From Bacteroidota bacterium (lineage in GTDB: Bacteria; Bacteroidota; Bacteroidia; UKL13-3), in contig CANGVA010000020.1 in the NCBI GenBank assembly GCA_947457395.1, positions 1 through 36,441 on the forward strand: a DNA stretch of 36,441 nt, in the 5' to 3' direction. Both the position numbers and the translations under genes were made by a program. Positions 1-36,441 of the stretch are shown one piece after another. The notes under the pieces were generated by a model. The model saw only the letters and a list, made by a program, of their open reading frames with translations, did no database searches and was not told the origin of the DNA. Positions within the stretch are counted from its first letter, which is position 1. Each line of letters begins with the position of its first letter.

Positions 1-1017
1 AAAGGAGAGTTTTATGCAAGTAGCGGAAGCACAGGAACTCCAACAAACATATTGTTTTCCGCAAAAATGCATCAAAAATGGACTGCAGCTTTTGAGTGCA
101 GAATTAGAAATTGGGCCGGTTTAACAATTAAAGACGGAAGAGGCATGATAGGTGGCCGAAGAATAATAGCAGAAGGAGAAAGTGAAGGCCCATTTTACAG
201 GTATAATTATTTCGAAAAGCAAATCTATTTCTCGGCCTATCACATCAATAAAAAAAATACATCTAATTATGTTTATGCTATTAACAAGTATAAACCTGCA
301 TACATGACCGGCTATGCGATGAGCAACTTTTTTTTGGCACGATTCATAGAGGAATCAAATCTTAAGGTGTCACCTCTCAAAGCTGTAATCACAAGTTCCG
401 AAAAATTAACACCTGAAATGCGCGATACATTTAAGCGGGTTTATGGTTGCAAAACGTATGACAGCTATAGTGGAGTTGAAGCCTGCAGTTTAATTAGCGA
501 ATGTGAGTTTGGAAAATTACATGTAAGTGAGGATGTTGGTTATATAGAATTTATAAAAGAAGATGGATCCTATGCAGGCCCAGGAGAAATAGGAGAAATG
601 GTATGCACCGGGTTTCTAAATTATGATCAACCACTTATTAGATACCGAATAGGTGATGTTGCTAAATTAAGTATTCACCAACATTGTGCCTGTGGAAGAA
701 ACATGACCATTGTTGATGAAATAGTTGGTAGATTAGAAGATGTAGTAGTTGGTTCAGATGGGCGACAAGTAGTTCGGTTTCACGGGATATTCATCAATAT
801 ACCTGAAATTATCGAAGGTCAAATCATACAGCATACACTAAGTAATTTTGAAATAAAATTAGTATTAAGCGGTCCGCTCTCTTCAAGGCAAACTCAATTG
901 ATTAAAGACCGCATGGAATCTCAACTGGGTAAGATTGCTATTAAAATTAACCTAGTAGAATGTATTCCAAGAAATAATAACGGCAAATTTAAAGCAGTGA
1001 TTTCACACGTAAAATAA
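1..1017 (+). CDS. CapK/PaaK-like adenylate-forming enzyme (5' partial)
   Basis: This is a phenylacetate-CoA ligase-like, adenylate-forming enzyme of the CapK branch that is often found in capsule and exopolysaccharide loci. The reading frame is open from base 1, so the N-terminus lies outside the window. 338 codons are visible, starting just before the nucleotide-binding loop (SSGSTGTPT, about residues 7-15 of the visible part). Further on are a YDSYSGVEA segment, the PLIRYRIGD adenylation motif, a CxCGR segment, and a C-terminal stretch ending in NNNGKFK. The family activates a carboxylate as an acyl-AMP; the substrate in polysaccharide loci is generally unknown. It ends 2 nt before the epimerase gene, so the two are probably co-transcribed. 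The TTG at 52 should not be taken as the start, because the conserved loop lies upstream of it. Confidence 0.85.
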   Translation, partial: KGEFYASSGSTGTPTNILFSAKMHQKWTAAFECRIRNWAGLTIKDGRGMIGGRRIIAEGESEGPFYRYNYFEKQIYFSAYHINKKNTSNYVYAINKYKPAYMTGYAMSNFFLARFIEESNLKVSPLKAVITSSEKLTPEMRDTFKRVYGCKTYDSYSGVEACSLISECEFGKLHVSEDVGYIEFIKEDGSYAGPGEIGEMVCTGFLNYDQPLIRYRIGDVAKLSIHQHCACGRNMTIVDEIVGRLEDVVVGSDGRQVVRFHGIFINIPEIIEGQIIQHTLSNFEIKLVLSGPLSSRQTQLIKDRMESQLGKIAIKINLVECIPRNNNGKFKAVISHVK

Positions 1018-1019
1018 CC

Positions 1020-2111
1020 ATGAAAATCCTTACCATAATAGGTGCACGTCCCCAATTTGTAAAGGCGGCAGCACTATCAAGAGAAATAAAAAAGCATCCC
1101 CAACTTCATGAAATTATCGTGCATACCGGACAACATTTTGATACCAATATGAGTGATATATTTTTCGAAGAAATGGAAATTCCGAAACCACATTATAATT
1201 TAAACATAAACGGACTTTCACATGGAGCCATGACAGGACAAATGTTGGAAGGATTGGAGGAGGTGATGTTGAAAGAAAAACCGAATGTGGTGTTGGTATA
1301 TGGCGATACAAACAGCACCATTGCAGGAGCATTGGCGGCTAAGAAATTACACATAAAAGTGGCCCATGTTGAGGCAGGATTGCGAAGTTTTAATATGCAA
1401 ATGCCCGAAGAAGTAAATCGAATTTTAACAGATAGAATAAGCGACTGGCTCTTCTGCCCAACAGATGCTGCCATTAGCAACCTGAAACGGGAAGGATTTG
1501 AATACATCCATACTCGTGTAATCAAAACCGGAGATGTGATGGAAGATGCAGCGCAGTTTTATGCAGAAAAGGCTATTTCGAAATCCGATATCATCAACAA
1601 GCTGCAACTCAAACCCGGACAGTTTATCTTATCTACTATTCACCGTGCTGAAAACACCGACAACCTAGAAAAACTTAGTCAGATTGTGAAAGCACTCAAC
1701 ACACTTCACCAAAACACTACGGTGATTGTTCCAATGCACCCGCGCACACAGAAAATAATAGAAGCACACAAGCTGCCCATACACTTCATTACCATTGAGC
1801 CAGTTGGTTATTTCGACATGATTAACTTACTCAGTAACTGCGGCCTGGTAATTACCGATAGTGGCGGTCTGCAGAAAGAAGCGTTTTTCTTTGGCAAATA
1901 CTGCATTACAACTCGCGAGCAAACCGAGTGGGTTGAACTGGTGCAAAACGGCTATAATTTCATTTCAGGAACGGATTCTGGGATAATTATTGAACTTGCC
2001 AGAGAAAAACTTAGCACACCATATCCTTCACGCGTCAATTTATACGGTAATGGAAAAGCTTGTAAAACCATTTGCGAAGCATTACTTCAAGAAAACGCAG
2101 AGGTCGAATGA
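1020..2111 (+). CDS. wecB: UDP-N-acetylglucosamine 2-epimerase (non-hydrolysing)
   Basis: This cytosolic enzyme interconverts UDP-GlcNAc and UDP-ManNAc, or a closely related UDP-2-acetamido sugar, for surface-polysaccharide synthesis. The 363-aa length is normal for the family. Visible motifs are GARPQ (8-12), TGQH (36-39), VYGDTNST (93-100), HVEAGLR (116-122), PEEVNR (129-134), TIHRAEN (206-212) and DSGGLQKEA (280-288). By motif position, D96, E118, E131 and H208 fall where the E. coli WecB active-site residues lie. It begins 2 nt after the CapK-like gene. Its TGA overlaps the ATG of the next glycosyltransferase (ATGA), so translational coupling is likely. A WecB-like epimerase directly before a WbuB-like transferase resembles N-acetyl-fucosamine clusters. 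FnlC-type activity (2-epimerisation of a 6-deoxy sugar) is therefore an alternative. Confidence 0.93.
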   Translation: MKILTIIGARPQFVKAAALSREIKKHPQLHEIIVHTGQHFDTNMSDIFFEEMEIPKPHYNLNINGLSHGAMTGQMLEGLEEVMLKEKPNVVLVYGDTNSTIAGALAAKKLHIKVAHVEAGLRSFNMQMPEEVNRILTDRISDWLFCPTDAAISNLKREGFEYIHTRVIKTGDVMEDAAQFYAEKAISKSDIINKLQLKPGQFILSTIHRAENTDNLEKLSQIVKALNTLHQNTTVIVPMHPRTQKIIEAHKLPIHFITIEPVGYFDMINLLSNCGLVITDSGGLQKEAFFFGKYCITTREQTEWVELVQNGYNFISGTDSGIIIELAREKLSTPYPSRVNLYGNGKACKTICEALLQENAEVE

Positions 2112-3328
2112 AAATTCTCTTCCTTACACAATACTTTCCTCCCGAAACCGGAGCTCCACAAAACAGGATACATTCATTAGCCAGTTATCTGAATGAATTT
2201 GGTGCCAATGTTACCGTACTAACAGCAATGCCCAACTATCCAAAAGGAGAAGTATATCCGGGTTATCGAGGGAAATGGATTGTTAAAGAAAAAGATGGTG
2301 ACATTCAAATCGTGCGAAGCTGGATCTATGCCACAAGTAGTAAAAGTATACTGCCACGTCTGCTTAATTATTTTTCGTTTGTAATTTCTTCTCTTTTAGC
2401 AGGCTTGTTTAATGTAAGAAGAAATGATCTTATTATCTGCGAATCTCCCCCCTTATTCCTAGGCATAACCGCTATACTTCTTAAATACCTGAAGGGAAGT
2501 AAACTCATTTTTAATGTTTCAGACTTATGGCCGGAGAGTGCTGAAAAACTTAATATCATAAACAATAAAACACTATTGCGCTTGTCATATCGATTAGAGT
2601 CTATCATATATAAAAAATCAAATCTTGTTAGTGGACAAACACTCGGAATCGTTAATAGTATTAATATTCGATTCCCACTAATTAAAACACACCTCCTTAG
2701 AAACGGTATTGATATCAAACAATTTGAGAAGGAAGGAAATCGTGATGCTTTCAGACAAAAGCATAAAATAGGCCATACGAGTTTTGTAATAGCATATGCC
2801 GGTATCATAGGTCATGCCCAAGGCCTAGAGATAATATTATATGCAGCAGCCGAGTTAAAAAGACAACAGGATATTTTATTTATGTTGATTGGTGATGGAC
2901 CTGTGAAGAAAGATTTGATAGAACTAAAATATAAATTAAATCTATCAAATATCATCTTTATCGATTCGGTTCCAAGAAGTGAGATGCCTGATGTGGTGGC
3001 AGCATGCGATGCGTATGTCTCGCCTCTTAAAAAAAATGACTTATTTTTAGGCGCAATTCCTTCTAAAATTTTTGAACCCCTTTTCTATGGTAAACCTGTT
3101 TTATTGGGAGTAGACGGAGAAGCAAAAAAACTCTTTGTTGAAGAAGGTAAATGTGCATTACATTTTGAACCACAAAATATAGCTGAACTAGTTGCTGCGG
3201 TGCAAAAACTCAAAAGCAATCCGGACCTTTATAAAGAGTTAGGAGAAAATGGAAGAAAATATGTAGTAGCAAATTTTAACAGGAAGAATCTGGCCTTTCA
3301 ATTCTGGCAAACTATTAAACAACTATGA
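2108..3328 (+). CDS. GT4-family glycosyltransferase (WbuB-like)
   Basis: This is a 406-aa GT-B fold glycosyltransferase. The N-terminus (LTQYFPPETGAPQNR, about residues 6-20) is the typical acceptor-side opening of WbuB/TuaC-like enzymes. An SDLWPES segment follows in the middle. The C-terminal donor site shows YAGIIGHAQGLE, LIGDGPVKK and an EX7E-type segment (PSKIFEPLFYGKPV). It probably adds one sugar to a lipid-linked intermediate on the cytoplasmic face of the membrane; donor and linkage cannot be read from the sequence. The ATG at 2108 is chosen because it overlaps the epimerase stop as ATGA and puts the conserved MKILFLTQYFPPE opening at the N-terminus. An upstream ATG at 2072 would add 12 residues encoded inside wecB. 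Its stop in turn overlaps the next ATG by 4 nt. Confidence 0.9.
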   Translation: MKILFLTQYFPPETGAPQNRIHSLASYLNEFGANVTVLTAMPNYPKGEVYPGYRGKWIVKEKDGDIQIVRSWIYATSSKSILPRLLNYFSFVISSLLAGLFNVRRNDLIICESPPLFLGITAILLKYLKGSKLIFNVSDLWPESAEKLNIINNKTLLRLSYRLESIIYKKSNLVSGQTLGIVNSINIRFPLIKTHLLRNGIDIKQFEKEGNRDAFRQKHKIGHTSFVIAYAGIIGHAQGLEIILYAAAELKRQQDILFMLIGDGPVKKDLIELKYKLNLSNIIFIDSVPRSEMPDVVAACDAYVSPLKKNDLFLGAIPSKIFEPLFYGKPVLLGVDGEAKKLFVEEGKCALHFEPQNIAELVAAVQKLKSNPDLYKELGENGRKYVVANFNRKNLAFQFWQTIKQL

Positions 3329-3963
3329 TCCAATACGCAACCTTAGCTGATTTGAATAAAATAGCTCGCTGCCATATTCAAGCGTTCCCTGATTCAGTAA
3401 CTTCATTATTGGGATTGAAAGTTGTTGCATCCATGCTGCAATGGTATCTCAGTGCACCCAATAAGTTTTTGTTCTTTGTAGAGGAGCAAGGAAAGGTAAC
3501 CGGCTACTGCGGTGGATTTATTCAAGATGGTTCAGATGCCTATGGATCCGGTAGCGGCATGACTCAGTTTGGCTTCAATCAGGCTGCTGGAGCATTCATA
3601 AAAAAACCATGGCTACTCTTTCATCCTGAAGTGAGAAAGAAATATGCATTTATTTTTACCAACATATTAAGAAAACTGAAATTAAGAAAAGAACTGCCAA
3701 GGGCAGTACAAACTCCTGCAATAAAAAATGAACCCCTAACTGCAGGCCTAGTTGTTATTGGTATTCTTCCAAACCTGCAGCAAAAGGGCTTTGGCACTTT
3801 ATTACAAAAGGAATTTGAAAGAAAATCCATAGAAATGGGTGCTAAAAGGCTATCTCTTTCCGTGCGTAAACATAACGAAAGAGCAATTAAGTCATACACC
3901 CGAAATGGTTATGTAATAAAAGACGAAAATGAAACTTCGTTTCTTATGCAAAAGGAAGTTTAA
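3325..3963 (+). CDS. GNAT-family N-acetyltransferase
   Basis: This is a 212-aa protein with a GNAT acetyl-CoA fold. The clearest signature is in the C-terminal half: a beta strand (LVVIGILP), a pyrophosphate-binding loop of the Q-K-G-F-G type, and then N-E-R-A-I-K-S-Y followed by N-G-Y, the usual final motif. It overlaps the glycosyltransferase stop by 4 nt (ATGA). It is the last gene before the repeat-filled spacer. In this setting it could acetylate an amino group on a nucleotide sugar, for example the 4-amino group installed by the DegT aminotransferase downstream. PglD-type enzymes that do this elsewhere are usually left-handed beta-helix proteins, so that role is an inference from context. 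The central part (residues about 75-125) is a variable, basic insert with no recognised motif. Confidence 0.82.
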   Translation: MIQYATLADLNKIARCHIQAFPDSVTSLLGLKVVASMLQWYLSAPNKFLFFVEEQGKVTGYCGGFIQDGSDAYGSGSGMTQFGFNQAAGAFIKKPWLLFHPEVRKKYAFIFTNILRKLKLRKELPRAVQTPAIKNEPLTAGLVVIGILPNLQQKGFGTLLQKEFERKSIEMGAKRLSLSVRKHNERAIKSYTRNGYVIKDENETSFLMQKEV

Positions 3964-4037
3964 TTCAACGTTTAAATTCAAATCTTTAAATTCGATACTT
4001 AAAACTCGGTGTTGAATTTTCAAAATCAGCCTTTATA

Positions 4038-4065
4038 TGTTGGCAGTTCGAAGTTGGATGTTGGA
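4038..4065 (+). repeat. Degenerate TTGG heptad array (4 copies)
   Basis: Four successive 7-bp units read TGTTGGC, AGTTCGA, AGTTGGA and TGTTGGA. The period is exact and the core is R/T-GTTGG. The same type of heptad, in six copies, appears at 35170-35211 in another spacer. Confidence 0.65.
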
Positions 4066-4081
4066 GGTTACTTAAATTTAC

Positions 4082-4120
4082 CATTTATCATTTATCATTT
4101 ATCATTTATCATTTATCATT
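4082..4120 (+). repeat. (CATTTAT)n tandem array, about 5.6 copies
   Basis: This is a perfect tandem array of the heptamer CATTTAT, five full copies plus CATT. It lies 16 bp after the TTGG heptads. The perfect copies suggest recent expansion or active slippage. Confidence 0.9.
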
Positions 4121-4373
4121 CAGCCTTTAGCTTTTGGCCGTTGGAAATTAGAAATTAAAAGATTAAATCATAATTATATGTAATGAATTGATGTGATAAT
4201 GTAATAATTTGTCAATATAATGATGAGTGGATGTTGGTTAGAACTTATTACTCTTATTTCATTCCTGTTACTTTTGTCTTTCAGCGCAGCGGTCTTTCGT
4301 CTATACTGAGTATTCTACAAGCTCAGCCCCCGGCTTAACTCAACGCTTAAAACATTAAACTCAAAACTATCTT

Positions 4374-5120
4374 TTGCTTTACATCACACACGATATCGAC
4401 TGGCTCTCTCCTGCTCATCCGTATGCATGGATAAAATGCATGACGCATGGTAGTAATTGGATAAAGTTAAAACAATTGCTGCAACAGGATATTTTTCTTA
4501 AAAGCATCGAATCGGTTCAACAAACAAATCAAAAAAATAATTTACATGCCATCTGGTTGGTTGGCGCTACCAGCAAGTCTCTTTATAGTCGTTATGGCTT
4601 AAGGTATACAATTCAGACTAATGGTTATAGTAAACTCATTGAACTGCTAACAGATGCACCTTGTACCATTGGCTTACATAGCATAAATAATGAAAGTATC
4701 GTTGCACAGGCTCAAAGGTTAATGTCATTTACCAATACATCTGTGCATTACCATCGTTCGCACTTTTTAAAGCAATCTCAGACTCTGGAAAAAGAACTTA
4801 GTCAGGCCAAGATTAAGGTTGATTTTTCTTATGGCCACGCCCGCCAAACTGAATTATTGAATACCCCCCAGCAGGGTCCCATCAACTACATACCCACCAT
4901 ATTATTTGATAATGCTTTTTTCTTTAACAAACCGGAAGAGGTAATAAGCGGCTTTGCAACTACACTAAAAAGAGCACAATTGCAAAATCGTGATGTTGCC
5001 ATCTGTTTTCATCCGGAGAACTTTGTGGTGATGCCTGCACTGCATGAATATTATGAAGAGGTTATTCGCCTAGCTAAGAATGAGGGGGCCACTTTTGCAA
5101 GGCCAATACATACCCTCTAA
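4374..5120 (+). CDS. Divergent polysaccharide deacetylase-like protein (TTG start)
   Basis: This is a 248-aa protein of the NodB/polysaccharide deacetylase fold, divergent. The N-terminal THDIDWL (5-11) corresponds to the metal-binding Asp motif. GLHSINNES, a VHYHRSHFL segment, DFSYGHA and a late CFHPENF correspond to the later His/Arg motifs. The family removes N- or O-acetyl groups from polysaccharides or lipid-linked sugars. The start is TTG at 4374: an in-frame TAA lies at 4356-4358, there is no ATG between, and the first internal ATG would delete the HDID motif. There is no signal peptide, so it may act in the cytoplasm on a lipid- or nucleotide-linked substrate. It follows the repeat-rich spacer and precedes the aminotransferase by about 90 bp. 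Loss of an original start codon by repeat activity in the spacer cannot be excluded. Confidence 0.7.
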   Translation: MLYITHDIDWLSPAHPYAWIKCMTHGSNWIKLKQLLQQDIFLKSIESVQQTNQKNNLHAIWLVGATSKSLYSRYGLRYTIQTNGYSKLIELLTDAPCTIGLHSINNESIVAQAQRLMSFTNTSVHYHRSHFLKQSQTLEKELSQAKIKVDFSYGHARQTELLNTPQQGPINYIPTILFDNAFFFNKPEEVISGFATTLKRAQLQNRDVAICFHPENFVVMPALHEYYEEVIRLAKNEGATFARPIHTL

Positions 5121-5210
5121 AAAAATCCCACACACTTTTTAATTTTTGGTTTTCACTACTATATCCTTTATTCGCATAAAGAGATAACGGAACTTTTTTG
5201 TCTAAAATCT

Positions 5211-6431
5211 ATGCTGCCATTTTCACCACCTCATATCGATCAGAAAATAATTGATGAAGTAGTTGATACCCTAAAGTCCGGATGGATTACAACCGGCCCA
5301 AAAACCAAAAGATTTGAGAAAGAACTCACCGCATACAATGGCAATAAAGCTACCTTATGTTTAAACTCTGCAACAGCAGGCCTTGAAATTATGCTCAGAT
5401 GGTTTGGAGTAACAGCTGGTGACGAAGTTATATTACCCGCTTATACCTACAGTGCCACTGCTAATGTAGTGGTGCATTGCGGTGCTACTCCTGTTTTTGT
5501 TGATGTTTGCAGCGACTTTAATATTTGTATACCGGAAATAGCCAAAGCCATCACGCCAAAAACGAAGGTTATCATGCCGGTTGATTTTGGCGGATATCCT
5601 TGTGATTATGATGCAATGATGCATCTGGTTAATGATCCTACTATTAAGAAAATGTTTCAGCCTACAACCAAAGAGCAGCAAATGCTGGGAAGAATCATGA
5701 TTTTATCGGATGCGGCTCATTCTATTGGAGCTTGGTATAAAGGCAAAAGAACAGGTGCATTAACCGATGTATCTGTTTTTTCCTTCCACGCAGTTAAAAA
5801 TCTTACCACGGCTGAAGGCGGTGCCATTGCCTTGAATTTTCCTGCTCCGTTTGATAATGAAGAAATTTACAAATATCTGTGTATAAAAACATTGCATGGG
5901 CAAAACAAGGATGCGCTTGCTAAAACCATACCGGGAAACTGGAGGTATGATATTGTAGAAGCAGGTTACAAAATGAACATGACAGATATAATGGCTGCAA
6001 TAGGATTGGTGGAACTGGAAAGGTATGACCGAGAAATTCTACCTGTTAGAAAAGCCATATTTGAAGCATACACTGCAGCATTTACAAATGAAGAATGGGC
6101 AATCATTCCCGAATATAAAAATGATTCCAAATGCTCCTCATATCATCTTTATCCGCTTAGGATTAAAGGTGCATCCGAGCAGCAGCGTGACGCCATCATT
6201 GCTAAAATTTTTGAAAACAAGGTTTCTGTAAACGTACATTTCATTCCGGTACCAATGATGAGTTATTATACCGGCAGAGGTTACGATATCAAAAATTATC
6301 CAAGAACATTTGCCATGTATGCCAATGAAATTAGCTTGCCTGTTTATGTAGATCTTACAACTGAAAAAGTGAACCTGGTGGTAAGCGCTGTAAAGGATGC
6401 TGTGAGGGGCGTTATGCAATCAAACTCTTGA
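5211..6431 (+). CDS. DegT/DnrJ/EryC1/StrS nucleotide-sugar aminotransferase
   Basis: This 406-aa PLP enzyme transfers an amino group, usually from glutamate, to a keto sugar nucleotide. The N-terminal SGWITTGPKTKRFE (23-36) and NSATAGLE (52-59) are typical of the family. SDAAHS (166-171) carries the Asp that contacts the pyridine nitrogen. The Schiff-base lysine is K196 in SFHAVKNLTTAEGG (191-204). Length is normal to slightly long, because of an insert before SDAAHS (residues about 140-160). With the PglC-like transferase and the FlaA1-like dehydratase downstream, a PglE-like role (UDP-4-keto-6-deoxy-GlcNAc to the 4-amino sugar) is plausible but unproven. The ATG at 5211 is well placed. The stop is 33 nt before the phosphoglycosyl transferase. 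Confidence 0.9.
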   Translation: MLPFSPPHIDQKIIDEVVDTLKSGWITTGPKTKRFEKELTAYNGNKATLCLNSATAGLEIMLRWFGVTAGDEVILPAYTYSATANVVVHCGATPVFVDVCSDFNICIPEIAKAITPKTKVIMPVDFGGYPCDYDAMMHLVNDPTIKKMFQPTTKEQQMLGRIMILSDAAHSIGAWYKGKRTGALTDVSVFSFHAVKNLTTAEGGAIALNFPAPFDNEEIYKYLCIKTLHGQNKDALAKTIPGNWRYDIVEAGYKMNMTDIMAAIGLVELERYDREILPVRKAIFEAYTAAFTNEEWAIIPEYKNDSKCSSYHLYPLRIKGASEQQRDAIIAKIFENKVSVNVHFIPVPMMSYYTGRGYDIKNYPRTFAMYANEISLPVYVDLTTEKVNLVVSAVKDAVRGVMQSNS

Positions 6432-6464
6432 AAAATGCATTTGGAAAATTAACATTGCAGCAAC

Positions 6465-7052
6465 GTGAAAAGACTTTTCGATATTTTTTTTAGTATTACA
6501 GGCATAATTTGCTCATCTCCGGTTTTATTGGCAATATGGGTTTTAATTAAACTGGAATCTAAAGGGCCTGCTATTTTCAAACAAACCCGTGTAGGATTAA
6601 ATAATACAGACTTTGTTATGTATAAATTCCGGAGCATGTATTTGCAGGCTGAAAAAAGCGGTCAACTAACTGTGGGCATGCGCGACCCTCGCATAACCAG
6701 GGTAGGTTATTTCCTTAGGCGCTTTAAACTTGATGAAATCCCTCAATTATTGAATGTATTGAATGGATCCATGAGTTTTGTTGGGCCCAGGCCTGAAGTT
6801 AGAAAGTATGTAAACCATTATAATGCCGAACAATTGCGGGTTCTTAGCGTAAAACCGGGTATTACTGATTATGCTTCACTTAAATACTACAAAGAAAATG
6901 AGTTGTTGGGCAAATCAGCTGACCCGGAAAAAGAATATGTAGAAATAATTATGCCTGAAAAACTGGCACTTAATATTCAGTATATCAACAACAATTCGCT
7001 AATTGGCGACATGTTCATCATGCTGCAAACCTTGGCTAAAATCATTTGCTAG
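6465..7052 (+). CDS. Undecaprenyl-phosphate phosphoglycosyl transferase (PglC-like)
   Basis: This 195-aa monotopic membrane enzyme transfers a sugar-1-phosphate from a UDP-sugar to undecaprenyl phosphate, the first step of a surface glycan. It corresponds to the minimal catalytic unit, about the size of Campylobacter PglC, without the multi-spanning N-terminal part of WcaJ/WbaP. A hydrophobic re-entrant segment lies at about 5-30. The KFRSM motif (54-58), the catalytic Asp-Glu pair in KLDEIPQLLNVL (D90-E91) and FVGPRPE (105-111) are intact. The start is GTG at 6465, because the KRLFDI opening follows directly and no ATG fits. It probably defines the first sugar of the glycan encoded here. Confidence 0.92.
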   Translation: MKRLFDIFFSITGIICSSPVLLAIWVLIKLESKGPAIFKQTRVGLNNTDFVMYKFRSMYLQAEKSGQLTVGMRDPRITRVGYFLRRFKLDEIPQLLNVLNGSMSFVGPRPEVRKYVNHYNAEQLRVLSVKPGITDYASLKYYKENELLGKSADPEKEYVEIIMPEKLALNIQYINNNSLIGDMFIMLQTLAKIIC

Positions 7053-7113
7053 CCTTGCCTTTTATAGAAATGTTATCATTTATTTCTATATATTCGTGAA
7101 GTTTTAGTTAAAA

Positions 7114-9087
7114 ATGAGTCTGCTATACGCTTTGTTCCCTAAATCTGGTAATGCACCCAGGTGGCTTATTTTCGTAATTGATCTACTCATTTGCGTTTTC
7201 TCCTATATATCAGCAACTTTACTTAGATTTAATTTTTTTATTGAAGAAAGTTTCGATTCACGCTACTTCTATGCATTACCACTGGTTCTGGCTATTCGCA
7301 TTTTGTTCATCCTTTATTTCAGAATTTATGCCGGTATCATTCGGCATACCAGTGTTCAGGATGCAATACGCGTATTTTATACTATTACTTTCAGCACCAT
7401 TGTTATCAGCATTGTAAATATTATTTACACCCGAACCAATCCTGAAGCCATTGCACTCATCCCAATTTCCATTATTATCATCGATTATATTGGCACAACC
7501 CTTCTGATGAATTCATTTAGACTGGCAGCAAAGGTGATGTATATGCAAATAAACCGTCCGGATGAAGCTGCTGTTACCAATTTTGCCATATTTGGTGCCG
7601 GAGAAGCAGGGATTGTGGCCAAAAGGAAATTGGAGCAAAATGGAACACGTGACATTAAAGTTGTTGCATTTTTTGATGACGATCAGAAGAAATACAAAAA
7701 TTATGTTGATGGGGTTACAATATATCATGGTAGCAAAGACCTTGAGCAAATCATTAAGAAACTCAATATCAAAGAAGTAGTTATTTCACCACAGCACATC
7801 TCCAAATCCCGCAAGCAAGAAATTATTGAAACATGCCTGGGCCTTGATATTAATGTTAGAAATGTTCCTCCTGTAGAACGTTGGATTAATGGTGAATTAA
7901 GCTTTAATCAGATTAAGAGTGTAAAAATTGAAGACTTGATAGAAAGAGATGAAATAGTATTGGATAAAGGTGCGGTTGCACAGCAGTTATTCGGCAAAAC
8001 CATTCTTATTACAGGCGCAGCAGGATCTATTGGTAGTGAAATAGTTAGACAGATTATACATAACTTTAAACCTAAAAAACTGGTATTGGTAGATAAATCA
8101 GAAGTATCCCTTTATCAATTGGATGGCGAGTTAAGTGAAACCTTTAACAAGCAAATCAGGGGGAGCATTGAATTGCTGGTTGGTGATATAACCAATATTA
8201 CCCGCATGGAATCTATTTTTCAAACGTATAAACCGGAAGTTGTATATCATGCAGCTGCATACAAACATGTTCCGTTAATGGAGAATAATCCAAGTGAAGC
8301 CATCCGTGTAAACGTGGGTGGCACGCAGGTTATTGCCAATCTCGCAGTAAACCATGGGGTTAAAAAATTTGTTCTTGTTTCTACAGATAAAGCAGTTAAC
8401 CCAACCAATGTAATGGGTGCATCCAAGCGCATCGCAGAAATATACATTCAGGCACTGAGCACGGAGCTTATAAGATCAGGCAAGGATGGTACAAAGTTTA
8501 TTACTACGCGTTTCGGCAATGTATTGGGTTCAAGTGGGTCTGTGATTCCACGATTTAGAAAACAAATTGAAGAAGGTGGTCCTGTTACGGTAACGCATCC
8601 GGATATCACCAGATACTTTATGACCATACCGGAAGCTTGCCAGTTGGTTCTGGAAGCAGGTAATATGGGGCAGGGTGGTGAGATATATATATTTGATATG
8701 GGTAAAGCAGTAAAAATAATTGACCTTGCCAAGAAAATGATTCAACTCTCAGGACTCAAACTAGGTGCTGATATTCAAATTACATTTACTGGGTTGCGCC
8801 CCGGAGAGAAAATCAAAGAAGAATTGCTGGCCGATCAGGAAAATACCCTCCCAACCTATCATCCTAAAATCATGATTGCAAAAGTGCGTACCTATGATTT
8901 TGAATGGGTAAATGCGCAAATAAGCGGTTTGCTTGAGTTATACTACACACAGCATAATGAAACGGTTGTTTCTAAAATGAAAGAAATTGTTCCGGAGTTT
9001 ATTTCCCACAACTCCATTTACGAAACGCTAGATTTCAAACACCTGAATACAAAAGGCGAAGTATTTAAATACAGCACTTACTCTTGA
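7114..9087 (+). CDS. Membrane nucleotide-sugar 4,6-dehydratase (FlaA1/PglF/WbpM/CapD family)
   Basis: This is a 657-aa polytopic enzyme. Four transmembrane helices occupy about residues 17-39, 53-75, 88-106 and 114-132. A CoA-binding-like Rossmann unit follows (FGAGEAG, 160-166). The C-terminal extended-SDR catalytic domain has TGAAGSIG (300-307), HAAAYKHVPLME (379-390) and STDKAVNPTNVMGASK (423-438). The last motif shows M434 in the place of the usual SDR tyrosine (MxxxK), as in WbpM/FlaA1-type dehydratases. The family converts UDP-GlcNAc to UDP-4-keto-6-deoxy sugars. This would supply the substrate for the DegT aminotransferase two genes upstream. It is the last gene of the polysaccharide block; a weak hairpin and T-tract follow at 9125-9155. 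Confidence 0.92.
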   Translation: MSLLYALFPKSGNAPRWLIFVIDLLICVFSYISATLLRFNFFIEESFDSRYFYALPLVLAIRILFILYFRIYAGIIRHTSVQDAIRVFYTITFSTIVISIVNIIYTRTNPEAIALIPISIIIIDYIGTTLLMNSFRLAAKVMYMQINRPDEAAVTNFAIFGAGEAGIVAKRKLEQNGTRDIKVVAFFDDDQKKYKNYVDGVTIYHGSKDLEQIIKKLNIKEVVISPQHISKSRKQEIIETCLGLDINVRNVPPVERWINGELSFNQIKSVKIEDLIERDEIVLDKGAVAQQLFGKTILITGAAGSIGSEIVRQIIHNFKPKKLVLVDKSEVSLYQLDGELSETFNKQIRGSIELLVGDITNITRMESIFQTYKPEVVYHAAAYKHVPLMENNPSEAIRVNVGGTQVIANLAVNHGVKKFVLVSTDKAVNPTNVMGASKRIAEIYIQALSTELIRSGKDGTKFITTRFGNVLGSSGSVIPRFRKQIEEGGPVTVTHPDITRYFMTIPEACQLVLEAGNMGQGGEIYIFDMGKAVKIIDLAKKMIQLSGLKLGADIQITFTGLRPGEKIKEELLADQENTLPTYHPKIMIAKVRTYDFEWVNAQISGLLELYYTQHNETVVSKMKEIVPEFISHNSIYETLDFKHLNTKGEVFKYSTYS

Positions 9088-9104
9088 TAGTAAGTTTCTT
9101 AAGA

Positions 9105-9124
9105 AGCTATCCACAGCTATCCAC
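9105..9124 (+). repeat. Perfect tandem decamer AGCTATCCAC x2
   Basis: Two adjacent copies of AGCTATCCAC, one helical turn apart, lie upstream of the act operon. The first copy contains CTATCCACA, one mismatch from a DnaA box (TTATCCACA); the second contains CTATCCACT. It could be a direct-repeat operator. Confidence 0.6.
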
Positions 9125-9145
9125 TATTTAGATGTCTTCTAAATA
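9125..9145. promoter_or_regulatory. 21-bp dyad (8-bp arms, 5-bp loop) before the act operon
   Basis: TATTTAGA and TCTAAATA flank a TGTCT centre in a perfect 8-bp inverted repeat. It lies directly after the tandem decamer and about 43 bp upstream of the TATATTTG box at 9188. It has the size and symmetry of a dimeric regulator's operator. Seven Ts follow at 9149-9155, so a weak terminator for the preceding polysaccharide gene is the alternative; the stem is very AT-rich for that. Confidence 0.45.
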
Positions 9146-9175
9146 ATATTTTTTTCCTTAACCTGACGCTAAATT

Positions 9176-9195
9176 TACTTTTGTGAATATATTTG
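9176..9195 (+). promoter_or_regulatory. Candidate Bacteroidota promoter -7 boxes for the act operon
   Basis: Two overlapping-region matches to TAnnTTTG occur: TACTTTTG (9176-9183) and TATATTTG (9188-9195), the latter followed by CGCC. Neither has a clear TTTG at the -33 distance. The cytochrome start at 9275 leaves an 80-nt leader. Confidence 0.5.
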
Positions 9196-9274
9196 CGCCT
9201 GATTTGAAGTAGAAATGCGTCCAAACCATTGCTACCACTCAATTTCACAATACTTGAACAATCAGATTGTTACG

Positions 9275-10561
9275 ATGAAATTTTTAAAAATTACTTCGCT
9301 TTTAGCACTTTTTAGTTTCTCCGTTTCATTAGCATTTGCCGATGCAGCCGAAGGAGAAAAATTATTCACCGCAAATTGTACTTCCTGCCACGCCATCAAC
9401 GAAAAGGTTGTAGGCCCTGCATTGAAAGACGTTCACAAGCGCAGAGATGCGAAGTGGCTGGTTCAGTGGATTAGAAATTCACAAGCCATGGTGAAAGCCG
9501 GTGATCCGGTTGCCGTTCAGGTTTACAAAGAAAACAACGAAGCTATGATGAATTCATTCGAAAATCTGAGCGATGCCCAGATTAATTCGATTATAGATTA
9601 CATCAAAGCAGAAAGCGAAAAACCAGCAGCCGCAGCCACAGCGTCTGTAGCCGGTAGCAGCACCACAAGCGATGGTGGTATGGCAGCACCCGCTGAAGAT
9701 GGTTTCTACAATAACACAACTTTCATTGCGCTGAGCATTATGGCGCTTATTCTGTTTGTAATTGTGTTTGTGTTGATGCGCATCAAGAAAACAGTTCAGG
9801 AAATTTATGATAACAAATTCCCAGAAGCTGCCGCTGCAGAAAAAGGTCCTGTAGTAGATGTGCGTACCACATGGAGATACAAGTTATTTACCAAACATCC
9901 GGTTGTAGGTACCATCGTGGTAATTCTTGGATTCACGATTGTATTGGGTATCTACGGCTTCGATTACGGCAATAAAAAAGTGGGTGTACAAAAAGGTTAT
10001 GCTCCTGCTCAACCTATTAATTATTCACATGAACTGCATGCAGGTAAATACAAGATCAATTGCTTGTATTGTCATAGCGGTGCCGATAAGAGTAAGCAAG
10101 CCACCATCCCTTCAGCGAGCACCTGTATGAATTGCCACATGCATGTAACTGCAAGTGCCAAATACAACGGTCAGGTATCACCTGAAATTGCCAAAATATA
10201 TGACGCGGTTGGATGGGATACTGAGAAGAAAGCATATGATCCAAACAAACCCCAAAAACCAATTAAGTGGGTACGCATACACAACTTACCTGATCTGGCT
10301 TACTTTAACCACGCACAACACGTAAAAATTGGCAAAGTAGAATGCCAAGCCTGCCACGGCCCAATCGAAAAAATGGCTGTGGTTGCGCAACAATCATCTT
10401 TGCAAATGGGCTGGTGTATCAATTGCCACCGCGAAGCTAAAGTGGATGTTGCCAATAACGACTACTACGAAAAACTGCATGCTAACCTAAAAGCAGAAGG
10501 TAAATCCTATGTAACGGTTGCCAATGCAGGTGGTTTAGAGTGCGGCAAATGTCACTATTAA
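9275..10561 (+). CDS. actA: Alternative Complex III subunit ActA, hexaheme cytochrome c
   Basis: This is the multiheme c-type cytochrome of Alternative Complex III. It carries electrons from the Fe-S subunit ActB towards the electron acceptor on the periplasmic side. A signal peptide covers residues 1-22 (cleavage after AFA). A class-I-like monoheme domain has CTSCH at 35-39 and a candidate axial Met at 91-92. An Ala/Ser/Thr-rich linker and two membrane helices (about 150-170 and 209-228) follow. The C-terminal pentaheme part has CxxCH at 263, 284, 357, 381 and 423. The protein is 428 aa with six haem sites. The ATG at 9275 is preferred over 9215 because it directly precedes the signal peptide; the longer version would bury it behind 20 polar residues. 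Confidence 0.92.
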   Translation: MKFLKITSLLALFSFSVSLAFADAAEGEKLFTANCTSCHAINEKVVGPALKDVHKRRDAKWLVQWIRNSQAMVKAGDPVAVQVYKENNEAMMNSFENLSDAQINSIIDYIKAESEKPAAAATASVAGSSTTSDGGMAAPAEDGFYNNTTFIALSIMALILFVIVFVLMRIKKTVQEIYDNKFPEAAAAEKGPVVDVRTTWRYKLFTKHPVVGTIVVILGFTIVLGIYGFDYGNKKVGVQKGYAPAQPINYSHELHAGKYKINCLYCHSGADKSKQATIPSASTCMNCHMHVTASAKYNGQVSPEIAKIYDAVGWDTEKKAYDPNKPQKPIKWVRIHNLPDLAYFNHAQHVKIGKVECQACHGPIEKMAVVAQQSSLQMGWCINCHREAKVDVANNDYYEKLHANLKAEGKSYVTVANAGGLECGKCHY

Positions 10562-10608
10562 TCAATTGAGTTTTCACATTACTTACTTCAAACGGAAAAA
10601 ACTGATCA

Positions 10609-13600
10609 ATGGAAAATAAAAATAAATACTGGAAAGGTTTAGAAGAGTTAAACAACGACCCTAAATTTCTTGAGCAAAAGCGCAACGAGTTTGCAGAAGG
10701 TATTCCTCTTGAAGAGGTGCTAACTGAACAAGATGGTGAACTTACCTCTAACAGAAGAGACTTCCTCAAATACTTTGGCTTTAGTATTTCTGCAGTAGCA
10801 CTTGCAGCTTGTAATAAAACTCCTGTTAAAAACGCCATTCCATATATCGTAAAACCAGAAAACGTTACACCGGGTATTCCTAACTGGTATGCCAGTACTT
10901 GCGGAGCATGTGCAGCAGCCTGTTCAATTCTGGTGAAAACAAGAGAAGGTCGCCCGATTAAAATTGAAGGCAATGATCAGTCTCCTTTATTCCAAGGTGG
11001 TGTTTGTGCCACAGGCCACGCCAGCATCCTTGGTTTGTATGATAATGAGCGTTTTCAGGGCCCAAAAGCCAATGGCAATGATGTAGACTGGAATACGCTT
11101 GATGCAAAAATTACTGCTGCATTGGGTTCAGCAAAAAACATTAGAATTATTTCTGGTACCATCAACAGCCCTACAACCAAAAAGGCAATTGCTGAGTTCA
11201 CCGCCAAATATCCAAGCGCAAAACATATCACCTACGAAGCCGTATCAAATGCCGCCATGATTCAGGCTAACGCCAAAGCTTTTGGTAAAGCTGTAGTTCC
11301 GGGATACAATTTTGATAAAGCAAATGTGATTGTGAGCTTTGGTGCCGATTTTCTGGGTACTTGGATATCCCCAGTAGAATACACAAAGCAATGGGTTAAA
11401 AACCGCAGACTCACTGAAGGGAAAACATCGATGAGTCGTCATATTCAATTTGAATCTACTTTGTCTCTTACCGGTTCAAACGCAGATGTACGTATACCTA
11501 TTAAACCTAACGCTGAGGGTGTTGCACTCATCAGTTTATATAATAAAATAGCTTCAATGGCAGGGGCCCCTGCCCTACCTGCTCCTCAAAATATTGAGTT
11601 TGCAGCCAATATGATAGAAAATACCGCAAAAGAATTATGGAATGCAAAAGCCAATTCAATTGTTGTATCCGGTTCAAACAATCTCGATAATCAGTTGCTG
11701 GTAAACGCCATTAATAGCTTATTAGGTAATATCGGAAATACCATTGATTTGGATAACATTTCCAACCAAAAATACAGTGAAGACGGAGCTTTCGAATCTT
11801 TTGTAAACGATTTGAGCAACGGTGCAGTTGATGCAGTTATTTTCTATAATAGCAATCCTGTTTATAGCTACTACAACAGCAAGAAACTGGAAGACGCACT
11901 TAAGAAAGCCAGCGTGAGCATCTCTACCAATGAATCACCGGATGAAACGTCATCATTATGCAAATTCAATGCTCCTGATAACCATTATCTGGAATCATGG
12001 AATGATGCTGAACCGAGAAGCGGATATTATGGATTAACACAGCCTACCATTTCTCCTGTTTTTAAAACCCGTCAGGCACAAGAAAGCTTCCTGAAATGGT
12101 CAGGTAATGATACTGATTACTATACCTATTTAAAAAATAATTGGCAATCTGCATTACTCGGAGGCAGTGATCAGGCATGGAACAAAGCCTTGCATGATGG
12201 CTTTCATACAGTAGCTGCTAAAGCTTCACAGTCCTATAAAATGGCATCATTGCCGGCTGAGGCAGTTAACCCAGCTTATCAGGCATACACAGCTACCAAA
12301 GACAAAATTGAACTTAAACTTTATACCAAAGTTGGTATGGGAGATGGAACCCACGCTAATAACCCTTGGTTACAGGAGTTACCTGATCCGATTTCAAAAG
12401 CTACATGGGATAACTATGCTGCCATTGGTAAAGCCACTGCCGATAAGCTAAACCTGAAAGATGGTGATGTTGTAAAAATTTCTTTCAAGGGCGGTAGCAT
12501 TGAAAATCTTCCTGTTTTGATTCAGCCGGGTCAGGCTAGCGGTGTTGTAGCTGTAGCTCTTGGTTATGGCAGAAACAGTGGTGGAAAGGTTGCAAAGTAT
12601 GTTGGTAAAAACGCTTATCCGGCAACCTCATTCAACGGCAGTACCTTCCGCTATGCCAATGCTGATGTTACCATTGAAAAAACTGGTGATGATTACAAAA
12701 TTGCGCATACGCAAACACACCATACCATTGAGGGCCGCAACCTTATTCGTGAGGCTTCATTAAAGGAGTATATCAAAGATCCAAAAGCAGGAAACCATTT
12801 TGATGCACATATTATTTCATTATGGAGTGAGCGTGACAGTAAGGGTCACAAGTGGGGCATGGCAATAGATATGAATGCTTGCACCGGTTGTGGTGCCTGC
12901 GTGGTAAGTTGTAATGCAGAGAATAATGTGCCTGTAGTTGGTCGCAAAGAAATTTTACGTGGCCGCGAAATGCATTGGATTCGTATAGACCGTTACTACC
13001 GCTTTAAAGACAAAGACGGCAGGTCTGCTACACGTGAGAAGAATTTTGCAGGTTCTGCTTTAAGCAAACCTAACGAAGCATTAATTGATAACAGTGTAGA
13101 CTCTACCACAGATTTTGAAAACGTTGCGGTGCAGTTCCAACCTGTTATGTGTCAACAGTGCGGACATGCTCCTTGCGAAACAGTTTGTCCGGTTCTTGCA
13201 ACCGTCCATAGTTCAGAAGGTTTGAATCACATGGCTTATAACCGTTGTGTGGGTACACGCTATTGCGCTAATAACTGTCCGTTTAAAGTTAGACGATTCA
13301 ATTGGTTTAAATACCGTGCAAATGATGATTTTGATTTCTACATGAACAATGACCTTGGTCGTATGGTAATCAATCCGGATGTAACTGTTCGTTCACGTGG
13401 TGTTATGGAAAAATGTTCTTTCTGTATCCAGCGTATTCAGGCCGGTAAGTTAATGGCCAAGTTAGAAAACCGTGTTGTGAAAGATGGGGATATTAAAATG
13501 GCTTGCCAGCAATCATGCCCATCCAATGCAATTGTTTTTGGTGATATGAACGATCCGAATAGCGAAATATCCAAGTTGTTCAAAAATGAAAGAAGTTATA

Positions 13601-13761
13601 CCATGCTTGAGGAATACAATGTGCAGGCATCTGTAAAATATCTGACTAAAATACGCAACGTGGATGATGCAATTGCAGGCGAATACAAATCTAAAGGTCA
13701 TGATGGCGAACATAAAGAGCATAACGAGAAAGCTCACCAGAAAGCCGAACACCATTCTTAA
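10609..13761 (+). CDS. actB: Alternative Complex III subunit ActB (molybdopterin-oxidoreductase-like plus Fe-S protein)
   Basis: This 1050-aa protein is the large periplasmic electron-transfer subunit of ACIII. It begins with a polar extension of about 47 residues. A twin-arginine motif follows (NRRDFLK, RR at 49-50), with a hydrophobic stretch ending in a lipobox-like LAAC (Cys68), so Tat export and lipid anchoring are both suggested. The next part resembles the molybdopterin-oxidoreductase family, which in ACIII is known to lack molybdenum. The C-terminal ferredoxin-like domain carries the cluster ligands: CTGCGAC (758-764), a Cys group from 848 (CxxCxxxxCxxxCP), RYCANNCP, CSFC (936-939) and a final CQQSCP (966-971). 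In known ACIII structures this region holds three [4Fe-4S] and one [3Fe-4S] clusters. It lies 47 nt after actA and 29 nt before actC. Confidence 0.93.
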   Translation: MENKNKYWKGLEELNNDPKFLEQKRNEFAEGIPLEEVLTEQDGELTSNRRDFLKYFGFSISAVALAACNKTPVKNAIPYIVKPENVTPGIPNWYASTCGACAAACSILVKTREGRPIKIEGNDQSPLFQGGVCATGHASILGLYDNERFQGPKANGNDVDWNTLDAKITAALGSAKNIRIISGTINSPTTKKAIAEFTAKYPSAKHITYEAVSNAAMIQANAKAFGKAVVPGYNFDKANVIVSFGADFLGTWISPVEYTKQWVKNRRLTEGKTSMSRHIQFESTLSLTGSNADVRIPIKPNAEGVALISLYNKIASMAGAPALPAPQNIEFAANMIENTAKELWNAKANSIVVSGSNNLDNQLLVNAINSLLGNIGNTIDLDNISNQKYSEDGAFESFVNDLSNGAVDAVIFYNSNPVYSYYNSKKLEDALKKASVSISTNESPDETSSLCKFNAPDNHYLESWNDAEPRSGYYGLTQPTISPVFKTRQAQESFLKWSGNDTDYYTYLKNNWQSALLGGSDQAWNKALHDGFHTVAAKASQSYKMASLPAEAVNPAYQAYTATKDKIELKLYTKVGMGDGTHANNPWLQELPDPISKATWDNYAAIGKATADKLNLKDGDVVKISFKGGSIENLPVLIQPGQASGVVAVALGYGRNSGGKVAKYVGKNAYPATSFNGSTFRYANADVTIEKTGDDYKIAHTQTHHTIEGRNLIREASLKEYIKDPKAGNHFDAHIISLWSERDSKGHKWGMAIDMNACTGCGACVVSCNAENNVPVVGRKEILRGREMHWIRIDRYYRFKDKDGRSATREKNFAGSALSKPNEALIDNSVDSTTDFENVAVQFQPVMCQQCGHAPCETVCPVLATVHSSEGLNHMAYNRCVGTRYCANNCPFKVRRFNWFKYRANDDFDFYMNNDLGRMVINPDVTVRSRGVMEKCSFCIQRIQAGKLMAKLENRVVKDGDIKMACQQSCPSNAIVFGDMNDPNSEISKLFKNERSYTMLEEYNVQASVKYLTKIRNVDDAIAGEYKSKGHDGEHKEHNEKAHQKAEHHS

Positions 13762-13790
13762 TTTATTAATCAGAAAATAATTAAAGTAAC

Positions 13791-15206
13791 ATGTCATACG
13801 AATCTCCGATAAGAGAAACATTAGTAACCGGTGGCAAAACCTACGCAGATGTAACAAATGACATTCTGCGTCCGCTGGAGCAAAAAGCAACCAAAAGCTG
13901 GTGGATTGGATTCACTCTCTCTGCACTTGTACTGGCACTTTGGATAGGTGCAACTACCTACACCGTATTGGTAGGGTTGGGCGCATGGGGTATTAACAAA
14001 ACGGTAGGTTGGGCATTTGATATTACCAACTTCGTATTTTGGGTTGGTATTGGTCATGCAGGCACACTTATATCTGCTGTATTGTTATTGTTTCGTCAAA
14101 AATGGCGTATGTCTATCAACCGATCGGCAGAAGCGATGACCATTTTTGCGGTTATTTGTGCGGCCTCATTTATCCTCTCACACATGGGTCGTCCTTGGAT
14201 GGCCTATTGGCCCGTTCCACTTCCCAATGCATTTGGCTCTCTGTGGGTAAATTTTAACTCACCCCTGGTATGGGACGTATTTGCTATCTCTACCTATTTC
14301 TCTGTTTCATTGGTTTTCTGGTACATTGGTTTAATACCCGATATCGCTTCAATTAGAGACAGGGCTACAACCAAGGTTCGTAAATTTGTATACAATTTCT
14401 TCTCTATGGGCTGGAACGGATCAACCCGCACCTGGCATAGATATGAAATGATTTCACTCATACTTGCTGGTATTTCAACGCCACTTGTATTATCTGTGCA
14501 CTCAATCGTGTCAATGGACTTTGCCACCTCACTGGTTCCTGGCTGGCATACCACTATTTTTCCTCCATACTTTGTTGCAGGTGCTATCTTCTCCGGGTTC
14601 GGAATGGTATTAACCCTATTGGTTGTGGGTCGTGTAGTACTTAAGCAAGAAAACTACATTACCATGGGTCACTTGGATGCCATGTGCCGCATTGTAATGT
14701 TAACCGGAAGTATGGTTGGCCTTGCTTACATCACAGAATTTTTTGTGGCAGCCTACTCTGGAGTAGAGTATGAACAGTATGCATTTATAAACCGTGCATT
14801 CGGACCATACTGGTGGAGCTACTGGACAATGATGACCTGTAACTTGATAGCACCTCAGGTTTTCTGGATTAAATGGGCTCGTTCCACACCATGGTTTATC
14901 TTTTTAATGTCAATTGTAGTTAATATCGGAATGTGGTTTGAGCGTTTTGTAATTATCGTAACTTCACTTCACAGAGATTTTATTCCTTCAAGCTGGAGCA
15001 TGTATACACCAACAATTGTTGAGGTGAGTATCTTAATTGGCTCCTTTGGATTATTCTTTACGTTATACTTCTTATTCTGCAGATATTTACCTACCATTAA
15101 TATGGCCGAAATAAAATCAATTATTCCAACGCACCATGCCGATCACGGACACGGCCAAGCTGCCCATGGTGAACACGCGAAGAAAGGAGATGCAGTACAT
15201 GGATAA
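13791..15206 (+). CDS. actC: Alternative Complex III subunit ActC (NrfD-like membrane protein)
   Basis: This 471-aa integral membrane protein of the NrfD/PsrC family has about ten hydrophobic segments, from residue 38 to about 430. Its N-terminus is polar and its C-terminal tail is His-rich (repeated HG/HA/GHG residues, about 443-471). In ACIII, ActC and its paralogue ActF form the membrane core, and ActC is placed at the quinol-oxidation site. Visible segments typical of the subunit include ILSHMGRPWMAYWP, WNGSTRTWHRYE and HSIVSMDFA. The 3' end overlaps the actD start by 8 nt. The His-rich tail is common in this subunit and may simply be a soluble extension. Confidence 0.93.
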   Translation: MSYESPIRETLVTGGKTYADVTNDILRPLEQKATKSWWIGFTLSALVLALWIGATTYTVLVGLGAWGINKTVGWAFDITNFVFWVGIGHAGTLISAVLLLFRQKWRMSINRSAEAMTIFAVICAASFILSHMGRPWMAYWPVPLPNAFGSLWVNFNSPLVWDVFAISTYFSVSLVFWYIGLIPDIASIRDRATTKVRKFVYNFFSMGWNGSTRTWHRYEMISLILAGISTPLVLSVHSIVSMDFATSLVPGWHTTIFPPYFVAGAIFSGFGMVLTLLVVGRVVLKQENYITMGHLDAMCRIVMLTGSMVGLAYITEFFVAAYSGVEYEQYAFINRAFGPYWWSYWTMMTCNLIAPQVFWIKWARSTPWFIFLMSIVVNIGMWFERFVIIVTSLHRDFIPSSWSMYTPTIVEVSILIGSFGLFFTLYFLFCRYLPTINMAEIKSIIPTHHADHGHGQAAHGEHAKKGDAVHG

Positions 15207-15723
15207 TAAAATGTTAATGGGGATTTATGACAATCCCGATTCAACCTATGCTGTAACCAAGCAGTTGATGAAAGAAGGGTATGATATTCATGATGTATAT
15301 ACACCATTTGCCGTTCACGGATTAGATCGTGTGATGGGAGTTAAAAGAACACGTCTTTCAATTGCTGCATTTGTATTTGCCATGTGTGGAGTTGCATCAG
15401 CACTCACACTCATTACTTATGCATCCTATATTGATTGGCCTATGAATATTGGTGGCAAGCCTTCACTCATTGGTCCGGATTATATTCCAATCACCTTTGA
15501 GTTGGGTATCCTGTTTACTGCTTTTGGCATGGTGGGCGCATTTTTTGTTGTGAACAGAATGTTCTGGGGCCGCAATACAGATGTAATTGATGTGCGTGTT
15601 ACAGATGATCGTTTTGTAATAGCAGTTAATATTCACGAAAATAAAACCAATGTAAAAGCGCTTGAAGGAATTTTTGTATCAGGTGGCGCATTGGAAGTAA
15701 GAGAAAGGATTAAAGAAATATGA
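15199..15723 (+). CDS. actD: Alternative Complex III subunit ActD (DUF3341)
   Basis: This is a 174-aa membrane protein of the DUF3341 family, a structural subunit of ACIII. It has a cytosolic N-terminal part (GIYDNPDSTYAVTKQL, 8-23), two membrane helices (about 54-75 and 97-118) and a C-terminal soluble domain. The start at 15199 is chosen over 15136 or 15190 because a rare clear Shine-Dalgarno (AGGAG, 15185-15189) sits 9 nt upstream, and because the conserved start of the family then begins at the N-terminus. It overlaps actC by 8 nt and actE by 4 nt (ATGA), so translation of the three is probably coupled. Confidence 0.9.
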   Translation: MDNKMLMGIYDNPDSTYAVTKQLMKEGYDIHDVYTPFAVHGLDRVMGVKRTRLSIAAFVFAMCGVASALTLITYASYIDWPMNIGGKPSLIGPDYIPITFELGILFTAFGMVGAFFVVNRMFWGRNTDVIDVRVTDDRFVIAVNIHENKTNVKALEGIFVSGGALEVRERIKEI

Positions 15724-16331
15724 AGAAGATAATTTACACGCTGGTAGGATTGGCAGGTTTAGCTTCATTAATAACTGCCTGCAGTGCCGGTGGAGATAAT
15801 CCGGGAATAGAGTATGCACCAAACATGTATCACTCATTTGCCTATGAACCCTTATCACAAATTGCAGAAGAACCCAATACAATTAACCCCCATGGCATGA
15901 ACATGCGTGAGCCTGTTAAGGGAACCGTAGCCCGCGGACAACTGGAATTTGCAAACTACAGCATTGCCAAATCAAACGACAACTATGAGGCATCCGGTGC
16001 TTGGAAAAATCCAATACCTAAAACTGCTTATAATCTTGCTGAAGGAGAACGTTTATATAATATAAACTGTACACCTTGTCATGCAGAAGATGGTAATGGA
16101 GAAGGTACTATCGTAAAAGATGGTAAATACCCTCGCGTTCCTGCTTATGCAGATCGCCTTCCAACAATTAATCAGGGCAAAGCTTTTTATTCCATCACTC
16201 ATGGTAAAAATCTGATGGGTGCTTATGGCTCAGTATTATCACCTACGCAGCGCTGGCAAGTAATACACTACATTTATGAACTAAGTGGTGTTGCTGCTCC
16301 TCAAGCTACTGCAAACTCATCAACCAATTAA
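15720..16331 (+). CDS. actE: Alternative Complex III subunit ActE (monoheme cytochrome c lipoprotein)
   Basis: This is a 203-aa periplasmic lipoprotein. The signal peptide ends in a lipobox (LITAC, Cys21). The single haem-binding site is CTPCH (117-121), and the probable axial methionine is M166 in NLMGAYG. In ACIII, ActE passes electrons from the complex to a soluble cytochrome or directly to an oxidase. The class-I cytochrome fold covers about 104-190, preceded by a long N-terminal strap (22-100) that in this family packs along the complex. It overlaps actD by 4 nt and precedes actF by 25 nt. Confidence 0.92.
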   Translation: MKKIIYTLVGLAGLASLITACSAGGDNPGIEYAPNMYHSFAYEPLSQIAEEPNTINPHGMNMREPVKGTVARGQLEFANYSIAKSNDNYEASGAWKNPIPKTAYNLAEGERLYNINCTPCHAEDGNGEGTIVKDGKYPRVPAYADRLPTINQGKAFYSITHGKNLMGAYGSVLSPTQRWQVIHYIYELSGVAAPQATANSSTN

Positions 16332-16356
16332 CCACCTGATAAAAAACTCATAGACA

Positions 16357-17661
16357 ATGGAACATACAGACGTTCAAATCAGAGAAGAAAAATTTGTATT
16401 TACCGATAAGGCTAAGCGCCTTTCTTTCATCCTCATGGGTGTTGGTTTATTGCTTGCATTAATCGGATACTTTACCTATCACCCTTCTATTGAAGGATTC
16501 ACCGATGAACAAAATCATCACCTCCCAATGAAGCGGTTATTGGGAAGCATGCTATTTAATGGTTATTTCTTTTTTATCATTTCTACCTGTGCTGCCGTAT
16601 TTATTGCCATTAGCCAATTAGCCAATGCAGGTTGGTATGTTGCTATTCGCAGGATTCCTGAAGCAATGAGTGAGTTTATGGCTTATGGTGCTGGTATCGT
16701 AATTCTCGTGTTGCTTGTTGGATTAACTACCTTGTATCATTGGGCGCATGACGGTGTAATGGAAAGTGACCCGCTGCTTGCCAAAAAAACATGGTATCTT
16801 AACAAAGGTTTCTTTTATGCGCGTGTTGTTTTATTTACTGCGTTTTGGACTTGGTGTGCTGCCAAAATACGCCAATGGTCACGTGAGGAAGATTTAAATT
16901 CAACCGGGTTGCTTGATACAACTTATTTTGATAAATCATTTCGCTTATCAGCCGCTTTCCTGTTTGCTTTTGCATTTACCTTCTCCATGTTTGCATGGGA
17001 CGTAACCATGAGCATGGATGCACACTGGTATTCTACCATTTTTACAGTTTATAATTTCGCAACCGGTTGGGTAAGTGCATTAACTATCATTTATCTCTTA
17101 ACCTGGTATCTGCGCTCACAGGGCTATTTGAATATTGTAACAGATGAGCATCAGCACGACTTAGGAAAATTTATGTTTGCCTTCTCTATATTCTGGACTT
17201 ATATGTGGGTTGCACAGTTCCTCTTAATCTGGTATGCAAATATTCCTGAGGAGGTTGCCTACTACAAACCACGTTTAGAAGGTTCTTACAAGCTTTCGTT
17301 CTTCTTCAATATCACTATGAATTTCTTTGTTCCTTTCTTCCTGTTTATGAGAAGGGGAGCAAAACGCCACAAAGGTTTAGGTGCATTTGTTGGAGCGTGT
17401 CTGCTCATCGGACACTGGAATGATTGTTATTTGATGGTAATGCCCGGAGCAATGAATCTGGCCACTGCTATCACAGAACACAATCCTACCGGAATAATTG
17501 AAACACCTTCGCAAGGATGGGGTTTAATGGAGCTAGGTTTCCTGAGCTTATTTGGTGGCTTGTTTCTATTTGTGGTGCTAAAGGCCCTAACCAAAGCAAA
17601 CTTGTATCCAACCAAACATCCGTATATCATTGAAAGCGCCTTACACGATACAGGCGTTTAA
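16357..17661 (+). CDS. actF: Alternative Complex III subunit ActF (NrfD-like membrane protein)
   Basis: This 434-aa integral membrane protein, also NrfD-related, pairs with ActC in the membrane core of ACIII. About ten hydrophobic segments are visible, starting at residue 24. Conserved-looking features are RIPEAMSEFMAYG (about 98-110), a WDVTMSMDAHWYSTIF segment (about 215-230) and the H-rich DEHQHDLGK loop. It is the last gene of the operon. A strong bidirectional terminator follows 16 nt after the stop. In many Bacteroidota the oxidase subunit II and I genes come next; here they do not. Confidence 0.93.
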   Translation: MEHTDVQIREEKFVFTDKAKRLSFILMGVGLLLALIGYFTYHPSIEGFTDEQNHHLPMKRLLGSMLFNGYFFFIISTCAAVFIAISQLANAGWYVAIRRIPEAMSEFMAYGAGIVILVLLVGLTTLYHWAHDGVMESDPLLAKKTWYLNKGFFYARVVLFTAFWTWCAAKIRQWSREEDLNSTGLLDTTYFDKSFRLSAAFLFAFAFTFSMFAWDVTMSMDAHWYSTIFTVYNFATGWVSALTIIYLLTWYLRSQGYLNIVTDEHQHDLGKFMFAFSIFWTYMWVAQFLLIWYANIPEEVAYYKPRLEGSYKLSFFFNITMNFFVPFFLFMRRGAKRHKGLGAFVGACLLIGHWNDCYLMVMPGAMNLATAITEHNPTGIIETPSQGWGLMELGFLSLFGGLFLFVVLKALTKANLYPTKHPYIIESALHDTGV

Positions 17662-17677
17662 TTAGCAAAGCATTTTT

Positions 17678-17710
17678 AAAAAGCCTTTCTGTATTACAGG
17701 GAGGCTTTTT
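17678..17710. terminator. Bidirectional intrinsic terminator between actF and the TPK gene
   Basis: AAAAAGCCT (17678-17686) pairs with AGGCTTTTT (17702-17710). An inner CTGT/ACAG pairing closes the loop. The A-tract and T-tract make it work on both strands, fitting the convergent genes ending at 17661 and 17723. Confidence 0.88.
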
Positions 17711-17722
17711 TTATGATACCAA

Positions 17723-18385
17723 TCAGTCTCTGCATTCCATCAGTAATAAATCGCCTTCCTGATGTTCAATACTTACAAAACCGTCATCAAGCACTTCGTT
17801 GCTGCTACCGCTGCGGTAACCAATTGTAAGTGCTTCTTGTTGCAAATTATATTTTAAACCGGTTGTGGTAATACCATTTACAGTTCCTACGGGCATTAAT
17901 GAAAGGCCTGTGCCCTTTGCATACCATTTCTTAAATTGAAGGGGTAGCGGAATGATACGCGAATAATCATCCAGCATTACAATATTGATTTGTTTTTTAT
18001 ATCGCACAATGTCTGTAACATTGGTAAGATTATGATCGGCTCTGCGGCCAGTAGCCCAAACAATATTTACTGCAGATAGTCCTCTATCAATTAGAAACTC
18101 TATCCCTTTTTGTAAATCTGTTTTATTCTGATCGGGGGTATGAACAATCTCTACAGGCATTTGCTGCTGCAATTGCTCAAGAGAATGATCATGGCTATCA
18201 AAGTCGCCAAGCAGCGCATCCATTTTAATACCCAAATCAAGCACACGGTGTATGGCCCCATCAAGCACCAACACATACGGACTCCACTCCAGCAACTGAC
18301 CCAACAAATCATTGGAGCAGGCTTCCCCATTAGCAATAATTAATGCAGGCTCCTGCCCTTCTTTAACAAAATGATGCGATGACAT
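17723..18385 (-). CDS. Thiamine pyrophosphokinase
   Basis: This 220-aa cytosolic enzyme makes thiamine diphosphate from thiamine and ATP. Characteristic motifs are LGDFDS (59-64, metal and ATP binding), DQNKTDLQKG (85-94) and GRRADHNLTN (113-122). The C-terminal part is the thiamine-binding beta domain. Length is normal. It starts 22 nt after the DUF721 gene and is probably the last gene of a recF operon. No TPP riboswitch is visible near it. The product is the cofactor of pyruvate dehydrogenase E1, encoded close by on the other strand, but no regulatory link can be seen. Confidence 0.92.
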   Translation of the reverse strand: MSSHHFVKEGQEPALIIANGEACSNDLLGQLLEWSPYVLVLDGAIHRVLDLGIKMDALLGDFDSHDHSLEQLQQQMPVEIVHTPDQNKTDLQKGIEFLIDRGLSAVNIVWATGRRADHNLTNVTDIVRYKKQINIVMLDDYSRIIPLPLQFKKWYAKGTGLSLMPVGTVNGITTTGLKYNLQQEALTIGYRSGSSNEVLDDGFVSIEHQEGDLLLMECRD

Positions 18386-18407
18386 AATCGAATTTTAACT
18401 ATATAAC

Positions 18408-18701
18408 CTATCTGATAATAACTTCATCAATTAAAGCCTCACCTGCAAATTGATTAACCAACTCAATCAACTTACCTCTGGAATAGGTAAGTTCATTTTT
18501 AAGTGCAGGCGATTCAATATGTAAAAATAACTTACCCTTACTTAAGTAAATTTTTTTTGTGTGCTTTGCAATTAACGGCCCAACGAGCTGCTCCCAGGCA
18601 TTAACCAGATTAACTTCTGTGAGTTTGCTCTTCATGGGTTTTGAGTCTACTAATTCCTTAAGCACCTCTTGTATGGTTTGTTCATTTGATTTTCTGCGCA
18701 T
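18408..18701 (-). CDS. DUF721 / DciA-like protein
   Basis: This is a 97-aa protein of the DUF721 family. DciA members of the family load or recruit the replicative helicase DnaB in bacteria lacking DnaC. The visible pattern fits: a basic N-terminus, then VNAWEQLVGPLIAKHTKKI (an amphipathic helix and turn), then strands with KGKLFLHIESPALKNEL, a KH-like domain. The ATG at 18701 is preferred, 2 nt after the recF TGA; a TTG at 18707 would add only two residues and overlap recF. Lying directly behind recF is common in Bacteroidota and supports a role in replication or repair. Confidence 0.85.
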   Translation of the reverse strand: MRRKSNEQTIQEVLKELVDSKPMKSKLTEVNLVNAWEQLVGPLIAKHTKKIYLSKGKLFLHIESPALKNELTYSRGKLIELVNQFAGEALIDEVIIR

Positions 18702-18703
18702 AC

Positions 18704-19807
18704 TCAAATTTCACTAATATTACCATTATCTATCATAAAATATTTTACGTGTGCAGGAATGGTTGCAAAAACCTGCTGAAGTCTCTCCAAATGGGTATCA
18801 CTTACAAATATTTGCCCGAAGGCCTCTTCTGCAATCATGAGCATTAATTTTTCGAGCCTCCCTGCATCCAGTTTTTCAAAGATATCATCCAGCAGTAAAA
18901 TAGGTTTTTCTGCTGTTTTCTGTTTCAGGTAATGATATTGTGCCAGTTTCAAGGCAATGATAAAACTCTTCTGCTGCCCTTGTGAACCGTATTTCTTAAG
19001 TGTATAATCTCCAATAAAAAAATTTATATCATCCTTGTGAATACCTTTTGTTGTGCGACCTGCAAGCAAATCAGCGTGTTCGTTTCGCTTCAGCAGTAAA
19101 TCAAAAGGTTCATGGTTTATGTCGCTCTCATATACCATGTTCACCCACTCATCAGCTGAAGCCATATCCTGATAAAACACTCGAAAAACCGGGATAAATT
19201 GCTCTAAAAATGCTTTACGGCATGCGTAGATGAGGTTTCCTGATTCACAAAGTTGATCATTATAAGTTTCAAAGAGTACAGGATCAAAACTGCCCCCTTC
19301 CTGATAACTTCTTAGTTGTTTGTTGCGATGCTCAAGCACTCGGTTATACAAGAGTAAAGTGCTCAAGTACTGCTTATCAGTTTGAGCAATGATACCATCC
19401 AGAAATTTTCTACGGTCTTCACTCCCCTCATGAATAAGCATGATATCATTTGGCGTTATCATAACCAAAGGCAGGTGGCCAATATGGTCAGAAAACTTTT
19501 TGGGTTCATTGTTATTTACTTTAAGTACCTTTCGCTCCCCGCGCTGAACAAATAAACTTACCTGCTCTTCCATATCATTTCTCATATAAAGACCCTCAAT
19601 TCGCATCCATGGCTCCCCGTGTTTAATATTAAATTGGTCTTGGGCATGAAAAAAACTTTTGGTAAAACTTAGGTAGTAAATAGCATCCAGAAGGTTGGTT
19701 TTACCTGAACCATTTTTGCCTATAAAACAATTAATAGCGGGTGTGCAGATGACACGCGCTGTTGCATAGTTTTTAAATTGAGCTATATTCAGAGATGAAA
19801 GATGCAT
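18704..19807 (-). CDS. recF: DNA replication and repair protein RecF
   Basis: This 367-aa SMC-like ATPase acts with RecO and RecR to load RecA at single-strand gaps. Walker A is GKNGSGKT (30-37), the ABC signature is YGSQGQQKS (273-281) and Walker B is ILLLDDIFEKLD (303-314). A D-loop/His segment follows (IFVSDTHLERL). Length is normal. The start places the typical MHLSSLNIAQFKNY opening at the N-terminus. It heads a minus-strand operon with the DUF721 and thiamine pyrophosphokinase genes. It is not accompanied by dnaA or dnaN here, so it is not evidence for the replication origin. Confidence 0.95.
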   Translation of the reverse strand: MHLSSLNIAQFKNYATARVICTPAINCFIGKNGSGKTNLLDAIYYLSFTKSFFHAQDQFNIKHGEPWMRIEGLYMRNDMEEQVSLFVQRGERKVLKVNNNEPKKFSDHIGHLPLVMITPNDIMLIHEGSEDRRKFLDGIIAQTDKQYLSTLLLYNRVLEHRNKQLRSYQEGGSFDPVLFETYNDQLCESGNLIYACRKAFLEQFIPVFRVFYQDMASADEWVNMVYESDINHEPFDLLLKRNEHADLLAGRTTKGIHKDDINFFIGDYTLKKYGSQGQQKSFIIALKLAQYHYLKQKTAEKPILLLDDIFEKLDAGRLEKLMLMIAEEAFGQIFVSDTHLERLQQVFATIPAHVKYFMIDNGNISEI

Positions 19808-19961
19808 GCCTTAACCCACGCAATTTAGCTTATTATTTGTTGCAGCAATTGGATAGCATGCATGTTGTATTGTAAATAAAGTGCACAAAGTCAGGTACAT
19901 ATAATAAATAATGACACTATTGTCTAAGTTAAGAGCCTGATTAACTGAACACTATAATTTC

Positions 19962-19991
19962 TTTGCTCACTGAAGTTTTTTCATAAATTTG
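19962..19991 (+). promoter_or_regulatory. Bacteroidota-type promoter of the pdhA gene
   Basis: TTTG (19962-19965) and TAAATTTG (19984-19991) are 18 bp apart, a full match to the TTTG-N17-20-TAnnTTTG pattern of the primary Bacteroidota sigma factor. The ATG follows 14 nt later, so the 5' leader must be short. Confidence 0.8.
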
Positions 19992-20005
19992 CGGTTCTTC
20001 TAAAA

Positions 20006-21001
20006 ATGGCACAGAATAAGTTTACCAAAGAAAACTACCTCAACTGGTATAAGCAGATGTTGCTGATGCGCAGGTTCGAGGAAAAATCGGCTCAATTGTA
20101 TGGCCAGCAAAAAATCAAAGGTTTTTGCCACCTCTATATAGGTCAGGAAGCCGTTGTTGCGGGTACCATGAGTGCGCTACGCAAAGATGATCGTATCATC
20201 ACCGCATATCGTGACCATGCTCATGCGCTGGCATGTGGCATTTCTGCCAATGCCGTAATGGCTGAGCTTTTTGGGAAAGCCACCGGTTGTTCAAAAGGCA
20301 AAGGAGGCTCAATGCATATGTTTAGCAAAGCGCATAACTTTTTTGGCGGACACGGCATTGTTGGAGGCCAAATACCACTTGGTGCAGGCATAGCAATGGC
20401 CGATCAATACCGCGGAGGAGATCAGGTTACTGTTTGTTATATGGGTGATGGTGCTGTGCGTCAGGGAGCCTTGCATGAAACATTTAATATGGCCATGTTA
20501 TGGAAACTGCCGGTAATTTTTGTTTGCGAGAACAACGGTTACGCCATGGGAACATCTGTGGAGCGCACTACCAACGTAATGGATATTCACAAAATTGGTG
20601 AGGCCTATGAAATGCCCAACGCAGCGGTTGATGGCATGCAGCCAGAAACGGTTCATGAAGCTATAGCTGCTGCAGCAGAAAGAGCAAGAAAAGGTGATGG
20701 CCCAACTTTCCTTGAAATACGCACCTACCGCTATCGCGGACATTCCATGAGTGACCCCGCTAAATACCGCACCAAGGAAGAGGTAGAAGCTTATAAGAAA
20801 AAAGACCCGCTTGAAATAGTAAAACAAACTATTCTTGATAAGAAATATGCAAACGAGAAATGGCTTGATGAGGTGGAAGCAGAAATTGAAAACGAGGTGA
20901 ATGAGAGCGTAACCTTTGCTGAAAATTCTCCATATCCGGAAGCACAGGCATTATTTGAAGACGTTTACTCAGAACCTAATTATCCATTTATTACAGAATA
21001 A
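20006..21001 (+). CDS. pdhA: Pyruvate dehydrogenase E1 component, alpha subunit
   Basis: This 331-aa thiamine-diphosphate enzyme subunit forms the E1 heterotetramer that decarboxylates pyruvate and acetylates E2 lipoyl groups. The ThDP/Mg motif runs from GDG (147-149) to ENN (175-177). The GGSMHM loop (100-105) and the C-terminal YRYRGHSMSDP loop (about 243-253) are intact. Length is typical of bacterial alpha subunits. Neither the E1 beta nor the E2 gene follows, so they must lie elsewhere. It shares a transcript with the TPR protein 14 nt downstream. A 2-oxoisovalerate dehydrogenase alpha subunit is a less likely alternative. Confidence 0.92.
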   Translation: MAQNKFTKENYLNWYKQMLLMRRFEEKSAQLYGQQKIKGFCHLYIGQEAVVAGTMSALRKDDRIITAYRDHAHALACGISANAVMAELFGKATGCSKGKGGSMHMFSKAHNFFGGHGIVGGQIPLGAGIAMADQYRGGDQVTVCYMGDGAVRQGALHETFNMAMLWKLPVIFVCENNGYAMGTSVERTTNVMDIHKIGEAYEMPNAAVDGMQPETVHEAIAAAAERARKGDGPTFLEIRTYRYRGHSMSDPAKYRTKEEVEAYKKKDPLEIVKQTILDKKYANEKWLDEVEAEIENEVNESVTFAENSPYPEAQALFEDVYSEPNYPFITE

Positions 21002-21015
21002 AAACAACGCACGCA

Positions 21016-21711
21016 ATGGCAGAAAATAAAGAAACAAACAACCTGGATTTAGACAAAACCTTAGTTGATACCACACATAAGGTAGAAGACTTTTATGCAA
21101 ACAATAAGAAGCAGATTAACTTGACACTGATTGTCATTATTGCTTTGATTGGTGGTTATATCGGATATAAGAAAATGATTGTTGAGCCAATGGAAGAAGA
21201 AGCGCAGAAAGAAATTTTTATGGCGCAGAAGTATTTTGAGATGGACTCGTTTGCATTGGCGTTGAATGGCAATGATAAATTTAAAGGTTTTGAGGCCATA
21301 GCTGATGAATATGGTGCAAGCAAAGTGGGTAATCTTGCTCACTACTATGCAGGCATTTGCAACCTCAGAACCGGACAGTATGAAGCAGCCATTGAACATC
21401 TGGAAGATTTCAGCACAGAAAACATGTTAATTAGTCCGTTAGCTGAAGGTGCAATTGGTGATGCTTATATTGAATTAGGCGACTTGGATAAAGGTGTGAA
21501 GCATTATATGAAGGCTGCCCGTATGAATAAAAATAAACTTACTTCACCTGTATTTCTTAAGAAAGCAGGTATGGTTTATGAAGAAAAACAATCATATGGA
21601 GAGGCGCTGGAAGCTTATCAGACTATTAAGAAAGATTTTGCCGAAAGCCAGGAAGCACAAGATATTGATAAATACATAGCACGTGCAACGGCAATGAAAG
21701 AAGGTAATTAA
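21016..21711 (+). CDS. Membrane-anchored tetratricopeptide-repeat protein (YfgM-like)
   Basis: This 231-aa protein has a cytosolic N-terminus (1-33), one membrane helix (about 34-52) and a C-terminal TPR domain. TPR-like helix pairs are visible at about 110-135 (HYYAGICNLRTGQYEAAIEH), 145-170 (GDAYIELGDLDKGVKHYMKA) and 185-212 (FLKKAGMVYEEKQSYGEALE). The layout matches YfgM/UPF0070, an ancillary periplasmic partner of the Sec translocon and PpiD. It is co-transcribed with pdhA, but no functional link is known to me. Cleanly terminated by the 15-bp hairpin downstream. Confidence 0.82.
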   Translation: MAENKETNNLDLDKTLVDTTHKVEDFYANNKKQINLTLIVIIALIGGYIGYKKMIVEPMEEEAQKEIFMAQKYFEMDSFALALNGNDKFKGFEAIADEYGASKVGNLAHYYAGICNLRTGQYEAAIEHLEDFSTENMLISPLAEGAIGDAYIELGDLDKGVKHYMKAARMNKNKLTSPVFLKKAGMVYEEKQSYGEALEAYQTIKKDFAESQEAQDIDKYIARATAMKEGN

Positions 21712-21729
21712 ACAATGAAAGGAATGTTT

Positions 21730-21767
21730 ATAAGCCGCGCAGCCTTTGGCTGCGCGGCTTATTTTTT
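21730..21767 (+). terminator. Strong intrinsic terminator, perfect 15-bp stem
   Basis: ATAAGCCGCGCAGCC (21730-21744) pairs perfectly with 21748-21762 around a TTT loop, and five Ts follow. It closes the pdhA-TPR operon before hutI. Confidence 0.93.
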
Positions 21768-21826
21768 AACAGCCACTCAAAAACTCTGATATTTCATTTA
21801 ACTTGCATGAACCATTTAAAACATTC

Positions 21827-23107
21827 ATGTCCCGGCATCTAATTATAGAAAATATTGAGTCGCTTTATGGTATAACCCAGCAGGATACCTTTAAAAAATC
21901 AGGTTCTGAAATGGCTGATTTTGCCTGTATTAATCACGCATGGATCTACGCCAAAGACGGAATCATTCAGGCTTTTGGTAGCATGTATGATGACGCATAT
22001 AAATCGCTTTCTGCAATACTGCAAAAGGAACCAAACCTCACCCGAATCAATGCCAACAGACAATTCCTTCTACCCTCTTTTGTAGATTCACATACTCATT
22101 TGGTATTTGCCAAAACACGTGAAGAAGAGTTTGTGATGCGCATTAAAGGGAAAAGTTATGAAGAAATTGCAGCTGCAGGCGGTGGCATTCTTAACTCTGC
22201 AGCCAAACTACAAAGCATGAGCGAAGATGAATTATATGAGGCGGCACTTGTGAGGTTAAACGAAGTGATTGGATATGGTACCGGTGCTATAGAGATTAAA
22301 AGCGGCTATGGTTTAACTGTTGCCGATGAGATAAAAATGCTAAGGGTAATAAAACGTTTAAAACAGGTTTCACCCATTCCTATCAAAACTACCTTTTTAG
22401 GTGCACATGCCATTCCTGCTGCATACAAGAATAACCGTGAGGCCTACATAAACCTCATCATCAAAGAAATGCTACCAATTGTTGCCCAAGAGAAACTGGC
22501 AGACTATTGTGATGTTTTCTGCGATCAGGGATTCTTTACTGTTGCTGAAACGGATTTGATTTTAAAAGCTGCGGCTACCTACGGACTTAAAGCAAAAATA
22601 CATGGCAATGAACTTGGTTATACCGGAGGAGTTCAGGTTGCCGTGCAAAATCATGCACTCAGTGTTGATCATCTGGAATATACAGGAGAGGATGAAATCA
22701 ACTGCTTAAAGAATAGTCAAACCATGCCTGTTGGATTGCCCAACTGTTCTTTTTTCCTGGGCATACCGTATGCACCTGCACGCAAAATGATAGATGCAGG
22801 TTTGCCCTTTTGTCTGGCGTCTGATTATAATCCCGGTAGTTCGCCAAACGGGCGTATGGGATTTGTAATATCACTGGCTTGCACACAAATGAAACTTACA
22901 CCGGAAGAAGCGCTCAATGCATCTACCATCAATGGAGCCTTTGCAATTGAACTGAGCAAAACACATGGGAGTATTGCCATTGGCAAGATTGCTAATTTCA
23001 TACTAACCAAACCCATCCCATCATTGGCATTTATTCCATACAATTTTGGAAGCGATTGCTTTGATACCATAATTGTTAATGGGGAAGTCTGGAACAAACC
23101 AAGCTAA
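21827..23107 (+). CDS. hutI: Imidazolonepropionase
   Basis: This 426-aa metal-dependent amidohydrolase opens the imidazolone ring to N-formimino-L-glutamate in histidine degradation. The metal site begins with DSHTH (87-91). FLGAHAIP, IHGNELG, SVDHLEY and SDYNPGSSP follow in family order and carry the remaining His and Asp ligands and substrate contacts. Length is normal. The ATG at 21827 is preferred; a TTG at 21803 would add eight residues. No other hut gene is in the window. It follows a strong terminator, so it has its own promoter. Its TAA overlaps the stop of the convergent glycosyltransferase. Confidence 0.93.
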   Translation: MSRHLIIENIESLYGITQQDTFKKSGSEMADFACINHAWIYAKDGIIQAFGSMYDDAYKSLSAILQKEPNLTRINANRQFLLPSFVDSHTHLVFAKTREEEFVMRIKGKSYEEIAAAGGGILNSAAKLQSMSEDELYEAALVRLNEVIGYGTGAIEIKSGYGLTVADEIKMLRVIKRLKQVSPIPIKTTFLGAHAIPAAYKNNREAYINLIIKEMLPIVAQEKLADYCDVFCDQGFFTVAETDLILKAAATYGLKAKIHGNELGYTGGVQVAVQNHALSVDHLEYTGEDEINCLKNSQTMPVGLPNCSFFLGIPYAPARKMIDAGLPFCLASDYNPGSSPNGRMGFVISLACTQMKLTPEEALNASTINGAFAIELSKTHGSIAIGKIANFILTKPIPSLAFIPYNFGSDCFDTIIVNGEVWNKPS

Positions 23108-24606
23108 TATGCTATCCGATAGATATAATACGTTTGATTTACGTTTACCGGATTAAGCCAATGCATCACCCGATCTAATACACCGGGTTTAATCGTTGTT
23201 TCGTAGGTAATGGATTTAACTGAATTTTTAAATGTATTGATTCGGTTTTCAAGATTTACATCTTCGCCAAAAATTACATAATCAGGGAGTGGTTGGCCGC
23301 TGGCTTTTAAGGCTTCAATAACCTGCTTGGCCGATTCTCCCTCAGTTACCACCGAGTGATCATTCCATTTGCCCCAGTAAAATTTTGGCATGAGTACACC
23401 ATTTTTCAGATGACTTAGTTCTAGGATAAAGCTATTTGCCTGCGTGTAATCATGTAAATAACTCATGGCATGCACACGTGTAGTTTTGGTTGAACTGGGT
23501 GTAAGTGCCAGCAATAAGAGGCCGTTTACGGCAATAAAAAATATCTTGCCAGCCCTAATCCATGAGGCCCTGCGCTGCCAAAAAGCAGAGGCAACTAACT
23601 GCTGCCAGCCGGCCAATCCGGCCATTACAAAAAATGGAATTACAGGTAAAATGAAACGCTCCTGTTTATTGGGAAAATAAGAATGAAACAGAAAAAAACA
23701 CAATGCAGGCAATATAATCAGCAGGTATTCTTTACGCACCTTATACATACCAAACCACACAATGATTCCCAATGGCGGAACCAGCAAACCTGACACCAGC
23801 AGCAGGTAATTATACCAGTCACCGGTAATGTAATTATTGGCATTTTCTATATTGTAAATGGTGTACTCTTTAAATTCTGCAAAGGGCCTGCCCCAAATAT
23901 AAATATCAATGCCTCCTTGCAACAAGGCCATGCATAACAATGCACCTGCACCCCAAACCAGTGCAGGTACAATTTGTTTTCTGATGAGCAGTGTTAACCC
24001 AAGGCCACCAATAAACGTAATGGTTTGAAAACGGAATGAAAACGCAAGACCAGCAATAATTCCTGAAAAAAAGAAAACCGTGAGCTTGCCGGAATCAGTG
24101 GCTTTTAGGATGAGCCATGTGGCATACAACAAGGGTGGAATACAAACAATTTCAACCATGTTGCGCACACTGAAAAACGGCATAAACCAAAGTAAGGCCA
24201 TCAGCCAACCCACTTGTGCAGCCAATTGTGCTCCCGATAATTTGCGCACAATCTTGTAACTTAACAATACAATGGTTAAACTATACAACACATGCAGCAA
24301 ACGTACAAGCAACATTTTGGTTGCGGGGTTTTCTATACCAACTAACTTACAACCTGCAAAAAAGAAATAATGTAAACCAGGATAAAATAAACTGTGTCCG
24401 CTTGGCGTAGCATTGCCATTCCAAGGCATCCAGTTGCGTGGATCTACGCCATCAACCCATTGCTGTGCTACTTCTATCACCAGAAAATGATCATCAGAGA
24501 AACCATAACCTTCAGAAAAAACAGCACTGATTAACCGAAAGAAAAGTGCAACCCACAAGATGCTGCGCAACGGATGCTGATGATAATAAGCTCTGAATGT
24601 TTCCAT
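23104..24606 (-). CDS. Polytopic GT-C glycosyltransferase (GT22-like)
   Basis: This 500-aa membrane protein has roughly ten hydrophobic helices. The first luminal/periplasmic loop carries an acidic pair (SDDHF, 37-41), as in GT-C enzymes that use lipid-linked sugar donors. A later NKQERFILPVIPF segment resembles the H-K-E-x-R-F motif of the GT22 family (ALG9/PIG-B mannosyltransferases). The C-terminal part is a soluble domain of about 110 residues. It would act on the outer face of the cytoplasmic membrane with a polyprenyl-phosphate sugar; the acceptor is unknown. It starts 4 nt after the SDR gene on the same strand, so the two form an operon. Its stop overlaps that of hutI by 4 nt. Confidence 0.75.
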   Translation of the reverse strand: METFRAYYHQHPLRSILWVALFFRLISAVFSEGYGFSDDHFLVIEVAQQWVDGVDPRNWMPWNGNATPSGHSLFYPGLHYFFFAGCKLVGIENPATKMLLVRLLHVLYSLTIVLLSYKIVRKLSGAQLAAQVGWLMALLWFMPFFSVRNMVEIVCIPPLLYATWLILKATDSGKLTVFFFSGIIAGLAFSFRFQTITFIGGLGLTLLIRKQIVPALVWGAGALLCMALLQGGIDIYIWGRPFAEFKEYTIYNIENANNYITGDWYNYLLLVSGLLVPPLGIIVWFGMYKVRKEYLLIILPALCFFLFHSYFPNKQERFILPVIPFFVMAGLAGWQQLVASAFWQRRASWIRAGKIFFIAVNGLLLLALTPSSTKTTRVHAMSYLHDYTQANSFILELSHLKNGVLMPKFYWGKWNDHSVVTEGESAKQVIEALKASGQPLPDYVIFGEDVNLENRINTFKNSVKSITYETTIKPGVLDRVMHWLNPVNVNQTYYIYRIAY

Positions 24607-24610
24607 AAAA

Positions 24611-25312
24611 TTAAGTTGTTTTAGGCCCTTTCGGCTGAAGCGGTCTTATTTCCAGATTAACTGTATGAAAATTATCAGGCATTTCCAGTGCCTGCACCAG
24701 CATCAATGCTATGTCATCAGGCATGAGCATATAATCATGCGGTTGTATACCCGGACTATTTCTGAAAAAATCTGTTTTGGTAGAACCCGGATACACACAA
24801 GTTACCTTTATTCTATAATCTCTCACCTCTCTGAACAATGATTCACTAAGGCCTTTTACTGCCCATTTTGTTGCGCAATAAGCCGAAACCTGTGGCATAC
24901 CTTCCAATGCTGCCGTTGAAGCAATATTGATGATGTGTCCGAATTGATTTTTTTTCATGTGTGGCAATACCGCCTTGCAGCAATAAAACATCCCATCTAC
25001 GTTGGTTTCAAACATTTCATGCCATTGCTCATCCGATATATCCTCTAAAAATCCAAAGTAGCCGAGTCCCGCATTGTTTATTAAAATATCAATGCGTGGC
25101 TGCTCGCTGGCTATTTGACTAATAGCCTTTTTTACCTCCTCGGCATGACGCACATCTGTTTTAATAAAATGAAAATCGGGATGGTTTATCTCTGCACCGT
25201 TTCTTCCCAATCCGTAAACCACCGCCTGTTTTTGCAGCAAGGCATTTGCCACAGCCAAGCCTATGCCTTTGCTAACACCGGTTATAACCGCTATTTTACC
25301 TGATAAATTCAT
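24611..25312 (-). CDS. Short-chain dehydrogenase/reductase
   Basis: This 233-aa classical SDR has TGVSKGIG (11-18, dinucleotide binding), NNAG (79-82), the catalytic Ser132 and YCATK (Y145, K149). After the active site, YPGSTKTDFF closes the cofactor pocket. An NADP(H) preference is suggested by the basic residue in GLGRNG (35-40). The substrate cannot be deduced; closest types are 3-oxoacyl-ACP-reductase-like and sepiapterin-reductase-like enzymes. It leads a two-gene minus-strand operon with the GT22-like gene. It is separated from the upstream M16 peptidase gene by a terminator. Confidence 0.88.
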   Translation of the reverse strand: MNLSGKIAVITGVSKGIGLAVANALLQKQAVVYGLGRNGAEINHPDFHFIKTDVRHAEEVKKAISQIASEQPRIDILINNAGLGYFGFLEDISDEQWHEMFETNVDGMFYCCKAVLPHMKKNQFGHIINIASTAALEGMPQVSAYCATKWAVKGLSESLFREVRDYRIKVTCVYPGSTKTDFFRNSPGIQPHDYMLMPDDIALMLVQALEMPDNFHTVNLEIRPLQPKGPKTT

Positions 25313-25339
25313 GCTGCAATTATAGGATAAAGGATTGCT

Positions 25340-25377
25340 AAAAAATACACCCCGAACTGGCAGGCCAATCCGGGGTG
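25340..25377 (-). terminator. Intrinsic terminator of the M16 peptidase gene
   Basis: On the minus strand, CACCCCG (25377-25371) pairs with CGGGGTG (25354-25348), followed by TATTTTTT. The loop is 16 nt. It sits 21 nt after the peptidase stop. Confidence 0.8.
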
Positions 25378-25398
25378 CAGATAAAAGAAGTCAAAAAC

Positions 25399-28344
25399 TT
25401 AATATCCAAATAACTCCTCTAGGGTTACTTCTTTCACCTCTCCGTATTTTTTCAAATCCTGAAGGTTAATTTTTTCCTTTGAGCCCATGATGCAATAGGT
25501 ATAAGTTTTACCTTTAATATTGGTTTCATGAAACTTCTTTACATCGTCAAATGACATCTTATCGAGTTTATTGTAAACATCTTCGCGCAAATCACGGTGA
25601 ATACCTAAACGTTCTGCAGCCAGATAAGTAAAGAAAATTTGCTCTTTATTAATACGGTCTGTTTCTATCTGACTCCTGATGGCTTCCTTGGCTGCAGAAA
25701 ACGAAGCATCTGATTTTGGCAATTCAGTTAGTAACTCATTCATGCCGGTAATGGCCTGATCCATCTTATCCGATTGTGTACCCACATAGGCAATTACATA
25801 ATATGGGTCTTCCCTGCGCTGCGGAGATAAATAACGCGAGAAGGTTGAGTAAGCAAGTGCCTTTGATTCCCTGATGGTTTGAAACACCACCGAAGACATG
25901 CCACCACCAAAGTATTCATTATACAAATTAATGAGCGGCACTCGTGTACTGTCATAACTCATAGGCTGTTTGTGCAGCCACATAATTTCGGCCTGCACCA
26001 TTTTATAATCTACAAAGTATACCATGTTTTTATCCATGGAATTGCGTTTAAAGCTCTCACGTTTCGGATAAGCTTTTAATGCAGCAGGCATTGGGTGTTC
26101 CTTATTTAATACGAACCCAACTTCCTCCATACGTTTTGGTCCGTAGTACAAAATTTTGTGTTGATAGGATGTCAGTGACTTAAGTATATCTACCATATCT
26201 TCTGCCTTGAGTGCACGTAATTGCTCCTCAGTAAGGTTTAAGTTATACGGATTTTTTTTGCCAAATATGGCGTAACTTCTCAAGGCTCCGTTAAATATGG
26301 CCTGTTTATTTAGCTTGGCATCTTTGCGCTGCTTAAGCATACGCTCCACCATTTGGTTTAATGCGGTTTGGTCAGGTTTGGCGTTGGCAAGTAAATGCTC
26401 AAACAACCTAACTGCAGGAGCAAAGTTCTCATCCAATCCGCTCACGTAAACGTATACCTGGTCTTCACCGGCTGATACACCAAAATCACAGGCCAGTTTA
26501 AAAAACTCTTTGCTTATTTGTTCTGCAGAGTATTTATCGGTTCCCAAATACTGCAGCAGGTTAACAGCAACAGGTAATTTAACATTATGAAACTTACCCA
26601 TATCCAGCACATAGTATAAGGAGAACAATCCATTATCATTATTTTTAATATACAACAAAGGTGCCTTACCTCCCACTTTACCGCGCGCAATATCATTTTG
26701 ATAGTTGAGATAAACAGGTTTAACCGGAGATACTTTTGCTTCGGTAATTTGTTTAACGAAAGGCGACATATCATCCCTGTTTACTTCTACAGGTGTAATT
26801 TCCGGCTTATCAATCTTCTTGATGGATTTATCTTCGCCAATTTTCTTATAAACCACCACATAGTCATTGGTGTAGTAAAGATTTGCAAAGTCTACCAGTT
26901 CCTGCTTGGTTATTTTTGATAACTCATCCAGCATTGAAACCTGCTCATTCCATGGATTGCCAACTATAAATGCATCCAGCATGGTATAGGCACGGCCCGA
27001 GTTAGACTCATTGTTTCTAATTTGATCTACCTTAAAATTATTGATAATTGCAATCAATGTTTCATCATCAAAGGCGCCATCTTTTATTAACTTAATTTGC
27101 TCAAGCAGCAAATCTTTTACTTCTTCCATGCTCTGACCTTGTTTAGGTTTACCGGTTAAGAAATGAATACTGTAATCTTTATTGGTCCAGGTAGAAGATG
27201 AGGCTGACAATACCTTTTGTTTTTTCACCAGGTTTAAATCAATTAAACCGGCCTTTGAGTTGGCCAATAAATAATCAACCAGCAATAAATATTTGGCTTC
27301 TCTGGTATTGGCTCCCGGCATCCTGTAACCCACCATCAGGTTCTCGGCATCGGGGCCATATACGTTTACCTCAACAGGTGCAGTTTTGGCAACCTCCGGT
27401 TCAAAAGTAAAAGGAGGCACAGGCTTGGGCTGCATATAGCTAAATTTGCTATCAATCATTCTGATAACCTGATCCGGGTCCAAATCTCCGGCCATAATAA
27501 CAGCCATATTATTGGGCACATAATAGCTGTTAAAATAATTTCTGATTTTGATTAACGATGGATTTTTTAAATGCTCTACCGTACCAATGGTAGTTTGCGT
27601 TCCGTAGGTATGCTTGGTAAACAGACTACTCATCATGGCTTCAAACACTTTGCGGCTATCATTATCCATTGATATATTTTTTTCTTCATACACTGCTTCC
27701 AGTTCTGTATGAAACAAACGCAGGATGGGATTGCGAAAACGCTCTGCTTCAATGTTCAGCCATTTCTCTACCTGATTTTGCGGAATCTCATTTACATAAA
27801 CAGTTTGCTCCAGTGAGGTAAATGCATTGGTGCCTGACGCGCCAATGGAAGAAAGCATCTTATCATATTCATTGGCAATGGCATATTTCGAAGCAAGCAG
27901 CGATACAGAATCTATTTTCCTGTAAATAGATTTGCGTGTAGCCTCATTGGTGGTTTTATTGTATTGCTCATACAATGCATCAACCTGATCGAGGTATACC
28001 TTTTCGGTAGCCCAGTCTTTTGTACCATACTGATCGGTACCTTTAAAAAGCATATGCTCCAGGTAATGGGCAAGGCCTGTATTATCAGCCGGATCGTTTT
28101 TACTGCCGGCACGTGTTGCAATAAGTGTTTGTATGCGGGGAACTGATTTGTTTACCGACAGCATTACTGTTAATCCGTTTTTAAGTGTGTAAATCCGCAC
28201 ATTCATTGGGTCATCCACCACGGTTTTATAGGTGTATTTCCCATCGGCAGAAGTTTGCTCCACCAATTGGTAAGATTTACTTTGGGCCCACACCATTGGT
28301 GCACATACAGCCCACATGAAAAGGATAATGAGTAGTTTTTTCAT
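25399..28344 (-). CDS. M16-family zinc metallopeptidase (insulinase-like), exported
   Basis: This 981-aa exported protease has two M16 repeats. A signal peptide occupies residues 1-20 (cleavage before QSKS). The inverted zinc motif is HYLEH (93-97), with the further Glu in the ELEAVYEEKN segment about 80 residues later. The C-terminal half is the inactive, structurally related M16 domain. Length fits the large two-domain secreted forms. The start at 28344 is preferred because it places the signal peptide at the N-terminus; a longer version from 28389 would add 15 residues without hydrophobic character. Likely role: peptide degradation in the periplasm or at the surface. It is preceded by a 450-bp spacer. 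Confidence 0.92.
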   Translation of the reverse strand: MKKLLIILFMWAVCAPMVWAQSKSYQLVEQTSADGKYTYKTVVDDPMNVRIYTLKNGLTVMLSVNKSVPRIQTLIATRAGSKNDPADNTGLAHYLEHMLFKGTDQYGTKDWATEKVYLDQVDALYEQYNKTTNEATRKSIYRKIDSVSLLASKYAIANEYDKMLSSIGASGTNAFTSLEQTVYVNEIPQNQVEKWLNIEAERFRNPILRLFHTELEAVYEEKNISMDNDSRKVFEAMMSSLFTKHTYGTQTTIGTVEHLKNPSLIKIRNYFNSYYVPNNMAVIMAGDLDPDQVIRMIDSKFSYMQPKPVPPFTFEPEVAKTAPVEVNVYGPDAENLMVGYRMPGANTREAKYLLLVDYLLANSKAGLIDLNLVKKQKVLSASSSTWTNKDYSIHFLTGKPKQGQSMEEVKDLLLEQIKLIKDGAFDDETLIAIINNFKVDQIRNNESNSGRAYTMLDAFIVGNPWNEQVSMLDELSKITKQELVDFANLYYTNDYVVVYKKIGEDKSIKKIDKPEITPVEVNRDDMSPFVKQITEAKVSPVKPVYLNYQNDIARGKVGGKAPLLYIKNNDNGLFSLYYVLDMGKFHNVKLPVAVNLLQYLGTDKYSAEQISKEFFKLACDFGVSAGEDQVYVYVSGLDENFAPAVRLFEHLLANAKPDQTALNQMVERMLKQRKDAKLNKQAIFNGALRSYAIFGKKNPYNLNLTEEQLRALKAEDMVDILKSLTSYQHKILYYGPKRMEEVGFVLNKEHPMPAALKAYPKRESFKRNSMDKNMVYFVDYKMVQAEIMWLHKQPMSYDSTRVPLINLYNEYFGGGMSSVVFQTIRESKALAYSTFSRYLSPQRREDPYYVIAYVGTQSDKMDQAITGMNELLTELPKSDASFSAAKEAIRSQIETDRINKEQIFFTYLAAERLGIHRDLREDVYNKLDKMSFDDVKKFHETNIKGKTYTYCIMGSKEKINLQDLKKYGEVKEVTLEELFGY

Positions 28345-28598
28345 AGCCTGATTAAAATAGTTGTCACAATTATATGATGTTTTCGTCATTCAACCCTAAA
28401 AAAGCTGTTAAATATTGCATTAATAGTTTAGAAATGATGAAGTTAATTCATCTCACAATTGGATATCTGTTTGATAATAATCGAATGATGAGCTAGGCTA
28501 ACTTTAGCATAACTGACATAAACATACACGCGTAACAATGCTTATGTTGGTTTTGCTGCTACATTTTCTGATGCAGCTTAAACAAATTAATTAGTAAA

Positions 28599-28623
28599 CG
28601 AAAACACTCCAAGGGTGTTTTCG
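28599..28623. other. Perfect 9-bp inverted repeat without T-tract
   Basis: CGAAAACAC and GTGTTTTCG flank a TCCAAGG centre. There is no run of Ts after it on either strand, so it is unlikely to be a terminator. It could be an operator or part of a structured leader of the peptidase gene. Confidence 0.5.
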
Positions 28624-28757
28624 ATAAACGCATGCGTTCTTCCTCACCCATTAACAATTTGGCTCGTATTGCTTTCATTCAACAAATAGTATAGCTTAAA
28701 GCCATTCAACCTATTTACATGCTTTTAACCTGCATCTTCATCAGCGGTCAAGGATCA

Positions 28758-28788
28758 CAAAAAAGCCCGACTGTGTGAGCCGGGCTTT
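28758..28788 (-). terminator. Intrinsic terminator of the acyl-CoA dehydrogenase gene
   Basis: On the minus strand, AAAGCCCG (28788-28781) pairs with CGGGCTTT (28769-28762), and the T-run continues beyond the stem. It begins 6 nt after the stop. Confidence 0.85.
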
Positions 28789-28794
28789 GGGTAA

Positions 28795-29934
28795 TTATTT
28801 TAAAATATTACGTGCAATCACCAGTTTTTGTATTTCGCTGGTGCCTTCACCAATCGTACACAACTTGGAGTCGCGGTAAAATTTCTCTACCGGAAAATCT
28901 TTGGTATAACCATAACCTCCAAAAATTTGAATAGCCTCTGTAGCTGCCCATACACATACTTCTGATGCATAGTATTTAGCCATAGCACTCTCTGTGGTCA
29001 TGGGTTTGTGTTTCATTTTTAAATCTGCCGCCTGGTATGTAAGCAATTCTGCTGCTTCAATACGTGTAGCCATATCGGCCAACTTAAATCCAATGGCCTG
29101 AAAATTTGAAATTGGCTGACCAAACTGATGGCGCTCTTTTGAATATTTTACTGCTGCTTCGTAACTGCCTTTGGCAATGCCCAATGACAAAGCCGCGATG
29201 GAAATACGACCACCATCTAATATTTTCATGGCTTGTTTAAAACCTTCGCCTACTTTACCTAAAATATTGGCAGCAGGTACGCGGCAATCTTCAAAAATAA
29301 GTTCAGCTGTTTCGCTGGCACGCATGCCTAATTTGTTCTCTTTTTTACCCCCTTTAAATCCGGGTGTGCCGCGCTCTACCACAAATGCAGTAATACCGTT
29401 AGAGTCTAACAACTCGCCTGTGCGTGCCAATACCACAGCCACATCTCCTGAAATGCCGTGGGTAATCCAGTTTTTGGTACCGTTTAATACCCAATGGTCG
29501 CCATCCTGTTTGGCCACGCATTGCATACGCATGGCATCACTTCCGGTATTGGCCTCGGTTAATCCCCAGGCACCAATCCACTCACCCGTGGCAAGCTTGG
29601 GTAACCATTTTTTCTTTTGCTCTTCGTTTCCAAACTGTAAAATATGACCCGTGCAAAGGGAATTATGTGCAGCCATTGATAAGCCAACTGAACTGCACAC
29701 CTTGGTAATTTCTTGTATGGCTACAATATATTCAAAGTAACCTAAACCGGCACCACCATATTCTTCGGGCACCAATACGCCCAACAGGCCCAGCTTACCC
29801 ATTTCCTGCATGGTTTGTTTAGGGAATGTTTGTGCTTCGTCCCACTCCATTACATGCGGACGTATAAATTTTTCGGCAAAATCTTTTGCCATCTGAGCAA
29901 CCATCTTCTGGTTCTCTGTCATCTCAAAGTTCAT
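28795..29934 (-). CDS. Acyl-CoA dehydrogenase
   Basis: This 379-aa FAD enzyme introduces the alpha-beta double bond in acyl-CoA. Family signatures are [11 protein letters not shown] (substrate and flavin binding, about 134-144) and a WITHG segment. C-terminal signatures are [20 protein letters not shown] and then EGTSEIQ, whose first Glu is the usual catalytic base of short-chain and branched-chain types. Length is normal. The ATG at 29934 (MNFEMTENQ) is preferred over 29949 or 29979, because family members begin close to that point. Specificity (short-chain, isovaleryl or glutaryl) cannot be settled by eye. It is monocistronic, with a terminator behind it. Confidence 0.92.
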
Positions 29935-30025
29935 TCCGTTAGTTTCCATGCAATAAGGGGTAGCTATTTTTTGGTGCAAGTATACAATCTTTTAAGCCAA
30001 TTACAGAAGTTAGGTTTGTGTTAAG

Positions 30026-30904
30026 TTATGGAATGTATAAATACAAAATAATGCGCTGGTAAACAGAATCATTAACCAATACTATTTTTCTTAAATCGGC
30101 CAGTTGGCGATAAGGTCCGTGCTGCATGCGATAGTTTACAATGGCCTGAGAAAGTTTGTATTTAAAGTATGGATGCTGCTTCAGCTCGTCTTGTGTTACG
30201 TTGTTTACATTAAATAGTTTTGCCTTTCCTGCATCTACTGTTATTCTATCCTGCAGGTCGTATAAAACATCGGGATCAAAACCCCATAATTCGGTGAGTT
30301 GTTCAGTCTTCACAAAGCCCCCCAGTTTGTTGCGGTAATCAACAATACGTTTGGCTGTTTTTGGACCAATGCCGCGCAAAGCCACCAGTGTTGCACTGTC
30401 TGCAGTATTAAGTTCAACTACGGCCGGTGGTGCAAATTTCTTTTTAGCCGATGCCGTATCCTGCATCCATTCCGGATTATCATCTATAACCACAAAAGGC
30501 AGCAAGGCCTGCTTGTGTTCCATGGTTAAACCATAAAGTTTTAGAATATCTTCCGGTTTGCGTAATCGTCCGCCTTTGCTTTGATACTTGCGCAAGCTCT
30601 TAATATTTCGCTCTGTGAAACCCAATTTGCGCAATTGCGCATTGGTAGCTGTATTTGGATTAAAAGTAAAAAATGTAGCTGCATTGTAAGCAGGCAATAC
30701 CTCATTGACTTCAATTGCTGCCAGCGCATCAGCAGGAATTTCTTTAATGGAAAACGTAGGTTCCGGTTCAGGAAAAATACGGTTAATAAAAAAGGGTGCA
30801 AATAATACCAGCAGCAAAATTGCCAGCAGCAATATCATACCCTTACGCTCCCCGCGCGAGAAAGTAAAGTATTGCTTAACTACCGTTTTGGCCTGGTTTA
30901 TCAT
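30026..30904 (-). CDS. Membrane-anchored triple helix-hairpin-helix protein (ComEA-like)
   Basis: This 292-aa protein has a short basic N-terminus, one membrane helix (about 23-41) and three helix-hairpin-helix modules at about 81-125, 165-209 and 231-276. The middle module is the best match (ELNTADSATLVALRGIGPKTAKRI). Single modules of this type form the periplasmic DNA-binding ComEA of the natural-transformation machinery. This protein is much longer than classical ComEA, and the first and last modules lack the GxG hairpin. DNA binding is therefore probable for the middle module only. It overlaps the upstream 45-aa membrane ORF by 29 nt in another frame. No other competence genes are in the window. 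Confidence 0.82.
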   Translation of the reverse strand: MINQAKTVVKQYFTFSRGERKGMILLLAILLLVLFAPFFINRIFPEPEPTFSIKEIPADALAAIEVNEVLPAYNAATFFTFNPNTATNAQLRKLGFTERNIKSLRKYQSKGGRLRKPEDILKLYGLTMEHKQALLPFVVIDDNPEWMQDTASAKKKFAPPAVVELNTADSATLVALRGIGPKTAKRIVDYRNKLGGFVKTEQLTELWGFDPDVLYDLQDRITVDAGKAKLFNVNNVTQDELKQHPYFKYKLSQAIVNYRMQHGPYRQLADLRKIVLVNDSVYQRIILYLYIP

Positions 30905-31013
30905 CTTTATCTTTTGGCTGCGTTTGTTTAAAAAAATAATAAAGCATCAACGCCACAAAAATGGCAAAGAATACTTCTGTGCCAAACCATACCCAAAAAT
31001 TAGAAGGATCCAT
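30876..31013 (-). CDS. 45-aa single-pass membrane peptide (hypothetical)
   Basis: This short reading frame begins at an ATG at 31013 and ends with TAA at 30878-30876. The peptide has an N-terminal MDPSNFWVWFGTEVFF, one hydrophobic helix (about 6-28) and a hydrophilic Lys/Asp-rich tail (KQTQPKDKDDKPGQNGS, 29-45). The composition and layout (helix then charged tail) are those of a real small membrane protein. I do not recognise the family. Its last 29 nt overlap the start of the ComEA-like gene, whose ATG falls inside its GATGATAAA, so translational coupling is likely. Confidence 0.6.
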   Translation of the reverse strand: MDPSNFWVWFGTEVFFAIFVALMLYYFFKQTQPKDKDDKPGQNGS

Positions 31014-31051
31014 TTATATTATCAAGTTAAATTTTTCTGAATCAAATAAAA

Positions 31052-31960
31052 TTACACAGTTTTTGCTTTCAGCTGTTCATCCAGCAAAGCCAAACCTTCT
31101 TCAAATGAGTGTGGCTTATATCCCAGTTCGGAAATAGCTTTGGTTAAAATAAATCCTGTTATTGGCGGGCGCTTGGCAGGTTGTTTAATACCTTCACTGG
31201 TAGAGAGGTTGAGCAACGTTTTATCCAGTTTCCAGAAACTTGCCACCCGATACACCAAATCAAACACACTCATAAAATCTTTACCGCTTATATTAAAAAC
31301 ACCTTTGGCTTTTTTTGCTGCAGCCAAAGCGCAACCTTGTGCCAGGTCTTCTGCAAGTGTAGGTGTTCTAAACTGATCGCCCACTACATTGAGTGTTTTA
31401 CCTTGCTCTAAATTGTTTTTAGCCCATAATACAATATTGCTTCGGCTCATATCACTCACCACGCCATAAACCAAAACGGTGCGACAAATACTCCAGCTGC
31501 TGCACTGCTCCATCACCACCATTTCGGCAAGGTGCTTGGATTGCCCGTAGTAACTCAGCGGATTGGGTTTTTCTTCCTCTGTTACGGGACCATGCGTTCC
31601 GTCAAAAATAAAATCGGTTGATACGTGCACCAGGTGAGCATTGATTTCATTGCATACCGCACAAATGTGTTTCACGGCCTCTACATTCAACGCGTCACAG
31701 CCGGCATGGTCACTTTCACAGGCATCCACATTGGTCATGGCAGCCGTATTAATTACCACATCAGGCTTGTGTTTATGTAAAATGGTTTTTACTTCATTAT
31801 ACTGTGTAATATCTAACGCTTCGTATACATAACCTTGTTTAACAGGATAGCGGTCAACTCCTTTTGCTGTTGCAATCAGCTCAATACCGGCTTGTTTCAG
31901 ATAATAATCTGTTAGCTTCTGACCCAGCAAACCATTGCTGCCTGTTACAAGTACTTTCAT
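31052..31960 (-). CDS. RfbD-like dTDP-4-dehydrorhamnose reductase family protein
   Basis: This 302-aa extended SDR has TGSNGLLG (6-13), [12 protein letters not shown] (71-82), VSTDFIFDG (113-121) and the catalytic Y138-K142 (YYGQSK). RfbD reduces dTDP-4-keto-L-rhamnose to dTDP-L-rhamnose; relatives make other deoxysugars or belong to the MAT2B group. No rfbA, rfbB or rfbC gene is adjacent and it is far from the polysaccharide block, so the rhamnose assignment is only by family. It is divergent from miaB, with 129 bp between the two starts. Confidence 0.82.
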
Positions 31961-32061
31961 GGTGCGAACATACTATTATCCCTTTCCTTTATCAATAAGC
32001 AGCCCCTACAAAAGCATTGCGTAATCCGTTACTTTTTCTGCCACTCTGTCAGAATTTTTAT

Positions 32062-32069
32062 TATCTTTG
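32062..32069 (+). promoter_or_regulatory. Promoter -7 box of miaB
   Basis: TATCTTTG matches TAnnTTTG and is followed by CGCC, as at the act operon. It is 20 nt before the miaB ATG. No clear TTTG lies at the -33 distance. Confidence 0.55.
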
Positions 32070-32089
32070 CGCCTCAATTTGATGCAAGC

Positions 32090-33469
32090 ATGAGAGGGAT
32101 AACTGCTGATGTGGCCCCTGAAACCGCCACCAGAAACCTGTATATAGAAACATATGGATGTGCCATGAACCTGGCTGACAGTGAAGTGATGGCCAGCATT
32201 ATGCTGGACAAAGGTTATAAAACCACCAGTGATCCGCTGGAGGCTGATGTGGTTTTTTTAAATACCTGCGCCATCCGAGACAATGCAGAATCAAGGGTAT
32301 GGGGCAGATTAAGAGAACTGAAACACCAGAAAAAGAAAAACCCGGGAATGATTGTGGGTGTAATGGGCTGCATGGCCGAACGTTTAAAAGCCAAATTACT
32401 GGAGCAGGAACAACTGGTTGATATTGTGGTTGGGCCCGATGCCTACCGCGATATTCCTAAACTGATACAACAAGTAGAAGAAGGACAGAAAGCCGTAAAT
32501 GTGCTGCTAAGCCGCGAAGAAACCTATGCAGAAATTACGCCTGTGCGATTGGGTAGCAATGGCGTTAATGCTTTCGTAAGCATTATGCGTGGTTGCGATA
32601 ATATGTGTTCCTTCTGTGTGGTGCCTTTTACCCGCGGACGTGAGCGCAGCCGTGAACCGCAGAGCATTGTTAAAGAAGCTACCGACCTATACAACCAGGG
32701 CTATAAAGAAGTAACACTGCTTGGACAAAATGTAGATTCTTACAAATGGCAAAATGAAGCAGGAGAAACCTTGTGCAACTTTGCACAACTCCTGGAACAG
32801 GTAGCTCAGATTGCTCCCGACTTGCGTATTCGTTTCTCTTCTTCGCATCCAAAAGATATTACTGATGAGGTATTGTATACCATGAAAAAGTATAACAATA
32901 TCTGTAACTATATTCATTTCCCATTACAATCCGGCAACTCACGGATACTGAAACTGATGAACCGTACTTATGATGCAGACTGGTTTAAACAACGCATAGA
33001 AAAAATACGCGAGGTAATTCCGGATTGCGGCATATCTACAGATGCCATTGTAGGTTTTTGCAGCGAAACAGAAGATGAATTTAAGGATACACTGGACATG
33101 TTCCGCTACTCGCAGTTTGATTTTGCTTATATGTATGCCTACAGCGAGCGTCCGGGAACCATGGCCGCACGCAAATATGCCGATGATATTGCTGCTAAAG
33201 ATAAAAGCCGAAGGCTGCAGGAACTCATCGATTTGCAAAACAGCATTAGCATAGAGAAAAACAAACGCTACATAGGTACCGAGCAAATTGTGCTGGTAGA
33301 GGGCGAATCAAAAAAATCTGAAGCCGATTTAAAAGGACGCAACGACCAAAACGTTACCGTTATTTTTCCAAAACAAAACGGTATTGGCAAAGGCTCATAT
33401 GTAAAAGTAAAAATAGAACGCAGCACCCAAACCAGCCTTATTGGTCAGGTAACAGAGGTGTTATCATAA
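32090..33469 (+). CDS. miaB: tRNA-2-methylthio-N6-dimethylallyladenosine synthase
   Basis: This 459-aa radical-SAM methylthiotransferase modifies i6A37 of tRNAs reading codons that start with U. The N-terminal UPF0004 domain holds the auxiliary cluster cysteines C24, C60 and C94 ([22 protein letters not shown]). The radical-SAM motif is C169-D-N-M-C173-S-F-C176. A C-terminal TRAM domain (about 395-459) binds tRNA. Length is typical. It has its own promoter box and is followed after 33 nt by the sigma-54 activator, which is probably co-transcribed. Confidence 0.95.
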
Positions 33470-33502
33470 TTTGTTTCTCCTCTCCTAAAAGTATTGAATG
33501 GT

Positions 33503-34732
33503 ATGAACATACAAGATATTAAACAACGTTTTGAAATTATTGGCAACTCTCCCCTGCTGAATATTGCACTTGAAACGGCAGTTAAAGTAGCACCTACGGA
33601 CATCAGCGTACTGATAAACGGTGAAAGTGGTGTGGGTAAAGAAGCGTTTTCAAAAATTATACATGCACTGAGCAACCGCAAACACGGACCTTTTATTGCT
33701 GTTAACTGCGGTGCCATTCCTGAAGGCACCATCGACTCTGAATTGTTCGGTCATGAAAAAGGATCTTTTACCGGAGCACACGATACACGCAAAGGTTATT
33801 TCGAAACCGTTAGCGGTGGTACTATATTTTTAGATGAAGTTGGAGAGCTGCCGCTGGAAACACAAGCGCGCCTGCTGCGTGTGCTGGAAAGTGGTGAGTT
33901 TATTAAAGTGGGTTCATCAAAAGTGCAGAAAACAGATGTGCGTGTGGTGGCAGCTACCAATAAAGATTTACTGGATTTGGCTGCTGCCGGAAAATTTCGT
34001 GAAGATCTTTACTACCGCTTAAGCACCGTGCCTATTAAAGTGCCACCCCTGCGCGAGCGTAAAGAAGACATACACTTATTGTTTAGAAAATTTGCAGCCG
34101 ACTTTGCAGAGAAATACAAATCAAAACCATTGGTTATTGAACCGGATGCACTGCAACTTCTGGTAAACTACCGCTGGCCGGGTAATATCCGTCAGCTTAA
34201 AAATATTGCTGAGCAACTTTCGGTACTTGATGAAGATAAAACCATCAATCCACAGGAACTCACACGTGTGCTGCCTCCAGAAAAACCAGGCCTGCCCATG
34301 TTGCTGGGCAATACCCCTGCCGATCAAGGCATGAGTGAACGTGATATTTTTTATAAAGTGCTGTTTGATTTACGAAAAGATGTAATGGATTTAAAAGGTA
34401 TTGTGTTTGATATGATGCAGGGTGGCAATGCTCCTGCCGGTATAAATCCCGCTTCACGCGAGCAGATAAGTCATTTGCTAAACGAACCATTTCATCAACC
34501 TGCCACACATCCGCAGGTAATGCCTGTTTCTCCTGTATCCAATGCACCACAGGTTATTGAAATACCCGTGGCACAGCCAGCTAATGAAAGCCTCTCTCTG
34601 GAAGAACTGGAACTGGAAATGATTAAAAAAGCACTTGATAAATACAACGGCAGGCGCAAAAAAGCAGCCAATGAATTAGGAATTTCAGAGCGTACACTTT
34701 ACCGTAAAATCAAACAATACAACTTAGAATAA
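33503..34732 (+). CDS. Sigma-54-interaction AAA+ transcriptional activator without receiver domain
   Basis: This 409-aa regulator has the AAA+ core at its very N-terminus (residues about 10-235), with no receiver, GAF or PAS domain. Walker A is GESGVGKE (40-47). The sigma-54 contact loop reads GSFTGA (87-92) in place of GAFTGA. Walker B is TIFLDEVGEL (107-116) and REDLYYRLS with PPLRERKEDI follows. A Pro/Ala-rich, variable linker spans about 265-360. A Fis-type helix-turn-helix closes the protein (KKAANELGISERTLYRKIKQ). The ATG at 33503 is preferred; a TTG at 33494 would add three residues. Control probably rests on abundance or a partner protein. Target promoters are not evident here. Confidence 0.9.
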   Translation: MNIQDIKQRFEIIGNSPLLNIALETAVKVAPTDISVLINGESGVGKEAFSKIIHALSNRKHGPFIAVNCGAIPEGTIDSELFGHEKGSFTGAHDTRKGYFETVSGGTIFLDEVGELPLETQARLLRVLESGEFIKVGSSKVQKTDVRVVAATNKDLLDLAAAGKFREDLYYRLSTVPIKVPPLRERKEDIHLLFRKFAADFAEKYKSKPLVIEPDALQLLVNYRWPGNIRQLKNIAEQLSVLDEDKTINPQELTRVLPPEKPGLPMLLGNTPADQGMSERDIFYKVLFDLRKDVMDLKGIVFDMMQGGNAPAGINPASREQISHLLNEPFHQPATHPQVMPVSPVSNAPQVIEIPVAQPANESLSLEELELEMIKKALDKYNGRRKKAANELGISERTLYRKIKQYNLE

Positions 34733-34736
34733 CAGT

Positions 34737-34767
34737 TTTGCTTTTTAACTAAATTGGAGTTTTTTTG
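34737..34767 (+). promoter_or_regulatory. Candidate promoter of the MORN-like gene
   Basis: TTTG (34737-34740) and TTTTTTTG (34760-34767, one mismatch to TAnnTTTG) are 19 bp apart. The ATG follows 24 nt later. Confidence 0.4.
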
Positions 34768-34791
34768 CACCAAAATTTTTAAAAAGCCTTC

Positions 34792-35157
34792 ATGAAAAAA
34801 CTTATTGCTATCCTCGCATTTTGCTTTATTGGTTTCAATCTATCAGCTCAGGTTATTGATGACAAAGCAGGTAAAACTTACTACTACTATGATGAGTCTA
34901 CCAAAAAGAAACTGAAAGAAGTGTATCACCACAAGGATATGATTAAAATTGTGCCCGATAAAAACAACTACGGCAGCTACCGCGATACCATTATTTACAT
35001 GAAGCATGGTCCGTATACGTTATATGATGAGCAAGGCAATCTGAAATGCTCAGGCTATTTTCATAAAGATAAAAAAGATAGCATCTGGAAATACTATGAC
35101 GTTAAAGGTGCACTCCTTAAAACAGAACGATGGAAAATCGGGAAACAGATTAATTAG
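34792..35157 (+). CDS. Exported MORN-repeat-like protein
   Basis: This 121-aa protein has a signal peptide (about 1-19, ending before QVIDD). Two degenerate MORN-like strands follow, best seen as HGPYTLYDEQGNLKCSGYF (about 83-101) and IWKYYDVKGALLKTERW (about 108-124 region of the C-terminus). Such G-x-W/Y-x-x-Y-D-x-x-G-x-L repeats also occur in YwqK-like proteins, which are common and poorly characterised in Bacteroidota. It probably folds as a short beta sheet in the periplasm or at the outer membrane. No function can be assigned. The repeat-filled spacer begins directly after its stop. Confidence 0.72.
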   Translation: MKKLIAILAFCFIGFNLSAQVIDDKAGKTYYYYDESTKKKLKEVYHHKDMIKIVPDKNNYGSYRDTIIYMKHGPYTLYDEQGNLKCSGYFHKDKKDSIWKYYDVKGALLKTERWKIGKQIN

Positions 35158-35169
35158 TTGACCTCTGGG

Positions 35170-35211
35170 GATTGGCCATTGGGTGTTGGGTGTTGGCTAC
35201 TGGCTATTGGC
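35170..35211 (+). repeat. Degenerate TTGG heptad array (6 copies)
   Basis: Six successive 7-bp units read GATTGGC, CATTGGG, TGTTGGG, TGTTGGC, TACTGGC and TATTGGC. The consensus is N-R-Y-T-G-G-S. The same unit type occurs at 4038-4065. It lies 9 bp upstream of the pyrimidine-rich array. Confidence 0.8.
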
Positions 35212-35220
35212 TAAATGCGT

Positions 35221-35365
35221 TCCAATCTTTCAATCTTCTAATCTTTCAATCTCCTAATCTTCCAATCTCCTAATCTTTCAATCTTCTAATCTTTCAATCT
35301 TCTAATCTTTCAATCTTCTAATCTTTCAATCTCCTAATCTTTCAATCTTCTAATTTTCTAATTTT
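35221..35365 (+). repeat. Tandem array of an 8-bp unit (TYYAATCT), higher order 16 bp
   Basis: About 18 copies of T-Y-Y-AATCT are arranged as eight 16-bp dimers of the type TTCAATCT-TCTAATCT, plus flanking half units. Variation is confined almost entirely to C/T changes at positions 2 and 3, with C-to-T drift of AATCT to AATTT in the last copies. The plus strand is almost free of G across the array. Confidence 0.92.
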
Positions 35366-35380
35366 CCTTACCTTCCCTGC

Positions 35381-36441
35381 ATGACTAATGAGGAAATTGC
35401 CGAACTATTTAAATGGTATGCCAATCTGAGCGAACTGCATGATGGAAATCCGTTTAAAATTAAATCTTACGCAGCGGCTGCTTTTAAAATAGATAAACTC
35501 TCCACGCCCCTGGAGGGCAAATCTGTGGCTGAGCTGGAAGCCATGGAAGGCATTGGCAAAAGTATTGCCCAAAAGATTTTTGAAATAAACCAATCTGGTT
35601 CGTTTACCGAGTTGGTTGAACTTATTAACGATACCCCGCAAGGTGTTATTGATTTGTTTAAGGTAAAAGGAATAGGCCCTAAAAAAATTGCCTATATCTG
35701 GAAACAACTGGGTATTGAAAGCATGGGCGAACTGCTTTATGCCTGCAATGAAAACCGCCTGGCCCAGGCCAAAGGTTTCGGGCTAAAAACACAGCAGGCC
35801 GTTAAAGAAAGTATTGAATTTATTTTTAGCAATGCCAACAAGTTTCATTATGCCAAACTGGAAAAGCCTGCCCTGCAACTGCTAAATGAACTGCAACAGC
35901 AACCTTTTGTAAGCCGCATATCTTTTACCGGTGAGCTGCGCAGAAAAAACGAAACACTGGATCATATCTCATTGCTTATTGCAGCCAACCAAACACAACT
36001 GCTGGCCTACCTGCAAAACAGCATGGAAGTTACTGTGCATGAAAACCACCTGTCGTTTCGCTACAACGAGGGTTACCCTGTATCTGTTATCCTAACCGAT
36101 GAGGCACATTTTGATGAAACACTTTTTATCTCTACTGCTGCACCTGCCCATCTAAAACAACTGGAACAGGCCGGTGCAAATATAAAAGCCGGTAATGAGC
36201 AGGCCATTTATGCTTCTGCCGGTTTAGCTTTTATTGAGCCTGAAATGCGCGAAGGCCTGGGCGAAGTGGAAAAAGCACGAACAAACAGCCTGCCCCTGCT
36301 TATTGAGCACAGCCACCTTAAAGGCATTTTGCATAACCATACCAACTACTCCGATGGTGCCAATACCTTAACCGAGATGGCCGTTTTTTGCAAAGAAGCA
36401 GGATTTGAATACCTGGGCATTTGCGACCACTCCAAAAGTGC
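35381..36441 (+). CDS. PolX-like protein with helix-hairpin-helix and PHP domains (3' partial)
   Basis: This gene runs off the window; 353 codons are visible from the ATG at 35381. The N-terminal 8-kDa-like domain (1-50) and two helix-hairpin-helix motifs are clear: GIGKSIAQKI (about 59-68) and VKGIGPKKIAYIW (about 94-106). The nucleotidyltransferase region follows, with LRRKNET at 186-192. The expected DxD is occupied by H195 and S197, and the later strand that normally carries the third Asp has S235 instead. An IYASAGLAFIEPEMREG segment matches the linker of PolX proteins. The PHP domain then begins with HNHTNYSDG, whose metal-binding residues are intact. PolX proteins act in DNA repair as gap-filling polymerases with a PHP exonuclease; this one probably keeps DNA binding and the nuclease but not polymerisation. 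It starts 15 bp after the repeat array. Confidence 0.85.
   Translation, partial: MTNEEIAELFKWYANLSELHDGNPFKIKSYAAAAFKIDKLSTPLEGKSVAELEAMEGIGKSIAQKIFEINQSGSFTELVELINDTPQGVIDLFKVKGIGPKKIAYIWKQLGIESMGELLYACNENRLAQAKGFGLKTQQAVKESIEFIFSNANKFHYAKLEKPALQLLNELQQQPFVSRISFTGELRRKNETLDHISLLIAANQTQLLAYLQNSMEVTVHENHLSFRYNEGYPVSVILTDEAHFDETLFISTAAPAHLKQLEQAGANIKAGNEQAIYASAGLAFIEPEMREGLGEVEKARTNSLPLLIEHSHLKGILHNHTNYSDGANTLTEMAVFCKEAGFEYLGICDHSKS

Follow-up and report, generated by a model that had tools for sequence, protein, structure and literature searches.

Two adjoining arrays of 7-bp and 8-bp words in the spacer before a PolX-like gene of a Bacteroidota bacterium

In a 36,441-nucleotide stretch of DNA from a Bacteroidota bacterium (contig CANGVA010000020.1, the whole of which is called the window here), the spacer before a PolX-like gene carries two arrays of short words, G-containing heptads followed by G-free octamers, and this raises the question of how such a composite arises and whether it does anything for the genes on either side. 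The features of the locus are as follows.

34,792 to 35,157, plus strand: upstream ORF of 121 amino acids, called "MORN-like" in a preliminary description; no Pfam match; DNA 366/366 identical in a second genome of the same genus (G001)
35,170 to 35,211, plus strand: six heptads NRYTGGS with a TTGG core, G-rich on the sense strand, the first beginning 12 bp after the upstream stop codon
35,212 to 35,220, plus strand: 9-bp junction between the two arrays, TAAATGCGT
35,221 to 35,364, plus strand: 18 octamers [TC][CT][CT]AAT[CT]T, G-free, with C/T variation only, in part ordered as 16-bp dimers
35,365 to 35,380, plus strand: remainder of the leader before the ATG, TCCTTACCTTCCCTGC, also kept in G001
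35,381 to 36,439, plus strand: PolX-like protein, open at the contig end, with HHH domains above the cut-off and PHP just below it

The six heptads (GATTGGC, CATTGGG, TGTTGGG, TGTTGGC, TACTGGC and TATTGGC) begin about 8-12 bp past the stop codon of the upstream ORF, lie in a lag-7 segment at 35,166-35,213, and all fit the NRYTGGS pattern that the preliminary description had read in them. That description had also counted about 18 copies of TYYAATCT beginning 9 bp after the heptads, and the number and the distance were borne out, but the strict word holds in only 13 of the 18 units; the other five deviate by C/T alone (three times as CCTAATCT and twice as TCTAATTT), in agreement with its remark that the variation was almost entirely C/T. 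The array, which had been called nearly free of G, contains none at all (A36 C39 G0 T70 in the 145 bases of 35,221-35,365). TRF gives it a period of 16 bp repeated 8.8 times (score 236), and the proposed order of 16-bp dimers stands to this extent, although the TTC/TCT alternation that makes the dimer is limited to octamer units 8-14. The self-similarity scores of the spacer were 59.8 at lag 8 and 21.2 at lag 7; when the spacer was redrawn 200 times per lag with a first-order model, no score exceeded 12.2. A directional C-to-T change, also put forward, does not follow, as direction is not readable from C/T variation (the first column has C in 3 units and T in 15). Rfam at gathering scores gave no match in the window.

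The MORN-like label of the upstream gene found no support in Pfam (no match at E ≤ 0.01), and the PolX-like label of the downstream gene is supported, with HHH_8, HHH_5 and HHH above the Pfam cut-off, PHP at 26.0 bits against a cut-off of 26.4, and DNA_pol_B_thumb also below its cut-off. The octamer array does lie before the PolX-like ATG (35,381) as had been reported, but with a measured gap of 16 bp rather than 15 bp.

The same spacer in G001 holds about 20 heptads and 5 octamers, compared to 6-7 heptads and 18 octamers in the genome of the window (G000), which corresponds to 137 and 42 bp of heptads and octamers versus 48 and 147 bp, while the upstream gene is identical at 366 of 366 positions and the first 600 bp of PolX at 596. 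Both genomes have the same first three octamers and the same tail in front of the ATG, and therefore the change sits within the arrays. Two further loci could be aligned on both flanks: at C12 the octamers span 83 versus 59 bp in the G000/G001 comparison, and at 44.5 kb on C3 they span 156 versus 148 bp, with an extra heptad-bearing block in G001. The copy numbers of both arrays thus differ between flanking genes that have hardly changed, as is the mark of a VNTR locus (here between G000 and one relative, both as draft assemblies), and this fits the copying by slippage which had been suggested, or unequal exchange. The copy numbers are draft-assembly values, and exact ones require reads, because both assemblies are drafts and contig C2 of G001 ends inside an array.

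Over positions 29,001-36,000 the window is mostly 94-99% identical to G001, and most of 9-28 kb is 75-93% identical. From this pattern of identity the flanks of the spacer may share a recent exchange, the high-identity block at 29-36 kb pointing to recent recombination or to source samples that contained closely related strains.

The words are not confined to this locus. A search of the 2.54-Mb G000 with the octamer pair in tandem gave 23 matches versus 6 for the reversed pattern, at five places including the window, and TTGGNNN in three tandem copies gave 27 versus 1, at six places, one of which (on C22, without an array) looks like chance. Four copies of TTNRNWR matched 42 times versus 2 reversed in G000 and 6 versus 0 in G001. 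Counting the window's own, octamers stand at five or more places of G000 and heptads at seven or more intergenic ones, which upholds the dispersed repeat family that had been anticipated, and the words belong to a vocabulary dispersed in the genome and common to the same-genus genome. The outcome that had been named as speaking against the preliminary reading, an array unique in the genome and invariant between strains, was not found, because the array is neither: there are other arrays in the genome and the copy numbers in G001 differ. Of 58 genomes, that of the window included, 4 contain three tandem octamers and 19 contain four TTGG heptads; in several, such as G035, G039 and G026, the reversed heptad pattern outnumbers the forward one, and TTGG is therefore not their dominant word. 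The G000 stretches C6, C9, C12, C15 and C18 were chosen for having arrays, and because this sample is non-random a genome-wide array density is not given.

Several other repeats were observed in passing. A second composite in the window, at 4039-4330, has heptads, 6.4 copies of ATTTATC, TTTAGCTTTTGGCC words and a mostly non-tandem tail; its part at about 4122-4302 is 89% identical over 123 bp to C15:46382-46504 of G000 (L153), with weaker relatives on other contigs of G000 and G001, and judged by this alignment it is a dispersed block, going beyond shared words alone. The 14-bp word AACCCGCAATNNNN is repeated and dispersed in G000 and G001 (for example at C3:35766-36052 (L139) and C12:85770); with up to 3 mismatches it gave 21+8 and 6+13 matches in G000 and G001 respectively, compared to 3 and 10 for the reversed control, some of the matches falling in ordinary sequence. 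At C3:44605-44661 (L140) and C3:200289-200433 (L148) of G000, octamer arrays cross the stop codon of the neighbouring gene in our own gene calls, and the array therefore provides the last codons and the stop.

We propose, with a probability of roughly 0.6, that the spacer is a slippage-born composite of two arrays with fast turnover, in which selection on the transcript sets the strand placement, and whose dedicated regulatory role is small or absent. Steps of 7, 8 and 16 bp would be gained and lost when the polymerase slips or recombination is unequal, making and editing the arrays, and selection on the transcript would decide which strand faces where. In the 3' untranslated end of the gene on the left, G-containing words would be tolerated or even useful; in front of a start codon, the leader would have to remain G-poor and open for ribosome loading, with G-rich words being removed from it. 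In the window, the upstream gene would then have the heptads as its 3' tail, and PolX the octamers as a G-free leader of variable length.

The placement of strands was followed in 13 genomes with at least 60 kb sampled (8 of the 21 genomes, with less than 60 kb, were left out), using the 107 of 118 segments that were non-coding (11 mostly coding ones were set aside) and a threshold of |G skew| ≥ 0.2; genes were called with our own hexamer script, and arrays were penalised in its second version because the first called some of them coding. Within 30 bp of a stop codon 26 arrays were G-rich and 6 C-rich on the sense strand (array-free baseline 123:181), and within 30 bp before a start codon none was G-rich and 14 were C-rich (array-free baseline 149:339). 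The window spacer fits this tendency, its heptads being G-rich on the sense strand after the stop and its octamers G-free 16 bp before the start. Because the nearest-boundary criterion had been chosen after the first sample was viewed, later tests were added. In the later-sampled stretches (L257-L296, mostly from the same genomes as the first sample) the ratios of G-rich to C-rich arrays within 120 bp were 15:8 at stops and 2:7 at starts (Fisher p = 0.049), and at other loci outside the first sample they were 7:3 and 1:5; this last set was drawn from 29 segments, of which 11 were dropped because they might be coding and 2 more because they were too distant or too weakly skewed. It excludes L110 and L111, already part of the first sample, and L114-L124, which repeat places counted once; L070, L071 and L074 had already been viewed earlier. 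The two sets pooled gave p = 0.0045. A simpler description by orientation between tandem genes, ignoring the nearest boundary, was rejected, as the pattern is absent from it (8 G-rich on the sense strand and 9 on the antisense, with the first gene caller).

Over all data, lag-8 arrays alone gave 9:1 at stops and 0:7 at starts, and arrays lacking a G or C run of 3 gave 21:7 and 0:13. When each spacer was given a vote on the top strand, 49 of 62 voted clearly, 37 for G-rich to C-rich and 12 for the opposite, and nine of ten genomes leaned towards G-rich to C-rich with one tied (half of the ten are represented by no more than three spacers). G-left/C-right order was seen in tandem spacers at 33:11 compared to a baseline of 182:141 (p = 0.022) and in convergent spacers at 11:4 compared to 28:35 (p = 0.083, not significant), with no excess in divergent spacers (11:5 compared to 146:59). 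In G035, the array-richest genome, 8 arrays were G-rich and 8 C-rich within 120 bp of stops (9:6 by spacer), and G041 stood at 3:3 by spacer. As array-free leaders already lean C-rich, the start half is only moderately beyond its baseline (p = 0.014). That arrays are G-rich near stops and G-poor or C-rich near starts is a statistical tendency, then, and a weak one in G035.

In a different account of the same polarity, the two arrays would pair into a long imperfect hairpin of RNA, with a G-rich 5' arm and a pyrimidine-rich 3' arm, which would end upstream transcription or stabilise the 3' end. Of the 62 spacers with arrays, 40 (80-450 bp) were folded together with 150 sampled array-free spacers, each on the top strand irrespective of gene strand and with 30 shuffles. 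This gave tandem spacers a mean z of -2.3 with arrays (28 spacers) versus about -1.05 without (95), the difference over all spacer types pooled having p = 0.008, but array-bearing convergent and divergent spacers folded no better than array-free ones. The minimum free energy fold of the window spacer (-27.1 kcal/mol) pairs the heptads with the first octamers, as this model would have it, but its z is only -0.7 and -1.4, about 11 of the 18 octamers are unpaired and no T-run beyond the stem is longer than 4; the G001 spacer folds to -63.3, with z of -1.8/-3.3, and -3.3 under half-wise shuffling. An array with an inverted match scoring at least 11 in its own spacer (a cut-off set after the list was seen) was found in 18 of the 62 spacers, 9 of them in G035, an example being TAAGGAGTAAGGAG...CTCCTTACTCCTTA. 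Sixteen of these matches beat all cross comparisons in their genome, some narrowly, and of the remaining two one lost to 1 of its 17 comparisons and for the other there was nothing to compare. Across the loci as a whole, own matches showed no excess over cross matches (Wilcoxon p = 0.12). At the window spacer itself, inverted arms of the same word were considered and rejected, since 8 of 11 cross scores were at least as high as its own score of 6.5, the octamers thus matching their own spacer no better than others, and an inverted partner of its longest array was sought and none was found. Taking these together, we consider a hairpin role for this spacer unlikely.

The position of the octamers, ending 16 bp before the ATG, and the strong copy-number difference between two close relatives would also be expected of a contingency locus, in which the number of octamers in the leader tunes or switches PolX expression, as the preliminary description had supposed possible. 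Among 39 regions upstream of PolX (some records being included twice, and 9 being minus-strand loci), an array was present in only three, L041, L053 and L057, and such arrays adjoin many other genes, so PolX is not singled out; these counts make an expression switch improbable. The arrays at L053 and L057 belong to two other genera and lie directly before the PolX-like ATG, the one in G033 (L053) being G-free (lag 7, score 31.2) and the one in G010 (L057) weak and G-poor (lag 8, score 12.2). As their words differ, this suggests independent origin at the same place, and arrays in that position count in favour of a contingency locus.

The variation within the units is relevant to a third alternative. 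Pooled over G000 and G001, 118 heptads fall into 40 types, and among the 62 pairs of types one step apart only 2 differ in the columns TT.G, and 86 octamers keep AA; this steadiness is partly built in, because the sets were found by, and registered on, those letters (the heptad pool was found in part by the TTGG pattern and registered by TT.G). A register-free check found variation limited to some columns in all six long arrays (chi-square p from 0.012 to ≤2e-5, values which are too small because the units are copies of each other), and the minority letters per column of the window octamers number 3, 7, 9, 0, 0, 0, 2 and 0. Column-confined variation counts against slippage-born arrays with fast turnover as the best reading, because neutral slippage does not predict it; it is the least explained part of the locus and needs either some constraint or the amplification of a few early variants. 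One such constraint could be a putative DNA- or RNA-binding protein with the core TTNG/CNAA as its site every 7-8 bp, for which the uneven columns of the long arrays and the TT.G of the pooled heptads (partly built in, as above) would speak, but the words vary between lineages. Another could be a quadruplex on the G-rich strand, and oligonucleotides of the GGGAATC type do form quadruplexes in vitro according to the available text of Rehm 2015 (PMC4692102). The stretch at 35,166-35,213 has three tracts of at least 3 G where four tracts of 3 are required, and the fold of the window heptads contains no quadruplex even when quadruplexes are allowed, while longer arrays in G001 and C18 do form one; the strand tendency persists, moreover, in arrays lacking G-runs. 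We think it quite improbable that either kind of site explains the spacer. Finally, the composite could be what is left of a mobile or conversion-spread element that carried its arrays along, but a DNA search with the whole spacer makes this highly improbable. Each of the 12 further G000 matches takes in either the heptads or the octamers, never both (the junction being aligned only in the orthologous G001 spacer), which is not the copying of a whole block between sites that characterises MITE- or REP-like elements. In favour of such an element, the octamer part does have an 89% relative over 137 bp at C3:200299, and the second composite of the window, with its relative at C15:46382, shows that some array-bearing blocks exist in more than one copy.

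A scan of lag self-similarity over 2.37 Mb of 21 genomes, mostly of the window's family or class, gave 7 and 8 bp as the commonest short repeat periods. There were 100 segments at lag 7, 31 at lag 8, 18 at lag 9 and 13 at lag 6, with 2, 0, 4, 0, 8 and 5 at lags 4, 5, 10, 11, 12 and 13 respectively; the multiples 14, 21, 16 and 24 gave 77, 63, 24 and 24, lags 15 and 18 gave 14 and 19, and a Markov control gave 0-3 per lag. The words are lineage-specific (ATTATCC, GAGAGCA and GGGTTTC in G035, CAATTTAA in G006 and G034, TAAGGAG in G005). In G006 and G034, which are of one genus, the window's layout recurs in different wording: heptads with a G skew lie at the stop and are followed by octamers that end 9-10 bp before the start or reach up to it. 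The use of 7/8-bp words, with a preferred strand near stops and near starts, is thus common to related genomes, a point that the preliminary description had missed. Rather speculatively, the Bacteroidia may share fast-evolving, strand-polar arrays of 7/8-bp words, lineage- or locus-specific in wording, with G-rich RNA trailing genes and G-free RNA leading them, in some genomes with the halves as inverted copies of one word (by arm-to-arm copying or paired selection), under a quadruplex-independent rule common to Xanthomonas and Nostoc and with one common cause; this wider proposal is tentative and we do not hold it to be the probable one.

Intergenic heptamer arrays are known from other bacteria. 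In the available text of Rehm 2015 (PMC4692102), GGGAATC and GGGGAYT heptamer repeats of Xanthomonas and Nostoc have their G-rich strand as the sense strand up to 50 bp from stops and as the antisense strand in the 50 bp upstream of ORFs; they overlap stop codons, form inverted pairs in Xanthomonas and differ in length between relatives; the authors were unable to identify a regulatory role and reported increased genomic stability around the repeats. The window spacer resembles these in its tandem heptamers, G-rich on the sense strand near the stop and antisense near the start. It differs, as far as that text goes, in having many degenerate words rather than one quadruplex-forming word type per lineage, an octamer class free of G-runs together with the heptad/octamer composite, heptads with three rather than four G-tracts, and copy numbers that differ strongly where stability is raised around the repeats of Rehm. 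If the pattern holds in complete genomes, this would suggest that the placement rule of quadruplex heptamers does not need quadruplexes, it would turn the questions of why heptamers, and why G-rich after genes, into testable ones, and the arrays could serve as fast strain-typing markers for uncultured Bacteroidota.

The TAACTGA direct repeats of Beggiatoaceae, Cyanobacteria and five Bacteroidetes, as given in the part of MacGregor 2015 (PMC4679880) available to us, are intergenic and near start codons, with one reversed set just after a stop; in Bacteroidetes spacers they are mixed with other heptamers, contigs end within the arrays, and they are missing from shorter spacers of some close relatives. 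The arrays described here likewise include intergenic heptamer arrays, and a G001 contig ends inside an array, but there are several words and octamers in place of a single fixed word with no 8-bp class described in that part, and TAACTGA in tandem is absent among the units and the sequence of the window spacer. The same source cites Mrazek 2007 for long simple sequence repeats with units of 1-11 nt, for which slippage was proposed; as cited, those are simple repeats of one unit, whereas the spacer arrays are of degenerate words with steadier and more variable columns. In the open-access literature no paper on a 7+8-bp composite was found among the matches listed, the words themselves not being queried. 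On the best reading, the arrays are therefore of a known kind, that of fast-changing spacer arrays, and what is new is their composite 7+8-bp, multi-word form.

What the first reader, a model, noticed from the sequence alone, without database searches (positions are those of the whole stretch)
35381..36441. PolX-like protein with all three polymerase aspartates apparently replaced
In active PolX enzymes the palm reads G-S-x-R-R-x-x-E-T-x-G-D-x-D, with a third Asp in a later D-L-R strand. Here the aligned residues are G184-E-L-R-R-K-N-E-T-L-D-H195-I-S197, and the later strand reads V-S235-V-I. The surrounding scaffold (helix-hairpin-helix pair, linker motif, PHP motif HNHTxxSDG) is well conserved, so this is not general decay. 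The gene may have become a DNA-guided PHP nuclease or phosphatase with a structural polymerase domain.
Basis: partly seen in the sequence, partly recalled or inferred. Interest (0 to 1): 0.6.

Follow-up and report, generated by a model that had tools for sequence, protein, structure and literature searches.

The report
Noncanonical PolX exonuclease, polymerase site lost
This is a bacterial PolX repair protein that has lost its DNA-copying site but very likely keeps a DNA-trimming nuclease; such proteins are already known to be the usual kind in this group of bacteria, so the find is real but ordinary.

Summary
Window 35381-36441 holds the first 353 codons of a PolX gene cut by the contig end. 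Aligned with Thermus PolX and other PolX proteins, the catalytic Asp triad is H195/S197/S235. A same-genus genome carries the full 554-aa gene with the same HSS triad and all nine PHP metal ligands. This is the 'noncanonical PolX' group published in 2022 (PMC9226535), mainly Bacteroidetes and Deinococcus-Thermus; two Deinococcus members were shown to lack polymerase activity and to be Mn-dependent 3'-5' exonucleases. Most likely function: PHP 3'-5' exonuclease with a structural palm. Modest additions: no Ku in any of 35 genomes of this family, so the proposed NHEJ link does not hold here; the palm is relaxed but still constrained, with a clade-specific acid at position 194; and the contig end shows an abrupt divergence step (strain mosaic or recombination).

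The parts
35381..36441 (+). polX gene, first 353 codons; the 3' part (about 200 codons of the PHP domain) is lost at the contig end
   Evidence: ORF open at 3' end; NF006375 E 8e-56; same-genus full gene L032:3001-4665
35381..35605 (+). N-terminal 8-kDa HHH domain (residues 1-75)
   Evidence: Pfam HHH_8 E 2e-15
35606..35830 (+). thumb-like HHH region (residues 76-150)
   Evidence: Pfam HHH_5 E 1e-10
35831..36100 (+). palm domain (residues 151-240), catalytically altered
   Evidence: alignment to Thermus PolX; orthologue's fold matches PolX structures
35963..35971 (+). H195 and S197, at the positions of catalytic D198 and D200 of Thermus PolX
36083..36085 (+). S235, at the position of the third catalytic Asp
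36101..36250 (+). shortened fingers domain with lost dNTP-pocket motif (residues 241-290)
   Evidence: 51 residues v. 67 in Thermus; ISTAAPAHL for YLTGSKAHS
36326..36441 (+). start of the PHP domain, with ligands H318, H320, D325, H350
   Evidence: Pfam PHP; nine-ligand check in relatives

Best explanation
The gene encodes a noncanonical PolX. The palm cannot bind the two catalytic metals, so it does not synthesise DNA (inferred from the lost triad and dNTP pocket). The C-terminal PHP domain, whose nine-residue site is complete in the orthologue, acts as a Mn-dependent 3'-5' exonuclease and probably a 3'-end or AP-site cleaner in DNA repair (inferred from tested Deinococcus relatives). The two HHH regions and the residual palm fold hold gapped or nicked DNA and present its 3' end (inferred).
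For: HSS at the triad with unambiguous alignment. All 39 nearest orthologues read have altered triads and all have HHDHEHHDH in PHP. They form one clade at 100/100 with the window inside. A confident model (pLDDT 94) of the same-genus full protein matches Thermus PolX (Z 43) and Deinococcus PolX (Z 40) over the whole length. PHP is under strong constraint (dN/dS 0.02-0.10); palm+fingers weaker but still constrained (0.02-0.31). Published: Deinococcus PolXs with AEE and ARE triads lack polymerase activity and are exonucleases; most Bacteroidetes PolXs are in this cluster.
Against: The assayed noncanonical PolXs in that paper are from Deinococcus, not Bacteroidota. The window lacks five of the nine PHP ligands because the contig ends, so the full PHP site is shown only for relatives. 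An AEE enzyme was once reported to polymerise, which the 2022 paper attributes to a possible contaminant.
Confidence: 0.9

Rival explanations
1. The palm keeps or has regained some metal-dependent activity through displaced acidic residues such as D194 and E191.
For: Position 194 is acidic in 27 of 32 altered rows and Gly in 32 of 32 canonical rows; position 197 is D/E in 28 of 32 altered rows.
Against: The window has S at 197 and S at 235; dNTP-pocket motifs and fingers are degraded; an enzyme with two acids left (AEE) bound no metal in its crystal and had no polymerase activity.
Confidence: 0.05
2. Pseudogene or general decay.
For: The gene is incomplete in the window; palm conservation is low.
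Against: The truncation is a contig edge: contig C15 ends with the last 25 bases of the gene (stop included) and the downstream 124 bases of the same locus. No internal stops; HHH and PHP conserved; purifying selection in all domains among relatives.
Confidence: 0.02
3. The protein works mainly as a phosphatase or phosphoesterase on small substrates rather than on DNA.
For: The PHP fold also matches YcdX and histidinol phosphatases (Z 19-28).
Against: The HHH DNA-binding parts are as conserved as in canonical PolX (0.65-0.73 v. 0.71-0.72); tested noncanonical PolXs degrade DNA.
Confidence: 0.03

Closest known systems
Noncanonical (altered) prokaryotic PolX, Prostova et al. 2022 (PMC9226535), e.g. 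Deinococcus radiodurans PolX (2W9M)
   Same: Domain order HHH-palm-fingers-PHP, substituted catalytic triad, shortened fingers, lost GS and steric-gate motifs, intact PHP site, Bacteroidetes membership
   Different: Triad HSS here, no acid left at any triad position; Deinococcus radiodurans has AEE. No Ku in this family of genomes
Canonical bacterial PolX (Thermus thermophilus 3AU2/3AU6; Bacillus subtilis)
   Same: Whole-length homology and fold (phmmer E 3e-43; Z 43 for the orthologue)
   Different: Polymerase triad and dNTP pocket lost; fingers 16 residues shorter than in Thermus
PolX-like proteins of Actinobacteria without a polymerase region (PMC12926913)
   Same: PHP domain kept while polymerase function is absent
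   Different: There the polymerase domain is missing; here its fold is retained

Membership tests
Noncanonical PolX (Prostova 2022) | Substitution of catalytic triad acids in the palm | tested here: met
   HSS instead of DDD
Noncanonical PolX (Prostova 2022) | Deletions in palm and/or fingers | tested here: met
   G184 to third site 52 v. 57 residues; fingers 51 v. 67; measured between alignment landmarks, not with the paper's own domain borders
Noncanonical PolX (Prostova 2022) | Loss of conserved dNTP-binding residues (GS motif, steric gate, Asn) | tested here: met
   ISTAAPAHL for YLTGSKAHS; canonical N at position 258 is L
Noncanonical PolX (Prostova 2022) | Intact nine-residue PHP active site | tested here: inconclusive
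   Four ligands present in the window; all nine in the same-genus orthologue and in all altered orthologues; the window's own last five are not in the assembly
Noncanonical PolX (Prostova 2022) | Falls in the main altered clade | tested here: met
   Inside a 40-row all-altered Bacteroidota clade, 100/100; its join to Deinococcus is not resolved because of long branches
Noncanonical PolX (Prostova 2022) | No DNA polymerase activity; Mn-dependent 3'-5' exonuclease | not testable with these tools
   Needs purified protein
Canonical PolX | Three catalytic acids in the palm | tested here: not met
   HSS

The most novel reading that the evidence does not exclude
The altered Bacteroidota palm was not merely inactivated but given a new job: a clade-specific motif G-x-x-R-R-K-x-E-[VI]-[LI]-[DE]-x-x-[DE] is conserved while the triad drifts, which could be a DNA-end grip or a regulatory contact that steers the PHP nuclease. 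The window lineage keeps most of it but has S at the last position.
Probability: 0.12. Interest if true: 0.4.

Novelty: new member of a known kind. Interest (0 to 1): 0.13.

Why it matters
It is one more clear case of a polymerase-family protein kept for its nuclease, with a triad stripped of every acid. It mainly shows that the published noncanonical PolX type prevails in this Bacteroidota family, and that it persists there without Ku, so end joining cannot be its general role.

Tried and rejected
The B. subtilis record is not held in the annotated collections, so B. subtilis PolX was not aligned directly; Thermus, Deinococcus and 31 canonical PolXs of the phylum served instead. Pseudogene and assembly-error readings were rejected. 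A second, canonical PolX in the same genome was sought and not found. NHEJ link: Ku absent in the own genome and in all 35 family genomes; the one ATP-dependent ligase (L075) is a 531-aa protein next to what looks like a metallo-beta-lactamase-type exonuclease, not read as LigD (judged by eye). Model coordinates are not exported, so distances in the palm site could not be measured. The single origin of altered PolX in Bacteroidota and Deinococcus could be neither shown nor excluded.

Full report
What is there. The open frame at 35381-36439 (+) starts with ATG and runs off the window. The window is a whole contig, C20, of its genome (2.54 Mb, 34 contigs, 99.96% complete). Searching the genome with the 3' part of the same-genus gene shows that contig C15 ends exactly (54093) with the last 25 bases of polX, stop included, plus the downstream 124 bases, 100% identical to the relative. 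So the gene is cut by an assembly gap of about 579 bases, not by mutation. A full copy of 554 aa is present in a same-genus genome (L016/L032, JAJTFA010000004.1; 94% identity over 353 aa).

The observation. Families matched are HHH_8, HHH_5, PHP, and NF006375 PolX (E 8e-56, below the curated cut-off, as the piece is partial and divergent). The Pfam thumb model matches only weakly and no Pfam palm model is reported. phmmer against solved structures gives Thermus PolX (E 3e-43) and Deinococcus PolX (E 3e-27).

Is it particular to this gene? No. Of 34 other genomes of the family, 30 carry a PolX match better than 1e-20. Every one of the 39 nearest orthologues read (the same-genus copy included) has an altered triad; types include EEK, QDK, EEQ, KEE, QEH, SDA, AEI, CER, RQD and others. 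All have the complete HHDHEHHDH PHP signature. By contrast 30 PolXs from other families of the phylum (picked by highest score to the model, so biased to canonical) and one extra PolX in G033 have DDD and a YFTGSKEHN-type motif. In a tree of 73 rows the altered Bacteroidota proteins form one clade of 40, support 100/100, that contains the window. The position of Deinococcus PolX is unsafe because of its long branch.

Constraint. Between close relatives dN/dS is 0.02-0.10 for PHP, 0.02-0.16 for the HHH part and 0.02-0.31 for palm+fingers (Nei-Gojobori, some dS saturated). Mean column conservation in the altered clade is 0.77 for PHP and 0.65-0.73 for HHH, about equal to canonical PolX, but 0.44 for palm and 0.50 for fingers against 0.73 and 0.77 in canonical. 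The polymerase part is thus relaxed but not free. Within it G184, R187, R188, K189, E191 and H257 stay conserved, position 194 is acidic in 27 of 32 altered rows (Gly in all canonical rows), and position 197 is D/E in 28 of 32. The window lineage is among the few with no acid at any triad position.

Structure. AlphaFold2 on the same-genus protein with 39 aligned sequences gives pLDDT 94. It matches Thermus PolX 3AU6 (Z 43, rmsd 5.1 over 534 residues) and Deinococcus PolX (Z 40, rmsd 14.6 over 516, so domains shifted) over the full length, and YcdX and histidinol phosphatases for PHP alone. The palm fold is therefore kept.

What is known. Prostova et al. 2022 (PMC9226535) describe this group: 27.5% of prokaryotic PolXs with altered triads, 302 triad variants, mostly one cluster made of Bacteroidetes and Deinococcus-Thermus, with palm and fingers deletions, lost dNTP motifs and an intact PHP site; several Bacteroidetes genes were resequenced to exclude artefacts; D. 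radiodurans (AEE) and D. gobiensis (ARE) PolX have no polymerase activity and strong Mn-dependent 3'-5' exonuclease activity. PMC12926913 supports it in a wider survey. The finding is a member of that group.

Additions of small weight. The 2022 paper links noncanonical PolX in Bacteroidetes to NHEJ (about 49% of PolX-bearing genomes). In the family of this window none of 35 genomes has Ku, while 31 have PolX. So NHEJ is not its role here; 3'-end cleaning in base-excision or single-strand-break repair is the likelier setting (inference).

Conclusion.

Noticed in passing
36081-36441 v. the same stretch of L032: Abrupt divergence step: codons 1-250 differ from the same-genus gene at 7 bases, while the last 361 bases of the window are only 83% identical to it. 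Suggests recombination with another lineage, or a strain mosaic that also broke the assembly here.
   Followed up: partly
35220-35358: Tandem array of 8.8 copies of TTCTAATCTTTCAATC (93% match) just upstream of polX; the same-genus genome does not align over 35214-35315.
   Followed up: no
L002 (G033:C38:18946-20622): A same-family genome carries a second, canonical DDD PolX besides the altered type, grouping on long branches with Thermus PolX, as might follow horizontal transfer.
   Followed up: partly
L075:82-2430 (G000:C7): ATP-dependent DNA ligase gene directly after a gene that looks like a metallo-beta-lactamase-type exonuclease; no Ku in the genome.
   Followed up: partly
L038, L027, L040, L024: Four altered PolXs with a further palm deletion of about 20 residues (35-37 residues from G184 to the third site v. 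57 in Thermus), together in one supported clade.
   Followed up: no
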